DNA from: Sedimenticola hydrogenitrophicus
GTDB lineage: Bacteria > Pseudomonadota > Gammaproteobacteria > Chromatiales > Chromatiaceae
Assembly (NCBI RefSeq): GCF_029017505.1
Contig: NZ_JAQGEI010000004.1
Location: 62,001-126,000 of the forward strand
Length of the DNA: 64,000 bases
Direction of reading: 5' to 3'
The translations under genes were made by a program, and so were the position numbers. Position 1 is the first letter of the stretch; every line of letters starts with the position of its first letter. The notes beneath the pieces were generated by a model. That model ran no database searches and was not told the origin of the DNA. It saw only the letters and a list, made by a program, of their open reading frames with translations. This document shows positions 1 through 64,000 of this stretch, piece by piece.

Positions 1-1568
1 GGCTGGACGCGGAGCAGTCCGACCGGGCCAAGGGCATCTTTCTCTCCAGCATGACCCATGAGTTGCGCACCCCGCTGAGCGGTATCGTGGGGATGTCGCA
101 ACTGCTCAGGAATACTACGCTGAATCTGGAGCAGCGGGAGTATCTCGACTCCATCGCCTCGTCGGCAAATATTCTCGATTCCCTGATCAGCGAAGTGCTC
201 GACCTCTCCAAGATGGACGCGGAGGGTTTCGTGCTGAAGCCAAAACTGTTCGATATCCGCGGGCTGTTCAGGGATATCAGTCTGACCCATTCCCATCAGG
301 CTCTGGACAAGGGGTTGGAGCTCATCTGCCGTGTCGATGAGGCGATCCCGCCACAGCTCTATTATGACGAACTGCGATTACGCCAGATACTCTGCAACCT
401 GCTCTCCAACGCCTTGAAGTTCACCGAGTCGGGTGAGATTGAGTTGTCGGCAACCCTGGCGGATGACCGCGAAGAGGACCGCCAGTGGCTGGTGATCGCG
501 GTCAGGGATACCGGCATCGGCATCCCGCTGGAGCAGCAGCAGAAGCTGTTTGAACGGTTCTGGCAGGCCGATGCCTCCTCGACCCGTGGCCATGGGGGAT
601 TGGGGCTCGGCACCACGATTACCAAGCGCCTGGTCCAGCTGATGGATGGGGATGTCACTGTGGAAAGCAGCCCGGGAACCGGCAGCACATTCCGCATACG
701 ACTGCCGCTCGCTGGACAGCCGCTCGCACTGGCCCCCCCCCGCTCATGCCGGTTTGACGGCTTCAGTACCCTGGTCTATGAGCACAACAGGACCACCCTT
801 GAAATCATCCGGCGGTCATGCGCCGCCCGGGGCATCCATTGCCATGGTGTATCCGATATCGCGGAGTTGTCGGAGCTGATGCAACAGGCCGAGCGGGGGG
901 GCGGCCTGGACTTTGCCATTATCGCGGACTCCCCCGGCGGGCAGGATGTCTACCGCATCGGCAGGATTCTGCGCCAGCACCTGGGGAGGGAGCTGGCCAT
1001 CATCTATCTCGGTTACATGGAACGGAAGCTGTCGGATAACCACCCGGCCAGCCACTTCCTGATCAAGCCCTTCATATCATCCGAGCTGCTGAACCATGTG
1101 GGCCGGCTGTTGCGGCGGGGCGGTTGTCCGGAGCAGGGCGGGCAGCGCGGTTCACAGGCGCCGCTGGCGCTGCCGATCAATGTGCTGATGGCCGAGGACA
1201 ATGAAATCAATGCCAGGGTCCTGAGTACGCTGCTGGCCGGTATCGGCTGCCGGGTAAGCTGGGCGCGGAACGGCGATGAGGCGTTGGCGCTGGCGTTGCG
1301 CCAGCGTTTCGATATTGCCTTTATCGATCTTCGCATGCCGAAAATGGACGGCATCCTGTTTACTCGTGAATATCGGGGTCAGGAGCAGGGCGACCGGCGA
1401 CTGCCGATCATCGCCTTGACCGCCAATGCCACCTCCAATATTCGCAAGTCCTGTGCCGAGGCGGGTATGGATGATTTTCTGGCCAAGCCGGTGGACGAGT
1501 CGTTATTGCGCCAGGCCATAGAACGCTACACCACGCTTGGCCAGCCACAGGATCATAAGCCCTGCTGA
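1..1568 (+). CDS. hybrid sensor histidine kinase/response regulator, 5' end missing
   Basis: This is the C-terminal part of a membrane-linked two-component sensor; its input domain lies off the left edge. The frame is open from base 3 and is already inside the HisKA domain (SSMTHELRTPLSG, phospho-His codon at 57-59), so the ATG at 51 is internal and not the start. It is followed by the ATPase N-box (QILCNLLSNALKF), DTGIGI and GHGGLGLG, then about 115 residues that look like a degenerate receiver without a clear acceptor Asp. A complete receiver comes last: MAEDNEINARV, acceptor Asp at 1326-1328 in FIDLRMPKMDG, and Lys in FLAKPVDE. No Hpt domain follows, so the phosphorelay would need a separate Hpt protein. 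The layout resembles BarA/ArcB-type kinases; the signal sensed cannot be told. Confidence 0.9.
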   Translation, partial: LDAEQSDRAKGIFLSSMTHELRTPLSGIVGMSQLLRNTTLNLEQREYLDSIASSANILDSLISEVLDLSKMDAEGFVLKPKLFDIRGLFRDISLTHSHQALDKGLELICRVDEAIPPQLYYDELRLRQILCNLLSNALKFTESGEIELSATLADDREEDRQWLVIAVRDTGIGIPLEQQQKLFERFWQADASSTRGHGGLGLGTTITKRLVQLMDGDVTVESSPGTGSTFRIRLPLAGQPLALAPPRSCRFDGFSTLVYEHNRTTLEIIRRSCAARGIHCHGVSDIAELSELMQQAERGGGLDFAIIADSPGGQDVYRIGRILRQHLGRELAIIYLGYMERKLSDNHPASHFLIKPFISSELLNHVGRLLRRGGCPEQGGQRGSQAPLALPINVLMAEDNEINARVLSTLLAGIGCRVSWARNGDEALALALRQRFDIAFIDLRMPKMDGILFTREYRGQEQGDRRLPIIALTANATSNIRKSCAEAGMDDFLAKPVDESLLRQAIERYTTLGQPQDHKPC

Positions 1569-1916
1569 TTACCCATCAGACTCAGCTATGGTCTAACACC
1601 ATTTGTCAAGCCGCGAGGAGTGGTGCAAGGATGCACCGTTTACGGACCTGAGGATGGAATGAACGCGAATACACGCAAATAGAGATAACCATGCACTCAG
1701 GATGGAACGGGGGTCGATCCGGTCCCGAAAATGATCGGTGCCGTCCGGAATCAGCGGATCAGCCGTTTACGAAATGACATTATTCGCGTTCATTTGCGTT
1801 TATTCGCGGCTAATCTTTTTCCACGTCACGGCCGAACCAGAGGAGTAATCGGCTAAGTACAACCCCGAAGGTCGCACCCGCCAAAAGCCGTTGCCTGGTG
1901 AATGCGCCTCCAGACT
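1569..1916. repeat. intergenic palindrome with arms GCCGCGAATAAACGC, interrupted by a mini-element
   Basis: No gene is seen in this gap. The right arm is at 1780-1813 (TTATTCGCG...CGCGGCTAA). The matching left arm starts at 1609 but is split after GCCGCGA by a 41-base module at 1617-1657 and then resumes at 1658 with ATGAACGCGAATACACGC. The module (GGAGTGGTGC...TTTACGG...GAGGATGG) recurs at four other places in the window, always inside another repeat. The loop region 1682-1779 shows nothing recognisable. The same outer arm occurs again near 27965-28080. Confidence 0.75.
1617..1657 (+). repeat. mini-element copy 1
   Basis: 41-base copy with start GGAGTGGTGCAAGGATGCAC, middle CCGTTTACGG and end GAGGATGG. 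The TGGTGCA / TGCACC arms can pair. It interrupts the left arm of the surrounding palindrome after GCCGCGA. Confidence 0.75.
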
Positions 1917-2615
1917 TCAGGCGGCACCGGACTCCAGGCCGGCCGGCGCGGCCTCAACCTTGGCCGGTTGGGCTTTCCGCTGTCTGCCGTCGATGATGTT
2001 CTTCAGGGCGATCATCAGCCCCATGCCCAGAAAGGCGCCGGGCGGCAGGATCGCCAGTAGCATGCCCTGGAAATTCGCCCCGAGACTGAATGACCAGTCG
2101 GCGGCAGTTGCACCGAACATCAGATCGGCCTGTGAGAACAGCGTGCCCATACCGAGCAACTCGCGCATGGCGCCGAGCGCTACCAGTGCACCGGTAAATC
2201 CCAGGCCCATGGAGAGGCCATCGACAATCGCCGGCAACAGGTGATTCTTCGAGGCAAAGGCCTCGGCGCGACCGATGATGGCGCAGTTGGTGACAATCAA
2301 CGGAATAAAGATGCCCAGCACCTTGTAGAGGTCATGGAACCAGGCATTCATGCTCAGCTCCACGGCGGTGACGAAGGAGGCGATGACGATGACGAACACC
2401 GGCAGCCTGACTTCCGGACGCACCAGGTTTCTGATCAACGATACGGTGGCGTTGGACAACACCAGCACCGCGGTGGTGGCGATGCCCAGGCCGAGGCCGT
2501 TGATCGCGGTATTGGTTACGGCCAGCAGCGGACACAGACCCAGCAGTGCCACCAGGGCCTGGTTATTGCTCCAGAGGCCATCACGGATCAGTCGGCCGTA
2601 GCTTGTCTCACTCAT
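1917..2615 (-). CDS. rnfE: Rnf electron transport complex subunit RnfE
   Basis: RnfE is an integral membrane subunit of the ion-pumping ferredoxin:NAD oxidoreductase Rnf (RsxE in E. coli). The 232-residue protein consists of hydrophobic segments with the paralogous RnfA/RnfE pattern, for example [17 protein letters not shown] near the N-terminus and [20 protein letters not shown] in the second half. I placed the start at MSETSYGRL (2615), which overlaps the rnfG stop by 8 bases like the other junctions in this operon; an in-frame ATG ten codons upstream is possible but lies deeper in rnfG. It is the last gene of rnfABCDGE. No nth follows, unlike in E. coli. Confidence 0.95.
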
Positions 2616-3258
2616 CTTTCGTTGCCTTATCTGGGGCTGCCCCATCTGGTTTCAGAAACAACGCCTTGCCATGCTCTTGGAAATACAGCAGGGTATTCTT
2701 GACGCCGGTAACGATGGCCCGCGGTGTGATGGTGGCGCCGGTAAACTGGTCAAACTGGCCGCCATCCTTCTTCACTTTCCAGCCCGCCAGCGCCGGGTTG
2801 GAGAGCGACTTATCATTGAATGAGAAGATCCAGTCGGAGCGGCTCTCTTCCACTTTGTCGCCCAGTCCGGGGGTCTCCTTGTGAGCCACCACCCTGACAC
2901 CGCCCAGGGTACCGTCGGTATTTACCGCCACCAGCAGTTTTATCGGCCCGCTGTAGCCGTTGGGTACCACGGAGGAGAAGACCGCCGCTACGGGGCTGCC
3001 TTCCTTGCGCCCCAGATAGACCAGGGTCTGGTCGCTGCCCAGCAGGGCTCTCTGTGAAACCAGGCGGGTATCGGTGGCGATGTCATTGTCGATAGTCTCC
3101 GCCGGTACCAGCGCGGTCAGGCTCTGCAGCAGCGCCTCGCGTTCGTTGGCGGTGATCTTCTCCGCGGTGAGGTTGTTGGTGACCGCCACCAGGGCGGTGC
3201 CCGCTGTCGCAAACAGGGCCAGCAGTATGCCGGCCACGGAGACCGGATGTTTAATCAC
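2608..3258 (-). CDS. rnfG: Rnf complex subunit RnfG, FMN-binding
   Basis: RnfG carries a covalently bound FMN on the periplasmic side of the Rnf complex. The 216-residue protein has one N-terminal membrane anchor (about residues 7-27) and an FMN-binding domain ending in the flavinylation motif TGAT (residues 173-176), where Thr176 corresponds to the threonine that takes FMN through a phosphoester bond in characterised RnfG/NqrC proteins. Its start overlaps the end of rnfD by 8 bases. An ApbE flavin transferase is needed for maturation and is not in this window. Confidence 0.95.
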
Positions 3259-4294
3259 GCCCCGCCCCCTGATGGCCGAAGGCCCTCGGCTGGGTGTAGT
3301 AGTCGATGGTCGGTGCCGCCATGTTCATCAACAGCACGGCGAAGGCCACCGCATCGGGATAACCGCCCCAGGTGCGGATGATGAACACCAGCAGGCCGAT
3401 GCAGGCGCCGTACACCAGCTGTCCCTTCCTGGTGGTGCAGGCCGACACCGGATCGGTGGCGATAAAGAATGCACCGAGCAGGGTGCCGCCGGTAAAGATG
3501 TGGAACATGCCGAACGGATAGGCTTCCTGGTCGAGGAAGTGAAACAGCATGGCGATCACCAGCAGACTGCCCAGCATGGATACCGGGATGTGCCAGCTGA
3601 TGACCCGCTTGTAGAGCAGGAACAGGCCGCCCAGCAGATACCAGTTGCCGACCCACTCCCAGCCGCGGCCGCCAAAGTCCCCCCACAGCGGCTGGGCGAG
3701 TATCTCGCTCAGCATCCGGCTCTGATCGAGCTGGGTGAACATGGCATCCAGCGGCGTAGCCATGGTGAGGGCATCCCAGGAGAGCCCCGCCGGCAGGGCC
3801 CCGGTAAAGATGACGCTGGCGCTCTGCAGCAGGGTCAGGGGGTGCTCATTGAGCATCTCCGGCGGCAGCCAGGAGGTCATCTGCACCGGATAGGAGACCA
3901 GTAACAGCACATAGGCCGCCATCGCCGGATTGAACGGATTGTAGCCCAGACCACCATAAATCTGCTTTACCATCAGAATGGCAAAGGCGACGCCGATCAC
4001 CGTCAGCCACCAGGGCAGCAGGGGCGGTAGGGCGACGGCCAACAGCAGCGCGGTGAGCACGGCACTGAAGTCGCCGATCACCGGCAGCACCGGCCGGTTT
4101 CTCAGGCGTACGGCGAGCGCCTCGCAGGCCACGGCGGTGACGCTGGCCAGGATCATGTTGATCAGTACGCCCCAGCCGAAATACCAGATCATGGCGGCGG
4201 CACCCGGCAGCAGCGCCAGGATAACCAGCAGCATGGTTCTACTCACGCTGTTGGGGCGCGCGCTGTGGGGTGATGTTATCGTGCTAAAGCGCAT
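3251..4294 (-). CDS. rnfD: Rnf complex subunit RnfD, FMN-binding membrane protein
   Basis: RnfD is the second flavinylated membrane subunit of Rnf. The 347-residue protein has about nine hydrophobic segments and conserved blocks such as QIYGGLGYNPFNPAM and FIATDPVSACTTRKG. The flavinylation site reads TMAT (residues 177-180) followed by PLDAM; most family members have SGAT there, so Gly is replaced by Met while the acceptor Thr180 is kept. It sits 3 bases after rnfC and overlaps rnfG. Confidence 0.95.
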   Translation of the reverse strand: MRFSTITSPHSARPNSVSRTMLLVILALLPGAAAMIWYFGWGVLINMILASVTAVACEALAVRLRNRPVLPVIGDFSAVLTALLLAVALPPLLPWWLTVIGVAFAILMVKQIYGGLGYNPFNPAMAAYVLLLVSYPVQMTSWLPPEMLNEHPLTLLQSASVIFTGALPAGLSWDALTMATPLDAMFTQLDQSRMLSEILAQPLWGDFGGRGWEWVGNWYLLGGLFLLYKRVISWHIPVSMLGSLLVIAMLFHFLDQEAYPFGMFHIFTGGTLLGAFFIATDPVSACTTRKGQLVYGACIGLLVFIIRTWGGYPDAVAFAVLLMNMAAPTIDYYTQPRAFGHQGAGRD

Positions 4295-4297
4295 TGC

Positions 4298-6019
4298 TTA
4301 TCCACCCTGCTTTTCCGAGGTGACGGAATTGGCGTCGCTGTTGGCCCTGCGTTTATCCACCCGTTCTATGGCCTGTTTCTGGGGTTCGCTGAGGTCAGCC
4401 TGGTTCTTTGGTTCCACGCCTTGCTCGGCCAGCCGGGCCTTTTTCTCGGCGGCCCGCTGCAGGGCGGCGGCAATGGCCGCCTTTTTCGGATCCACGGCGT
4501 CGGCGCTATCCACCTGGGCCGCATCGGGCTGCTGCACGGCGGGTTTTTTCAGCGCCTCTTTCTTTTGCCGCAGCTTGGCTTTGCGTTCGGCTTCCAGGCG
4601 CTCTTTGCGGGCCAGTTGGGCTTCGTGACGCTGGCGTGCCCGTTCCGCCGCGCGCTGCTCCTTCTCCTGGGCCCAGCTCTCGGTCTTGGCGAAACGGAAA
4701 TACTGCACCAGGGGGATGTGCGAGGGGCAGACATGCGAGCAGCAGCCGCACTCGATACAGTCGAACAGGTTGTACTCCTGCACCTTTTCCAGGTCCTTGG
4801 CCCGCGCATACCAGTACATCTGCTGCGGCAGCAGGTTGGCCGGGCAGGCACTGGCGCAGCGGCCACAGCGGATGCAGGCGACCGCCACCCCGGGATCGGG
4901 CGCTTCATGGCTGTCGGCCGCCAGCAGGCAGTTGGTCGCCTTGGTGACGGGTACTTCATCGCTGTTCAGGGTAAAGCCCATCATCGGGCCGCCGACAATC
5001 AGTTTGGCGACTTGCCCGGTATAGCCGCCGGCCTGGGCGATCAGCTCCGCCACCGGTGTGCCGATCAGCACCTCCAGGTTCTTCGGCTGCCTGACGCCGT
5101 TTCCGGTGACGGTGACATAGCGGGAGATCAGCGGCCGGCCCTCGACTACCGCCTCGGCAATGGCGAAGGCGGTGCTGACGTTGTGACAGATCATGCCGAT
5201 CGTGGCGGGAATGCTGCCCGAGGGCACTTCCCTGCCGGTCAGGACCTTGATCAACTGCTTTTCGCCGCCGCTCGGATAGAGGGTCGGGATGGCGATCACC
5301 GATACCCACTCCAGGCCCGCATCCGCGACCGCCTGACGCAGCTGGCGGATCGCCTCCGGCTTGTTGTCCTCGATGCCGAACAGACAGCGCGCGGCACCCA
5401 CCAGCCGGCGGATGATGCCGATGCCGATCAGGATCTTTTCCGCCTGGGTCTGCATCAGCAGGTCATCGCAGGTGATATAGGGCTCGCACTCCGCGCCGTT
5501 GATGATCAGGGTGTCGATCGGGTTTTCCATCCCCGGCGTCAGCTTGACGCTGGAGGGGAAGGCCGCGCCACCCAGGCCGACAACGCCGGCGTTGCGGATG
5601 CGTTCGCGCAACAGGGAGGGGTCGGCGTGCTGGTAATCGGCCATGGGCTGCAGCTGGTTGCCCCAGCGCTCCTTGCCGTCCGTCTCGATCACCACGCAGG
5701 GGGCGGGCAGGCCGGAGGGGTGGGGAATGGGCAGGACATCGATCGCCACCACCGTCCCCGAGGAGGGGGCATGTACCGGGGCGCTCACGTAGCCATGGGG
5801 TTTGGCCAGCATGTCGCCCTTGAGTACCTGGTCGCCGATCTTGACCAGCGGCTCGGCGCCCTCACCGATATGCTGCTGCAGCGGTATGATCAGGCGTTTC
5901 GGCAGTGCGGCCTTCTCCAGGGGGAGCGTGAGCGACTGGCTTTTGTTGTCCGGCAGGTGCAATCCTCCGTTGAATCGGTAGAGGGTATGTTTCTGCTGCT
6001 TTTGCACGGAATGCGGCAT
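4298..6019 (-). CDS. rnfC: Rnf complex subunit RnfC, NADH/FMN/Fe-S
   Basis: RnfC is the peripheral subunit that exchanges electrons with NAD(H). Of its 573 residues, the N-terminal two thirds hold the Rossmann-like NADH/FMN domain (GLGGAAFPSSVK at 148-159). Two 4Fe-4S motifs follow, CIRCGRCASACP (382-393) and CIECGCCSHVCP (421-432). The last 120 residues form an Ala/Lys/Glu-rich tail with repeats of the AAxxRAxxKKA kind, as in other gammaproteobacterial RnfC proteins. It begins 9 bases after rnfB and ends 3 bases before rnfD. Confidence 0.96.
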   Translation of the reverse strand: MPHSVQKQQKHTLYRFNGGLHLPDNKSQSLTLPLEKAALPKRLIIPLQQHIGEGAEPLVKIGDQVLKGDMLAKPHGYVSAPVHAPSSGTVVAIDVLPIPHPSGLPAPCVVIETDGKERWGNQLQPMADYQHADPSLLRERIRNAGVVGLGGAAFPSSVKLTPGMENPIDTLIINGAECEPYITCDDLLMQTQAEKILIGIGIIRRLVGAARCLFGIEDNKPEAIRQLRQAVADAGLEWVSVIAIPTLYPSGGEKQLIKVLTGREVPSGSIPATIGMICHNVSTAFAIAEAVVEGRPLISRYVTVTGNGVRQPKNLEVLIGTPVAELIAQAGGYTGQVAKLIVGGPMMGFTLNSDEVPVTKATNCLLAADSHEAPDPGVAVACIRCGRCASACPANLLPQQMYWYARAKDLEKVQEYNLFDCIECGCCSHVCPSHIPLVQYFRFAKTESWAQEKEQRAAERARQRHEAQLARKERLEAERKAKLRQKKEALKKPAVQQPDAAQVDSADAVDPKKAAIAAALQRAAEKKARLAEQGVEPKNQADLSEPQKQAIERVDKRRANSDANSVTSEKQGG

Positions 6020-6028
6020 ATCGCTTCT

Positions 6029-6601
6029 CTAGCTCCCGGAGGCGGTGGCGAGCGTTTCGCCGGGCTGGGTCTCCCCCGGGAAGGGCCACCTCCAGTTACC
6101 GGTGTTGACTTCAAGCGGCACCATGTCGATACACTCCACCGGGCAGGGCGGCAGGCACAGCGCGCAACCCGTGCATTCGTTACGGATCACCGTGTGCATA
6201 TGCTTCGCCGAACCCAGGATGGCGTCCACCGGGCAGGCCTGGATGCACAGCGTGCAGCCGATGCACTCGTTCTCCCGGATCACCGCAACGGCCTTGGGTT
6301 TATCCTCGGCCGCGACGCCTTCCAGGGGGATCGGATCCTTGCCCAGCAGATCGGCCAGGGCGATCATGGTGGTCTCGCCACCCGGCGGGCAGGCGTTGAT
6401 CTCGGCCTGATCGTTGGCCAGGGCCTCGGCATAGGCATGGCAGCCGGGGAAGTTGCACTGTCCGCACTGGGTTTGGGGCAGCAGCGCCTCGATCTTCTCG
6501 ACAATCGGGTCCCCCTCCACATGGAAGCGGATGGAGGAGTAGCCGAGCAACAGGCCGAAGGCGAGTGCCAGCAGGGCAATGGCGGCGATCGCTATCAACA
6601 T
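6029..6601 (-). CDS. rnfB: Rnf complex subunit RnfB, ferredoxin-like
   Basis: RnfB is the entry point for ferredoxin electrons. The 190-residue protein has a single N-terminal membrane helix (about residues 2-20), the RnfB-specific cluster motif CGQCNFPGC (46-54) with a fourth Cys at 71, and two 4Fe-4S motifs, [12 protein letters not shown] (113-124) and [12 protein letters not shown] (143-154). It lies 12 bases downstream of rnfA in the operon. Confidence 0.96.
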
Positions 6602-6613
6602 ACCGACGCCACC

Positions 6614-7195
6614 TCAGTTCGCCACCAGGCCGGAAAAGCCCATGAAGGCAATCGACATCAGCCCGGCCGTGATCATGGCGATGGCGCCGCCCTGGAAGGG
6701 GACCGGCACATCGGAAACGGTCACCCGCTCGCGCATGGCGGCGAACAGCACCAGCACCAGGGAGAAGCCGGCCGCGGCGCCGAAACCGTACAGGCCGGAT
6801 TCGATAAAGCCGTGCTGCTCCTGGACATTGAGCAGGGCGACGCCGAGCACTGCGCAGTTGGTGGTGATCAGCGGCAGGAAGATGCCCAGCAGCTGATACA
6901 GCACCGGGCTGGTCTTGTGCATCACCATCTCGGTGAACTGCACCAGCGCGGCGATCACCAGGATGAAGGTTATGGTACGCAGATATCCCAGTCCCAGCGG
7001 GGCCAGCAGATACTCATTGGCGAGATAGCTGCAGATGGAGGAGAGGGTGAGTACAAAGGTGGTGGCCATGCCCATGCCGACCGCCGTCTCCAGTTTCTTG
7101 GAGACGCCCATGAAGGGGCAGAGGCCAAGGAACTTCACCAAAACGAAGTTGTTGACCAGTACGGTACTGACAAGGATGAGCGCGTACTCTTTCAT
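6614..7195 (-). CDS. rnfA: Rnf complex subunit RnfA
   Basis: First gene of the rnfABCDGE operon, coding for a 193-residue six-helix membrane subunit. Diagnostic blocks are [18 protein letters not shown] near the N-terminus and [15 protein letters not shown] in the middle; the Cys in each half corresponds to the 2Fe-2S cluster ligands shared between RnfA and RnfE. A sigma-70-like promoter lies 39-67 bases upstream. The operon links ferredoxin and NADH pools to an ion gradient; in diazotrophs it supplies reduced ferredoxin to nitrogenase, but no nif gene is in view. Confidence 0.96.
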
Positions 7196-7233
7196 TAAAT
7201 AGCAGACCTACACCATATATAGCAGGATGGCCG

Positions 7234-7262
7234 ATAGTAGTGGTTAACCCTAATGCTAACAA
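7234..7262 (-). promoter_or_regulatory. sigma-70-like promoter of the rnf operon
   Basis: Reading the minus strand, -35 TTGTTA (7262-7257), a 17-base spacer and -10 TACTAT (7239-7234) precede rnfA, giving a leader of about 32 bases. The assignment rests on consensus and position only. Confidence 0.55.
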
Positions 7263-7455
7263 CCGATAGTTTGTGTGTGTATAACCTTATAACTTTTAGG
7301 TATATCCGGCGGCTACCTGAAGTATAGTGCATTATATATCATCAAAGACAGAGAAAATACATGCACAATATTTCATGTATTTTCCGTCCGGAGCGTACCG
7401 CCCGGCCACCCCGGGCATAATGTCGTCGCTTCCTTCCCGCAGTTATTCCATTAAC

Positions 7456-7563
7456 GTAACTACTCACGGGGTGATAGGCCTACCTTGCCGGCCTCACATG
7501 ATGGCTGGATCAAGATCGGCCAACAAGGCAGGCCAATCACATACAGACCGGGTGAGTAGTTAC
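7456..7563. mobile_element. small inverted-repeat element, GTAACTACTCAC ends, short copy
   Basis: The 108-base sequence has perfect 12-base terminal inverted repeats and imperfect inner arms and contains no open frame. The copy at 42980-43237 has the same arms in the opposite order plus a 143-base palindrome inserted at the centre (after GATGGC), which identifies this short copy as the uninterrupted form. Confidence 0.7.
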
Positions 7564-7752
7564 CCATTAGAAACAGTAGCTTGCTATTCGGTAACTTATC
7601 AAAAACCCATGCAATCAAACTTCAGACGTAGACAGGATGCTGGTGAGCTTGCGAACCGCATCGCTTTCCGGTCTCTCGATTGATGCGGTTCGTGCCTCAC
7701 CGGCATCCTGATATGGATTGTGCCAAGTCATTGAGAAGTCATGCAATACAGG

Positions 7753-9792
7753 TCACTTCACCCGCATGCCGGGCGTGGCGCCGCTGTCCGGACTGAGGAT
7801 GAACAGATCCTTCCCGCCCGGTCCGGCCGCCAGCACCATGCCTTCGGACAGCCCGAAACGCATCTTCCGCGGTGCCAGATTGGCCACCATGACGGTCAGG
7901 CGTCCTTCCAGGTCGGCCGGCTCATAGGCGGATTTGATGCCGGCAAAGACATTGCGCTGCTCGCCGCCCAGGTCCAGGGTCAACTGCAGCAGTTTGTCCG
8001 CGCCATCGACCCGCTCCGCCTTGACGATCCTCACCACCCGCAGATCCACCTTGGCGAAATCGGCATAGTCGATGGTGTCGCTGATCGGGTCATCGAGCAG
8101 GGGTCCGCCGGGGGCGGCCGCAGCCCCCGGCTGTTTTTCCAGATCCGCCTTCGAGGCCGTGATGATCGCCTCGATCTGGTTCGGCTCGACCCGGGTCATC
8201 AGCGGCTTGAAGGGGTCGATGTCATGGCCCAGCAGGGGCGTGGCCAGGGCCTCCCAGCGTAGCGGGGCGACCCGTAGGAAGGCCTCCGAGCGTTCCGCGG
8301 TGGCCGGCAGGATCGGCCGCAGGTAGCCGATCAGCAGGCGGAACAGGTTCAGCCCCAGGGAGCAGACCTGCTGCAGTTCGTCCTCACGTCCCGCCTCCTT
8401 GGCGATGACCCAGGGTTTCCGCTCGTCGATGTACTGGTTGGCGCGGTCGGCCAGTGCCATGATCTCGCGGACGGCACGGCTGAATTCACGTTTTTCGTAG
8501 TGTTCGGCAATCTGCCCACCGGCCTCGGCAAAACTCTGGAACAGTGCCGCATCCGCGAGTTGATCGGCCAGTTTTCCTTCGAAGCGTTTGTTGATGAAGC
8601 CGGCGCAGCGGCTGGCGATGTTCACCACCTTGCCGACCAGGTCCGAATTGACCCGGGCCTGGAAATCATCCAGGTTCAGGTCGATGTCCTCGATCCCCGC
8701 GCCGAGTTTGGCGGCGAAGTAATAGCGCAGGTACTCCGGGTTCAGGTGGTCCAGGTAGGTGCGCGCCTTGATGAAGGTGCCGCGTGACTTGGACATCTTC
8801 TGGCCGTCGACCGTCAGGAAGCCGTGGGAGAAGACCGCCGTCGGGGTGCGGAAATCGGCACCATTGAGCATGGCCGGCCAGAACAGGGCGTGAAAATAGA
8901 TGATGTCCTTGCCGATGAAGTGATACAGCTCGGTGGTGGCGTCCTTGCCCCAGAACTCATCGAAGTCCAGGCCGTCGCTGCGATCGCACAGATTGCGGAA
9001 GCTGGCCATGTAGCCGATCGGCGCATCCAGCCAGACATAGAAATATTTACCCGGATGGTCGGGGATCTCAAAGCCGAAGTAGGGGGCGTCACGGGAGATG
9101 TCCCACTCATGCAGCCCGGCCTCGAACCACTCGCCAAGCTTGTTGGCCACCTCGGTCTGCAGGTGGCCGCCCCGGGTCCATGCCTTCAGCATGGCCTCGA
9201 AATTGGCCAGCTTGAAGAAGTAGTGCTCGGAATCGCGCTCCACCGGGGTTGCGCCGGAGACCGCCGAGACCGGGTTCTTCAACTCGCTGGGGGAGTAACT
9301 GGCGCCGCACACCTCGCAGTTGTCGCCGTACTGGTCCCGGGCGCCGCACTTCGGGCATTCGCCCTTGATGAAGCGGTCCGGCAGAAACATCTCCTCGATC
9401 GGATCATAGGCCTGGGTGATGGTGCGGTTGGCAATATTTCCCTTTTCCTTGTTGCGCTGATAGATCAGGGAGGCGTAATGTCGGTTCTCCTCCGAGTGGG
9501 TGGAGTGATAGTTGTCGAAGCTCACATTGAAATCGGCAAAATCGGCCTTATGCTCTAGGGCGACCCGGGCGATCAGGGCCTCCGGCTCGATTCCCTCCTG
9601 GCGGGCGCGCAGCATGATGGGGGTGCCGTGGGCGTCGTCGGCGCAGACATAGAGACACTGGTGGCCGCGCATCTTCTGGAATCGCACCCAGATGTCGGTC
9701 TGAATGTATTCCACCATGTGGCCGATATGGATCGGGCCGTTGGCATAGGGGAGGGCGCTGGTCACCAGTATTTTTCGCGCTGTCTGAGTCAT
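7753..9792 (-). CDS. metG: methionyl-tRNA synthetase
   Basis: Charges tRNA-Met with methionine. The 679-residue protein shows the class I signatures PIHIGHM (HIGH) and KMSKS, the zinc-knuckle insert [18 protein letters not shown], an anticodon-binding helical domain and a C-terminal tRNA-binding OB domain ([14 protein letters not shown]...[10 protein letters not shown]). I chose [19 protein letters not shown] (9792) because family members begin 5-10 residues before [12 protein letters not shown]; the frame is open 46 codons further upstream but that part is unlike the family. It is divergent from mrp, as in many gammaproteobacteria. Confidence 0.96.
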
Positions 9793-10129
9793 GATTTCAC
9801 GGCTGTCTCTGGAGGGAAAGAAACCTGGGCGCCTGGGTATCGAGGGGCATCGCTGGGCGATGTCCCGAGCCGGTCGTCCAATAAAACGTGCAATTATCAC
9901 ATAGTTCAAGGGAATGCGAAAAGTCGTCAACGTCGGTCGACAGCCGTAAAGTTCTCGGAAAAGCCAAGTATCACAGGGATTTAATGGCGGCGGAAAGGAG
10001 AATTGTCAATCTAGGCTGTTGAAAGACCTAGCGATTTGGTTGGGCATAAGCATTTTTTAATGTAGAATGCGCGGCCATCATCACCCGAATTTGCGGCCTC
10101 CCTGCGAGGCCATCTCGTAGGAGCATGCA
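9793..10129. other. metG-mrp divergent intergenic region
   Basis: This 337-base gap holds the mrp promoter (10040-10068) and a small hairpin in the mrp leader (GGCCTC / GAGGCC near 10097-10113). I see no gene and no repeat in it. Confidence 0.6.
10040..10068 (+). promoter_or_regulatory. sigma-70-like promoter of mrp
   Basis: TTGGGC (10040-10045), a 17-base spacer and TAGAAT (10063-10068). Transcription would start near 10075, about 55 bases before the mrp ATG, which has the ribosome site TAGGAG. Confidence 0.55.
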
Positions 10130-11221
10130 ATGGCTGAAGTAACAAAAGAGTTGATCGAAGAGGCAATCAAGGGCTACATCGAGCCCCACCTGGATAAGAA
10201 TCTGGTCAGCGCCAAGTTTATCAAGGGGATCGAGATCGATGGCGGCACCGTGAAGGTGGCCGTCGAGTTGGGGTTTCCGGCAAAGGGCTTCCGAGATGAA
10301 CTGGCCGATGCGCTGAAGGCACGGATTACCGCCGTGGCGGGCGTCTCTGCGGTCGAGGTGGATGTGAACTGGAAGATCACCGCCCACTCGGTGCAGAAAT
10401 CACTCAAGCCGATCGACAATGTGAAAAACATCATCGCCGTCGCCTCCGGCAAGGGCGGGGTGGGCAAGTCCACCACCGCGGTCAACCTGGCGCTGGCGCT
10501 GGTGGCGGAGGGCGCCAAGGTGGGGCTGCTGGATGCGGATATCTACGGGCCTTCGCAGCCGCGCATGCTGGGTGTCTCCGGGCAACCGGAATCGAAGGAC
10601 GGCAAGAGTCTGGAGCCGATGGAGAATTACGGTATCCAGGCCATGTCCATCGGTTTCCTGATCGACGAGGAGACGCCGATGATCTGGCGTGGACCCATGG
10701 TCACCCAGGCGCTGGAACAGCTGCTGAATGACACCAACTGGGACAGTCTGGATTACCTGATTATCGACCTGCCGCCGGGTACCGGTGATACCCAGCTGAC
10801 CCTGGCGCAGAAGGTGCCGGTATCGGGTGCCGTGATCGTGACCACCCCCCAGGACATCGCCCTGCTGGATGCGCGTAAGGGCTTCAAGATGTTTGAGAAG
10901 GTGGAGGTGCCGGTGCTGGGTATCGTGGAGAACATGAGTACCCACATCTGCTCCAACTGCGGCCATGAGGAGCACATCTTCGGCGAGGGTGGTGGTCGGC
11001 TCATGGCCGAGCAGTACGGGGTCAATTTCCTCGGTGCCCTGCCGCTGGATATCCGTATCCGCGAGGAGACCGATGGCGGCAAGCCGACCGTGGTGGCCGA
11101 TCCGGATGCGCGCATCTCCCAGATCTATCGCGAGATCGCTCGCAAGACCACGGCGATTCTGGCCCTGCAGTCCAAGAGCTATGCGGCCAAGTTCCCCAAT
11201 ATCGTGATCCAGAACAACTGA
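10130..11221 (+). CDS. mrp: iron-sulfur cluster carrier ATPase Mrp/ApbC
   Basis: P-loop scaffold protein that carries and delivers Fe-S clusters in the cytoplasm. Of 363 residues, 1-80 form a MIP18/DUF59 domain, followed by the deviant Walker A motif GKGGVGKST (107-115), IIDLPPGTGD, and the paired cysteines HICSNC (Cys274 and Cys277) that bind the bridging cluster. It stands alone behind its own promoter, with a hairpin terminator after it. Confidence 0.95.
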   Translation: MAEVTKELIEEAIKGYIEPHLDKNLVSAKFIKGIEIDGGTVKVAVELGFPAKGFRDELADALKARITAVAGVSAVEVDVNWKITAHSVQKSLKPIDNVKNIIAVASGKGGVGKSTTAVNLALALVAEGAKVGLLDADIYGPSQPRMLGVSGQPESKDGKSLEPMENYGIQAMSIGFLIDEETPMIWRGPMVTQALEQLLNDTNWDSLDYLIIDLPPGTGDTQLTLAQKVPVSGAVIVTTPQDIALLDARKGFKMFEKVEVPVLGIVENMSTHICSNCGHEEHIFGEGGGRLMAEQYGVNFLGALPLDIRIREETDGGKPTVVADPDARISQIYREIARKTTAILALQSKSYAAKFPNIVIQNN

Positions 11222-11229
11222 GTGTGTCC

Positions 11230-11271
11230 GCCGTGGTGGTGTCTGTTGCCGCCACCACGGCTGTTTCTCTC
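11230..11271 (+). terminator. probable terminator after mrp
   Basis: A 10-base stem (GCCGTGGTGG at 11230-11239 with CCACCACGGC at 11252-11261) is followed by TGTTTCTCTC. The T tract is broken, so termination may be partial. Confidence 0.5.
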
Positions 11272-11314
11272 AATCCGGGTCAACCACCCACCGATCCCCA
11301 GTGAGGCCACCTGA

Positions 11315-11836
11315 ATGAGTGTCAAATGGGATACCCGTTTCCTGGGACTGGCGGCCCATATCTCCGCCTGGAGCAAGGACCCCTCATCCCAGGTGGGTGC
11401 GGTGATCACCGATGGCAACCGCATCGTCTCGGTAGGCTATAACGGCTTTGCCGCGGGGGTGGAGGATCGCACCGAGCGCCTTGCCGATCGCAACTGCAAG
11501 CTCAATCTGACCATCCATGCGGAAGAGAACGCCATGATCTTCGCCAAGCGGGATCTCACCGGCTGCACCGTCTACGTCACCCATCCCCCCTGTCCCCGCT
11601 GTGCCTCGAAGCTGATCCAGGAGGAGGTCGGGCGGATTGTCTGCATCTCACCCAGCGAGGATTTTCTCTCCCGCTGGGCCGAGGACCTGAAGCTCTCCCA
11701 GGAGATGTACCAGGAGGCGGGGGTGGAGTATAGCAGCTACGATCTGGAACAGATCAACGTGGACGACGCCCGCATCACCGTGGCGCCGGGCGGCTTTTTC
11801 AGCGCGGTGATGAGCCGATTGTTGCGGCGCGATTGA
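11315..11836 (+). CDS. deoxycytidylate deaminase-like protein
   Basis: Zinc-dependent cytidine/deoxycytidylate deaminase fold, 173 residues. The zinc and catalytic signature is HAEENAM (His ligand and proton-shuttling Glu) followed by PPCPRCA (two Cys ligands). The opening WDTRFLGLAAHISAWSKDPSSQVGAVI matches dCMP deaminase-type proteins, which convert dCMP to dUMP for thymidylate synthesis. The extra insert seen in phage and eukaryotic enzymes is not obvious, so the exact substrate is open. Confidence 0.85.
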   Translation: MSVKWDTRFLGLAAHISAWSKDPSSQVGAVITDGNRIVSVGYNGFAAGVEDRTERLADRNCKLNLTIHAEENAMIFAKRDLTGCTVYVTHPPCPRCASKLIQEEVGRIVCISPSEDFLSRWAEDLKLSQEMYQEAGVEYSSYDLEQINVDDARITVAPGGFFSAVMSRLLRRD

Positions 11837-11846
11837 TTTAACCCTT

Positions 11847-12593
11847 TCAACTCCCCCCGTCCTGCCAGGTGACCGAGACCAGCTCCATTACGTAGTCGCC
11901 GTCCTTTTCATGCTTGGTGACCCGCACCGGCAGGAAGTTCAGGTTGGGGGCGAACCAGAACGTGGCCCGGGAGGGACGGTCACCCTTGTTCCTGGCCAGC
12001 TTGATGGCCTGGTACTCACCCGACTCCGTGGCGACCGGCTCCCGGCTGACCTCGGTGTAGCGATAGCGCTTGAGCAACCCGCCGTCGGCCACCTGGTATT
12101 CGGCTGCCTTATCACCCCGATTAAGCGCCAGCATCAGCGCCAGCTGCTGGCTGAACTTGTCCTGGGTTCCCTCGGGAATCTCCATGCTCCAGTGGGAGTC
12201 GGCGCTCTGGTTCGCCACCTTGCCGGCCTGCCAGTCGAAGTCGAGGTTCACCTGGCGGGTCCGCTTGGGCCGCTTGTGGGTGTACAGGTAGCGGCTGGGG
12301 ATGATGCGGTCGTTGACCACCCGGCCCTGGCTCTGTTCGGTGATCTCGTCATCGCGGAATACCGCCACCAGGCCAACCGGGGTGGTGTAGGCCCGGTAGG
12401 TATAACGGCCTTCGCCGGAGAGGCGCAGGGTGATATTGGCCCGGCCGATGACCAGGTTCCCCATGCTGAGGCGATATTCGGCTCTGAAGGGTCTGAGCGG
12501 CTGCCCGGTTTCTGCCCCGGCGGTTCCGGGTGGCGACAGGGCCAGGGCCGTCAGCAACAGGCCAAGCAGCAACCCCGCCCCACGCGCGCTCAT
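11847..12593 (-). CDS. DUF3108 family exported protein
   Basis: A 248-residue protein of unknown function with a clear Sec signal peptide (hydrophobic core LLLGLLLTALALSPPGTAGA). The rest matches DUF3108 by its pattern FRAEYRLSMGNLVIGRA ... YTHKRPKRTRQVNLDFDW. The family often sits next to purN, as here: its start overlaps the purN stop by 4 bases (ATGA), so it is translationally coupled. It is presumably periplasmic. Confidence 0.85.
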   Translation of the reverse strand: MSARGAGLLLGLLLTALALSPPGTAGAETGQPLRPFRAEYRLSMGNLVIGRANITLRLSGEGRYTYRAYTTPVGLVAVFRDDEITEQSQGRVVNDRIIPSRYLYTHKRPKRTRQVNLDFDWQAGKVANQSADSHWSMEIPEGTQDKFSQQLALMLALNRGDKAAEYQVADGGLLKRYRYTEVSREPVATESGEYQAIKLARNKGDRPSRATFWFAPNLNFLPVRVTKHEKDGDYVMELVSVTWQDGGS

Positions 12594-13254
12594 CCAGCGG
12601 TTACCTGGTTGAATTCCATGACCATCGGTCCCTGTAGTATTTCGCCATCCAGCTCGATCCCGCCCCGGTTCACCCGCAGCCGTCCCTCGGCGAACCAGCG
12701 AATCACGGCCGGGTAGATGCGGTGCTCCTGGGTCAGTACCCGGGCAGCCAGGGCAGCTTCGTCATCGCCCGGCTCCACCGGCACGCGCACCTGCAGAATC
12801 ACCGGGCCGCCGTCCAACTCCTCGGTGACCAGGTGGACACTGGCGCCGTGCATCCGGTCGCCCGCCTCCAGTGCGCGCCGATGGGTGTGCAGCCCTCGAT
12901 ACTTCGGCAGCAGGGAGGGGTGAATGTTCAGCAGCCGTCCCTGGAAGTGCTTGACGAAGTCCGGTGTCAGGATACGCATGAAGCCGGCCAGGATCACCAG
13001 GGCCGGCTGGTACTCGTCGATCGCCGCTATCAGCGCCCGGTCGTACGCCGCCCGGTCCGGGTAGCCGGTGTGATCGAGCACCCGGGTGGGAATGGCCGCC
13101 CGGCGGGCCCGCTCCAGGCCGAAGGCGTCGGCCCGGTTGCTGACCACCCCGCGTATCTCCACTGGCAGATCGTCGGCGGCGCTGTCGATAATTGCCTGCA
13201 GGTTGCTGCCGCTACCGGAGAGCAGCACCACAATGGGGAGTTTCCGCTGTTCGG

Positions 13255-13258
<4 letters not shown>
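12590..13258 (-). CDS. purN: phosphoribosylglycinamide formyltransferase
   Basis: Third step of purine synthesis: transfers a formyl group from 10-formyl-THF to GAR. The 222-residue protein shows the GART features [15 protein letters not shown] (phosphate loop), [32 protein letters not shown] (catalytic Asn-His) and [11 protein letters not shown] (catalytic Asp). Its start overlaps the purM stop by 4 bases. Confidence 0.95.
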
Positions 13259-14307
<1,049 letters not shown>

Positions 14308-14527
14308 TGATCACTCCTAAGAGAACGTGCTGCAGTTGTTGAGTCTACCAAATCCACGGGCCAGGATCAGGCAAAAGGAGCGGAATTATACCACTGGAAC
14401 GGATGACGGGTGTTTTTTCCAGCCGCTAACCGGGTGACTTCGGGCGGTCCCGGGGGCGCGAATGGATTTGCGGCTGAGGTCAGGCTAGAATCGACCGGAT
14501 TATCACGTCAGTCGGATTCTAAATTAC

Positions 14528-15625
14528 ATGTCCAGTTGTTCATCGGAGCTCACGCATCGTTTGCTAAAGTCAATTCAGCTACTGCTCTTGTGGCTGTGCA
14601 TGGGGTATGGCGCGACCGCCATGGCCGGTCAGGTAACCGGGTTGTACAGTGCGGAGGTGCCGGTAGCGGGGCAATCCGTGGAGCAGCGGACCGATGGAAT
14701 CCGTCGCGCCTTTGCCCGGATGCTGATCAAGGTGACGGGCAACCGGACGGTGCCTCAGCGCCCCGAGTTGCAGGAGGATATCGCCCAGGCGACCCGTTAC
14801 GTGCAGCAGTTCCGCTATCGGCTGGGTGCCGGGGGGGCGAGCGGCCGTCTGTTGACCGTGCAGTTCGATAGCGCCGCCGTGCAGCGCCTGCTGCGAGAGC
14901 GGCGGCTGCCGGTGTGGGGGGGGAATCGCCCCTCGGGCCTGGTCTGGCTCGGCATCGAGAGCCAGGGGCAGCGCCGGGTGATGCGTCCCGAGCTGGATGC
15001 CGCCCTGGTCAATGCCATGACGGTGACGGCAGATCAGCGCGGTGTCCCCCTGATCCTGCCGTTGATGGATCTGGAGGACCAGGCCGCTGTGCAGGTCGCC
15101 GATCTGTGGGGGGATTTCGAGCAGAATATCCGCCGCGCCTCGCAGCGCTATATGCCCGATCTGATCGTCACCGGCCGGATGACCCAAATCTCCGGGCGGC
15201 TGTGGCGGGTGACCTGGCGTCTCTATCATGGCGACCGCACCACCAGCTGGGGTGATGAGGGTGGCAATCTTGTCGATCTGGCCCGTGAAGGGGCACAGCA
15301 TGTGAGCGATCTGCTGGCGGAGCGCTACGCGCCGGTGGGCGGGGAGGCGAATCTGTCCCGGATCAGGCTGCGGGTGAGTGGGGTGACGGCGCTGGCGCAG
15401 TATGCCGGGGTGGGACGTTTGCTCCAGTCCCAGAGTTCGGTTGTGCGGGCCGATATGATCGCCGTTGAGCCGGACGCGGTGATCTTTGAGCTGCAGGTAC
15501 GCGGCGGTATCCAGGTACTGGAACAGGGACTTTCCCTGGGCGGCGTGATCGAACCGGTCACCGACCTGCCGGATGCGCCGCAGTCGCTGGTGGAGGGAGT
15601 CGATCTCTTCTACCGTATGCGGTAA
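14528..15625 (+). CDS. DUF2066 domain-containing exported protein
   Basis: A 365-residue protein of unknown function. An N-terminal signal peptide or anchor (LLKSIQLLLLWLCMGYGATAMA) is followed by the DUF2066 pattern TDGIRRAFARMLIKVTGNRT ... PSGLVWLGIE. This family is conserved in gammaproteobacteria between purM and hda, and the same neighbourhood is kept here. The CDP-alcohol transferase gene starts 42 bases downstream, probably in the same transcript. Confidence 0.85.
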   Translation: MSSCSSELTHRLLKSIQLLLLWLCMGYGATAMAGQVTGLYSAEVPVAGQSVEQRTDGIRRAFARMLIKVTGNRTVPQRPELQEDIAQATRYVQQFRYRLGAGGASGRLLTVQFDSAAVQRLLRERRLPVWGGNRPSGLVWLGIESQGQRRVMRPELDAALVNAMTVTADQRGVPLILPLMDLEDQAAVQVADLWGDFEQNIRRASQRYMPDLIVTGRMTQISGRLWRVTWRLYHGDRTTSWGDEGGNLVDLAREGAQHVSDLLAERYAPVGGEANLSRIRLRVSGVTALAQYAGVGRLLQSQSSVVRADMIAVEPDAVIFELQVRGGIQVLEQGLSLGGVIEPVTDLPDAPQSLVEGVDLFYRMR

Positions 15626-15667
15626 CCTCGGCGTAATCGACGAGTCTTCCATGGCGACAGGGTAGTA

Positions 15668-16225
15668 ATGCTGAAACGCGAAGATATACCTAATCTGATC
15701 AGTATATTGCGTATCTTTATGTCGGTGCCGATTGTCTGGATGCTGCTGGAGCAGCAGTTCGGCGTGGCGCTGGTGCTGTTTGCCCTGGCCGGGATCTCGG
15801 ATGGCCTGGATGGCTATCTGGCCAAACACTACGGTTGGCAGAGTCAGCTCGGCGGTCTGCTGGACCCACTGGCGGACAAGGTGTTGCTGGTCTCCAGTTA
15901 TCTGACCCTGGCACTGATCGATATCATCCCGGTCTGGCTGGTGATGCTGGTGATCCTGCGCGATCTGGTGATCGTGACCGGTGCCCTGGTCTACCATTTC
16001 CGGGTGATGGAGTTGACCGCCAACCCCAGCCTGATCAGCAAGATCAACACCTTTTCCCAGATCGTACTGGTGCTGGCGGTGGTGCTGGACCGCGGACTGG
16101 TATCGCTGCCGGGGGTGCTGCTCGACAGCCTGGTCTGGGTGGTGATGGCGACCACGCTCGCCAGCGGGGTCAACTATGTCTGGGTCTGGAGTCGGCTGGC
16201 CATGGCACACCAGAAGGACAGTTGA
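15668..16225 (+). CDS. CDP-alcohol phosphatidyltransferase family protein
   Basis: Membrane enzyme of the PgsA type, 185 residues with about five helices, that would transfer a phosphatidyl group from CDP-diacylglycerol to an alcohol. The catalytic motif D-x2-D-G-x2-A-R-x8-G-x3-D-x3-D is present as SDGLDGYLAKHYGWQ then GGLLDPLADK: all four acidic residues are kept, but the Arg after Ala is Lys. Glycerol-3-phosphate is the most likely acceptor by family; the Lys change and the lack of pathway neighbours leave this open. Confidence 0.8.
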   Translation: MLKREDIPNLISILRIFMSVPIVWMLLEQQFGVALVLFALAGISDGLDGYLAKHYGWQSQLGGLLDPLADKVLLVSSYLTLALIDIIPVWLVMLVILRDLVIVTGALVYHFRVMELTANPSLISKINTFSQIVLVLAVVLDRGLVSLPGVLLDSLVWVVMATTLASGVNYVWVWSRLAMAHQKDS

Positions 16226-16418
16226 GGCACTTAACCGCATCAAGCGTTACCGCGAGTGATGCGGTTCGCAAGCTCACCGGCATCTTGGGCAGCGCGATTT
16301 GTAGCCTGATGGAGCCCGCTTCATGGGAGATTAACAGGCGTACGGCTCCCGGCGGGCGGAATCCAGGGCGGCGTTGCGCCGGGCTGCCCCGGATTCCGCC
16401 GCCGTGGGCGCATGCGGT
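16226..16418. repeat. intergenic repeats between convergent genes
   Basis: 16226-16288 holds a copy of the AACCGCATC ... GATGCGGTTCGCAAGC palindrome family. 16301-16415 holds a second repeat, beginning GTAGCCTGATGGAGCCCGC, whose relative lies inverted at 21613-21706 and which includes GGCGGGCGGAATCCAGG. Either could serve as a transcription barrier between the two convergent genes. Confidence 0.6.
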
Positions 16419-17150
16419 TTATCCTGTCGGGGGAATGGCGGCTTCATCCAGGCTACGGTGCTGTTCCAGGAAGGCCTTGATGAATGGAATGGTCAGTCCG
16501 CGCTTCGCCTCCAGCGACGCCTGGTCGAGCCGTTTCAGCAACCGTCGTAACGACCCCATGTCACGCTGGGTATGGCGCAGGATGTAACGGGCGGTCTCGT
16601 CGCTCAACGGCAGGCCGCGGCGGGCCGCCACCACGGTCAATGCCTGAATCTTGTCCTGGTCGTTCAGCGGCTGCAGTTGATAGCAGAGACCCCAGCTCAG
16701 GCGGGACACCAGGTCGGGCAGCCTGATCGGTAGATTCAGCGGGCTGCAGCGGGCGGCAACCAGGAGGGATTTTTCCCGTTCCCTGAGCCGGTTGAACAGA
16801 CCAAAGAGGGCCTGCTCCCAGTCGGCATTACCGGCGATGCCTTCCACCACGTCCAGACAGATCAGGTCCAGCTGCTCCAGGTCGTCGAAGATCGCCGGCG
16901 ACAGCTGGGTGGCCTGGTCGAGCGGTATGTACAGGGCGCTCCGTCCGGCCTGGTCGGCCAGCTGCGTGGCGGCCTGCAGCAGGTGGCTCTTGCCGGTCTG
17001 CGGCGCTCCCCAGAGGTAGATGAACGGTTCGCCCGTACCCCCGGCGCAGGCGGCCAGATCGGATACCGCCTGTTGATTGGAGGCCGGCAGGTAGCTCTCA
17101 AGGCCGGTACTCTCCGGCAGGGTGAGTCCGAGGGCGAGTTGCTTCGACAT
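16419..17150 (-). CDS. hda: DnaA regulatory inactivator Hda
   Basis: AAA+ DnaA homologue that, bound to the DNA-loaded sliding clamp, triggers ATP hydrolysis by DnaA. The 243-residue protein starts with the clamp-binding motif QLALGL (residues 4-9), then Walker A GAPQTGKSHLL, a Walker B region LDLICLDVVEGI, and the C-terminal lid ending LRRLLKRLDQASLEAKRGLT. The gene begins 3 bases after wrbA. Unlike in many relatives it points away from the DUF2066/CDP-alcohol genes. Confidence 0.92.
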   Translation of the reverse strand: MSKQLALGLTLPESTGLESYLPASNQQAVSDLAACAGGTGEPFIYLWGAPQTGKSHLLQAATQLADQAGRSALYIPLDQATQLSPAIFDDLEQLDLICLDVVEGIAGNADWEQALFGLFNRLREREKSLLVAARCSPLNLPIRLPDLVSRLSWGLCYQLQPLNDQDKIQALTVVAARRGLPLSDETARYILRHTQRDMGSLRRLLKRLDQASLEAKRGLTIPFIKAFLEQHRSLDEAAIPPTG

Positions 17151-17153
17151 GGA

Positions 17154-18097
<944 letters not shown>

Positions 18098-18188
18098 GGT
18101 AATCTCAACTCCTGTCCGGCTTGTGGCCGTCCATTGTAACCAAACCGCGGGGGTTGAAACAGCTTCGATGGGTGTGCTTATTAATAGA

Positions 18189-18911
18189 ATGCGGCGGTGG
18201 TCGGGTCGACTAAGGGCTCGCGCAAGAATAATTTCGCAATACCGAGGGCGTAACTGGGCCACGCTGGCAAGGCACGCTTTGCAGGCATGGCCGCTCCCGG
18301 CCATCCATGGCCTCCGCGGCATAAGTCCATCCATGGACAAAGCCGTTCCCTTGGCAAAAAGCGTAACGCCGCCAGCGGGGTTCAGTTGCGACCGAATACC
18401 GAAACTTATTCTTGCGCGAGCCCTAAAGTGGGCCGTGCTGTTGATGCTCTTCGCCCCCGCTGTCCAGGCGGTGGATGTCACCCTTCCCGATCTGGCGGGC
18501 AGGGATCGGTCGCTGTCGGAGTTTCGTGGCAAGTGGCTGCTGGTAAACTTCTGGGCTACCTGGTGTCCGCCCTGTATTGCGGAGATGCCGGAGCTGGAGC
18601 TTTTTCATCTGGCACACAAGGAGCGGGATGCACAGGTGGTGGGTATCAATATGGATGATCTGGAACCACAGCGGCTCAGCGAGTTTGTCGAGGAGATGTT
18701 CATCAGTTACCCCATACTGCTGGCGCCGGTTGATGGCTATACTCCCCTGGGAAGGGTGGCGGCGCTGCCCACCTCGCTGCTCATCTCGCCGGAGGGTGAG
18801 ATAGTCAGCCGGCATGTCGGCAGCCTCACCGCCGGGATGATCGAACAACTGATCGAACGGGGCGCCGGCATCCGGGCGGGGAAAACAACAGAAGCAGGAG
18901 TTGTCCAGTGA
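18189..18911 (+). CDS. TlpA-like thioredoxin with a mobile element in frame in its signal peptide
   Basis: Exported thiol-disulfide oxidoreductase: the mature part has FRGKWLLVNFWATWCPPCIAEMP with the CPPC redox pair. The start region is unusual. From the ATG at 18189 the frame reads MRRWSGRL, then 71 codons that are entirely the inverted-repeat element 18214-18423 plus one TAA copy, then KWAVLLMLFAPAVQA and the mature domain. Removing the element and one target copy gives MRRWSGRL joined to KWAVLLML, a textbook signal peptide. I therefore place the start at 18189 (240 residues); initiation inside the element (ATG at 18333) is an alternative. The acylphosphatase start overlaps the stop by 4 bases. 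Confidence 0.75.
   Translation: MRRWSGRLRARARIISQYRGRNWATLARHALQAWPLPAIHGLRGISPSMDKAVPLAKSVTPPAGFSCDRIPKLILARALKWAVLLMLFAPAVQAVDVTLPDLAGRDRSLSEFRGKWLLVNFWATWCPPCIAEMPELELFHLAHKERDAQVVGINMDDLEPQRLSEFVEEMFISYPILLAPVDGYTPLGRVAALPTSLLISPEGEIVSRHVGSLTAGMIEQLIERGAGIRAGKTTEAGVVQ
18214..18423 (-). mobile_element. miniature inverted-repeat element, GGGCTCGCGC ends, copy A
   Basis: A 210-base sequence with inverted ends (GGGCTCGCGCAAGAATAA at the left, the complement at the right), flanked on both sides by TAA (18211-18213 and 18424-18426). The interior contains the core found at 38694 and 43094 (GTCCATGGATGGAC, then TTATGCCGCGGAGGCCATGG on the minus strand). It carries no transposase. With its TAA copy it is 213 bases, a multiple of three, and is open in the frame of the host gene. 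Confidence 0.85.
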
Positions 18912-19177
18912 CGATCTGTATGCGATATCGGGTTTCGGGCAAGGTTCAGGGTGTGTTCTTTCGTGCCTCGACCCGGTTTGAGGCCGAGCGACTGAAGATC
19001 ACCGGATATGCCAGGAACCTGGCCGATGGCCGGGTCGAGGTGTTGGCCTGCGGCGAAGCGGAAGCGGTCGATCAGCTACGCGGCTGGCTGACCCGCGGAC
19101 CAGCCAATGCCAGGGTGGAGGGGGTTTCCAGTGAACCGGTCCCCCCGCGTGAACTGGCGGATTTCACCATAGATTAA
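18908..19177 (+). CDS. acyP: acylphosphatase
   Basis: Small enzyme that hydrolyses acyl phosphates. The 89-residue protein has the active-site signature VSGKVQGVFFRAST (phosphate-binding Arg) and GYARNLADGRVEV (catalytic Asn). It starts with GTG inside the end of the thioredoxin gene (GTGA overlap). Its TAA stop codon is the left target copy of element B at 19178-19442, so the element landed on the stop without changing the protein. Confidence 0.93.
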   Translation: MTICMRYRVSGKVQGVFFRASTRFEAERLKITGYARNLADGRVEVLACGEAEAVDQLRGWLTRGPANARVEGVSSEPVPPRELADFTID

Positions 19178-19442
19178 GGGCTCGCGCAAAAATAAGTTTC
19201 GGTATTCGGTCGTCACTGGACCCCGCTGGCGGCGTTACGCTTTTTGGCAAGGGAACGGGTTTGTCCAGGGATGGACTTATGCCGCGGAGGCCATGAGGAG
19301 TGGTACAGGGATGTACCGTTTACGGAGCCGAGGATGCAATGGCCGGGAGCGGCCATTGCCTGCAAAGCGTGCCTTGCCAGCGTGGCGCCCAGGGTAACCC
19401 GGCGACGCCCTCGGTACTGCGAAATTATTCTTGCGCGAGCCC
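19178..19442 (+). mobile_element. miniature inverted-repeat element, GGGCTCGCGC ends, copy B
   Basis: Second copy, inverted relative to copy A, 265 bases, flanked by TAA at 19175-19177 and 19443-19445. It aligns with copy A along its whole length except for an extra block of about 42 bases at 19297-19338 (GGAGTGGTAC ... GAGGATGCA), which is the nested mini-element. The gap from acyP to the next gene is almost entirely this element. Confidence 0.85.
19297..19338 (+). repeat. mini-element copy inside element B
   Basis: GGAGTGGTACAGGGATGTAC, then CCGTTTACGG and GAGGATGCA. The empty site is visible in element A, which reads GAGGCCATGGATGGCC without a break. Confidence 0.8.
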
Positions 19443-19457
19443 TAAGTACCGGCGACG

Positions 19458-20483
19458 CTATTTCGGGAGGGGCTCGGGGCCAGTCTCCGGAACCGGATCG
19501 CTCCAGGGCCTGAATACGGCCGGGGCGCCATTCACCGTGTAGCCGCCGCCCAGCGCCGGGGCGGGTGGTACCGGGGAGCCGCCACGGCTTGGTGGGCGCC
19601 ATGCGTTCTGCTGCCGGTCGTTCGCTGTGGGGCGAGTTGGGGATTGCGCCGGAGACGGCTGGGATTGGCGCTGTTCCGGGGGGCGGTTCGGTGGTTGTGC
19701 GTAGCCCGGATAACCGGCCGCTCCGCTTGCCGGATACTCCCCGCCCTGCGGATAGGCGGGCGGCAGCCATGGCTCGTATCCCGGTATCGGCTGGAGCTGT
19801 TGGGACGGTGGGGTGGCGTAGCCGCCCTGATTCCCCGGATAGTAATCGCCTGGATAGTAATCGCCCGGATAGTAATCTGGAGTGTAACCCGGTGCCGGCC
19901 CTGCGGGTCCCGGATACCCCTCTCCATAGCCATAACCCCCATAGCCATCGGCATAGCCTGGCGGATAGGCGTAGCCCGGCGGTACGCCATCGGGGACGTA
20001 TGCCGGCGCGGTTTCCTCCTGATAGGGGTAGGGGAAGCCATAGGCGGGTGTCGGGTAGTAACCGTTCGGGTAGCCCGGTGCAACCGGCGTGCTCCATTCC
20101 CCGGGATAATCTGTCGCTGGGTAGGGTGGCTGATAGGAGCCATAGGGGTCCTGCTCGCCATAGGTGTTGTAGCCGTAAGGGGGTGCTCCCGCCACACCGT
20201 CGGGCGGAAAAGAGCCACTGTAGGGGTTGCCAGAGGGGATATCGGCGGGCGCATCGGCCGCCGGGGCCGGATAGCTGTCGGCGGGATACCCGGCGGCGGC
20301 CGGATTGGCCGGTTGTTGCAGCAGCGGGATATCCGTCGGGCTCGATGTTACGGATGGCTGATAGGCCGGGGGAGCATCGAGGGGTCGCCAGCCGTTGCCG
20401 GCTGCGGCGCCGGGCAATTCATCCCCCCGTGCAGTGCTCATTACCAGTGCGAGGCAGCAGGCGCCGAGGCTGGACCATTGCAT
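19458..20483 (-). CDS. Pro/Tyr/Gly-rich low-complexity exported protein
   Basis: I do not recognise this 341-residue protein. It has a probable N-terminal signal peptide (SLGACCLALVMSTARG) and then a disordered-looking sequence dominated by Pro, Tyr, Gly, Ala and Asp. Short repeats are visible, such as three adjacent PGDYY units (DNA repeat of about 15 bases near 19840-19880) and many PGY/PPY motifs; the C-terminal part is Arg/Gln/Pro-rich. There are no Cys after the signal and no folded domain. The composition would suit a surface, envelope or phase-separating protein. It follows cpdA by 124 bases on the same strand. Confidence 0.7.
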   Translation of the reverse strand: MQWSSLGACCLALVMSTARGDELPGAAAGNGWRPLDAPPAYQPSVTSSPTDIPLLQQPANPAAAGYPADSYPAPAADAPADIPSGNPYSGSFPPDGVAGAPPYGYNTYGEQDPYGSYQPPYPATDYPGEWSTPVAPGYPNGYYPTPAYGFPYPYQEETAPAYVPDGVPPGYAYPPGYADGYGGYGYGEGYPGPAGPAPGYTPDYYPGDYYPGDYYPGNQGGYATPPSQQLQPIPGYEPWLPPAYPQGGEYPASGAAGYPGYAQPPNRPPEQRQSQPSPAQSPTRPTANDRQQNAWRPPSRGGSPVPPAPALGGGYTVNGAPAVFRPWSDPVPETGPEPLPK

Positions 20484-20607
20484 GGTTATACTCCATAGAA
20501 ATGACCGGATTAGCAGGTGTTCCGGTTCTTGTCATTAGGACTATCATAACTGGAATAAGGGGCGGCTGTCGCTGTCGGGAGCTGCTTGTCGGGGGCGGGG
20601 TTCCGGT

Positions 20608-21453
20608 TCAGTAACCGGCGGTTTTGAGGTCCAGTCCCGGGGGCAGGGCGGCTATTCGTTCGACACCGGTGTCGATGCGGCCATCGGGCTGCAGTTCCAG
20701 CCAGCGAAATCCTGGCGGTGCTGTGCTGATACCGAATGTATCCTGATTCTCGATGAACTGGATGCAGGTGGAGGGGGTCCCCAGCATCCTGATCCCGTGG
20801 TGATCGGTCTCGAAGGTCTGATGGATGTGGCCCCAAATCACCCCCTTCACATTGTCATGCCGCTCGAGCAGGGAGAGGAACGGCCGCGGATTGTCCAGCG
20901 CCATCTCGTCCATCCAGGCGCTGTTGATAGGTATCGGGTGATGGTGCAGGGCGATCAGCGCGTGCCGGTCCGGATTATCGCTCAGCAGTTTATCCAGGGT
21001 CCGCAACTCCCGCTCACTCAGGTGCCCGCCCTCTGAATGGGGCTGGGTGGAGTCGAGCAGTATGATCAGCCAGTTGCCGAGCTTCACCTGTTTGGGAACA
21101 TCCACCAGGCCGCCCCGCATATGCGCGTTGAGCGTCTCCGGTTTGTCATGATTTCCCGGCAGGCAGCAGGCCCGGACACCGAACTCCTGCACCCGCTGCC
21201 GGAGTCTCCGGTAACCGATGGGGGAGGCGTCATGGACCAGGTCGCCGGTCAACAGCAATAGATCGGTCTGGGCTTTCTGTTGTTCAGCCAACGACATCAC
21301 CCAGTCAAAGCTGATCTGGGTATTGATGCCTGCAAGCTTCCACTCGGTATTGGCATGCAGATGACAGTCAGTGATCTGCAGAATCCTCAGGGCCCCTGGG
21401 CGCCGGCTGGATTCAGGTCTCTGACTGATGAGATTGATGATATCTTGGGCCAT
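20608..21453 (-). CDS. cpdA: CpdA/Icc-type 3',5'-cyclic-AMP phosphodiesterase
   Basis: Metallophosphoesterase of 281 residues. The metal ligands follow the family order: LQITDCHLH (D-x-H), LLTGDLVHD (GD), LPGNHDKPE (GNHD), ALHHHPIPI and WGHIHQTFE (GHxH). In E. coli this enzyme lowers cAMP; here the role is inferred from family. In related genomes it also sits upstream of unrelated genes, so the neighbour is not informative. Confidence 0.9.
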   Translation of the reverse strand: MAQDIINLISQRPESSRRPGALRILQITDCHLHANTEWKLAGINTQISFDWVMSLAEQQKAQTDLLLLTGDLVHDASPIGYRRLRQRVQEFGVRACCLPGNHDKPETLNAHMRGGLVDVPKQVKLGNWLIILLDSTQPHSEGGHLSERELRTLDKLLSDNPDRHALIALHHHPIPINSAWMDEMALDNPRPFLSLLERHDNVKGVIWGHIHQTFETDHHGIRMLGTPSTCIQFIENQDTFGISTAPPGFRWLELQPDGRIDTGVERIAALPPGLDLKTAGY

Positions 21454-21857
21454 ATAGAACAGGTTTCGACCGATATAGCTGAATATTAAGTCATGAACGG
21501 CAAATTTGTATCAGATAAGGGTGTGATGGATGCTGCAATAAATGTCCGCTAACGGGATATTTCCTCTGAAAGCTGCTTTTTTGCGAACGGTGTCACATTT
21601 ACTTCCTGTCCTCCGGCGGGCCGGCGGCCCTGGATTCCGCCCGTCGGGGGCGGTGCGCCTGTCACGCTCCCATGGAGCGGGCTCCATCCAGCCTACAGTA
21701 TGGGAATATTAATCAGTTCGTAGGATGAGGTGAGTGCAACGAACCGCATCGAGCATGACAGATGCGCTTCGCAAGTTGTTTCGCGGAAAGGACAAACGGC
21801 GGGCCGGATCCTGCCCACGGACAGGGATCCGGCCCGATCAGGCAACCGTGGCGGGGA
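21454..21857. repeat. cpdA-fabA gap with repeat copies and a terminator
   Basis: No gene. 21613-21706 is an inverted copy of the 16301-16415 repeat (CCTGGATTCCGCCCG ... CTCCATCCAGCC). 21719-21779 is a degenerate copy of the GTAGGATG ... CGAACCGCATC family. The strong hairpin at 21801-21835 is listed separately. Confidence 0.6.
21801..21835 (-). terminator. strong hairpin downstream of fabA
   Basis: An 11-base perfect stem, GGGCCGGATCC (21801-21811) with GGATCCGGCCC (21825-21835), lies 22 bases beyond the fabA stop. On the minus strand it is followed by GCCGTTTGTCC, a poor T tract. It probably ends the proS-fabA transcript. Confidence 0.6.
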
Positions 21858-22373
21858 TCAGAAGTTATCGGTGGAGACGAACAGGCCGACCCGCAGGTCC
21901 TTGGCGGTATAGATTTCCCGTCCATCCACCTTCATCACGGCGTCGGCGACGCCCATCACCAGGCGGCGGGTGATGACCCGTTTCAGGTCGATCTGATAGG
22001 TCACCTTCTTGGCGCTGGGCAGGACCTGGCCGGTAAATTTCACCTCACCCACACCCAGCGCCCGGCCATGTCCCGGATTGCCCAGCCAGGCGAGATAGAA
22101 GCCGACCGCCTGCCACATGGCGTCCAGCCCCAGGCAGCCCGGCATCACCGGATCGCCGGGAAAGTGGCATGCGAAAAACCAGAGATCCGGCGTGATGTCC
22201 AGTTCCGCCTGAATCTCGCCCTTGCCGTATAGCCCGCCCTCATCGGAAATGTGGGTGATCCGGTCCATCATCAGCATATTGGGGACCGGCAGCTGGGCGT
22301 TGCCCTCGCCAAACATTCTGCCGTGGCCGCACTCCAGCAGCTGATCTCTTGTAAAGCTTTCTACTTTTGCCAT
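21858..22373 (-). CDS. fabA: 3-hydroxydecanoyl-ACP dehydratase/isomerase
   Basis: Introduces the cis double bond for unsaturated fatty acid synthesis. The 171 residues are the usual FabA length, with the catalytic His and Asp in [21 protein letters not shown] and the C-terminal [20 protein letters not shown]. It lies 71 bases after proS on the same strand. FabB, its usual partner, is not in the window. Confidence 0.96.
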
Positions 22374-22444
22374 GAATCCAGTTTCTCTAGGTTTTTGTCT
22401 TCATTTGTCTTCAGGATCGGGGCGCACTACTGACGCATGCCGCT

Positions 22445-24169
22445 TCAGTTTAGTGGGCTCAATTGTTCCTGCAGGAAGGGTAAAATCCGCTCTATCTCGA
22501 TCATGCGGTTGTCGCTGTCGGTGCGGCCGCGGTACTCCAGCCTGCCCTCGTCCAGGCTGCGCTCGCCAATCACAATACGGTGTGGAATGCCGATCAGCTC
22601 CATGTCGGCAAACATGGCCCCGGGACGGGCGCCGCGATCGTCCAGCAGCACTTCCATGCCGGCCGAGGTCAGGGTCTGGTAGAGCTGTTCGGTCGCCTCG
22701 CGTACCCGATGCGATTTATCCATCTTCATCGGACAGAGGGCCACCTGGAAGGGGGCGATAGCCGCCGGCCAGATGATCCCCCTGGCGTCGTGATTCTGTT
22801 CGATGGCCGCCGCCACCACGCGCGAGACGCCGATGCCGTAGCAGCCCATCTCCATGATCAGGCTGCGGCCGTTTTCATCCAGGACGCTGGCCTTCATCGC
22901 CTCGCTGTACTTGTTGCCCAGCTGGAAGATGTGCCCCACCTCGATACCCCGGGCGATGGTCAGCACGCCCTTGCCGTCGGGACTGGGGTCTCCCTCGCGG
23001 ACGTTGCGGATATCGGCCACTTGGGGGGTGGGGAGGTCGCGCTCCCAGTTGATGCCGAAGTAGTGTTTGTCGTCCTGGTTGGCGCCGGCGCTGAAATCGG
23101 CGGTGAGGGCGACAGTGCGGTCGATGATGCAAGGGATCGGCAGGTTGAGCGGCCCCAGTGAACCGGGCCCGGCACCTATGCTCTCGCGGATCTGCTCTTC
23201 AGTAGCGAAGGTGAGCGGCGCGGCGACCTCGGGCAGTTTCTCCGCCTTGATCTCGTTCAGTTCGTGATCGCCTCGCACCAGCAGGGCGACGTAGGCCGAT
23301 GCCTGCCCCTCGGCCGCCACCACGATCAGGGTCTTGACGGTTTTCTCGATCGGCTGACCGAACCGCCCCACCAGGTCCTGGATGGTCCGGGTATCGGGGG
23401 TGTCGACCAGCCGCAGCGCCTCGCCCGGTGCCGGGCGCGTGTCGCCGAGCGCCACCGCTTCCGCGGTCTCGATATTGGCGGCATAATCGCTCGCGGTGGA
23501 GAAGGCGATGGCGTCCTCACCGGAGTCGGCCAATACGTGGAACTCTTTCGAGGCACTGCCGCCGATACTGCCGCTGTCCGCCTGTACCGCGCGGAAGTCC
23601 AGGCCGCAACGGCTGAAGATGCGGCTGTAGGTCAGGTACATCAGGTCGTAGGTCTGCTGCAGCGAGGCCTGGTCGATGTGGAAGGAGTAGGCGTCCTTCA
23701 TCAGGAACTCGCGCGCGCGCATGACGCCGAAACGGGGCCTGATCTCGTCACGGAATTTGGTCTGGATTTGATAGAAGTTGACCGGCAGCTGCCGGTAACT
23801 GTGCAGCTCGTTACGCGCCAGATCGGTTATGATCTCCTCGTGGGTGGGGCCGTAGCAGAAGGCCCGCTTGTGCCGGTCGCTGAGACGCAGCAGCTCCGGA
23901 CCGTACTCTTCCCAGCGTCCCGACTCCTGCCATAGCTCGGCCGGCTGGATGGAGGGCATGAGCACCTCCAGGGCGCCGGAGCGATCCATCTCCTCGCGCA
24001 CGATGGCCTCGACCTTGCGCAGCACCCGCAGGCCCAGTGGCAGCCAGGTATAGAGACCGGCGGCGAGTTTGCGGATCATGCCGGCCCGGAGCATCAGCTG
24101 GTGACTGCTGATCTCGGCGTCGGAGGGGGTCTCCTTGATGGTCTGAAGGGGAAATTGGGATGTGCGCAT
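22445..24169 (-). CDS. proS: prolyl-tRNA synthetase, bacterial type
   Basis: Class II synthetase, 574 residues. Motif 2 is in [27 protein letters not shown], motif 3 in [18 protein letters not shown]. Between them is the bacterial INS editing domain (about residues 225-400) that clears Ala-tRNA-Pro. The anticodon-binding domain is at the C-terminus. The start [15 protein letters not shown] is the standard one. Confidence 0.97.
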
Positions 24170-24315
24170 GTCCGGTGTCCAAGGGGGGTATGGTGCAAAA
24201 TGCGCTTATTCTAACGGTATGCCATGATCGGGACAAATGAATAACGACTATCTTATAGAGTCCGATCTTCGTTCATGGCCGCTACAGCATTTCCCGGAGC
24301 GGCCGAAAACCATTA

Positions 24316-25047
24316 GTGGAATCAGATATCGCCAACGGTAGCCCTTTGCCAATCACATCAGCCACAGGCCGACTCAATCCCACCCGCTCCGGATGCCGCC
24401 GCTACCGGACCCGCGGGCTGGTATTGGCCCTGGCGCTCCTGCTGTGCGGCTTGGTGGCGGGTGAGGCCCTGGTCAGCACGGCGCTGATCCAGTGGGCCGG
24501 GCAGGAATACGGCGAGTCGGCGGCGCGCAGGATGACCGAGTGGCAGGCGCTGATGGAGCGTCATCAGGGCGGCAGCGAAGCCGAAAAGCTGATCCTGGTG
24601 AATGACTTCTTCAATCAGCTGACCTACCGTTCCGACTTGAATATCTGGGGCAAGAACGATTACTGGGCCACCCCGGTGGAAGCATTGGGCAAGGGTCAGG
24701 CCGACTGCGAGGATTACTCCATCGCCAAATACTTCACCCTGCGGGAGATGGGCGTGCCGGAGGAGAAGATGCGCATCATGTATGTCAAGGCGCTGGAACT
24801 GGATCAGGCGCACATGGTGTTGACCTACTACCCGGAGGCGGGCGGGGTGCCCCTGGTGCTGGATAATCTCAATGGCCAGATCCTCTCCGCCGACAAGCGC
24901 GGGGACCTGGCGCCGGTCTACAGCTTCAACGCCGAGGGCCTGTGGCTGGCCAAGAGCCGCGGGCGGGGCGAGAAGGTGGGATCATCGAGCCGCATCAGCC
25001 TGTGGCAGGACCTGAAGGCGAGAATGGCCCGGGAGATGGCGCAATGA
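24316..25047 (+). CDS. lapG: LapG-like periplasmic transglutaminase-like cysteine protease
   Basis: Periplasmic protease that, in Pseudomonas, cleaves the adhesin LapA when c-di-GMP is low. The 243-residue protein has an N-terminal signal/anchor (LVLALALLLCGLVAG) and the bacterial transglutaminase-like catalytic triad: Cys in GQADCEDYSIAKY, His in QAHMVLTYY, Asp in LVLDNLNGQI. The start is GTG at 24316. The lapD-like receptor follows at once, which fits the LapG-LapD switch. No LapA-like adhesin or LapBCE exporter is visible here, so the substrate is unknown. Confidence 0.9.
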   Translation: MESDIANGSPLPITSATGRLNPTRSGCRRYRTRGLVLALALLLCGLVAGEALVSTALIQWAGQEYGESAARRMTEWQALMERHQGGSEAEKLILVNDFFNQLTYRSDLNIWGKNDYWATPVEALGKGQADCEDYSIAKYFTLREMGVPEEKMRIMYVKALELDQAHMVLTYYPEAGGVPLVLDNLNGQILSADKRGDLAPVYSFNAEGLWLAKSRGRGEKVGSSSRISLWQDLKARMAREMAQ

Positions 25048-25129
25048 AGCGTGTTCAGTACACTCTTTTCACAAAACAACCTAAAAACAACAGGTGGAGG
25101 CCCGGGGTGTGCAACCCGCGGACACTATT

Positions 25130-27091
25130 ATGACCTTGTCTAAACAACTGATGGTGCTGATCGCCACCCTGCTGCTGCTGGTCTTTCTCGGGACCTTCCT
25201 GATCTCGGTGCACAACACTCGCGACTATCTGGAGAAGCAGCTGGAGTCGCACGCCCAGGATGCCGCCACCTCGCTCGGTCTCTCGATATCGCCCTACCTG
25301 GCGGAGCGGGATCTCGCCACCATCACCTCGATGACCGACGTCATATTCGACCGGGGTTTCTATCGCTCGATCCGGATCGAGGATATGCAGGGCAAGCCCC
25401 TGGTCGACCGGGTGTTGCCGGTGCAGCTCGAGGGTGTGCCCGAGTGGTTTATCGATGCCCTGCCGTTGACCACGCCCGAGGGCACGGCGGCCCTGATGGA
25501 TGGCTGGGTGCAGCGCGGCCAGGTACTGGTCCGCAGTCATCCCGGCTACGCCTACCGCCAGCTGTGGCAGAACATCGCCGGCATGCTGCGCTGGTTCCTG
25601 GTCAGTGCCGCCATCGCGCTGTTGATTGGGGTGCTGCTGCTGAAGCGGGTATTGCGTCCCCTCAAATCCGTCGAGGGACAGGCCGATGCCATCTGCAACC
25701 GCGAGTTCCCCATCCTTGAGCCGTTGCCCAGGACGCCCGATATCCGGCGCATCGTCGAGGCGATGAACCGCATGTCGGCCAAGGTGCGGCAGATGCTGGA
25801 CGAACTGGAGCGCCTGGCCGCCGGGTTCAGGCGGCAGGCCTACCAGCATCCGGTGACCGGCCTGGCCAACAAGCGCTTTTTTATGGATCTGCTGGTAAAC
25901 CAGATCGATTCGACCGAGGAGTTTTCTCACGGACTTCTCTGTCTGGTGCAGTTGAAGGATTTCAAGCGCTATAACGACGAGCGCGGGTACAGTGCCGGCG
26001 ATGCCTTGCTGGAGGCCGCCGCGAGGGAGCTGGAAAAGGTTTCGAAACAGTGGCCCAGAAGCCAGCTCGCCCACCTGGCGGGCGCCGATTTCGCGTTGCT
26101 GGTCGAAGAGTGCGCGGATGATCAGGTGGCGCCGCTTGCCGAACAGCTGGTGGCGGCGCTGGCCGGGCTGTACGCCAGCGGCAAGCTGGATAATCCGGAT
26201 GTGGGACATGTCGGTATCGGTTGGTTCGACGGCCGCCAGAGCGCCTCGGAGCTGTTGGCGGAAGCCGATATGGCGTTGCGTAGCGCCCAGCGCCAGGGGG
26301 CGAATGGCTGGCATTTCAGTCGTCTGGACGCCACTGAAGTCGTTCGGGTGCGGGGTGCCGCCGAATGGCGCGAGTTTATCGGCGAGGCGGTGGAACGTGA
26401 CCGGATACGCCTGCAGTATCAGCCGGTGGTTGCGTGTGGAGACCGGCAGTTGTTGCATCAGGAGGTGCTGGTCAGGATACCCCAGGACCTTGAAAACCCC
26501 GATCATTCCAGACTGCTGACCGCGGGCCTGTTCATGCCCCAGGTGGAGAGTCTGGGGATGGCGGTGGATATCGACAAGGCGGTGATCAGCCGGCTGTTGC
26601 GGCAGTTGCGGGACTCGGCGGATGAGCAGACCCGCTATGCGGTGAACCTGTCGCTCCAATCGATCTCGACGGACGGTTTTGTCGAGTGGTTGTCGGGTCA
26701 ACTGGCCGAACACCGTGACCATGCGCCGCGGCTCATCTTTGAGCTGCCCGAGTACGGGGTGGTGTCGTTCATCGACCGGGTGACGGCGCTGCTGGAGTTG
26801 CTTGCCGGCTATGGCGCGAAACTCTCGATCGATCACTTCGGCAGAAGCTTCAGCTCCCTGGCCTATCTGCGCTCGCTGAAGGTCGACTATCTGAAAATCG
26901 ACGGCAGTTTCATGCGCTCCATCGAGGAAAACAGCGATAATCAGTTCTTTGTGCAGGCCCTGGCGGAGATCGCCCATGGGTTGGAAATTGTCGTGATCGC
27001 GGAGGCGGTTGAGACCGAATCGGTCTGGAAGATACTGCCATCGCTGCATGTGGACGGCGCCCAGGGCTACTTTATTGGCCGGCCCGAGTAG
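25130..27091 (+). CDS. lapD: LapD-like c-di-GMP receptor with degenerate GGDEF and EAL domains
   Basis: Inner-membrane receptor of 653 residues: membrane helix (about 5-25), periplasmic LapD/MoxY domain (26-150), second helix (WFLVSAAIALLIGVLL), HAMP-like linker, GGDEF domain starting at HPVTGLANKRFF, and C-terminal EAL domain. The cyclase site reads AGADF instead of GGDEF and the phosphodiesterase motif EVL instead of EAL, so it should bind c-di-GMP rather than make or cleave it, and then hold LapG. The start is ATG 25130; a GTG at 25094 in the same frame is less likely. Confidence 0.9.
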   Translation: MTLSKQLMVLIATLLLLVFLGTFLISVHNTRDYLEKQLESHAQDAATSLGLSISPYLAERDLATITSMTDVIFDRGFYRSIRIEDMQGKPLVDRVLPVQLEGVPEWFIDALPLTTPEGTAALMDGWVQRGQVLVRSHPGYAYRQLWQNIAGMLRWFLVSAAIALLIGVLLLKRVLRPLKSVEGQADAICNREFPILEPLPRTPDIRRIVEAMNRMSAKVRQMLDELERLAAGFRRQAYQHPVTGLANKRFFMDLLVNQIDSTEEFSHGLLCLVQLKDFKRYNDERGYSAGDALLEAAARELEKVSKQWPRSQLAHLAGADFALLVEECADDQVAPLAEQLVAALAGLYASGKLDNPDVGHVGIGWFDGRQSASELLAEADMALRSAQRQGANGWHFSRLDATEVVRVRGAAEWREFIGEAVERDRIRLQYQPVVACGDRQLLHQEVLVRIPQDLENPDHSRLLTAGLFMPQVESLGMAVDIDKAVISRLLRQLRDSADEQTRYAVNLSLQSISTDGFVEWLSGQLAEHRDHAPRLIFELPEYGVVSFIDRVTALLELLAGYGAKLSIDHFGRSFSSLAYLRSLKVDYLKIDGSFMRSIEENSDNQFFVQALAEIAHGLEIVVIAEAVETESVWKILPSLHVDGAQGYFIGRPE

Positions 27092-27116
27092 GGGCTCTTT
27101 ATTCCGGGCAAATTAA

Positions 27117-27146
27117 AACCCCGAAGACATCCATGCCTTCGGGGTT
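27117..27146 (-). terminator. Rho-independent terminator of the DUF4124 gene, possibly two-way
   Basis: A 10-base perfect stem AACCCCGAAG (27117-27126) / CTTCGGGGTT (27137-27146). On the minus strand it is followed by TTAATTT, fitting the leftward DUF4124 gene. It also lies 26 bases after lapD and may stop that transcript too. Confidence 0.75.
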
Positions 27147-27309
27147 ACCGTCGAATTCTTTTGGCAGAAAGCGGTATCCTTTCACCCATCCTTGAAGAGT
27201 ATCACCGATCCTTGGTCTTCCCTGTTGACGGTGACTGCAGTATGGCCATGTCGAGCGGTGTCGTATGTAGGGGGAACACGATCGCCTTGTAGGAAATATC
27301 CCAATCCGT

Positions 27310-27762
27310 TTATTTGCCGCAGAATTCGCCGATCTGCGTCTTGCTGTCGGCGATCTTCTGTTGGCGCTCCTCCTCGGTAAGGCGTTTATAGAGGCCGTCC
27401 GGCGTCTTCACCAGTCGATTGCCGAGATTGCTGTACAGGTCGAGGTTGTGGCGGGCGGAGGCGCAGTTCTCCGACTTTATCCTGTTGGACTCTGCGATCT
27501 CCGCCTTGCTGGGACCCTCGGCCGGCTGCTGTGTGTCCGCCTGGGACGGGTTATCGGAGGCGGCGGGCGTCTCGTCTTCGGCCTTGTTCCCGGTGGGCGC
27601 CGTTGAGGTGTTGATTTTTATCTCAGCGGCTTCGCCGGAGGCCGGTGGGGATTGCGAATAGACGGTGGTACCATCCTCATCAATCCAGCGATACATCCGG
27701 GCATCGGCCACCCCAATCCAGGAGATTGCAAGCACCACGGGCAACAGTATTCGGATAATCAT
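27310..27762 (-). CDS. DUF4124 domain-containing exported protein
   Basis: A small secreted or periplasmic protein of unknown function (150 residues). The signal peptide IIRILLPVVLAISWIGVADA is followed by the DUF4124 signature MYRWIDEDGTTVYSQSPP, then a Thr/Pro/Glu-rich linker and a helical C-terminal region with two Cys. I chose the ATG at 27762 because AGGGATG lies 8 bases upstream; the longer frame to 27960 adds 66 residues unlike the family. Confidence 0.8.
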   Translation of the reverse strand: MIIRILLPVVLAISWIGVADARMYRWIDEDGTTVYSQSPPASGEAAEIKINTSTAPTGNKAEDETPAASDNPSQADTQQPAEGPSKAEIAESNRIKSENCASARHNLDLYSNLGNRLVKTPDGLYKRLTEEERQQKIADSKTQIGEFCGK

Positions 27763-27972
27763 GCGCATCATCCCTAGTTTATAGTGTGAGAAGAGCTCGT
27801 CGTCATTGTAGGGTTTGCGTTCGGGGTCAGCAAGGATCGATTTCTCAAAAACAGGCTTGCTGAGTGCGCCGGGAGTCTGTCGGGCTTGATCGATTGCAGC
27901 AGCAATTCTAAATTTGGCGGGGTTTAGGTTTAGCCTCAGCATCTCTCGGTAGGTATGCATTTTTAGCCGCGA

Positions 27973-28054
27973 GGAGTGGTGCAGGAGGAGTGGTACAGGG
28001 AGTACCGTTTACGGAGCCGAGGATGCCATGCAGCGTTCACGGACCTAAGGATGG
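27973..28054 (+). repeat. mini-element nested in a copy of itself
   Basis: The outer copy starts GGAGTGGTGCAGGA at 27973 and continues at 28029 with TGCAGCGTTCACGG up to GGATGG at 28054. A complete second copy, GGAGTGGTACAGGG ... GAGGATGCCA (27987-28028), sits between GGA and TGCA. Intact reference copies are at 1617-1657 and 19297-19338. Confidence 0.75.
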
Positions 28055-28325
28055 AATGAACGTAAATGAACGCGAATAAATTTACTACAATCCCCTCCAA
28101 TGGTTTGGTAGGTGCCAGAGGGGTGGGGCATTGCGGACGAATTCATAATGGTTGGGCGGGACCCTGGGGAACCACGGAGAGACACAGATCCACACGGATA
28201 GGAGATCAGAATCCTGAATCCGTGTTTATCTGTGTGAATCCGTGGTTCATTATATTAACCGGGTTGGGATAACTAAACGGCTATTGAGGCCCATACTTAG
28301 AATTGCTGCAATCGCATTCCGTGGC

Positions 28326-28354
28326 TTGACCTGCCTGTCGTATGTGAGTAATTT
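28326..28354 (+). promoter_or_regulatory. sigma-70-like promoter of ilvB-ilvH-ilvC
   Basis: TTGACC (28326-28331), a 17-base spacer, and TAATTT (28349-28354). This gives a leader of about 74 bases before the GTG start; I see no branched-chain amino acid leader peptide in it. Confidence 0.6.
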
Positions 28355-28434
28355 GTACCGTTCGATTTTTCCCTTGTACATTGTGCCGGCCGGCGCGGTA
28401 AAGACCAGTAACCCGGTTGGTTGGGAGGTTATTT

Positions 28435-30153
28435 GTGGAATTGAGTGGTGCCGAGATCGTCATTCAGTGTCTGAAAGACGAAGGCGTTGAGCATGTGTTT
28501 GGTTATCCTGGCGGGGCGGTGCTCCATATATATGACGCGCTGTTCCAGCAGGATTTCGTCAAGCATATTCTGGTCCGGCATGAGCAGGCGGCTACCCATG
28601 CGGCGGATGGCTATGCCCGTTCCACCGGCAAGCCGGGCGTAGCCCTGGTGACCTCGGGACCGGGTGCGACCAACGCCGTGACCGGCATCGCGACGGCCTA
28701 CATGGATTCCATTCCCATGGTGGTGCTGACCGGCCAGGTGCCAACCCCGTTCATCGGCAGCGACGCCTTCCAGGAGGTGGACACGGTCGGGATCACCCGT
28801 CCCTGTGTGAAGCACAACTTCCTGATCAAGGATGTCAGGGATATCGCCGAGACCATGAAGAAGGCGTTCTATATCGCCACCTCCGGCCGGCCCGGCCCGG
28901 TGGTGGTGGATATTCCCAAGGATATTACCGATCCCAACAAGAAAATCCCCTACGACTATCCGAAGAAGATCAAGATGCGCTCCTACAGCCCCGTGCTCAG
29001 GGGACACCTGGGGCAGATCAAGAAGGCGGTCGGCCTGATGCTGAGTGCCGAGCGTCCGGTGTTCTACACCGGTGGCGGAGTGGTGCTGGGCGATGCCAGC
29101 GAGGAGTTGCGGGAGCTGACCCGGGAGCTGGGATTTCCGATCACCAATACGCTGATGGGTCTCGGCTCCTACCCGGCCAGTGACAAGCAGTTCATCGGCA
29201 TGCTGGGCATGCACGGCACCTACGAGGCCAACATGGCCATGCACGACACCGATGTGCTGATTGCCATCGGGGCGCGCTTCGATGACCGGGTCACCGGACA
29301 TATCGCCCACTTCTGCCCCAATGCCAAGATCATCCATGTGGATATCGATCCCTCGTCCATCTCCAAGAACGTGCGGGTGGATGTGCCGATCGTGGGGCCG
29401 GTGAAATCGGTGTTGCAGGATATGCTGACGGTGCTGAAAGAGGGCAAGAAACGCCCCAGCAGCGCCGCCTTGAAAAAATGGTGGCAGCAGATCGACGGCT
29501 GGCGTGGCGCGGATTGCCTCAGTTACGACCGTACCCATGCGCAGATCAAGCCGCAGTTTGCCATTGAGACCCTGCACAAGGTGACGCGTGGTGATGCCTT
29601 TGTCGCCTCGGACGTGGGCCAGCATCAGATGTTTGCGGCCCAGTTCTACGGCTTCGACAAGCCGCGCCGCTGGGTCAATTCCGGTGGCCTCGGCACCATG
29701 GGTTTCGGCCTGCCCGCCGCCATGGGTATCCAGATCGCCCACCCCGGCGCCGATGTGGCGCTGGTGACCGGCGAGGCCAGTGTGCAGATGTGTATCCAGG
29801 AGCTGGCCACCTGCAAGCAGCATGATCTGCCGATCAAGATACTGTTGTTGAACAACGGTTACATGGGCATGGTGCGCCAGTGGCAGGAGTTTTTCTATGA
29901 CGGACGCTACTCCCACTCCTACGTCGATGCCTTGCCGGACTTTGTGAAACTGGCCGAAAGCTTCGGGCACGTGGGGATGAAGGTCGAGCGGCCGGAAGAC
30001 CTGGAAGGGGCGATGCAAGAGGCTTTCGACCTGAAGGATCGCCTGGTGTTTATGGATGTGGTGATAGATCCTACGGAAAATGTCTACCCGATGATCGAGG
30101 CGGGCAAGGGCCACCATGAGATGTATCTCCCGCCGAAAAGTGAGCTGGTCTAA
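28435..30153 (+). CDS. ilvB: acetolactate synthase, large subunit
   Basis: Thiamine-diphosphate enzyme for the first common step of branched-chain amino acid synthesis. The 572 residues include the catalytic Glu in LVRHEQAATHAADGYAR, FAD/pyruvate blocks GPGATNAVTGI and GARFDDRVTGH, and the ThDP-Mg motif beginning VTGEASVQM and ending LLNNGYMGMVRQWQ. Most family members have GDGS at the ThDP site and here it is GEAS, a conservative change worth noting. The GTG start at 28435 has GGGAGG 6 bases upstream; a TTG six codons earlier is less likely. ilvH starts 2 bases after the stop. Confidence 0.95.
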   Translation: MELSGAEIVIQCLKDEGVEHVFGYPGGAVLHIYDALFQQDFVKHILVRHEQAATHAADGYARSTGKPGVALVTSGPGATNAVTGIATAYMDSIPMVVLTGQVPTPFIGSDAFQEVDTVGITRPCVKHNFLIKDVRDIAETMKKAFYIATSGRPGPVVVDIPKDITDPNKKIPYDYPKKIKMRSYSPVLRGHLGQIKKAVGLMLSAERPVFYTGGGVVLGDASEELRELTRELGFPITNTLMGLGSYPASDKQFIGMLGMHGTYEANMAMHDTDVLIAIGARFDDRVTGHIAHFCPNAKIIHVDIDPSSISKNVRVDVPIVGPVKSVLQDMLTVLKEGKKRPSSAALKKWWQQIDGWRGADCLSYDRTHAQIKPQFAIETLHKVTRGDAFVASDVGQHQMFAAQFYGFDKPRRWVNSGGLGTMGFGLPAAMGIQIAHPGADVALVTGEASVQMCIQELATCKQHDLPIKILLLNNGYMGMVRQWQEFFYDGRYSHSYVDALPDFVKLAESFGHVGMKVERPEDLEGAMQEAFDLKDRLVFMDVVIDPTENVYPMIEAGKGHHEMYLPPKSELV

Positions 30154-30155
30154 CC

Positions 30156-30647
30156 ATGAGACATATAATATCAATTCTGATGGAGAATGAAGCCGGGGCG
30201 CTCTCGCGGGTGGCCGGGCTGTTTTCTGCCCGTGGCTACAATATTGAATCCCTGACCGTGGCGCCGACCGAGGATGCTTCGCTGTCGCGCATGACCCTGG
30301 TGACCCGCGGGGATGAGAACATCATTGAGCAGATCACCAAACAGCTGAACAAGCTGGTGGAGGTGGTCAAGCTGCTGGATCTCTCCGAGGGTCCCCACGT
30401 GGAACGGGAGATGATGCTGATCAAGGTGAAGGCCGAAAGGTCGCAGCGTGACGAGATCAAACGCCTGGTGGATATCTTCCGCGGCAAGATCATCGATGTT
30501 ACCGATGCCAGCTATCTGATCGAGCTGACCGGCCAGGCCAGCAAGCTGGACGCCTTCGTCAACGCCGTGGAAGAGGAGCTGATCGTCGAGGTGGTGCGGA
30601 CCGGTCCGTCCGGTATCGCGCGCGGCGCCAAGGGGCTCAGCCTCTGA
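30156..30647 (+). CDS. ilvH: acetolactate synthase, small regulatory subunit
   Basis: ACT-domain subunit that activates the large subunit and gives valine feedback control. The 163 residues are typical: MRHIISILMENEAGALSRVAGLFSARGYNIESL, then the C-terminal domain ending VVRTGPSGIARG. It is packed between ilvB and ilvC. Confidence 0.96.
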   Translation: MRHIISILMENEAGALSRVAGLFSARGYNIESLTVAPTEDASLSRMTLVTRGDENIIEQITKQLNKLVEVVKLLDLSEGPHVEREMMLIKVKAERSQRDEIKRLVDIFRGKIIDVTDASYLIELTGQASKLDAFVNAVEEELIVEVVRTGPSGIARGAKGLSL

Positions 30648-30726
30648 TACGGAGCGGATCAAACAGAGCGACAACATTGAATTGACATGCCGGATGGCAT
30701 GTCCCTGGAACGAAGCTATTTTTTAA

Positions 30727-31755
<1,029 letters not shown>

Positions 31756-31772
31756 TCCGGGCACGGCCCATG

Positions 31773-31812
31773 AAAACCGCGGGTTGCCGGTGGTGCGGCC
31801 CGCGGTTTTTTT
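31773..31812 (+). terminator. Rho-independent terminator of the ilv operon
   Basis: An 11-base perfect stem, AAAACCGCGGG (31773-31783) with CCCGCGGTTTT (31799-31809), ends in a run of seven T (31806-31812). It lies 18 bases after ilvC. Confidence 0.9.
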
Positions 31813-31872
31813 ATGTCAGGGAAATCCATCCGCTTGAACCGGATGGTTACTGTCTTTGCCCGTCAAACCCTC

Positions 31873-31878
31873 TATAAT
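31873..31878 (+). promoter_or_regulatory. possible -10 box of pssA
   Basis: TATAAT lies 34 bases before the pssA ATG and just beyond the ilv terminator; no good -35 is visible at 16-18 bases. Confidence 0.4.
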
Positions 31879-31911
31879 CAGGCCAATTTCAACCAAACAG
31901 GAACGCAACCC

Positions 31912-32703
31912 ATGCCGGAGACTCCTCTGCCGCAGAAACGCAGCCGCGGCATCTATCTGTTGCCCAATCTGTTTACCACGGCCGCCCTGTTCAGTGGGTT
32001 TTATGCCGTCCTTGCCGCCATGAACGGCAAGTTCGAATACGCCGCCATTGCCATTTTCGTGGCCATGGTGATGGACGGCCTGGACGGCCGGGTGGCGCGC
32101 ATGACCAATACCCAGACCGCCTTCGGTGCCGAATACGACAGCCTGTCGGATATGGTGGCGTTCGGGCTGGCACCCTCCCTGGTGATCTATGTCTGGTCGC
32201 TGAATCACCTGGGCAAGCTGGGCTGGCTGGCGGCCTTTATCTATACCGCCGGCGCGGCCCTGCGTCTGGCCCGCTTCAACACCCAGATCGGCACGGCCGA
32301 CAAGCGCTATTTCCAGGGACTGCCAAGCCCCGCCGCCGCCGCTGTGCTGGCCAGCAGTGTCTGGGTTGCCGTCGAATACCAGGTCCAGGGTGTGGATGTC
32401 TCCTATCTGGCCGGCCTCATTACCCTGGCCTGCGGACTGCTGATGGTCAGTAACGTACGTTACAACAGCTTCAAGGAGATCGATTTTCGGGGCAAGATCC
32501 CCTTCATGACGGTGGTGGTGATGATGCTGGTGCTGGCCGTGGTGATCAGTCAGCCGTCGAAAGTACTGTTTATCCTGTTTATGGTCTACGCGGTCTCCGG
32601 ACCGGTGCTGACTCTGCGCTATCTGCATCAGCGCCGGGCGGAACGAAAATCCGCGCAGAGAAGCGATGCGGAGCGCAAAGACGAGGCACATCCGGACGAG
32701 TGA
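31912..32703 (+). CDS. pssA: CDP-diacylglycerol--serine O-phosphatidyltransferase
   Basis: Membrane enzyme making phosphatidylserine, 263 residues. The CDP-alcohol transferase motif is complete: MDGLDGRVARMTNTQTAFG then EYDSLSDM. About eight hydrophobic segments are followed by a charged tail (RRAERKSAQRSDAERKD). The start MPETPLPQKRSRGIYLLPN is chosen from AGGAACGC upstream and family length. The ilvBHC-pssA-leuA order is common in gammaproteobacteria. Confidence 0.94.
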   Translation: MPETPLPQKRSRGIYLLPNLFTTAALFSGFYAVLAAMNGKFEYAAIAIFVAMVMDGLDGRVARMTNTQTAFGAEYDSLSDMVAFGLAPSLVIYVWSLNHLGKLGWLAAFIYTAGAALRLARFNTQIGTADKRYFQGLPSPAAAAVLASSVWVAVEYQVQGVDVSYLAGLITLACGLLMVSNVRYNSFKEIDFRGKIPFMTVVVMMLVLAVVISQPSKVLFILFMVYAVSGPVLTLRYLHQRRAERKSAQRSDAERKDEAHPDE

Positions 32704-32748
32704 GGCGCGGCGGGGTCCACGGTGCCGGGTTCGCCAGTCATTCCGCTC

Positions 32749-32777
32749 TTGGCAACAGCAAAACCTTGCGGTATATT
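32749..32777 (+). promoter_or_regulatory. sigma-70-like promoter of the leu leader and leuA
   Basis: TTGGCA (32749-32754), exactly 17 bases, then TATATT (32772-32777). Start of transcription would be near 32784, 21 bases before the leader peptide ATG. Confidence 0.65.
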
Positions 32778-32804
32778 CGAGCGAAACCGAGGTACGGGAC
32801 ACCG

Positions 32805-32921
32805 ATGAATCCATGCAGCGCACAGTCTACCCAGTACACCGCCCAGCGGGCCGGTGTCTCTGTGCGCCCCCTCCACACCTTTCTGCCGCTCTCCCTGCTG
32901 CTACTGCCCTGTGGGGCATAA
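32805..32921 (+). CDS. leuL: leucine-rich leader peptide (leuA attenuator)
   Basis: A 38-residue frame between the promoter and leuA ends FLPLSLLLLPCGA: six Leu in nine codons, four in a row (CTG CTG CTA CTG at 32895-32906). GGGA lies 5 bases before the ATG. This is what a leucine-sensing leader looks like. Downstream segments can pair in exclusive ways: GCCCT at 32906-32910 or at 32932-32936 with AGGGC at 32941-32945, and CCCTGTG (32907-32913) with CACAGGG (32980-32986). No T run follows, so control may act on leuA translation or through Rho rather than an intrinsic terminator. Confidence 0.65.
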   Translation: MNPCSAQSTQYTAQRAGVSVRPLHTFLPLSLLLLPCGA

Positions 32922-33028
32922 CACGACACACGCCCTGGCGAGGGCCAAGTACGCAGACAAAACGAATTCAAGAATAGAGCACAGGGTGATTCAGTACGTT
33001 GACGACTGAATTTATCCGGGAGCAGATT

Positions 33029-34573
33029 ATGACCAATCCAGAGAAGTTGTACATTTTCGACACCACCTTGCGTGACGGCGAGCAGAGTCCCGGGGCCTCC
33101 ATGACCAAGGACGAGAAACTGCGTATCGCCAAGGCGTTGGAGAAGATGCGGGTCGATATCATCGAGGCGGGGTTCCCGATTGCCAGTCCGGGTGATTTCG
33201 ATGCGGTGCAGGCGATTGCCCGTGCCATCAAGGATAGCACCGTCTGTGGTCTGGCCAGGGCCCTCGAAGCCGATATCGATCGCGCCGGCGAGGCGCTGAA
33301 GGAGGCCAGTTCGGGTCGCATACACACCTTCATTGCCACCTCGCCGATCCATATGCAGCAAAAACTGCGCATGACCCCGGATCAGGTGGTGGAGCAAGCG
33401 GTCTGGGCGGTCAAACGGGCACGGAAATATACCGATGATGTGGAATTTTCACCCGAAGACGCCGGCCGCTCCGAGATCGATTTTCTCTGTCGCATCATTG
33501 AACAGGCGATCACCGCTGGCGCCACCACCATCAATGTACCGGATACCGTGGGCTACAATCTGCCGCAGCAGTTTGGCGAGACCATCCGTACCCTGATCGA
33601 GCGCATCCCCAATGCCGACAAGGCGATCTTCTCCGTCCACTGCCATAACGACCTGGGGCTGGCGGTGGCCAACTCGCTGGCCGCGGTCTCCCAGGGCGCG
33701 CGCCAGGTGGAGTGCACCATCAACGGCCTGGGCGAGCGCGCCGGCAACGCCTCGCTGGAGGAGGTGGTGATGGCGGTGCGCACCCGGCGCGATCTGTTCA
33801 CCTGCGACACCACCCTGGATACAACCCAGATCGTCAACTGTTCACGCCTGGTATCGGGGATCACCGGCTTTCCGGTGCAGCCGAACAAGGCGATCGTCGG
33901 CGCGAACGCCTTTGCCCACGAGTCGGGCATCCATCAGGACGGCGTGCTCAAGCACCGCGAAACCTACGAGATCATGCGCGCCGAGGATGTGGGCTGGAGC
34001 AAGAACCGGATGGTGATGGGCAAGCACTCCGGGCGCAATGCCTTCCGCACCCGGCTGGAGGAGCTCGGTATCACCTTCGACTCGGAGGAGGAGATCAATG
34101 ACGCCTTCCGCCGCTTCAAGGACCTGGCCGACAAGAAGCACGAGATCTTCGACGAAGATCTGCAGGCACTGGTGTCGGATGCCGGCTTCAGCGCCGAGAA
34201 CGAGCATATCAAGCTGCTCTCGCTCAAGGTCTGCTCCGAAACCGGGGAGACCCCCAACGCCCGGGTGGTCCTGTTGGTGGATGAGCGGGAGATGGTGGGA
34301 GAGGCGAGCGGCAGCGGTCCGGTGGACGCCGCGTTCAAGGCCATCGAGTCCATGGTGCAGAGCAATGCCGAGTTGCAGCTCTACTCGGTCAATGCCATCA
34401 CCAGCGGTACCGATGCCCAGGGCGAGGTGACGGTCAGGCTGCAGCGCAATGGCGGGATCGTCAATGGCCAGGGTGCCGATACCGATATCGTGATCGCCTC
34501 GGCCAAGGCCTATATCAATGCCGTCAACCGGCTGGATCAGGAACACAAGGCCCACCCTCAGGGCGATGTCTAG
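33029..34573 (+). CDS. leuA: 2-isopropylmalate synthase
   Basis: First committed step of leucine synthesis. The 514 residues include the catalytic barrel start [17 protein letters not shown], metal ligands in [34 protein letters not shown], and a C-terminal LeuA regulatory domain for leucine feedback ([14 protein letters not shown]). I chose [10 protein letters not shown] (33029) because GGGAG lies 6 bases upstream; an ATG ten codons earlier is possible. LeuBCD are not in the window. Confidence 0.95.
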
Positions 34574-34591
34574 GCTTCGGACCCCAAGGCG

Positions 34592-35518
34592 ATGAACGAA
34601 GCGCAAAGACAGGAGTATCTGCGGGCCATGGGGATCCGGAACTGGATCCCCAGGTCGGCGGTCGCCGAAGCGGAGAGCATCGAGCCCGACAATATTGAAC
34701 CGGAGATGATTGAGTCGGCGCACGTCGAGCCGGACAGCATCGGTCAGGCGGCGGCTCCGCAAAGGCGGACTCCGCCAACCCCTGCGACGATGTCACCGTC
34801 ACCGCCCAGGTCGGTGGTGCGGGCGGAACCGCCAAGGCCGGCGGCCGACGAACCGCCCTCCTGGCTGGATGAGGTGCCGCCGCCGGTGGATGAGTACCTG
34901 CCCGCTGGGGATCAGGGCGATCATGCCGATCGGTTCGGGGACGCGGATCTCATGGATGACGGGGTGAGTCGCCTGGACTGGGCGGGGCTGGAGGCCCGGG
35001 TTGCTCAATGCGTGGCCTGTGAACTGCACAAGACCCGTACCCAGACGGTGTTTGGCGTGGGTCGGCGTGATGCCGATCTGATGATCATCGGGGAGGCGCC
35101 CGGGGCCGACGAGGATCGCAAGGGCGAGCCCTTCGTGGGGCGGGCCGGACAACTGCTCAACGCCATGCTCAAGGCGATCGGCCTGGGCCGGGAACAGGTC
35201 TATATCGCCAATATCCTCAAGTGCCGGCCGCCGGGCAACCGCGATCCGCGGGCCGAGGAGGCGCTGCAGTGCGCCCCCTACCTGCAGCGCCAGGTGGCGC
35301 TGGTCAAGCCGCGGGTGATCCTAGCCGTTGGCGCTGTGGCCGCCCGGAACCTGCTGCAGCGTGATGAGGCGGTGGGACGTCTGCGGGGAGGCGAGCATCG
35401 CTACCAGGGCATCCCCGTGGTGGTCACCTATCACCCGGCCTACCTGCTGCGCTCCCCGGAGCAGAAGGCCAAGGCGTGGCAGGATCTGCAGAAGGCTGCT
35501 GGTACTCTGTCAAGGTGA
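34592..35518 (+). CDS. uracil-DNA glycosylase, family 4 (Fe-S)
   Basis: Removes uracil from DNA. The catalytic domain (about residues 130-308) shows [50 protein letters not shown] and [11 protein letters not shown]; the cysteines bind the 4Fe-4S cluster typical of this family. The first 125 residues are an acidic, Pro-rich extension with short repeats ([17 protein letters not shown]), likely disordered. The last codons (GTLSR, stop) lie in the end of the inverted-repeat element 35502-35764. Without that element the frame would run on to end GTKLIQ. Confidence 0.9.
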
Positions 35519-35764
35519 TATTGACTAGTTCAGCGCCCCTGTAGTGTTTTGCCGCAAGGCGCGTCGTGCAGGCAATGGCCCGGTCCTTGTCAAGCGACGC
35601 AACGCAGCGGCGGGACACCACAGGGGAGCCCTTCGGGTTGGCCTGTTCGCGCCCCTGGCCGCGTTGCGGCTCTTGCAAAGGACCGGGCCATTCGCTACGA
35701 GCCGCGCCTTGCCAGGAACGCGGACAGGCCAACTGAATACGTCAATATCACCTTGACAGAGTAC
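35502..35764. mobile_element. miniature element with perfect 24-base inverted ends
   Basis: Left end 35502-35525 begins GTACTCTGTCAAGG; right end 35741-35764 is its exact complement over 24 bases. The interior is also palindromic (CAATGGCCCGGTCCTTG near 35575 against CAAAGGACCGGGCCATT near 35675) and contains no coding frame. It overlaps the last codons of the uracil-DNA glycosylase gene and supplies its stop. No other copy is in the window. Confidence 0.85.
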
Positions 35765-35805
35765 TAAACTGATCCAGTGAACCGGTAATTTCGAGAACCC
35801 AGATC

Positions 35806-36270
35806 GTGAGCGCCATACTCAGGGACCCCTTGCTGCGCATTCGCCCCCTCAGGGAGAGCGATATCGACGCCATCATGACGGTGGAGCACCGCTGTTACGA
35901 TCACCCCTGGACCCCCGGCATCTTCCGTGACTCCCTGCGGGTGGGCTATATCTGCTGGGGCTATTTCCTGGACCAGCGGCTGGTCGGTTACGCCGTCATG
36001 TCGGTGGCGGCCGGCGAGGCCCATGTACTGAATATCTGCACCGATCCCGAGGTGCGCGGGCAGGGGCTGGCGCGCCGGCTGCTGCAGCGCCTGATCAACC
36101 AGGCCCGGGAGCGCGAGGCCGACACGGCGTTCCTGGAGGTGCGTGCCAGCAACCGGGTGGCCCTCGGCCTGTATGAATCCCTGGGCTTCAACGAGATCGG
36201 CCTGCGACGTGGCTATTACCCCGCGGACAAGGGGCGGGAAGACGCCATTCTATTGGCCAAGGCGTTGTAG
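35806..36270 (+). CDS. rimI: ribosomal-protein-S18-alanine N-acetyltransferase
   Basis: GNAT acetyltransferase, 154 residues. The acetyl-CoA loop is VRGQGLARRLLQRLI, the substrate strand is EVRASNRVALGLYESLGF, and the C-terminal RRGYYPADKGREDAILLAKAL is characteristic of RimI. It starts with GTG at 35806. The 287-base gap before it is mostly the 24-base-end element. Confidence 0.92.
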   Translation: MSAILRDPLLRIRPLRESDIDAIMTVEHRCYDHPWTPGIFRDSLRVGYICWGYFLDQRLVGYAVMSVAAGEAHVLNICTDPEVRGQGLARRLLQRLINQAREREADTAFLEVRASNRVALGLYESLGFNEIGLRRGYYPADKGREDAILLAKAL

Positions 36271-36603
36271 GGTGCAGTTCGGTGTCGAGTGTCCAGTACG
36301 ATTTCGAAGCCTGGTAGGGTGGGCACGCTTTTTGTGCCCACGCGGAAGGCTTTCATTAATCTCTCGCAAAGACGCCAAGCACGCAAAGGAAAAGCGTACC
36401 GGTGTATTCTCTGCGTTCTTGGCGTCTTTGCGAGAATAATTTTTCTGACAAGCAAACAAACGGCCACCGTTTGCGCGAGGCGCGCCTAACCCACCCTGCG
36501 ATAGGGTATGACCCAAAGGGTTATCGAGTTTTTCCGCGCTTGCTCCTGAGCACCCGGGAATTACTGTATAATCCCGCTTTTGTCAGCAAGCAGCAGATCC
36601 CCC
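36271..36603. repeat. rimI-prfC gap with two repeat families
   Basis: 36314-36344 is one arm of the GTAGGGTGGGCACGC family, with its small inner hairpin GGGCACGC / GTGCCC. 36362-36379 and 36418-36435 are perfect 18-base inverted arms TCTCGCAAAGACGCCAAG; a degenerate relative lies at 53936-54078. A TATAAT at 36567-36572, 32 bases before prfC, may be its -10 box. No gene is seen. Confidence 0.7.
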
Positions 36604-38184
36604 ATGTCCGAACTTCTCAAGCAACTGCAACGGCGGCGCACCTTCGCCATCATCTCCCACCCCGATGCCGGTAAGACCACGCTGACAGAGAAGCTGCTGC
36701 TGTTCGGTGGGGCGATCCAGATGGCCGGTACGGTGAAGGGTCGCAAGGCGGCCCGGCACGCCACCTCGGACTGGATGGAGATGGAGAAGGAGCGCGGTAT
36801 CTCGGTCACCTCGTCGGTGATGCAGTTCGCCTACGGAGACGGCATTGTCAATCTGCTCGACACCCCGGGGCATGAGGACTTCTCCGAGGACACCTACCGT
36901 ACCCTGACCGCGGTGGATTCCGCCCTGATGGTGATCGACGTGGCAAAGGGCGTCGAGTCGCGCACCATCAAGCTGATGGAAGTGTGCCGCATGCGCGACA
37001 CGCCGATCCTCACCTTCGTCAACAAGCTGGACCGGGAGGGGCGCGATGCCCTGGATATCCTGGACGAGATCGAACAGGTGCTGGAGATCAAGTGCGCCCC
37101 GGTGACCTGGCCGATCGGCATGGGCAAGCGGCTCAAGGGGGTGTTCGATCTGCGTACCGAGACCACCCACCTCTTCTCCGCCACCCATGGTGGCAAGATC
37201 CAGGCCGGCGAGCTGATCGAGGGGCTGGACAACCCGCGCCTGGACGCGGTGCTGGGCGACATGGCGGATGAACTGCGTGAGGAGATCGACCTGGTGCGCG
37301 GCGCCAGCCATGCCCTGGACCTGGAGGCCTATCTGCGCGGTGAACTGACCCCGGTATTCTTCGGCTCGGCAATCAACAACTTCGGTGTCAAGGAGCTGCT
37401 GGACGCCTTCGTCCAGTACGCGCCGCCGCCCCGGGCCCGGGAGACCCGGCAGCGCCTGGTGGAACCGGCGGATGAGAAGTTTTCCGGCTTCATTTTCAAG
37501 ATCCAGGCCAACATGGACCCGGCGCACCGCGACCGCATCGCCTTCATGCGGGTCTGTTCCGGCAGTTACAAGAAGGGCATGAAGATGCGCCATGTGCGTA
37601 TCGGCAAGACGGTACAGATCAGCAACGCCATCACCTTCCAGGCCGATGAGCGCAAGCATGTGGAGGAGGCGTGGCCGGGAGACATCATTGGCCTGCACAA
37701 CCACGGCACGATACAGATCGGCGATACCTTCACCGAGGGCGAGGAGTTGAAATACGAGGGTATTCCCTATTTTGCCCCGGAGCTGTTCCGGCGCGTGGTG
37801 CTGAAGGACCCGCTGCGCCTGAAGGCGCTGCAGAAGGGGGTGTTGCAGCTCTGCGAAGAGGGGGCCACCCAGGTGTTTCGGCCGTTGAAGAACAACGACC
37901 TGATCCTCGGCGCGGTGGGGGTGTTGCAGTTCGAGGTGGCGGCCCACCGGCTGAAGGGGGAATACGGCGTCGAGGCCATCGTCGAGGCGGTCGGTGTCAG
38001 CACCGCCCGCTGGGTGGAGTGCGACGACCCCAAGATGCTGGAGCAGTTCAAGGTCAAGGCCCATGAGAACCTGGCGCTGGATGGCGATGACCAGCTGGTC
38101 TATCTGGCCCCGACCCGGGTCAACCTGAGCCTGGCCGAAGAGCGCTGGCCGAAAATCCGCTTCCTGGCCACCCGGGAGCTGTAG
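36604..38184 (+). CDS. prfC: peptide chain release factor 3
   Basis: GTPase that recycles RF1/RF2 from the ribosome after termination. The 526 residues include G1 [17 protein letters not shown]3 [16 protein letters not shown] and G4 [11 protein letters not shown]. The RF3 C-terminal domain begins near [20 protein letters not shown]. The start [19 protein letters not shown] is standard; the open frame eight codons upstream is not used in the family. Confidence 0.96.
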
Positions 38185-38314
38185 ATAACCCGAATGGTTC
38201 TTGCCGGGAATATTTTCGAAACATTCGTCTGGCCGGAATATACCTGCTGGCGGCCTGTTAAACCGGTCGATCCGATGCGCTATGATCGGCTTAAATTCTT
38301 TTGAGGAAGCGGTA

Positions 38315-38557
38315 ATGGAAATTGAAGCGATTGCACAACTGATCGAGTCCGGCCTGCCCGGGTGTCAGGCGGTGGTATCCGGCGACGGCCGGCATTTCGA
38401 GGCGGTGGTGATCAGCGAGGATTTCGAGGGCAAGAGCCCGATCCAGAAACAGCGCATGGTGATGGCCACGGTCAAGGCGCAACTGGAGAGCGATGAGCTG
38501 CACGCCCTGTCGATCAAGACCTACACCCGGGAGCAGTGGCAAACCCTGCAGGGGTGA
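38315..38557 (+). CDS. ibaG: BolA-family protein IbaG
   Basis: 80-residue BolA-like protein of the IbaG/YrbA subgroup, which partners monothiol glutaredoxins in Fe-S trafficking and acid stress. Family features are LIESGLPGCQAVVSGDGRHFEAVVIS and the helix-turn region KSPIQKQRMVMATV. The start ATG at 38315 has GAGGAAG upstream. It stands alone here, away from the murA/mla genes with which ibaG is often found. Confidence 0.88.
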   Translation: MEIEAIAQLIESGLPGCQAVVSGDGRHFEAVVISEDFEGKSPIQKQRMVMATVKAQLESDELHALSIKTYTREQWQTLQG

Positions 38558-39088
38558 GGTGAGTTTTCCGGTCTGGTAGAAACTGGCAACTTGACCGGTT
38601 TCTCCAGCCACCCCGTAGGAGGGGCCGCTTCCGACATCCTGCCTCCCGCGGCATTAGCACTTCCTTGTGCGTCGCTCTGCCGCGAAAACCTTTTTTGTCC
38701 AGGGATGGACTTATGCCGCGGAGGCCATGGATGGCCGAGAGCGGCCTCGCGTGGGCACAAAAAGCGTGCCCACCCTACGTGTCTGTCCTAGAGGGATGGC
38801 GCCGTGGTAACGCGGGAACAGCGCGACCGCCCATATCCGAACCACTGATTCACCCGGATGGACACAGATGGGGTTTACCATCCAGCCGGACAAATGTAGG
38901 CCACTTTGCACGGCCAACCACTTGTCGAGCGGCTTTCCTATCCAAAAATCCGTGTCTATCCGTGGTTCTTCCTCAGGCATAGGGCGCCCCATGGGCGCCG
39001 TCGGCGGGCACGGCCCGCCCTATCCTATGGTTCTCGAACACCGCCGGCGTAGGATGACGGTGAGTCTGTAGGTCCGCTCTATTACAGC
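38558..39088. repeat. ibaG-fumarase gap, a mosaic of repeat fragments
   Basis: There is no gene in 531 bases. 38694-38746 is a copy of the shared core (GTCCAGGGATGGACTTATG ... GGCCATGGATGGCC). 38750-38782 is an inverted GTAGGGTGGGCACGC arm. 38843-38975 has degraded CCACGGAT-type arms. 38983-39030 holds GGGCGCCCCATGGGCGCC and GGCGGGCACGGCCCGCCC palindromes. 38558-38693 shows nothing certain beyond a GTAGGAGGGGCCGC fragment. Confidence 0.7.
38694..38746 (+). repeat. shared palindromic core
   Basis: TTTGTCCAGGGATGGAC, TTATGCCGCGG and GGCCATGGATGGCC in a row. The same core is the centre of elements A (18289-18341, minus), B (19260-19353, split by the mini-element) and the nested element (43094-43146), although the arms around it differ in each class. 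Confidence 0.8.
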
Positions 39089-40597
39089 TCAGCGCTTGCC
39101 GATCTTCACCCGCCACTCAGCCGGTCCGGTCTGGTGCACCGAGGTGCCCTGGCTGTCCACGGCCACGGTCACCGGCATGTCCTCCACCTCGAACTCGCGG
39201 ATCGCCTCCATGCCCAGGTCCTCGAACGCCACCATGCGCGAGGAGCGGATCGACTTGGAGACCAGGAACGCGGCACCGCCCACCGCCATCAGGTAGACCG
39301 CGCCGTGTTTCTTGATCGATTTGATAGCCGTCGGGCCACGCTCGGCCTTGCCGACCATGCCGATCAGGCCGGTCTCACCCAACATCATCTCGGTGAACGG
39401 GTCCATGCGGGTGGAGGTGGTGGGGCCGGCCGGGCCGACTACTTCGTCGCCCACCGGATCGACCGGGCCGACGTAGTAGATAAAGCGGTTGTTGAAATCG
39501 ACCCCGTCCGGCAGCGCCTCCCCTCTCGACAGCATGTCCTGGATCCGCTTGTGGGCCGCATCCCGGCCGGTCAGCAGCTTGCCCGAGAGCAGCAGGCTCT
39601 CGCCGGGCTTCCAGGTGGCGATCTCCTCCCTGGTGATACCGTCGATGTTGACGCGGCGGGCGCCGGCGCCGCCGGCCAGGCTGATCTCGGGCCAGTCCGA
39701 GCTCTTCGGCGGTGCCAGCACGGCCGGGCCGCTGCCGTCCAGGGTGAACTCGACGTGACGGGTGGCGGCACAGTTGGGGATCATCGCCACCGGCAGCGAG
39801 GCGGCATGGGTCGGGTAGTCGCGAATCTTCACGTCCAGGACGGTGGTCAGGCCACCCAGACCCTGGGCGCCGATACCCAGGGCATTGACCTTCTCGAACA
39901 GCTCCAGACGCAACTCCTCGACCCGGTTGCCGGGGCCGCGCGCCATCAGTTCGTGGATGTCGATGTGCTCCATCAGCGACTCCTTGGCCAGCAGCATCGC
40001 CTTCTCGGCCGAGCCGCCGATGCCGATGCCGAGTATGCCGGGGGGGCACCAGCCGGCGCCCATGGTGGGCACCGTGTTCAGTACCCAGTCCACCAGGCTG
40101 CCCGAGGGGTTGAGCACGGTGAACTTGCTCTTGTTTTCCGAGCCGCCGCCCTTGGCGGCCAGGCTGATCTCCAGCTTGTCGCCCGGCACAATCCGGGTAT
40201 GGATCACCGCCGGGGTGTTGTCGCGAGTGTTGAGACGTGTTCCGGCGGGGTCACTCACCACCGAGGCGCGCAGTACGTTGTCCGGATTGTTGTAGCCCTG
40301 GCGCACACCCTCGTTGACCATCTCCTCCAGGCTCATTCTGGCGTCCCAGCGCACCTCCATTCCCACCTTGAGAATGGCGGTTACCATGCCGGTGTCCTGA
40401 CAGATGGGGCGATGCCCCTCGGCGCACATTCTCGAATTGACCAGGATCTGGGCCATGGCATCCTTGGCCGCCGGCGACTCCTCCATCTCCCAGGCACCGG
40501 TCAACGCCTTGATGTAATCCGCCGGGTGGTAGTAGGAGATGTACTGCAGGGCATCCGCGATGCTCTGGATGAGATCGTCTTGCTTGATTGTGGTCAT
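39089..40597 (-). CDS. fumA: fumarate hydratase, class I (4Fe-4S)
   Basis: Oxygen-sensitive TCA-cycle fumarase of 502 residues. The iron-sulfur ligands are in MCAEGHRPICQDTG, GAGWCPPGILGIGIGG and PNCAATRHVEF. The C-terminal beta domain carries GPTTSTRMDPFTEMML and KHGAVYLMAVGGAA. A TATAAT at 40638-40633 (minus strand) could be its -10 box. The gene is monocistronic as far as can be seen. Confidence 0.95.
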   Translation of the reverse strand: MTTIKQDDLIQSIADALQYISYYHPADYIKALTGAWEMEESPAAKDAMAQILVNSRMCAEGHRPICQDTGMVTAILKVGMEVRWDARMSLEEMVNEGVRQGYNNPDNVLRASVVSDPAGTRLNTRDNTPAVIHTRIVPGDKLEISLAAKGGGSENKSKFTVLNPSGSLVDWVLNTVPTMGAGWCPPGILGIGIGGSAEKAMLLAKESLMEHIDIHELMARGPGNRVEELRLELFEKVNALGIGAQGLGGLTTVLDVKIRDYPTHAASLPVAMIPNCAATRHVEFTLDGSGPAVLAPPKSSDWPEISLAGGAGARRVNIDGITREEIATWKPGESLLLSGKLLTGRDAAHKRIQDMLSRGEALPDGVDFNNRFIYYVGPVDPVGDEVVGPAGPTTSTRMDPFTEMMLGETGLIGMVGKAERGPTAIKSIKKHGAVYLMAVGGAAFLVSKSIRSSRMVAFEDLGMEAIREFEVEDMPVTVAVDSQGTSVHQTGPAEWRVKIGKR

Positions 40598-40705
40598 GGC
40601 TGTTCCCAGATGAGGTGGTTATCTGAGGCGCCATTATACCTTCGATTGGCTTGGGAGGGGGAGAAATCAGTTTAAAAATGGACGACTGTCCAAATGAGTG
40701 TTGGC

Positions 40706-40948
40706 TTATTTCAGATCCCTGAGTACGTTGATGCCTTTATGGCGTTGTGCCCGCAGAATGTCCAGTTCCCGTGACAATTGCTGCTGCCGGGACGGGTCCT
40801 GTTCATGGCCCAGATGCTTCTTCAGTTTCCGCTCCTTTTCCCGCAGCTGTTTCAGCACCTGCTTCATCTTTGCCCGCTTGTTGCGCAGGCTGCGTTGATC
40901 GAGGCTGAGGTAATCCGCCAGTTTCTGTAAAAGCTTTTTCCGTTTCAT
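40706..40948 (-). CDS. small basic coiled-coil protein, unknown function
   Basis: I do not recognise this 80-residue protein. It is very rich in Lys, Arg, Leu and Gln with a heptad-like pattern (KRAKMKQVLKQLREKERKLKKHL), so it is probably a single basic coiled coil. It follows the Na/Pi cotransporter gene by 27 bases on the same strand and is probably cotranscribed with it. Confidence 0.65.
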   Translation of the reverse strand: MKRKKLLQKLADYLSLDQRSLRNKRAKMKQVLKQLREKERKLKKHLGHEQDPSRQQQLSRELDILRAQRHKGINVLRDLK

Positions 40949-40975
40949 CTCATGCTGTTCCCGGTGATCGAGAGT

Positions 40976-42796
40976 TTATTGTCCGGATTCCTTGACCTGT
41001 TGCTGGTCGGATACCGCCTGGAGTTCATTATCATCCAGGGCAATGGTGCGAACCGCCTGTGCCAGGTCCCTTGGGCCGGAGACAAACAGGGTCTGGGCCG
41101 CGCGTACCAGATTCATGGCGATACTGTAGCTGTAGTTACTGTCGTTCATCAGCGAGGTGCCCATCTCCGGCATGATCCGGTGATTTCGTATCATCTCGAT
41201 CAGGGACAGGTAGAACGCCTCATGCGTCTGCTTGATCATCAGTTTCAGGGCATCCAGCGAGAGGATGGCGGTATCACTGGTATCGGTCAGCCTAATCTCT
41301 TCAAGTTTACGGATGATGGCGGCGAGTTGGCTGCGCAACTGGTCGTAGGCTTGACGCATCGGCCGGTTGCCTGAATTGATGAAGCGGACCATGTTCTTCT
41401 GCAGATGCTTGACATCCTTGATCGCCTCCACTACCTGCTGGTTGGCCTCTCGCAGGTGATGCAGATCGGCGGACTGTTCCATCTGCCAGGAGAAATCGGC
41501 CCGACTGATAAAGGCGACGATCTCGCTGTAGAGGCCCTTGATGCTGCGCTCATAGGCCGCGTCGATATCCAGCCGGGTCAGCTTGGTCTGCGCTTCGGCC
41601 AGCTCCAGCAGGTTCAGTGTGGAGAGTACCTCCGGTCTCCTGAAACCCAGGGCGTGGATCAGGATGCCCTGGGCATTGTCATAGACATGCAGTGACTCCT
41701 GCAGCACCGCCTTGACGGCGGTTTCCGGGAAATCGATGGCGGAATCCGTCAGGTATTTCGGTTGGTCGATCTCCGGTTTTTTCTCCTTGATCGTTCTGTT
41801 GAGCAGCGCCACCAGCGGGCCCATCAGCGGTGTCATGACCAGTACGCCGATCAGGTTGAACAGGGTATGGAAGACGGCCAGCTTCAGGGTGTAATCGTCG
41901 TCGCGGATACCGCTCAGCAGGCTGATCTGATCAACGGCAGCGCTCAATTGATGGATAAACAGGATGGCGATCAGGGCGGTGATCAGGTTGAACAGCAGGT
42001 GCGCCCCGGCCAGGCGTCGGCCCTGGGCATTGGCGCTGATCGCACCAAGCATGGCGGTGATGGTGGTGCCGATGTTGGCGCCGATGGCCAGTGCCAGGGC
42101 ATTCTCATAGCTGATCTGCTGGGCCGCCAGGGCGGTGATGATCAGTACCAGGGTGGCGTGACTGGACTGCATGACGAAGGTGGCGAGGGCACCGATCAGG
42201 GTAAACAGGAGCAGGCCTGGATAGCCCCTGACCGCATATTCGGCGAGATCGAGCGTCTCCTTGAACGCCTCGAAGCCCTCCTTCATGTAATGGATGCCCA
42301 GAAACAGGAAGCCGAGACCAAGCAGGATATAGCCCAATCCGTTGAGATTTTTCGCCTTCTGGAACAGCAGCAGCACGCCGAACACCAGGATCGGCATGGC
42401 ATAGGCGGCGATATTTACCTTCAGTCCGAATCCGGCGATCAACCAGGCGCCGGTGGTGGTGCCGAGATTGGCGCCGAAGATGATGCCGATGCCGGCGATC
42501 AGGGTCAGCAGGCCGGCGCTGAGAAAGGAGATGGTAATCACCGACACCAGCGAACTGGACTGCATGATGGAGGTCGCGACAATACCGAGCGTGAGGCTTC
42601 TCCAGCGGCTGGAGGTGGTTCTGTCGATCAGCCGTTCCAGCATGCCGCCGGTAAAGTTACGGAAACCCTGTTCGAGAGACAACATGCCGAACATGAAGAT
42701 GGCGATGCCGGCGGATATCTCCCGGAAATCATCGCTCAACCAGAAGCCATAGGCGAGGATGACGAAAATGGTGGGAAGCACTGTTTTTTTCAGCAT
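40976..42796 (-). CDS. Na+/phosphate cotransporter family protein with PhoU-like tail
   Basis: Membrane protein of 606 residues. The first 340 hold the inverted Na/Pi-cotransporter repeats with the paired QSSS-type motifs (IMQSSSLVSVITI and VMQSSHATLVLII) and GANLGTTTGAW / GANIGTTITAML. The last 220 residues are cytoplasmic and helical (ALLNRTI ... KDVKHLQKNMVRFI), resembling a PhoU domain. Phosphate uptake is the family role; the ion specificity cannot be read from sequence. Confidence 0.9.
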   Translation of the reverse strand: MLKKTVLPTIFVILAYGFWLSDDFREISAGIAIFMFGMLSLEQGFRNFTGGMLERLIDRTTSSRWRSLTLGIVATSIMQSSSLVSVITISFLSAGLLTLIAGIGIIFGANLGTTTGAWLIAGFGLKVNIAAYAMPILVFGVLLLFQKAKNLNGLGYILLGLGFLFLGIHYMKEGFEAFKETLDLAEYAVRGYPGLLLFTLIGALATFVMQSSHATLVLIITALAAQQISYENALALAIGANIGTTITAMLGAISANAQGRRLAGAHLLFNLITALIAILFIHQLSAAVDQISLLSGIRDDDYTLKLAVFHTLFNLIGVLVMTPLMGPLVALLNRTIKEKKPEIDQPKYLTDSAIDFPETAVKAVLQESLHVYDNAQGILIHALGFRRPEVLSTLNLLELAEAQTKLTRLDIDAAYERSIKGLYSEIVAFISRADFSWQMEQSADLHHLREANQQVVEAIKDVKHLQKNMVRFINSGNRPMRQAYDQLRSQLAAIIRKLEEIRLTDTSDTAILSLDALKLMIKQTHEAFYLSLIEMIRNHRIMPEMGTSLMNDSNYSYSIAMNLVRAAQTLFVSGPRDLAQAVRTIALDDNELQAVSDQQQVKESGQ

Positions 42797-42979
42797 GGAC
42801 CTGCCAGGCGCGACAGTTGAAATTGTTTATTGTTTGCCAACGCGATGGGGGGAGTATAGCCGCAAACGGATCCGGGGGCGCGCCATGTACAGCTTGGTAG
42901 GGTGGGCACGTTTTTTGTGCCCACGCGGAAGATGCGGCAAGGGGCAAAAAGGTGGGCACAGACTACGTGCCCACCCTAC

Positions 42980-43237
42980 GCGACTACTTACCCAGTTTGT
43001 AAGTGATTGGCCTGCCTTGTTGGCCGATCTTGATGGCGCCTCGAATCCGGCCCTTTTTTCAGATCAAGCCTGCCCTTGTTTGAGCGAAGCGAGTTTTGTC
43101 CAGGGAAGGACTTATGCCGCGAAGGCCAGGGATGGCCGGGAGCGGCTTGGGCAGGCGCTGAAAAAGGGGCCGGATTCGAGGAAACAAGCCATCGTGTGAG
43201 GCCGGCAAGGCAGGCCAATTACCCCGTGAGTAGTTAC
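42980..43237. mobile_element. nested inverted-repeat element, long copy
   Basis: The outer arms match the short element at 7456-7563 (right end GTGAGTAGTTAC at 43226-43237, left end less perfect). At its centre, after GATGGC, is a second palindrome 43039-43181 with arms CCTCGAATCCGG / CCGGATTCGAGG and CTGAAAAAGGGG. Inside that lies the core GTCCAGGGAAGGACTTATGCC (43094-43146). Three levels of nesting are therefore visible. Confidence 0.8.
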
Positions 43238-43246
43238 CATCCGGGT

Positions 43247-43278
43247 AAAAAAAACGGAGCCCCCATGCGGGGGCTCCG
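43247..43278 (-). terminator. Rho-independent terminator of sucAB
   Basis: A 10-base perfect stem CGGAGCCCCC (43255-43264) / GGGGGCTCCG (43269-43278) with a 4-base loop; on the minus strand it is followed by eight T (43254-43247). It lies 32 bases after sucB. Confidence 0.92.
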
Positions 43279-43309
43279 GCTCTTGTTACGCCCGTATCGG
43301 GACAGGCTC

Positions 43310-44512
43310 CTAGACCTGCAGCAGCAGGCGGGTGGGGTCTTCCAGCATGTTCTTGATGGTCACCAGGAACTGCACCGCTTCGCGGCCATCGATAATGCGA
43401 TGGTCATAGGAGAGGGCCAGGTACATCATCGGGCGGATCTTGATCTCGCCATTGATCACCATCGGGCGCTGCTGAATGGTGTGCATGCCCAGGATGGCGC
43501 TCTGCGGCGGGTTCAGGATCGGCGTCGAGAGCATGGAACCGAATACGCCGCCATTGGAGATGGTGAAGGTGCCGCCGGTCAGTTCCTCATAGGTGAGTGA
43601 GCCATCATTGGCCTTCTTGCCGAAATCCCGCACCGCCTTCTCGGTGTCGGCGAAGCCGAGTTGATCGGCATCGCGCAGGATGGGCACCACCAGGCCGCGG
43701 GGTGAGCCGACGGCGATACCGATATCGTAATAACCGTGGTAGATGATGTCCTTGCCGTCCACGGAGGCGTTGACCGCCGGGAACTGTTTCAGCGCCTCGA
43801 CGGAGGCCTTGATGAAGAAGGACATGAAGCCGAGTTTCACTTCATGCTCTTTCTCGAACTTGTCCTTGTAGTTTTTACGCAGATCGTTGATCGCCTGCAG
43901 ATCCACTTCGTTAAAGGTGGTCAGGATGGCGGCATTCTGCTGCGCCTCCAGCAGGCGTTCCGCGATACGCGCCCGCAGGCGGGTCATCGGCACGCGCTGC
44001 TCGGGGCGGTCGCCCTCGATACCGGTCTGGGTGATCTCGCTCTCCCGGGTGGTCTGCGCCGCCGATTTGCTGGCGGCCGCCTCCAGGCTTTCGATATAGG
44101 CGGTGACATCGGTCTTGAGGATACGGCCATCTTTGCCGGTGCCGACGATATCCTTGGGGTCGATGCCCTTCTCTTTCACCAGCCGGCGTACCGCCGGGGT
44201 CAGTACCGGTTCTTCATCAGCCGCCGCTTCGAGCGTGGCGGGTGTGGCCGCCGCTGCCTGGGCCTGCGCTGCGCTGCCTTCCTGGATAATCGTCAGCAGA
44301 TCGCCTGCCTGCACGGTGTCGCCCTCCGCCGCACTGATGGAGCCGAGTATGCCGTCGATCGGAGAGGGAACTTCCAGTACAACCTTGTCGGTCTCCAGGT
44401 CCACGAGGTTCTCGTCACGTGACACGGCATCGCCCGGCTTTTTGTGCCAGGCAAGAATGGTGGCGTCGGCGACAGATTCCGGCAGCGCCGGTACAGATAC
44501 ATTAGTACTCAT
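43310..44512 (-). CDS. sucB: 2-oxoglutarate dehydrogenase E2, dihydrolipoyl succinyltransferase
   Basis: E2 core of the 2-oxoglutarate dehydrogenase complex, 400 residues. The lipoyl domain has the modified Lys in [16 protein letters not shown] (residues 37-52). A Thr/Ala-rich linker is followed by the peripheral-subunit-binding domain ([19 protein letters not shown]) and the catalytic domain with [16 protein letters not shown]. Its ATG directly abuts the sucA stop (TAAATG). No lpd gene follows, so E3 is encoded elsewhere. Confidence 0.96.
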
Positions 44513-47374
44513 TTATGCAGGCATCCTTCGGTTCATTGAGGGATTGATGTTGCCGGTCAGGGCTTCATCGATCAGGGTCTCTTGTTGTTGGACGTGAATC
44601 GGGTAGTACCCGACAGCAGGTGCGGCAGCGGCCGGCCGCCCTACGTAATAAAGGTGTTTACCCTTGTCGAGCAGGGTGTGGAAACGGTGCTTGATCTGAT
44701 CCCAGGCACCCTGGTTTTGTGGCTCCTCCTGACACCAGATGATCCGGTCGACCTGGGGATACTGGTCGATAATGGCGTCGAATATCTCGCGCGGGAACGG
44801 ATACAGCTGCTCGATGCGGATGATGGCGACATTGCGCACTCCCCGCGCGCGGCGCGCCTCCAGTAGTTCGTAATAGACCTTGCCGGAGCAGACTACGATA
44901 TGCTCGACCTCATTCGGGTCGAGATCGTCGATTTCGCCGATCACAGGCTGGAACTCGCCCTTGATAAACTCGTCCAGTGCCGAGGTGGCCAGACGGTGAC
45001 GCAGCAGGCTTTTCGGCGACATCACAATCAGAGGTTTTCGCATCGGCCGCAGCATCTGCCGGCGCAGCATGTGGAATACCTGGGCGGGTGTGGTCGGTAC
45101 GCAGACCTGCATGTTATGTTCCGCGCAGAGTTGCAGGTAACGCTCCAGTCTGGCGGAGGAGTGTTCCGCGCCCTGGCCCTCATAGCCGTGGGGCAGCAAC
45201 ATCACCAGGCCGCAATAGAGCCCCCACTTGGCACCGCCGGAGCTGATGAACTGGTCGATCACCACCTGGGCGCCATTGGCGAAGTCACCAAACTGCGCCT
45301 CCCAGATGGTCAGGGCCTTGGGTTCGGTGGTGGCGTAGCCATACTCAAAGCCGAGCACCGCCTCTTCCGAGAGCAGTGAGTCGATTACCAGGAAATTGGC
45401 CTGCTCTTCGGAGATGTGCTGCAGTGGCGTATGGCCTTCGCCGGTCAGCTGATTGTGCAGTACCGCGTGGCGGTGGGAGAAGGTGCCGCGACCGCAATCC
45501 TGACCGGAGAGCCGTACCGGAATGCCTTCATCAACCAGCGAGGCGTAGGCCAGGCATTCACCGAAACCCCAGTCCACCAGTTGATCGCCCGTGGCCATCT
45601 TGCGGCGTCCTTCGATCAGCTTGTTGACCCGGGGGTGGAGCTCGAAGCTCTCCGGTACCGCCAGCAGCCGGCTGGCGAGGCGTGCCAGTTTTTCCTGGCT
45701 GATAGTGGTGTCGGCCGGGTGTTCCCAGTCTATATGCTGGTAGGGCGCCCAGTTGACATGATACGGGTAGTTCAGGTCGGTCAGGGTCGGTCGGGCGACC
45801 CTGGAGTTCTGCTCCAGCGAGGAGCGGTAATCCTCCACCATCTCCCGGCTCTGCTCGGGGGTGACGATGCCTTCCGAGATCAGCTGATCGGAATAGCTTG
45901 ACCGGGTGGTCGGCAGCCGCCGGATCTTCTGGTACATCATCGGCTGGGTCACCGCCGGCTCATCGGCCTCGTTGTGGCCATGACGGCGGTAGCAGATCAG
46001 ATCGATGATTACATCCTTGTGGAAGCGCTGACGATAGTCCATGGCCAGGCGGGTAACAAAGATCACCGCCTCGGGATCGTCTCCATTCACATGGAAGATC
46101 GGCGCCTGCACCATCTTGGCCACATCGGTACAGTAGAGAGTGGAACGGGTATCCAGGGGATTGCTGGTGGTGAAACCGACCTGGTTGTTGACCACGATAT
46201 GGATCGAACCACCGGTGCCGTAGCCGCGGGCCTGGGACATCTGGAAGGTCTCCATCACCACGCCCTGACCGGCGAAGGCCGAGTCACCATGGATCAGGAT
46301 GGGCAGCACCTTGGCACCTTCCCGGTCTTCGCGGCGCTGTTGTCTGGCGCGCACGGAACCCTCGATTACCGGGCTGATGATCTCCAGGTGCGAGGGGTTG
46401 AAGCCGAGCACCACGTGAGTAAAGCCGCTCGGAGTCTCTATGTCGGTGGAGAACCCCATGTGGTATTTTACATCGCCGGAGCTCTTGTAGCGCTCCGGTG
46501 TCTTCTTACCCTCAAACTCTTCAAACAGTTCGGCGGGCGCCTTACCCAGGATATTGGTGAGCACACTGAGGCGTCCGCGATGTGCCATGCCGATGGCCAC
46601 TTCGCGGATGCCGTCCTGGCCACCGCGCTGGATCAGTTCATCCAGCAGCGGGATCAGGGACTCGCCGCCCTCCAGGGAGAAACGTTTCTGACCGACATAG
46701 CGGGTGTGCAGGTATTTTTCCAGGCCCTCGGCCGCGGTGAGCAGGGTCAGCAGCCACTTTTTGTCATCCGCATTCAGATCCGCCTTGGCCTTGGACCCTT
46801 CAACCCGTTTCTGGATCCAGCGCTTCTGCCGGGTGTCGGTGATGTGCATGTACTCGGTGCCGATATTGCCGCCGTACACCTCTTTTATAAAATTGATGAT
46901 CTCGCGTAGCGGCATGCGGTCCGGGGCAAACAGCGAGCCGGTATTGAATACCGTGTCCATGTCGGCTTCGCCAAGCCGGTGGAAGGCCGGGTCCAGATCC
47001 GGCACGTCCTCCACGTCCCGCAGGCGCAGCGGGTCCAGGGTGGCGTACTGATGTCCACGCACACGCCAGGCATTGACCAGACGCAGAGCGGCCGCCTGTT
47101 TTTCGGCGGCCCCCGGTGACATGCGCTCGGCGGCCTGTCGTGAGGCCGGGCGCTTCTCCCGTGCCAGACGGGCAAAATTCGATCGAACCGGGCCGTGGGC
47201 AATATCCGGTGCCTCGTTCGCCGAGTCCTTGATAATGCTGTCGAAACGCACTCTCCAGGCAGGGTCGACACTGTTCGGGTCCTGCAGGTAGCGTTCGTAG
47301 AGATCCTCTATAAAGGCGGCATTACCGCCGGAGAGGGCAGATGTGGTGCGTAACAACTCCAGAAGTGCGCTCAT
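44513..47374 (-). CDS. sucA: 2-oxoglutarate dehydrogenase E1
   Basis: Thiamine-dependent E1 component, 953 residues. Signatures include the N-terminal helix region FIEDLYERYLQDPNSVDPAWR, IGMAHRGRLSVLTNILGK, the ThDP/Mg motif from HGDSAFAGQG to VNNQVGFTT, and LPHGYEGQGAEHSSARLER near the C-terminal domain. It is the first gene of sucA-sucB; sdhCDAB, often upstream, is absent. Confidence 0.97.
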   Translation of the reverse strand: MSALLELLRTTSALSGGNAAFIEDLYERYLQDPNSVDPAWRVRFDSIIKDSANEAPDIAHGPVRSNFARLAREKRPASRQAAERMSPGAAEKQAAALRLVNAWRVRGHQYATLDPLRLRDVEDVPDLDPAFHRLGEADMDTVFNTGSLFAPDRMPLREIINFIKEVYGGNIGTEYMHITDTRQKRWIQKRVEGSKAKADLNADDKKWLLTLLTAAEGLEKYLHTRYVGQKRFSLEGGESLIPLLDELIQRGGQDGIREVAIGMAHRGRLSVLTNILGKAPAELFEEFEGKKTPERYKSSGDVKYHMGFSTDIETPSGFTHVVLGFNPSHLEIISPVIEGSVRARQQRREDREGAKVLPILIHGDSAFAGQGVVMETFQMSQARGYGTGGSIHIVVNNQVGFTTSNPLDTRSTLYCTDVAKMVQAPIFHVNGDDPEAVIFVTRLAMDYRQRFHKDVIIDLICYRRHGHNEADEPAVTQPMMYQKIRRLPTTRSSYSDQLISEGIVTPEQSREMVEDYRSSLEQNSRVARPTLTDLNYPYHVNWAPYQHIDWEHPADTTISQEKLARLASRLLAVPESFELHPRVNKLIEGRRKMATGDQLVDWGFGECLAYASLVDEGIPVRLSGQDCGRGTFSHRHAVLHNQLTGEGHTPLQHISEEQANFLVIDSLLSEEAVLGFEYGYATTEPKALTIWEAQFGDFANGAQVVIDQFISSGGAKWGLYCGLVMLLPHGYEGQGAEHSSARLERYLQLCAEHNMQVCVPTTPAQVFHMLRRQMLRPMRKPLIVMSPKSLLRHRLATSALDEFIKGEFQPVIGEIDDLDPNEVEHIVVCSGKVYYELLEARRARGVRNVAIIRIEQLYPFPREIFDAIIDQYPQVDRIIWCQEEPQNQGAWDQIKHRFHTLLDKGKHLYYVGRPAAAAPAVGYYPIHVQQQETLIDEALTGNINPSMNRRMPA

Positions 47375-47640
47375 TTGGATGATCGGCCTATTATTTGTGG
47401 TTGGGAGAGCGAGTAGGTGGATAGTAGCATAAGAGGCACTTTTTTAAAGTGTTTTTGTATAATTAGTATAAGCGTCCAAATAAACATGGAAGTTTGTGCG
47501 TTTGCATATTGCGGTAAAACTGCCCACGTTGAACTAAATCACACTTATTCATGGAGTTAGGGTTTTATTCGGGCAGGGCGCTATACTCTCGGGGTGAGTG
47601 GCGGAAATCCTTGAACCTTCTCCGGAAGCGGCACCTTTTT

Positions 47641-47970
47641 ATGCAGGAATCGGAAAAAAAACAGAAGAAAAAGTGGGTGCAACTCACCGTCAGTTCGTTG
47701 GAAGCGGATGTGGCCTATTTTGATGCCCGGTTGGCACTGTTGAACGAGAAAAAGACCAGTTACTACCAGTTGGCCCAGCTCAGGGCCTATACCGAACTTG
47801 AGCGCGTCCTGTCGGAGGTTTTGGCACGCCTGCGGGCGCGGCCAAAACCATCCCCCTCTGCCGTGCCGGCGTCCGCCATCGAAGTGAGTACGGAAGCGGA
47901 TTCACTCCCCCTGAATGGCGTGTTGGCGGACAATACCATCCCCTGTTTGCTCAATGATGAAATAGAATGA
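47641..47970 (+). CDS. small coiled-coil protein, unknown function
   Basis: I do not recognise this 109-residue protein. A Lys-rich N-terminus (SEKKQKKKWVQL) is followed by a helical stretch (LEADVAYFDARLALLNEKK, LAQLRAYTELERVLSEVLARL) and a low-complexity acidic tail. The frame opens 30 codons earlier (ATG 47551); I prefer 47641 because the extension has a different, basic composition. It stands alone between sucA (divergent) and the tRNA. Confidence 0.55.
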   Translation: MQESEKKQKKKWVQLTVSSLEADVAYFDARLALLNEKKTSYYQLAQLRAYTELERVLSEVLARLRARPKPSPSAVPASAIEVSTEADSLPLNGVLADNTIPCLLNDEIE

Positions 47971-48009
47971 CCCCTGTTCGGGTCCTTATTCCGGAGCGTG
48001 GGATGAAAG

Positions 48010-48086
48010 TGGCGCCCCCGACACGATTCGAACGTGTGACCTCACCCTTAGGAGGGGTGCGCTCTATCCAGCTGAGCTACGGGGGC
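48010..48086 (-). tRNA. tRNA-Arg(CCU)
   Basis: Read on the minus strand: acceptor GCCCCCG pairs with CGGGGGC; D arm with GCTCAGCTGGATAGAGC; anticodon stem CACCC / GGGTG with loop CTCCTAA, so anticodon CCT (reads AGG); T arm with GTTCGAATC. CCA is encoded at 48012-48010. Total 77 bases. Confidence 0.95.
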
Positions 48087-48262
48087 GGTGCGGAAGTCGT
48101 CCTGACGTGAATGCGGTAGACGACGAGCGAAGCGCATTTTAGCACTGTCCACGGGTTGCTTGGCAACCTTGGCGGGTTGCCGTCGCCAAAACGGTACCTG
48201 TTGAAGTGCCGATTATCGTAAACTACGAATATTAACTATTGCTGGCCGAGGCACGCTTTACT

Positions 48263-49228
48263 ATGTTGGATACCGCACATCTGTTAACACCCACCACCTT
48301 TCCGGCCATCAACCGGGGGCGTCTGGAGACGCTGCAGATTAATCTGGGTTATCAGTGCAATCAGACCTGCAAGCACTGTCATGTCAATGCGGGACCGACC
48401 CGAACGGAGATGATGGAGAGAGAGACCATCGACGAGGTGTTGCGGTTTATCGACCGGCAGCGGATACGCAGTATCGACTTGACCGGCGGCGCCCCGGAAC
48501 TGAACCGGCATTTCCGCTATCTGGTGGCGGCGGCCAGAGAACGGGGTGTCAAAGTCATCGATCGCTGCAATCTCTCCATTCTGCAGGAGCCGGGGCAGGC
48601 AGGCCTGGGCCGGTTCCTGGCTGAACAACGGGTAGAGGTAGTGGCCTCGCTGCCCTGTTATCTGCAGAAAAATGTGGACCAGCAGCGCGGCGCTGGCGCC
48701 TATGACGCCAGTATCCGTGGACTCAAGCAGTTGAACGCCCTGGGATATGCCAAGACGGGAAGCGGGCTGGTGCTCAATCTTGTCTACAATCCCCTGGGTC
48801 CCGCTCTTCCTCCTTCCCAGGACGGACTGGAGGCGGATTACAAGCAGCGTCTCCTGGAGGATCACGGCATCCTGTTCAATCGGCTCTTCACCATTACCAA
48901 TATGCCGATCAGTCGCTTTGGCAGCATGCTGCTGTCGAAGGGGGAGTTTCACGACTATCTGGCGCTGCTGAAGAGTGCCTACAGCAACGATAACCTGGAG
49001 ACGGTGATGTGTCGCAATCTGCTAAGCGTCGATTGGCAGGGCTATCTCTATGATTGCGATTTCAATCAGATGCTGCGGATGCCCATATCCCGCGAGGGGA
49101 GGGACAGGATCCATCTCCATGAGGTGACCGAGCAACAGCTGGAAGGCTGGGCGATCCGGATTGCCGAACACTGCTACGGCTGTACCGCCGGAAGGGGGAG
49201 CAGCTGCGGTGGGGCGCTGAGCCAATGA
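48263..49228 (+). CDS. arsS: ArsS-type radical SAM protein (arsenosugar biosynthesis family)
   Basis: Radical S-adenosylmethionine enzyme, 321 residues. The cluster motif CNQTCKHCHVNAGP (CxxxCxxC) is at about residues 32-45, followed by LTGGAPELN and a C-terminal DUF3641-type domain with further cysteines (VMCRNLLSVDWQGYLYDCDFN and HCYGCTAGRGSSCGG). This architecture is that of ArsS, which adds the deoxyadenosyl group to dimethylarsinate. Two glycosyltransferases follow, as in arsenosugar clusters, but no ArsM methyltransferase is seen. The start at ATG 48263 is preferred over a TTG eight codons upstream. Confidence 0.85.
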   Translation: MLDTAHLLTPTTFPAINRGRLETLQINLGYQCNQTCKHCHVNAGPTRTEMMERETIDEVLRFIDRQRIRSIDLTGGAPELNRHFRYLVAAARERGVKVIDRCNLSILQEPGQAGLGRFLAEQRVEVVASLPCYLQKNVDQQRGAGAYDASIRGLKQLNALGYAKTGSGLVLNLVYNPLGPALPPSQDGLEADYKQRLLEDHGILFNRLFTITNMPISRFGSMLLSKGEFHDYLALLKSAYSNDNLETVMCRNLLSVDWQGYLYDCDFNQMLRMPISREGRDRIHLHEVTEQQLEGWAIRIAEHCYGCTAGRGSSCGGALSQ

Positions 49229-49248
49229 CGCTGAATGAGTGACGTTGA

Positions 49249-49935
49249 ATGAGTGCCTTTGGGAAGCTTTCCGTGGTCATTCCCTGCCTGAACGAGGCGG
49301 AGTCCATTGTTCAGCTGCTGGAGACGCTGCAGGCTGCCCGGACCGACGGTATCGAGCTGGTGCTGGTGGACGCGGGTAGCGTCGACGACACCGTGACATT
49401 GTCGGCCCCGCTGGTCGATAAACTGATTTACTCGGCTGCGGGACGTGCCAAACAGATGAATGCGGGTGCCCGGGCCGCCAGCGGCGGGATCCTCTGGTTT
49501 CTCCATGCCGACAGCGTCATCCATGCCGATTTTCCCGACCTGATCCAGGCCGCACTGGTGGCGTCGGGCCGACCCTGGGGGCGGTTCGATGTCCGCCTTT
49601 CAGGACGGCGCCCGGCACTTCGAATCATTGAGTTCCTGATGAACTGGCGCTCCCGGCTGACCGGCATCGTCACCGGTGACCAGGGTATCTTCATGCATCG
49701 GGCACTGTTCGAGCGGTTGGGGGGATTTCCAGATATCCCGCTGATGGAGGATATCGCAATCAGCCGGCGGTTGAAGGCGTATACCCGTCCGGTGGTGGTG
49801 GCGCAGCGTCTGCAGACCTCCAGTCGGCGCTGGGAGCAGGCCGGGATCATCCCCACCGTGCTATTGATGTGGCGTCTGCGCTGGGCCTACTATTTCGGCG
49901 CAGATCCGGCCCGGCTGGCACAGCGCTACCGCTGA
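49249..49935 (+). CDS. family 2 glycosyltransferase, arsenosugar-cluster type
   Basis: GT-A fold glycosyltransferase, 228 residues, like the TIGR04283 group found beside arsS. The nucleotide-sugar region is LSVVIPCLNEAESIVQLLETL with Asp in LVLVDAGSVDDT, then ILWFLHADSVI and TGDQGIFMHRALFERLGGFP; the conserved end is MWRLRWAYYFGADP. The real start is the second of two near-identical 14-base units at 49226-49253. The first unit opens a five-codon frame (ATG 49235) whose TGA overlaps this ATG. Confidence 0.88.
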   Translation: MSAFGKLSVVIPCLNEAESIVQLLETLQAARTDGIELVLVDAGSVDDTVTLSAPLVDKLIYSAAGRAKQMNAGARAASGGILWFLHADSVIHADFPDLIQAALVASGRPWGRFDVRLSGRRPALRIIEFLMNWRSRLTGIVTGDQGIFMHRALFERLGGFPDIPLMEDIAISRRLKAYTRPVVVAQRLQTSSRRWEQAGIIPTVLLMWRLRWAYYFGADPARLAQRYR

Positions 49936-49948
49936 TGCTATTTCACTG

Positions 49949-50572
49949 ATGCTATTTCCTGGTGGCCGTATCCTGCTCTTTGCCAAGGCGCCGCTGCCTG
50001 GGCAGGTAAAGACACGCCTGATTCCCGCGGTGGGTGAGCAGCGTGCCGCGCAGCTCTATCGGGAACTCCTGGAGCGGATGATAGGGGAGGCAGCCGCGGG
50101 CATAGCGCCGGTTGAGATCTGGTGCGCGCCGGACACACGACATGGCGTTTTTCGGGAAGCCGCGAGCAATCCCTCGATCAGCCTCCATACCCAGCCGGGG
50201 GGCGACCTGGGTGAACGGATGGCGTTCGCAACCCGACAGGCGCTGACCCGATCAGAGGCGGTACTGCTGATCGGTGGTGATTGTCCGGTGCTGAATGGGG
50301 CGCATCTGAAACAGGCGTTCGCTTGGCTCTATGCCGGCTCTGATGCGGTGCTGGGGCCGGCGGAGGATGGCGGTTATGTGCTGCTGGGCCTGAGGCGGGT
50401 GGCGCGGGAGCTGTTTGCCGGGATCCCCTGGAGCACCCCGGCGGTGTTGGATGTCACGCGCCGCCGTCTTGGCGAATTGAACTGGTCATGGCGCGAGTTT
50501 GAGCCGCTTTGGGATCTGGATCGGGAAGCCGATCTTGACAGATATCTGCGCTTGAACGGGGGTTCCCAATAA
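49949..50572 (+). CDS. DUF2064 glycosyltransferase, arsenosugar-cluster type
   Basis: 207-residue GT-A-like protein of the DUF2064 / TIGR04282 group. Signatures are LLFAKAPLPGQVKTRLIPAVG, ERMAFATRQAL, VLLIGGDCPVL (metal-binding GDxP) and VLGPAEDGGYVLLGL. Its start is again the second unit of a 14-base duplication at 49933-49960; the first unit opens a four-codon frame overlapping the previous gene's stop. Confidence 0.88.
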   Translation: MLFPGGRILLFAKAPLPGQVKTRLIPAVGEQRAAQLYRELLERMIGEAAAGIAPVEIWCAPDTRHGVFREAASNPSISLHTQPGGDLGERMAFATRQALTRSEAVLLIGGDCPVLNGAHLKQAFAWLYAGSDAVLGPAEDGGYVLLGLRRVARELFAGIPWSTPAVLDVTRRRLGELNWSWREFEPLWDLDREADLDRYLRLNGGSQ

Positions 50573-50899
50573 TCTCCGAGGTGGGTGTCGAACTCAATTT
50601 GGTGAATGCACCGGCGCCTATCTCCGGCGCTGCGGTTTGATTTGCCCTCCATAGGGCGGGCCGTTCCCGCCGATGGCGCCCTATGGCGGAGGAAGTACCA
50701 CGGATGGATACGGATACACACGGATTCGGGATAGGGAGCTGTCCAACGGACGGTTGGCCGCGCCAGGGGGGCATGCATGTGCCCAACTGGAGGGTGGGTT
50801 CATCTGTGTCCATCCGTGTGCATCCGTGGTTCGGATAGCAAGGTAGGATGCGGTGAGGTAATGAAACTTTACCGATTCGAGCGCGGTTGACGGGTGCCG
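50573..50899. repeat. gap between convergent genes filled by repeats
   Basis: There is no gene in 327 bases. 50650-50690 has ATAGGGCGGGCCGTTCCCGCC and GGCGCCCTATGG palindromes. 50697-50731 and 50799-50838 are arms of the CCACGGAT family. 50844-50860 is a GTAGGATGCGGTGAG fragment. 50573-50649 shows nothing. Confidence 0.65.
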
Positions 50900-51391
50900 T
50901 CAGGCCTTGGTCAGTGTGTGGCCGGACTGCGTCTGGTGGTGCTGCCCCTTGGCGCCATAGGTGTTTCTGCTTTCGGTGCGTCCGCAGAGTATGTCCAGCG
51001 CCTGCTGGTTGTGACGCTGGCTGAGGGCCAGTATGCCGCCGTTGATCTCATTCTGTTCACGCAGTTGGCCGGCGATCTCTCCCAATTGGCGCCATAGATC
51101 GGTACAGGCGGTATCGGGGTTGGCCTGAAACAGCGCCTCGATTCCCTCGCTGCCTGGGGCAACCCTGAGCGAGGCGAGCAGCTGTTCCCGCTGCCTGCCG
51201 CTGAGCTGCATCTGTTCTACCGCCTGCTGTTTCTCGCTGCTGATCTCCAGAACCCGATCGGGATCGCGGGACTTGAGCGCGCTGTGCTCGCGCTGAAGAA
51301 TGGCCGCTAGCGAGCGGGCGCACTCCAACTCGACGGAGAGGATCCGGCTGAGTCGGTTCTGCTGTTCGGCAGAGAGGTTCACGCGGCACAT
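50900..51391 (-). CDS. flgN: flagellar export chaperone FlgN
   Basis: Chaperone for the hook-filament proteins FlgK and FlgL. The 163-residue helical protein fits by position after flgM and by its pattern (LSRILSVELECARSLAAILQREHSALKSRD ... ILALSQRHNQQALDIL). The start is uncertain: ATG 51391 or GTG 51382. The best ribosome site here (AAGGAG, 51468-51463) instead serves ATG 51456, which opens a 25-codon frame ending in a GTGA overlap with GTG 51382, so reinitiation from that frame is possible. Confidence 0.85.
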   Translation of the reverse strand: MCRVNLSAEQQNRLSRILSVELECARSLAAILQREHSALKSRDPDRVLEISSEKQQAVEQMQLSGRQREQLLASLRVAPGSEGIEALFQANPDTACTDLWRQLGEIAGQLREQNEINGGILALSQRHNQQALDILCGRTESRNTYGAKGQHHQTQSGHTLTKA

Positions 51392-51456
51392 CCCCGTGCC
51401 ACACCCTGACGGGTGGCCTTCGGGCGTAAAAATTGACTGTCCTGGCAATTCTTCAT
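51379..51456 (-). CDS. possible 25-codon leader frame before flgN
   Basis: ATG 51456 has a perfect ribosome site (AAGGAG, spacing 6) inside the end of flgM. The frame MKNCQDSQF...ARGCAA stops at TGA 51381-51379, overlapping a GTG of flgN by the GTGA pattern used for coupled translation. It may be a true upstream frame or the trace of a frameshift in the flgN 5' end. Confidence 0.35.
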   Translation of the reverse strand: MKNCQDSQFLRPKATRQGVARGCAA

Positions 51457-51459
51457 TGA

Positions 51460-51810
51460 TTACTCCTTTTGTTCCAGTTGCGAAAATTGGCGCTCCTGCG
51501 CCAGCAGATTCTCCGCGGCATCCTCCGGTTCGAATACAAAGGTGCCGGTTGCCAGGGATCGTTGTACATCCGAGACGCGTTGTGCATCTGCGATCGGCAG
51601 GCTGGCGATCTGTGCCTCCAGTTCCCGCAGTCGGGTGGCCGATACCGTCAGGCTTACGGTATCTCCTCCGGTGCCGGCTGATTTTCCGGCGGACTTTCCG
51701 GCGGACTTTCCGGGAGAGGCGCTGCCTGCCGTCTGCGTTTTTTCACTCTTATTGCTCTGGTTACTCTCACCGGTATTGATAGGGTGCCCGGATAGACCTT
51801 TGATTTTCAT
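51460..51810 (-). CDS. flgM: anti-sigma-28 factor FlgM
   Basis: Binds FliA (sigma-28) until the hook is complete and is then exported. The 116-residue protein has the FlgM C-terminal helices (VSLTVSATRLRELEAQIASLP ... RVSDVQRSLATGTFVF ... AENLLAQERQF). The N-terminal half is disordered and contains three GKSA units from a 12-base tandem repeat (51685-51720), a likely length-variable spot. The start is MKIKGLSGHPIN (51810). It is preceded by a sigma-28-type promoter. Confidence 0.93.
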   Translation of the reverse strand: MKIKGLSGHPINTGESNQSNKSEKTQTAGSASPGKSAGKSAGKSAGTGGDTVSLTVSATRLRELEAQIASLPIADAQRVSDVQRSLATGTFVFEPEDAAENLLAQERQFSQLEQKE

Positions 51811-51844
51811 GATGTTAACCACCGTGTAAAAAATTCCTATCAGG

Positions 51845-51871
51845 ATAGCGGCCAAACGGATACGGGCTTTA
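51845..51871 (-). promoter_or_regulatory. sigma-28 (FliA) promoter of flgM-flgN
   Basis: On the minus strand: TAAAGCCC (51871-51864), 11 bases, GCCGCTAT (51852-51845). This agrees with TAAAGTTT-N11-GCCGATAA at the TAAAG and GCCG-TA positions with exact spacing, and lies 35 bases before the flgM ATG. Confidence 0.75.
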
Positions 51872-51944
51872 GTCGGATTCGGTCTGTTTGACGATAAAAA
51901 CCCGGGTCAGTTCACACTGCCGGCCGGTCAAGTCCGACAGACTC

Positions 51945-52673
51945 CTAGGTAGTTGCCTTCACCACGCCCGAGGCGATGACGGTAGCCTCGATGCGTCTGT
52001 TGGAGCTGTTGTTCTCCACCTTGATACGCTCTCCGACGGCGCCATTCGATAGCGCCTTGCCATTCATCCGGACCTGCAAGGTGCCTATCTGGGCCAAGAT
52101 CACCACCTGATTGCCTTTTTTAACCGCGTGCTGGATCACCATCTGGCCTGGGGTCAGGATGGCATCGGCATGAAGCCGGCGTTTCAGTTTTTTGCCTATC
52201 GCCTGCCGGGGATTTTCAACATAACCCCGATGCAGTCTGGCGACGTCCCGTTGTTCGGTTTTGATGTCCGCTGCTGTGAGGATGGTGCCCCTGGGCAGCT
52301 CGCGGTCGGCAACCACGATCTCTTTCATGATCGAGAGGGTCACCGGGACATAGAGTGTCCAGCCATCGCTATCGTTACAGCGCACGCCGATGGTTATCCG
52401 GGATGAGTTTTTACGGCCATAGGGTGCGAAGGTGTCCAGCTCCTGAGCGCATGCCGACAGCCGTAGCCTGTTGTCGAGGCGTCCCGCCGAGACGCTGACC
52501 TGCTGATTCTCATCGTCCAGATCGTTCAGGACATGCTGTTCCGCCGCCGTTCGAATACTCTCGTGGGGTTGGGTCGGCTCGCCGCCGGCCGAGATTGCCG
52601 TGAGCGGCCAGACGAGAAGCAGGATCGGCCAGAAATGCCGTCCTCCGCTTATGGTTGTCAATCTGCTCATCAC
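51945..52673 (-). CDS. flgA: flagellar P-ring assembly chaperone FlgA
   Basis: Periplasmic chaperone for FlgI polymerisation. The 242-residue protein has a signal peptide (PILLLVWPLTAISAGG) and the SAF/FlgA C-terminal domain (VVADRELPRGTILTAADIKTEQRD ... GQMVIQHAVKKGNQVVI). It has its own sigma-54-like promoter and is followed by flgM after 134 bases. Confidence 0.94.
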   Translation of the reverse strand: MMSRLTTISGGRHFWPILLLVWPLTAISAGGEPTQPHESIRTAAEQHVLNDLDDENQQVSVSAGRLDNRLRLSACAQELDTFAPYGRKNSSRITIGVRCNDSDGWTLYVPVTLSIMKEIVVADRELPRGTILTAADIKTEQRDVARLHRGYVENPRQAIGKKLKRRLHADAILTPGQMVIQHAVKKGNQVVILAQIGTLQVRMNGKALSNGAVGERIKVENNSSNRRIEATVIASGVVKATT

Positions 52674-52720
52674 TTCACCTGTTGAGTTGTCCGGTTCTAT
52701 TGGTTGCCGCCTGAGAAATA

Positions 52721-52737
52721 TGCAAAACCCGTGCCTG
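52721..52737 (-). promoter_or_regulatory. sigma-54 promoter of flgA
   Basis: On the minus strand, CAGGCACGGGTTTTGCA matches YTGGCACGRNNNTTGCW at all fixed positions but the second, with GG and GC at the required spacing. It lies 48 bases upstream of flgA. Confidence 0.8.
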
Positions 52738-52878
52738 AAACCAGCAGGATTTACCGCCCCCTACGTCGGCGATAGGGCTGGCCGAGCCCGCCGATGGCGC
52801 CCACTGCATCATTCGCTGGCCGCCGGATCGATGCGGTTCGCAAGCTCACCGGCATCCTGCGAGCCTCATGCGGAGGAT

Positions 52879-52905
52879 TAAAGCAATAGTGTGGTGGGTC
52901 GCTAA
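52879..52905 (+). promoter_or_regulatory. sigma-28 (FliA) promoter of cheV
   Basis: TAAAGCAA (52879-52886), 11 bases, GTCGCTAA (52898-52905): 6 of 8 in the -10 box, exact spacing, 35 bases before the cheV start. Confidence 0.65.
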
Positions 52906-52939
52906 CATCTGACAGAGGACATAGAACTGAGGGGTGGAG

Positions 52940-53893
52940 ATGGCCGGTATCCTTGACGGTGTTGATCAGCGAACCAAACTTGCAGGTAGAAATAGACTCG
53001 AACTGTTGCTGTTTCAGCTGGCCGGCAGACAGCGCTTCGGTATCAACGTCTTTAAGGTGCAGGAAGTGATTCAGTGTCCGCCATTGACCCAGTTGCCCGG
53101 CTCCCATCCGGTGGTGCGGGGGATTGCCAACATGCGCGGAAAAACCATCACGGTCATGGATCTCTCCCAGGCCATCGGCGGGCCTCCGCTGGCCAATATC
53201 GAAGGGCGTTTCGTCATCATTACCGAGTATAACCGTCGGGTGCAGGGGTTCCTGGTGGGTTCGGTTGACCGGATTGTCAACATGAACTGGGGCGATATTC
53301 TGCCCCCACCCAAGGGCGCGGCCAAGGGCAGCTACATGACGGCGGTCACCCGTGTCGATGATGAGCTGGTGGAAATTATCGATGTGGAGAAGGTGCTTAG
53401 CGAGATTGTCGCGATATCGGAGGATGTGTCCGACGGTATTATAGATGAAGCGGAAATCGATGAGTCCCAGCATGTTTTGATCGCCGATGACTCCTCGGTG
53501 GCGCGCAATCAGGTCAAGCGTGTACTGGACAGACTGGGTGTGATGACCACAATCTGCAATGATGGCAAACAGGCGCTCGACCAGTTGAAGGCCTGGACCA
53601 ATGAGGGAAGGAATGTCTCAAGCTTTTTGTCGCTGGTGATCTCGGATGTGGAGATGCCGATGATGGATGGTTATACCCTGACGACCGAGATACGCAAGGA
53701 TCCGGCGCTCGCCAATCTGCATGTTATCCTCCATACTTCCCTGAGCGGTGTGTTCAATCAGAGCATGATTGAAAAGGTCGGGGCCAACGCCTTCCTGGCC
53801 AAATTTGCGCCGGATGAGCTGGCCAGGGTAGTACAGGCGCGCCTCAAACAACACAAGCTGGAAGTCCAAGCGCTGGCCTCCCGACAGGGATAG
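52940..53893 (+). CDS. cheV: chemotaxis coupling protein CheV
   Basis: Fusion of a CheW-like coupling domain (about residues 15-165: LLFQLAGRQRFGINVFKVQEVI) to a receiver domain (VLIADDSSVARNQVKRVL, acceptor Asp in VISDVEMPMMDGY, Lys in FLAKFAPDE); 317 residues. It links receptors to CheA and dampens signalling when phosphorylated. ATG 52940 with GGGGTGGAG upstream is preferred to the GTG at 52934. cheV next to cheR and flgB is the Pseudomonas order. Confidence 0.95.
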   Translation: MAGILDGVDQRTKLAGRNRLELLLFQLAGRQRFGINVFKVQEVIQCPPLTQLPGSHPVVRGIANMRGKTITVMDLSQAIGGPPLANIEGRFVIITEYNRRVQGFLVGSVDRIVNMNWGDILPPPKGAAKGSYMTAVTRVDDELVEIIDVEKVLSEIVAISEDVSDGIIDEAEIDESQHVLIADDSSVARNQVKRVLDRLGVMTTICNDGKQALDQLKAWTNEGRNVSSFLSLVISDVEMPMMDGYTLTTEIRKDPALANLHVILHTSLSGVFNQSMIEKVGANAFLAKFAPDELARVVQARLKQHKLEVQALASRQG

Positions 53894-54122
53894 AAACAGA
53901 CTTGATCAGTATGGATCACCATCTAACCCAGATTATTCTCGCAAAGACGCAAGGCACGCAAAGGTCAGCAAATCACGACCCCCTGAATTGATGGCAACCC
54001 ATTGCCCAGCCCGGAGCCTGCCGGGATAGATGTGCGTTATGTCCTTGTTTTCTTTGCCTTCTTGGCGTCGGTACGAGAGATTTATGAAATGATAGGGCGA
54101 ACAGTGCCTAGCGAGCCGGAAT
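53894..54122. repeat. cheV-cheR spacer with TCTCGCAAAGACGC palindrome
   Basis: Left arm 53936-53964 (TCTCGCAAAGACGCAAGGC) and right arm about 54050-54078 (CTTCTTGGCGTCGGTACGAGAG) are a degenerate copy of the perfect repeat at 36362-36435. Confidence 0.65.
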
Positions 54123-54941
54123 ATGCTGTCACACGGTGATTACGAGGCGTTTCAGATGTTTCTCGAGGACGCCTGCGGGATTGTGTTGGGCGCTGGAAAG
54201 GAGTACCTGGTCTCAAGCCGTCTCGGCGGGTTGATGCGTGAGTACGGGATCGCCACGGTGGGTGAGCTGCTGAACCAGCTCGGCAGCGGCAGGAATCCAC
54301 GGCTCAGGACCAGTATCATTGATGCGATGACCACCAACGAGACCTTCTGGTTTCGCGATATGTCCCACTTTCGCCTGCTGCAGGAAATGATCTGCCCGGA
54401 GATAAAGGCCCGCTCGAGTCGCTCTATCCGGCTCTGGTCCGCCGCCTGTTCCTATGGTCAGGAGCCTTACAACCTGAGCATGGTGGTGCAGGACTATCAG
54501 CGGGCCAATCCCGGCGCGCTTCCGGGCGGGGTCGAGGTGATTGCCACCGATATCTCTTCGACTGTCCTGACCGAGGCCAGGAAGGGGATCTATTGCGGCA
54601 TGTCCTCCTCCCGTGGCCTGAGTCTGGACCAGCAGAACCGCTATTTCAAAGTCAATGGCGACTGTCTGGAGGTCAGGCCGGAGATCCGTCAGCGGGTCAG
54701 CTTCCGCGAACTCAACCTGACCAAGGGTTACGAGATTCTGGGGCGATTCGACGTCATCTTCTGCCGCAATGTCCTGATCTACTTCTCCAGCGAACAGAAA
54801 CGCGACATCATCAATCGCATGGCCCGGTCACTCAATCCGGGCGGCTACCTGTTTCTGGGTTCCACCGAGTCGCTTTCGGCCCATACCGACCGCTTCGAGA
54901 TGGTCAGCAAGCTGGGCGGGATTGCCTACCGTTTGAAATAA
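54123..54941 (+). CDS. cheR: chemotaxis protein methyltransferase CheR
   Basis: Methylates glutamates on chemoreceptors using S-adenosylmethionine. The 272-residue protein has an N-terminal helical domain, TTNETFWFRD, the SAM-binding IRLWSAACSYGQEPY, VIATDISSTVLTEA and FDVIFCRNVLIYF. No receptor-tethering extension is present. Confidence 0.95.
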   Translation: MLSHGDYEAFQMFLEDACGIVLGAGKEYLVSSRLGGLMREYGIATVGELLNQLGSGRNPRLRTSIIDAMTTNETFWFRDMSHFRLLQEMICPEIKARSSRSIRLWSAACSYGQEPYNLSMVVQDYQRANPGALPGGVEVIATDISSTVLTEARKGIYCGMSSSRGLSLDQQNRYFKVNGDCLEVRPEIRQRVSFRELNLTKGYEILGRFDVIFCRNVLIYFSSEQKRDIINRMARSLNPGGYLFLGSTESLSAHTDRFEMVSKLGGIAYRLK

Positions 54942-55037
54942 TCGGCGCGACAGGTTTATCACTGTCACAGGGCGCCCCGTGGGCGCCATCTATTGGTTCG
55001 AATGTAGGATGCTGGTGAGCTTGCGAGCCGCATCATT

Positions 55038-55092
55038 CCATCCTCGGCTCCGTTATCGGTACAACCCTGTACCACTCCTCCTGGACCACTCC
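55038..55092 (-). repeat. mini-element copies in the cheR-flgB palindrome
   Basis: On the minus strand a partial copy GGAGTGGTCCAGGA (55092-55079) is followed by a full copy GGAGTGGTACAGGG ... GAGGATGG (55078-55038). The partial-then-full arrangement is the same as at 27973-28028. Confidence 0.75.
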
Positions 55093-55264
55093 TCGCGGAA
55101 AGGCTTGATGCGGTTCGTGTTACTCACCGCATCCTACCGCACTAATCTCTTAATCTATCCATTTCCGGTCAAGGCTTGCCGCTGTGGCGGCCTCGCCTTG
55201 CCGCTTCCGCGTGGTTTTGCTGCCGGACATGCTGTAAATCCATTAAAAACAGATAGATATAATT

Positions 55265-55281
55265 TTGGCACATTGTCTGCT
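55265..55281 (+). promoter_or_regulatory. sigma-54 promoter of the flgB operon
   Basis: TTGGCACATTGTCTGCT: the -24 TTGGCAC is perfect and the -12 TGC is correctly spaced. It lies 34 bases upstream of flgB. A FleQ/FlrC-type activator would be needed. Confidence 0.8.
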
Positions 55282-55315
55282 ACTGACCTTTCAGGTAAAA
55301 CCAGGAAGCAGACCG

Positions 55316-55705
55316 ATGAGTTTCGACAAGATACTTGGAATCCATGCCCAGTCCCTGCAGCTGCATGCGCGGCGTGCCGAGGTGCTGGCCGGTAATATCG
55401 CCAATGCGGATACCCCGGGATACAAGGCCCGGGATTTCGATTTCCGCGAGATGTTGCGCCAGGAGATGCCGCAGGCGGTGACCCTGCGGACCACCCAAAC
55501 GAACCACATAGCCCCGGACAACGGCGTCGTCTCCCCCAGCGAGATGGCCTATCGCATACCCAGTCAGGCGAGTCTGGACGGCAACACCGTGGACAGCCAG
55601 CTTGAGCATGCCGCCTACGCGGAGAACGCCATCCAGTATCAGACCAGCCTGCGCTTCCTCAGCGGCACCATCCAAACCCTCAAGAAAGCAATTACGGGAC
55701 AATAA
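55316..55705 (+). CDS. flgB: flagellar proximal rod protein FlgB
   Basis: Proximal rod subunit, 129 residues, with the rod-protein signature RAEVLAGNIANADTPGYKARDFDF near the N-terminus and the amphipathic C-terminal helix YQTSLRFLSGTIQTLKKAI. The start MSFDKILGIHAQ has AGGAAG upstream. First gene of the flgBCDEFGHIJK run; flgC follows after 2 bases. Confidence 0.96.
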   Translation: MSFDKILGIHAQSLQLHARRAEVLAGNIANADTPGYKARDFDFREMLRQEMPQAVTLRTTQTNHIAPDNGVVSPSEMAYRIPSQASLDGNTVDSQLEHAAYAENAIQYQTSLRFLSGTIQTLKKAITGQ

Positions 55706-55707
55706 TC

Positions 55708-56121
55708 ATGTCAATGTTCAAGATATTCGACACCGCCGCCTCCGGCATGAGCGCCCAATCCCTGCGCTTGAATACCGTGGCCAGCAACATGGCCAATGTG
55801 GACAGCGTCAGCAGCAGTCTCGAGGAGACCTACCGTGCCCGTCAGCCGGTATTCAGCGCGCTACTGAACCAGTTGAATCCGGATGAGCCGGCCGTGGGCG
55901 TGCAGGTCAAGGGGATCGTGGAGAGTCAGGCACCCCTCAATAAGGAGTATGCCCCGAACCATCCCAAGGCCAATGAAGAGGGCTTTATCTTCCGCCCCAA
56001 TGTCAACGTCATGGAGGAGATGGCCAATATGATCTCCGCCTCCCGCTCGTATCAAAGCAATGTGGAAGTGGTCAATACAGCCAAGCAGTTGATGGTTGCC
56101 ACGTTGCGTTTAGGTGAATAA
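55708..56121 (+). CDS. flgC: flagellar proximal rod protein FlgC
   Basis: Rod subunit, 137 residues: IFDTAASGMSAQSLRLNTVASNMANVDS at the N-terminus and VNVMEEMANMISASRSYQSNVEVVNTAKQL at the C-terminus, standard for FlgC. Confidence 0.97.
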   Translation: MSMFKIFDTAASGMSAQSLRLNTVASNMANVDSVSSSLEETYRARQPVFSALLNQLNPDEPAVGVQVKGIVESQAPLNKEYAPNHPKANEEGFIFRPNVNVMEEMANMISASRSYQSNVEVVNTAKQLMVATLRLGE

Positions 56122-56198
56122 ATCGCCAGGAGCGATTTTTTGCGTAGCCCCGAAGGGGTAAGGCGCAGGGACGCGCCGAACAATAAAGGAGCAACCGA

Positions 56199-56879
56199 AT
56201 GAGTACTGTCAATGCCGCCGGCACCGAGCAGCTATACCAGGCGCTGGGCCTCTCGCGGGAGCTTGAGACAAAAAAGGATAACTCCCTTCAGCTGGAGGAT
56301 TTTCTCGAACTGATGGTGACCGAGCTGACCCACCAGGATCCGTTCAAGCCGATGGAAAACAGCGAGCTGGCCAGCCAGATCTCCCAGTTTGCCACGGTCT
56401 CCGGCATCGATGAACTGAACAGCTCTTTCTCGGGATTTGCCGATAGCATGATCTCCGACCAGGCGCTGAAGGCGACCAATATCGTCGGGCGCAATGTGCT
56501 GGTGCCGGTCAACACCGGCAACCTGGAGGCGGGTGGTTCGATCAACGGTGTGGTGGGGGTCAGTGAACCGGCCAGCGATGTCACGGTGCGGATCTCCGAT
56601 GCCTCCGGTGCCCTGATCAGGGAGATTCAACTGGGAACCCAGTCCAAGGGCGAGGTGAATTTCTCCTGGGATGGCCTGGATGAGAGCGGCGAAGCCGTTG
56701 CGCCCGGGCAGTACAAGGTAGAGGCGTCGGCCAAGGTGGATGGCGAGACGGTCGCACCCTACACCTTGCTGGAAGCCAGGGTGAACAGTGTCAGCATCGG
56801 TGGCGCCGGCCAGGGGCTGACGGTCAATCTGGCCGGTTTGGGTCCCGTATCATTCGATTCCGTTGCAGAAATCCGCTGA
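56199..56879 (+). CDS. flgD: flagellar hook cap/assembly protein FlgD
   Basis: Scaffold for hook assembly, 226 residues: N-terminal conserved block LEDFLELMVTELTHQDPFKPMEN, then the FlgD Ig/tudor core with FSWDGLDESGEAVAPGQYKV. The ribosome site is AAAGGAG. There are 77 bases between flgC and flgD with no recognisable element. Confidence 0.95.
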   Translation: MSTVNAAGTEQLYQALGLSRELETKKDNSLQLEDFLELMVTELTHQDPFKPMENSELASQISQFATVSGIDELNSSFSGFADSMISDQALKATNIVGRNVLVPVNTGNLEAGGSINGVVGVSEPASDVTVRISDASGALIREIQLGTQSKGEVNFSWDGLDESGEAVAPGQYKVEASAKVDGETVAPYTLLEARVNSVSIGGAGQGLTVNLAGLGPVSFDSVAEIR

Positions 56880-56902
56880 TAATTTTAATGAGGAGATAGA
56901 GT

Positions 56903-58189
56903 ATGCCATTTCGCATTGCATTGAGCGGACTTGATGCCGCTTCCACCGACCTGCAGGTCACCGGTCATAACATCGCCAACGCCGCCACCAACGGCTTCAA
57001 GCAGTCGCGCGCCGAGTTCGCCGACATCTACGCCAATTCGATTCAGGATGTCAGTACCACCTCGGCCGGCCGGGGCGTGCGGGTCAGCCGGGTGGCGCAG
57101 CAGTTCAGCCAGGGCAATATCAACTTCACCGCCAGCAATCTGGACCTGGCACTGAATGGCGAGGGGTTCTTCACCCTGGCTGACTCGGCCGGAAACGTCT
57201 CCTATTCCCGGGCCGGTGCCTATACGGTCGATCGGGACGGTTATGTGGTCAACCACAATAGTGATCGGCTGCAGGTGTTTGCGCCGATCGGTAGCAGCAC
57301 CACCAATTTCAACACCGGCTCCACCACCGATCTTCAGCTGCCCACCCTCTCCGGCGCGCCTTCCGCCACCACGTCGGCCAATGTGGCGGTAAATCTGGAT
57401 GTGAGCGGTACCGCGACCGCGGCCACGACGCTGTTTGATCCCACGATACCCACCTCCTATGACAGTTCCACCTCCACCACGGTATACGATTCACTGGGCT
57501 CGCCCCACACCATGACCATGTACTATCGGGAGTCCGATACGGTCGCCAATCAGTGGCATGTCTATACCGCGGTCGATGGCAGTATCGTGACCCCAACCAC
57601 CAACAGTACCGCCGCACCTTCCTCGGCGACCTACCCCAGCGCTACCTTGAATTTCAATACCTCGGGCGCCTTGACCACCGGATCCGGCAGCGTATCCGCC
57701 ACCGGCACCGTGGCCTATAACGCCTTCCCGGTGGCGGGTGCGGCGGATTTGAATCTGACCTTCGATTACAACAATTCCACCCAGTTCGGCTCGGCCTTTG
57801 CGGTCAACAACCTGACCCAGGACGGCTTTGCAACGGGTCGCCTGAGCGGGGTCGATATCGATAATTCGGGTGTGGTGTTTGCCCGTTTTACCAATGGCCA
57901 ATCCAGTGCGCTGGGCAAGGTGGCCCTGGCCAAGTTCAACAACCCGCAGGGCCTGCGTCAGCTGGGCGACACCAGTTGGGCTGAGACCTTCACCTCGGGT
58001 GATGTGCAGATGGGCGAGGCGGGAACCACCAGCTTCGGCCTGGTCCAGTCGGGTGGACTGGAGAACTCCAATGTGGATATCGCCGAGCAGTTGGTCAACC
58101 TGATCACGGCACAGCGTAACTTCCAGGCCAACGCCCAGGTGATCACCACCGCCGACACGGTGACCCAGACGATTATCAATATCCGCTGA
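56903..58189 (+). CDS. flgE: flagellar hook protein FlgE
   Basis: Hook subunit, 428 residues: N-terminal rod signature LQVTGHNIANAATNGFKQSRAEF, Thr/Ser-rich central domain (about residues 150-280), and C-terminal GGLENSNVDIAEQLVNLITAQRNFQANAQVI. GGAGATAGAGT precedes the ATG. Confidence 0.97.
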   Translation: MPFRIALSGLDAASTDLQVTGHNIANAATNGFKQSRAEFADIYANSIQDVSTTSAGRGVRVSRVAQQFSQGNINFTASNLDLALNGEGFFTLADSAGNVSYSRAGAYTVDRDGYVVNHNSDRLQVFAPIGSSTTNFNTGSTTDLQLPTLSGAPSATTSANVAVNLDVSGTATAATTLFDPTIPTSYDSSTSTTVYDSLGSPHTMTMYYRESDTVANQWHVYTAVDGSIVTPTTNSTAAPSSATYPSATLNFNTSGALTTGSGSVSATGTVAYNAFPVAGAADLNLTFDYNNSTQFGSAFAVNNLTQDGFATGRLSGVDIDNSGVVFARFTNGQSSALGKVALAKFNNPQGLRQLGDTSWAETFTSGDVQMGEAGTTSFGLVQSGGLENSNVDIAEQLVNLITAQRNFQANAQVITTADTVTQTIINIR

Positions 58190-58351
58190 GGTTGAGAGCG
58201 AGAGCGGGTAGGAGCGCCTCTGGCGCGAAGCTTTTCGCGGCGGAGCCACTCCTACAACAGGGTAACCGGCGCCCATGATGCGCCCCATATAAATCAGGTA
58301 TATAGCGGGCCGTGCCCGCCGACTATCCGAGCAGAGACACAGGAGAAGACA

Positions 58352-58423
58352 ATGGATCGCATGGTATTTGTTGCGATGAGTGGAGCCAAGGAGACCCTGC
58401 TGGCCCAGGCCACCGAGCATTAA
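58352..58423 (+). pseudogene. duplicated and truncated flgF 5' end
   Basis: A 23-codon frame starting MDRMVFVAMSGAKETLLAQA, identical in protein to the true flgF start 185 bases downstream and with the same ribosome site (AGGAGAAGACA). It leaves flgF after the Thr of QAT and stops in the element (GAG CAT TAA). If translated, ribosomes would start here and terminate at 58423, in a different place from flgF. Confidence 0.85.
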
Positions 58424-58512
58424 GGGGTCAGAGCCCTTTTAGCGCACGATACAAGGCATTCCCATGCATTAAAAACAAAAAGGGCTCTGACCCCTAAATG
58501 ACCCTTAATGCA
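58415..58512. mobile_element. short palindromic element between flgF start copies
   Basis: 98 bases with inverted arms GGGGTCAGAGCCCTTTT (58424-58440) and AAAAGGGCTCTGACCCC (near 58478-58495), and outer GCATTAAGGG / CCCTTAATGC. It is too small to code for a transposase. The arms look like REP sequences mobilised by Y1 (RAYT) transposases, by appearance only. Confidence 0.75.
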
Positions 58513-58536
58513 CGAGCAGAGATACAGGAGAAGACA

Positions 58537-59277
58537 ATGGATCGCATGGTATTTGTTGCGATGAGTGGCGCCAAGGAGACCCTGCTGGCCCAGGCCACCA
58601 ACAGTAACAACCTGGCCAACGCCAGCACACCGGGTTTTCTGGCCGATCTGCAACAGTTCCGCAGCATGCCTGTGTTCGGTGACGGCTATCCCACCCGGGT
58701 CTACGGCATGAGCGAAAGCCCCGGCGTGGATTTCAAGCACGGCGCCATCGTGCATACCGGCCGGGATCTCGATGTGGCCATCAACGGCGACGGCTGGTTC
58801 GCGGTGCAGGCGCGCGACGGCAGCGAGGCGTACACCCGTCGCGGTGATCTGAAGGTGGATGCCAACGGCCTGTTGAGCACCGGCAACGGTTTGCCGGTGC
58901 TCGGCAATGGCGGGCCGATTGCCATACCGCCGGCGGAGAAGATCGAGATCGCCGCGGACGGCACCATCTCCATTCGCCCGCTGGGCCAGGGGGCCGGTGA
59001 GCTGGCGGAGATCGACCGGATCAAGATGGTGGCGCCGTCACTGGAGGGCATGCGCAAGGGGCAGGATGGCCTGCTGCGCCAGCAGGATGGCCAGCCGCTG
59101 GAGGCCGATGCCGAGGTGCAGCTGGCGACCGGCGCACTGGAGAGCAGCAACGTCAACATCGTCGACTCCATGGTGGACATGATCGATTTCTCGCGCCGCT
59201 TCGAGATGCAGGTGAAGATGATGAAGACCGCGGAGCAGACAGATGAGTCATCCGCCAGCATCATGCGCATGGGCTGA
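58537..59277 (+). CDS. flgF: flagellar proximal rod protein FlgF
   Basis: Rod subunit, 246 residues: MVFVAMSGAKETLLAQATN, then NNLANASTPGFLADLQQFR and the C-terminal GALESSNVNIVDSMVDMIDFSRRFEMQVKMMK. The start at 58537 is the second copy of the duplicated 87-base segment and leads into the intact gene. An in-frame ATG at 58498 lies in the element and is unlikely. Confidence 0.95.
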   Translation: MDRMVFVAMSGAKETLLAQATNSNNLANASTPGFLADLQQFRSMPVFGDGYPTRVYGMSESPGVDFKHGAIVHTGRDLDVAINGDGWFAVQARDGSEAYTRRGDLKVDANGLLSTGNGLPVLGNGGPIAIPPAEKIEIAADGTISIRPLGQGAGELAEIDRIKMVAPSLEGMRKGQDGLLRQQDGQPLEADAEVQLATGALESSNVNIVDSMVDMIDFSRRFEMQVKMMKTAEQTDESSASIMRMG

Positions 59278-59282
59278 TGTGA

Positions 59283-59299
59283 TTGGCACGCAGATTGCT
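59283..59299 (+). promoter_or_regulatory. sigma-54 promoter of flgG
   Basis: TTGGCACGCAGATTGCT matches YTGGCACGRNNNTTGCW at every position but the R. It lies 49 bases before the flgG ATG, so flgG-flgH-flgI-flgJ can be transcribed apart from flgB-flgF. Confidence 0.88.
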
Positions 59300-59348
59300 C
59301 TCACGTTTAGCAGGCAAACAAACAGCAACATATAGAGGATGACAGCTT

Positions 59349-60134
59349 ATGTATCCCGCACTCTGGATTGCAAAAACAGGATTGGATGCGCAGCAGACCC
59401 GCATGTCGGTTATTTCCAATAACCTCTCCAACGTCAGTACCACCGGTTTCAAGCGTGACCGCGCCTCGTTCGAGGATCTGATCTACCAGAACGTGCGCCA
59501 GGTCGGTGCCCAGTCCTCGCAGGATACCCAGCTGCCGTCGGGTCTGGCCATTGGCACCGGTGTCACCACCGTGGCCACCCAGAAGCTGCATACCCAGGGC
59601 AATATCATGCAGACCGGCAACTCGCTGGACATGGCGATCCAGGGCCGGGGCTTCTTCCAGATACTGCATCCCGACGGCTCCATCGCCTACACCCGCGACG
59701 GCTCGTTCGGCATGAGCGCGGATGGCCAGATCGTGGACAACAATGGTTATGCCCTGGAACCGGCCATCACCGTGCCGGCCAACACCCTGAGCATCACCGT
59801 CGGCTCGGACGGCGTGGTTTCGGCCCTGATCTCCGGCAGCAGCTCGCCGAACCAGATCGGTACCATCGAGCTGGCGGATTTTGTCAATCCCACCGGCCTG
59901 GCAGCGGCGGGACAGAACCTGTTCCGGGAGACCGCGGCCAGCGGTTCCCCCACCACCGCGTCCCCCGGGGTTGATGGGGTCGGCACCGTAGTGCAGGGCT
60001 CACTGGAGAGTTCCAATGTGAACGTGGTGGAGGAGATGGTCAACATGATCGAGACCCAGCGCGCCTACGAGATGAATTCCAAGGCGATCTCCACGACCGA
60101 CGATATGTTGGCCTATGTGAGCAATCAGCTCTAA
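59349..60134 (+). CDS. flgG: flagellar distal rod protein FlgG
   Basis: Distal rod subunit, 261 residues, the normal length: [41 protein letters not shown] at the N-terminus and [31 protein letters not shown] at the C-terminus. Confidence 0.97.
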
Positions 60135-60149
60135 CAATAGGTGGACGGG

Positions 60150-60860
60150 ATGACGAAACGGCTTTTCTCTCTCATGTTGTTGGCACTGGCGCTGGCCGGT
60201 CTGGCCGGCTGCAAAAGCGCCCCGGTGCGTGACCCGGCCTACGCGCCGATGCGTCCCGTGGTGGCACCGCCCGCACCGGTGGGTAACGGTTCCATCTATC
60301 AGGCCGGGTACGAACAGTCCTGGTTTGAGGATATGCGCGCCCGTCGCGTCGGCGACATGCTCACCATCAAGCTGGCGGAGAAGACCGATGCGAAAAAGAG
60401 CGCCACGACCGAGGTCAGCAAATCCAACAGCAACAGCGTGACCAATCCGACCCTGCTCGGTTCCGCGCCCCAGTTCAATGCCCCGGGATTGATACCGCTG
60501 CTCAGCAACCGGGACAACAATCTCGGCTTCTCCCTGGAGTCGGAGCATGACTTCTCCGGCGAGGGCGACAGTGAACAGAACAATGAGCTGACCGGCGATA
60601 TCACCGTCACGGTGATCGAGGTGCTGCCCAACGGCTACCTGATGGTGCGGGGCGAGAAACGCATCGGCATCAACCAGGGCAACGAATATGTGAAGGTCTC
60701 GGGTATTGTGCGCCCGGCGGATATCGATGCCACCAACACCGTGCTCTCCACCCGCCTGGCCGATCCCACCATTGTTTATGTGGGTGATGGTGCGGTGGCC
60801 GACTCCAACGTGATGGGTTGGCTGGGGAGATTCTTCATCAGCGCCCTGTTTCCCTTTTAG
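60150..60860 (+). CDS. flgH: flagellar L-ring lipoprotein FlgH
   Basis: Outer-membrane ring protein, 236 residues. The lipobox LAGC gives lipid attachment at about residue 20 (LALALAGLAGCKSAP). Family blocks: SLWFED-like QSWFEDMRARRVGDMLTIKL and LMVRGEKRIGINQGNEYVKVSGIVRPADI. ATG 60150 is preferred to the GTG at 60141 because AGGTGGA precedes it. Confidence 0.95.
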   Translation: MTKRLFSLMLLALALAGLAGCKSAPVRDPAYAPMRPVVAPPAPVGNGSIYQAGYEQSWFEDMRARRVGDMLTIKLAEKTDAKKSATTEVSKSNSNSVTNPTLLGSAPQFNAPGLIPLLSNRDNNLGFSLESEHDFSGEGDSEQNNELTGDITVTVIEVLPNGYLMVRGEKRIGINQGNEYVKVSGIVRPADIDATNTVLSTRLADPTIVYVGDGAVADSNVMGWLGRFFISALFPF

Positions 60861-60869
60861 GTGAATTGT

Positions 60870-62027
60870 ATGAATCAGTCTTTTGAGATCGGGTCCTTGA
60901 AGTTCGCCACGGTTGGCCGGTCCCTGTTTGCGGCCGCTATCGGCCTGCTGGCGCTGATGCTCGTGTTTTCCGGCGCGGTCCAGGCCGAGCGCATCAAGGA
61001 TCTCGCCGCCATCGCCGGGGTGCGCACCAACCAGCTGCTCGGTTATGGCCTGGTGGTGGGCCTGAACGGAACCGGAGACAAGAGCAGCTCCTCGCCGTTC
61101 ACCGAACAGAGCCTGAAGAGCATGCTGAACCAGCTCGGTATCGTGGTGCCCCCCGGTACCCGGATCAACCCGAAAAATGTGGCGGCGGTATCGATCAATG
61201 CCGATCTGCCCGCGTTCGCCAAGCCGGGGCAGAAGATCGACATCACCGTCTCTTCCATCGGCGATGCCAAGAGTCTGCGTGGCGGCACCCTGCTGATGTC
61301 TCCCCTGAAGGGCGCCGATGGCCGGGTCTATGCCATTGCCCAGGGCAATCTGGTGGTGGGTGGCCTGAGCGCATCGGGTGCCGACGGCTCCAGTATCACC
61401 ATCAATATCCCCAGCGTCGGGCGGATTCCCAACGGGGCCACGGTGGAGCGCACCGTCACCTCGGGTTTCAATCAGGGGACCTTCCTCACCCTCAATCTGC
61501 ATGAGGGGGACTTTACCACCGCCAACCGGGTGGTCGAATCGATCAACCAGGCGATAGGTCCTGGCGCCGCACGGGCGCTGGATTCGACGTCCGTCCGTGT
61601 CAACACCCCCATCGACCCCAACCAACGGGTCAGTTTTGTCTCGCTGATCGAAAATCTGCCGGTGGAACCCGGCGAGGTGGCGGCGCGGGTGATTGTCAAC
61701 TCCCGCACCGGTACGGTGGTGATCAGTAACCAGGTTCAGGTCTCGCCCGCCGCCGTCTCCCACGGCAGCCTGACGGTGACCATCAGCGAGAGCAATGAAG
61801 TCTCCCAGCCGGAAGCGCTCTCCGGCGGGACCACCACGGTGGTGCCGCGCTCGGACGTGAGCGTGGCGGAAGGCGGCAGCCGGATGTTCCTGTTCAACCC
61901 CGGCGTCACCCTCAACGAGGTGGTCCGGGCGGTGAATCAGGTAGGGGCGGCACCTTCCGATCTGGTGGCCATCTTGGAAGCGCTGAAACAGGCCGGCGCC
62001 CTCAAGGCCGAACTGGTGATCATCTGA
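60870..62027 (+). CDS. flgI: flagellar P-ring protein FlgI
   Basis: Periplasmic ring protein, 385 residues, with a signal peptide ending FSGAVQA and the highly conserved [34 protein letters not shown] 60870 has AGGTGA 5 bases upstream. The stop is part of TGATG at 62025-62029, whose ATG appears to be the former flgJ start. Confidence 0.96.
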
Positions 62028-62221
62028 TGGATCTGGCTAGCCCGGATTTCTCACCACCGTGCGTCGCGAGGGCGTCGAGGCGCCGTTGTGACGGGGTGCA
62101 CGGACCGGAGGGCGGCGGCCGGCGTAGCCAACACTACGTCAAGCCGGCTGGAGGGAGTACACCCCGTCATAACGAGCGAATCGGCGTCCGCAGTAGCAGG
62201 GTGGTGAGAAATGCGGGCTGA
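62027..62221 (+). pseudogene. former flgJ start, now a 64-codon frame through the element
   Basis: ATG 62027 overlaps the flgI stop (TGATG). It reads MDLA and then the whole inverted-repeat element in a frame that stays open to TGA 62219-62221, eight bases past the present flgJ ATG. Joined to GATGCCTCG without the element it would encode MDLADASIYTSMEG, matching the present FlgJ from its third residue. Confidence 0.7.
62039..62219. mobile_element. inverted-repeat element between flgI and flgJ
   Basis: 181 bases with 20-base terminal repeats, 19 of 20 matching: AGCCCGGATTTCTCACCACC (62039-62058) and GGTGGTGAGAAATGCGGGCT (62200-62219), plus inner arms around GACGGGGTGCAC / GTACACCCCGTC. Taking it out joins ATGGATCTGGCT to GATGCCTCG, restoring an in-frame flgJ start. 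Confidence 0.85.
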
Positions 62222-63275
62222 TGCCTCGATCTACACCAGCATGGAGGGCCTGACGGCACTCAAGGCCCGGGCATCCGGGGATGCCAAGGGCTCGCTGGAT
62301 GAGGTGGCGCGCCAGTTCGAATCGCTGTTTGTGCAGCAGATGCTCAAGAGCATGCGCCAGGCCGGCCTGGGTGAAGGGCTGATGGACAGTGATCAGAGCC
62401 TGTTCTACCGCGACATGTATGATCAGCAACTCTCCGTCCATCTCGCCGAGAGTGGCGGCATGGGACTGGCCGAGGTGATCAAGCGGCAACTGGGCGGTAC
62501 TGCCGGGGCGGGCGGGGACGAGGGCTCCGGCAGCGACACTGATAGCGATATCGGCCTGCCGGTCAAGTCGATCGAGGATTATCGGCGCCTGGCGATGGCG
62601 GTGAAGCTGTATAGCGCCATGGAAGCGGGCAGCGGTGCAGCGGATAGGGCGGGCCTCGCCCGCCTCGACGGCATCGACCTGGCCGGTGGCGCCGACGGAA
62701 CACCCCGTACCGATGCAGGGGATAGGGCAGGCCGTGCCCGCCTTGACACCACGAAACAACCCGATCCGCGCCACTGGAGTCCCGAAGAGTTCGTCGAAAA
62801 CCTCTGGCCTTGGGCCAGCGAGGCGGCGGGGCTGATTGGGCTCAAGCCCCAGGCACTGCTGGCCCAGGCCGCTCTGGAAACCGGTTGGGGGAAAAAACTG
62901 ATCCGCACCGCGGACGGGGCGCCGGCCAACAATCTGTTCGGCATCAAGGCGGACCGGGGCTGGGACGGCGACCGGGTAAGTGTCGGTAGCCTGGAGTATG
63001 AGCAGGGCACGGCGGTGAAACGGCGGGCCTATTTTCGTGCCTACGAGTCGTTGCGGGACAGCTTCCATGACTATGTGGATTTCCTGCAATCGAACCCGCG
63101 CTATAGCGACGCGCTGGGCGCCACTGAAGACAGTGCGACCTATTTCACGGAATTGCAGCGGGCCGGTTATGCGACCGACCCTGAATATGCGAATAAAATC
63201 AACGCGGTACTGAATGGGTCGGAAATGACCCGGGCGCTGGAAAGGCTCAAGCCAGAGGCATCACGGCCGCTATGA
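62211..63275 (+). CDS. flgJ: flagellar rod-cap/peptidoglycan hydrolase FlgJ
   Basis: Rod-assembly protein of 354 residues with an N-terminal rod-binding domain (VARQFESLFVQQMLKSMRQAGLGEG) and a C-terminal glucosaminidase-type hydrolase (LLAQAALETGWGKKLI with the catalytic Glu; FGIKADRGWDGDRV). The present start codon ATG 62211 and its ribosome site (AGGGTGG) lie inside the right end of the element 62039-62219. The linker (about residues 145-185) contains two in-frame copies of the GATAGGGCRGGCC palindrome (62643-62669, 62721-62746) otherwise found between genes, read as DRAGLARLDG and DRAGRARLDT. Confidence 0.93.
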   Translation: MRADASIYTSMEGLTALKARASGDAKGSLDEVARQFESLFVQQMLKSMRQAGLGEGLMDSDQSLFYRDMYDQQLSVHLAESGGMGLAEVIKRQLGGTAGAGGDEGSGSDTDSDIGLPVKSIEDYRRLAMAVKLYSAMEAGSGAADRAGLARLDGIDLAGGADGTPRTDAGDRAGRARLDTTKQPDPRHWSPEEFVENLWPWASEAAGLIGLKPQALLAQAALETGWGKKLIRTADGAPANNLFGIKADRGWDGDRVSVGSLEYEQGTAVKRRAYFRAYESLRDSFHDYVDFLQSNPRYSDALGATEDSATYFTELQRAGYATDPEYANKINAVLNGSEMTRALERLKPEASRPL

Positions 63276-63520
63276 ACGTAGGAGCGGCGTCAACTCGTAG
63301 GTTGGGGTGAGCCTGCGAACCCCAACGGTGTTGCAGGGGTGTGCGCCATGATGTTGGGGTTCGTACCTCACCCCAACCTACCGCTGGCACGAAGGTTTTC
63401 GCGGCAAAGCCGCTCCTACACAAGTGGTTGTTTGCCACGCGGATGTGGATATGTAGGAGCGGCTCCGCCGCGAAGGGCACGAATCATAAAAGCGGCGTCA
63501 GCCGCAACCAGGACAGACAG
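63276..63520. repeat. flgJ-flgK gap made of repeats
   Basis: 63297-63311 and 63367-63381 are perfect 15-base arms GTAGGTTGGGGTGAG. Three GTAGGAGCGGC-type half repeats lie at about 63279, 63408-63420 and 63452-63475. I see no flagellar promoter here, so flgK may be read from flgG or from a site I cannot recognise. Confidence 0.75.
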
Positions 63521-64000
63521 ATGGCAGGCATACTCAACATAGGTACATCGGCACTGCTCTCGTTTCAGCGTTCGCTGTCAACGACTGGGCACAATATTGC
63601 CAATTCGGAGACCGAGGGGTATAGCCGGCAACGGGTCAATCTGGCGACGCAGATCCCGCAATCCACCGGCGTGGGCTATCTCGGCTCCGGCGTCAAGGTG
63701 ATCGAAATCGAGCGCTTGTACGACGATTTCCTCGCCACCCAGATGCGCACGGCCCAGACTTCGGCCTCCGAAATGGAGAACTATCACACCCACGCCAGCC
63801 GTATCGACAACATCCTGGCCGACCCCAATATCGGCCTGGATCCCGCCATTCAGGATTTCTTCAATGCCATGCAGGTGGTGGCGGATGACCCCTCATCCAT
63901 TTCCACCCGGCAGGTGCTGCTGTCCGAGGCGGGGGCGATGGTCAATCGCTACCAGGATCTCAGTCGCCAGTTCAGCGATGCCAACAATAACGTGAACAAG
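63521..64000 (+). CDS. flgK: flagellar hook-associated protein FlgK, 3' end beyond the window
   Basis: First 160 residues of hook-filament junction protein 1. The start MAGILNIGTSALLSFQRSLS and the signature TTGHNIANSETEGYSRQRVNL are typical of FlgK; further on, IGLDPAIQDFFNAMQVVADDPSS matches. The frame is open to the window edge. FlgN, its chaperone, is encoded at 51391. Confidence 0.95.
   Translation, partial: MAGILNIGTSALLSFQRSLSTTGHNIANSETEGYSRQRVNLATQIPQSTGVGYLGSGVKVIEIERLYDDFLATQMRTAQTSASEMENYHTHASRIDNILADPNIGLDPAIQDFFNAMQVVADDPSSISTRQVLLSEAGAMVNRYQDLSRQFSDANNNVNK

Follow-up and report, generated by a model that had tools for sequence, protein, structure and literature searches.

An IS1380-type MITE at the flgI-flgJ junction of Sedimenticola hydrogenitrophicus as a probable case of start codon donation

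ERIC, YPAL/RU-2, the 107-bp form of Correia/NEMIS and RPE are small, palindromic, non-autonomous elements which form stable RNA stems, lie in genes and are read in frame; in the portions of PMC2229807 and PMC10969869 available to us they are described as fusions. The element reported here shares this general build, and those copies of its family that are passed through as 60 codons (L007, L182, L020) resemble the MITE fusions of these accounts. At flgJ, by contrast, the old frame comes to a stop through the element, which brings a new start in the frame of the gene. The nearest described system is MITEAba12 of Acinetobacter, for which start codons at the element ends were noted as allowing fusion to neighboring genes (PMC6382973); it has other ends and a length of 113 bp, and the available part of that source gives such fusion as a possibility and shows no dependent gene. 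Coupled overlapping genes and starts hidden in hairpins likewise place a stop and a start within about 10 nt of each other, with the upstream ribosome opening the hairpin (PMC10666635; PMC12548453, both in the portions available). The flgJ locus would differ from these known coupled pairs in that its pair was made by transposition splitting one gene. In the literature we searched, which takes in only a minority of subscription papers, we found no MITE described as restoring a split gene through a stop and a restart, and none of four 15-letter end sequences of the family.

The flgI-flgJ junction and its empty site in relatives

We analyzed a window of 64,000 nucleotides of S. hydrogenitrophicus DNA, the whole stretch to which the coordinates below refer. 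A previous sequence-only reading had proposed that a mobile element provided flgJ with a new start codon. The features at the junction are as follows.

60861-62027, + strand, flgI, flagellar P-ring protein (Pfam FlgI, E 4.4e-144), stop TGA at 62025-62027, start taken from the ORF listing
62027-62029, + strand, old flgJ start ATG, in a TGATG overlap with flgI; the overlap is shared by 8/8 same-genus relatives, and the ATG now opens a 64-codon frame through the element
62027-62221, + strand, upstream frame (uORF) of 64 codons, comprising the old start, the whole element and the stop TGA 62219-62221
62037-62040, no strand, left target-site copy CTAG, from flank comparison
62039-62062, no strand, left terminal inverted repeat as given by the repeat tool, taking in 2 bases of the target copy
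62041-62217, no strand, 177-bp core of the IS1380-type MITE, a near-complete palindrome with a long predicted RNA hairpin
62196-62219, no strand, right terminal inverted repeat, also taking in 2 bases of the target copy
62200-62205, + strand, probable ribosome site GGTGGT within the right terminal repeat, read from the sequence
62205-62207, + strand, TGA at position -6 of the new ATG and in frame with it, which bars any FlgJ-frame start upstream
62211-62213, + strand, putative new flgJ start ATG, from the right terminal repeat
62211-63275, + strand, flgJ as now read, 354 codons, MRADASIYTSMEGL..., from the ORF listing and Pfam
62218-62221, no strand, right target-site copy, CTGA in place of CTAG, from flank comparison

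The overlap of the flgI stop with an ATG, noticed in the sequence-only reading, is present as TGA 62025-62027 and ATG 62027-62029. The 181 bases which that reading took as the length of the element proved to be the net insertion, made up of the 177-bp core and a 4-bp target repeat that is imperfect (CTAG and CTGA), and the inverted ends (62039-62062 and 62196-62219) span 24 nt at 92% complementarity rather than 20 bases. The element sits in codons 4-5 of flgJ. As had been stated, the old start is out of the FlgJ frame: the frame from 62027 stays open for 64 codons and ends at TGA 62219-62221, 8 nt past the first base of ATG 62211, where the FlgJ frame opens. The identity of the downstream frame also held, with Rod-binding and Glucosaminidase domains found by Pfam in its 354 codons and one FlgJ match in the window's genome. 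The uORF had no match in the Pfam scan; it overlaps flgJ by 11 nt, where 4 or 1 nt is common, and this larger overlap is counted against our best explanation. In the right target copy TGA replaces TAG, preserving the stop of the uORF frame, and the same change creates a TGATG at 62218-62223 whose ATG is out of frame with flgJ. In 176-bp copies of the element the old frame stops at the TGA corresponding to 62205-62207.

The right repeat supplies ATG 62211 and a probable ribosome site, as had been proposed, although the latter is better read as GGTGGT (62200-62205) than as AGGGTGG (62198-62204). It lies 5 nt ahead of the ATG and matches at 5/6 letters GGAGGT, the reference ribosome-site motif (the complement of the anti-SD). 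The FlgJ frame is interrupted by a stop at 62205, so the first possible starts (ATG, GTG or TTG) beyond it are ATG 62211 and then ATG 62241. We infer that 62211 is used. A start at 62241, the next in-frame ATG, is very unlikely: the protein would be ten residues shorter and would lose the block (A)SIYT that genus relatives retain, and inspection of the sequence reveals no ribosome site ahead of this codon.

FlgJ was placed against FlgI in 30 genomes, the window's own included. The site is empty in all eight same-genus relatives, where the flgJ ATG overlaps the flgI stop (TGATG; TAATG in G005), as the sequence-only reading had anticipated; the two genes overlap in 16 of the 29 other genomes read. 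FlgJ N-termini in the relatives are MDLASASIYT, MELASAAIYT, MDMANASIYT and similar. The start at 62027 is thus the ancestral one for the genus, and of the genomes seen only the window's carries the insertion. The target before insertion was probably GGCTAGC, judging from the flanks, one change from the GGCCAGC of G001 and G003. Residue 5 of FlgJ is D in the window's genome and S or N in the relatives. Measured against G003, flgJ has a dN of 0.140 in the window's genome and 0.137 in G001; given this similarity flgJ is without sign of decay, although the insertion may be too young for decay to show.

The RNA hairpin and access to the new start

The 181 bases are predicted to fold as RNA at -124.2 kcal/mol on the transcribed strand (z -11.3, with 0 of 200 shuffles as good) and at -102.1 kcal/mol on the other strand (z -7.3). 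Opening the region from -18 to +12 around ATG 62211 would cost 42.9 kcal/mol, or 17.1-17.5 kcal/mol with the upstream arm omitted. The corresponding cost is 7.2-28.8 kcal/mol at five other flagellar ORF starts in the window (starts as listed) and 43.0 kcal/mol at the new anmK start of the sister species G001, described below. Since the predicted whole-element hairpin buries both the ribosome site and the ATG, independent initiation at 62211 is unlikely and this start would be served mainly by translational coupling; the folding model thus favors coupled restart from the 64-codon frame as the likely route to flgJ. In the available portions of the sources, coupling needs short stop-start distances and is almost abolished at about 20 nt (PMC10666635), and it can work by hairpin unfolding, for which an unfolding model is given (PMC12548453).

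In the mechanism that we propose, an IS1380-type MITE transposed into a CTAG at codons 4-5 of flgJ, and the gene would now start at ATG 62211. Ribosomes finishing flgI would restart at 62027, translate 64 codons through the hairpin and thereby open it, and stop at 62219-62221. They would then restart at 62211, 8 nt back, or a fresh 30S would enter there, with GGTGGT assisting. We consider it probable that the locus reflects a MITE insertion after which flgJ starts at 62211 mainly by coupling, and that it is one case of a recurrent donation of start codons.

Long perfect stems are substrates of RNase III, and ATG 62211 might be used with the hairpin freed by RNase III cutting rather than by the passage of ribosomes; without the upstream arm the start would cost 17 kcal/mol to open, like neighboring starts. 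We regard this as quite unlikely, as the empty-site flgJ is arranged for coupling to flgI and the uORF preserves that arrangement. Correia/NEMIS MITEs are bound by RNase III and are cut or protected, according to the available portions of PMC2649163 and PMC2229807. There is only a very slight chance that the main role of the element at flgJ is that of a transcription terminator or promoter: the hairpin is strong, but consensus scans of 61900-62400 gave no terminator-like and no sigma-70-type promoter-like site.

The element family

A copy 97% identical to the element is present in G001 at another place, and weaker relatives occur in G047, G012 and G042, giving 5 of 55 genomes with the window's own included. 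In the window's genome a single full copy is accompanied by a short derivative on contig C27 (L002, 1461-1534), of about 74 bp, which has kept both ends and lost most of its interior. A search of 96 genomes of the bacterial family, with one mismatch allowed, found the element ends in 10; across the class they occur in 22 of 369 genomes, where a reversed-pattern control gave 0. They also occur in named metagenome-derived genomes of several phyla (at least 119 stretches, some of which may be mis-binned). About 100 end sequences are carried by each of G368 (106) and G304 (99) in the class search and G071 (96) in the bacterial-family search, where the window's genome has a single full copy.

Identical 4-bp flanks, mostly CTAG, stand on both sides of 53 of 93 paired elements, and 3 of the 4 bases agree in 32 more. 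Among 74 elements of 165-190 bp the core is exactly 176 bp in 59 and 177 bp in 9. Two longer pairs of ends correspond to full-length IS1380 insertion sequences: L170 (1744 bp between matching ends) encloses a PF13701 transposase (E 1.5e-156), and L191 (1716 bp) encloses a transposase-like frame of 476 residues similar to that of L170. The 177-bp flgJ element shares their ends of 15-18 bp and their CTAG-like flanks but is without a transposase gene. Neither the long pair L216 nor L177 contains a transposase-like gene. PF13701 matched once in the window's genome, on contig C38, where none of 39 end-like sites lies; no element combining these ends with a transposase was found in this genome, and hence no resident helper.

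On these sequence features, namely its short length, terminal inverted repeats, lack of a transposase gene, ends shared with a transposase-encoding element, target duplication, empty sites and dispersed copies, the element is assigned to the IS1380-derived MITEs. Two known classes were considered and set aside. The Rickettsia palindromic element (RPE) is set apart by layout, in that the net insertion in flgJ is 181 bp, the old frame stops and there is no in-frame pass-through. Assignment to Correia/NEMIS fails on the ends, CCCGGATTTCTCACC, and on the CTAG target, against the Correia ends and the TA target that define that class. The Correia/NEMIS features were drawn in part from the available portion of PMC2229807. 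Rfam returned 0 matches at the gathering score in the whole window, and a plasmid search for relatives of the element returned 7 records with weak matches over 15-20% of the query and no family member.

Start donation at other genes and family-wide frame tests

In G001 the copy that is 97% identical to the flgJ element lies three codons past the start of anmK, where it provides a putative new start MRARQPPVSADLYIGL; the next in-frame start falls inside the domain. The old anmK ATG runs for 58 codons and stops at a TGA 6 nt ahead of the new ATG. Six other genomes of the genus (the window's own, G002, G004, G006, G007 and G008) have anmK without the element at this place, beginning MP... with a start ATG that overlaps the end of the preceding gene; G003 has the gene with a start that the motif did not pick, and G005 gave no match. 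The anmK case is independent of flgJ and, together with the hairpin, is the strongest addition to the sequence-only reading, whose interpretation of the flgJ locus is supported by the comparisons above. That reading had missed the long hairpin hiding the new start, the place of the element as a 177-bp copy in a family of mostly 176-bp IS1380-type MITEs, and the recurrence of start donation.

Two further genes, in other genomes, look like cases of the same kind when compared with relatives. The dctQ gene of G450 (L273) reads MRASSKIKGLYLGIDQFSEL, where two of the three genus relatives with a match read MSSSPSTVRRLYLGIDQFSEL and MSSSDSIIKRLYLAIDQFSEF; the starts in G466 and G355 are of the MSSS...LYLGIDQFSEL type, that in G243 is longer, and G467, a fourth genus relative, gave no match. 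The old dctQ ATG lies 16 nt left of the element and is no longer in a frame ending beside the new ATG. A DUF58 gene of G231 begins MRARTHIRQWLTRRQ..., compared with MGSYSNLIQHTESKLQCWLTRRQ... in G438 of the same family, and was also compared with G343.

An insertion that is recent and damaging, leaving flgJ poorly or not translated and motility impaired, with the in-frame ATG a matter of luck, might be suspected from the 43 kcal/mol hairpin over the start and from the representation of the species by one genome. This is unlikely, since anmK in the sister species, dctQ and DUF58 show the same result, the flgJ frame is intact and the gene changes no faster than in G001.

Sixteen places, hand-picked from the candidates, were examined for the start-proximal layout, with the left end within reach in 11. 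In eight start-proximal cases, flgJ and anmK included, a frame ending at -6 or +8 of the new ATG begins at a start codon 8-27 nt to the left of the element. Four candidates beyond flgJ, anmK, dctQ and DUF58 share the layout. Places without compared relatives, and one with its left end not found, are listed here.

L164, MoeA, candidate without compared relatives
L149, aminotransferase class IV, candidate without compared relatives, old TTG behind AGGAGA
L155, exported protein with no Pfam match, candidate without compared relatives, old GTG
L176, DctQ, candidate without compared relatives
L092, CHASE/PAS protein, candidate without compared relatives, old GTG
L212, isocitrate/isopropylmalate dehydrogenase (Iso_dh), looks dependent, left end not found

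Among the 16 places, L314 has no upstream frame ending by the new ATG and at L130 a nuclease gene is split internally. The relative of a PAP2 gene in G019 starts at a different place, and a dnaE-like frame at L320 has only about 47 codons open to its left. An in-frame ATG, GTG or TTG within nine codons is not rare by chance.

In general terms, an insertion of this family in phase nCT/AGn just past a start codon would have the element end return an in-frame ATG, reading MRA(S/R)..., and the severed first codons would become a short upstream frame ending at -6 or +8 of that ATG. The element end GGTGGTGAGAAATGCGGGCTAG would thus work like a portable module of stop, ribosome site and start. If this is true, transposon ends may act as portable translation start modules, such that insertion by a start codon gives a coupled pair and does not destroy the gene. 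It would also offer a route to separated overlapping genes, new short upstream frames and changed N-termini, and a warning that annotated MRA(S/R) starts may derive from an element. The pair of flgJ and anmK in two sister species makes start donation directly testable.

Across the family, 491 of 508 distinct ends were retained (site at most 2 mismatches from CTAG), and frames of at least 100 codons were counted. These numbered 44, 53 and 2 in frames 0, 1 and 2 for ATG ends, and 21, 25 and 3 for other ends. By this simple count of long frames, ATG ends do not favor the ATG frame (44 against 53); many long frames in frame 1 look antisense by codon-position G+C and were separated only by Pfam. 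In a Pfam scan of frames 0 and 1 (E 1e-5), support was found for 27 of 44 ATG-end frames in the ATG frame and 8 of 53 in the other open frame, compared with 6 of 21 and 6 of 25 for non-ATG ends. The ATG-end bias of 27:8 has p 0.0019 against 1:1, or p 0.0046 without flgJ and anmK (25:8); a direct comparison of ATG with non-ATG ends was not significant (Fisher p 0.14). One of the 27 supported frames (L348) falls below Pfam's own cut-off, and in most of the 27 a codon further downstream could itself serve as the start; this figure therefore does not count element-dependent genes. CTAG occurs within these genes nine times in phase CTA/G and twice in phase nCT/AGn (4 and 0 in the window genes), so codon use does not explain the frame excess. 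We consider the family-wide bias suggestive, and the general claim of start donation well illustrated but not statistically settled.

Some copies in phase CTA/G are passed through in frame, adding 60 codons, in genes for a molybdopterin oxidoreductase (L007), an M90 peptidase (L182) and a histidine phosphatase (L020). A broader reading, which we hold only tentatively and think doubtful, makes the 176-bp MITE an ORF-sparing transposon, with ends and a length that would allow a gene to survive its insertion in each CTAG reading phase. In phase nCT/AGn the end would give TGA-GAA-ATG, where reading stops and restarts without a change of frame (176 + 4 = 60 codons); in phase CTA/G the element would be readable as a 60-residue insert, as in the three genes above; and in phase nnC/TAG the duplicated CTAG would preserve the stop of a preceding gene, such as that before anmK in G001.

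Two general forms of selection were tried and rejected. Lengths divisible by three occur in 73 of 142 elements, but in 16 of 85 without the 176-bp class. Openness of the element appeared high before correction (88 and 73 of 148 strands, compared with 51 and 47 in shuffles) and was not above shuffles after clustering at 80%, with 15 of 36 strands open in either phase and 30 and 55 of 300 shuffles as good.

In L020, L210 and L150 the gene start lies left of the element and the frame runs through it into the gene, which would extend the N-terminus or leader by 60, 79 or 92 codons; L210 resembles a prepilin by eye.

Other small elements lie near flgJ in the window. An 87-nt stretch including the flgF start (GGAG...ATGGATCGCATGG) is present twice with 98% identity, at 58328-58414 and 58513-58599. 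Between the copies, at 58418-58500, is a short element with 23-nt inverted ends of the GGGGTCAGAGCCC type; the operon of flgJ thus has two small mobile elements that lie at the start of a flagellar gene. Between flgJ and the next flagellar gene, an inverted repeat at 63398-63474 (23 nt, 91% complementary, TTCGCGGCAAAGCCGCTCCTACA) is presumably a REP-type element.
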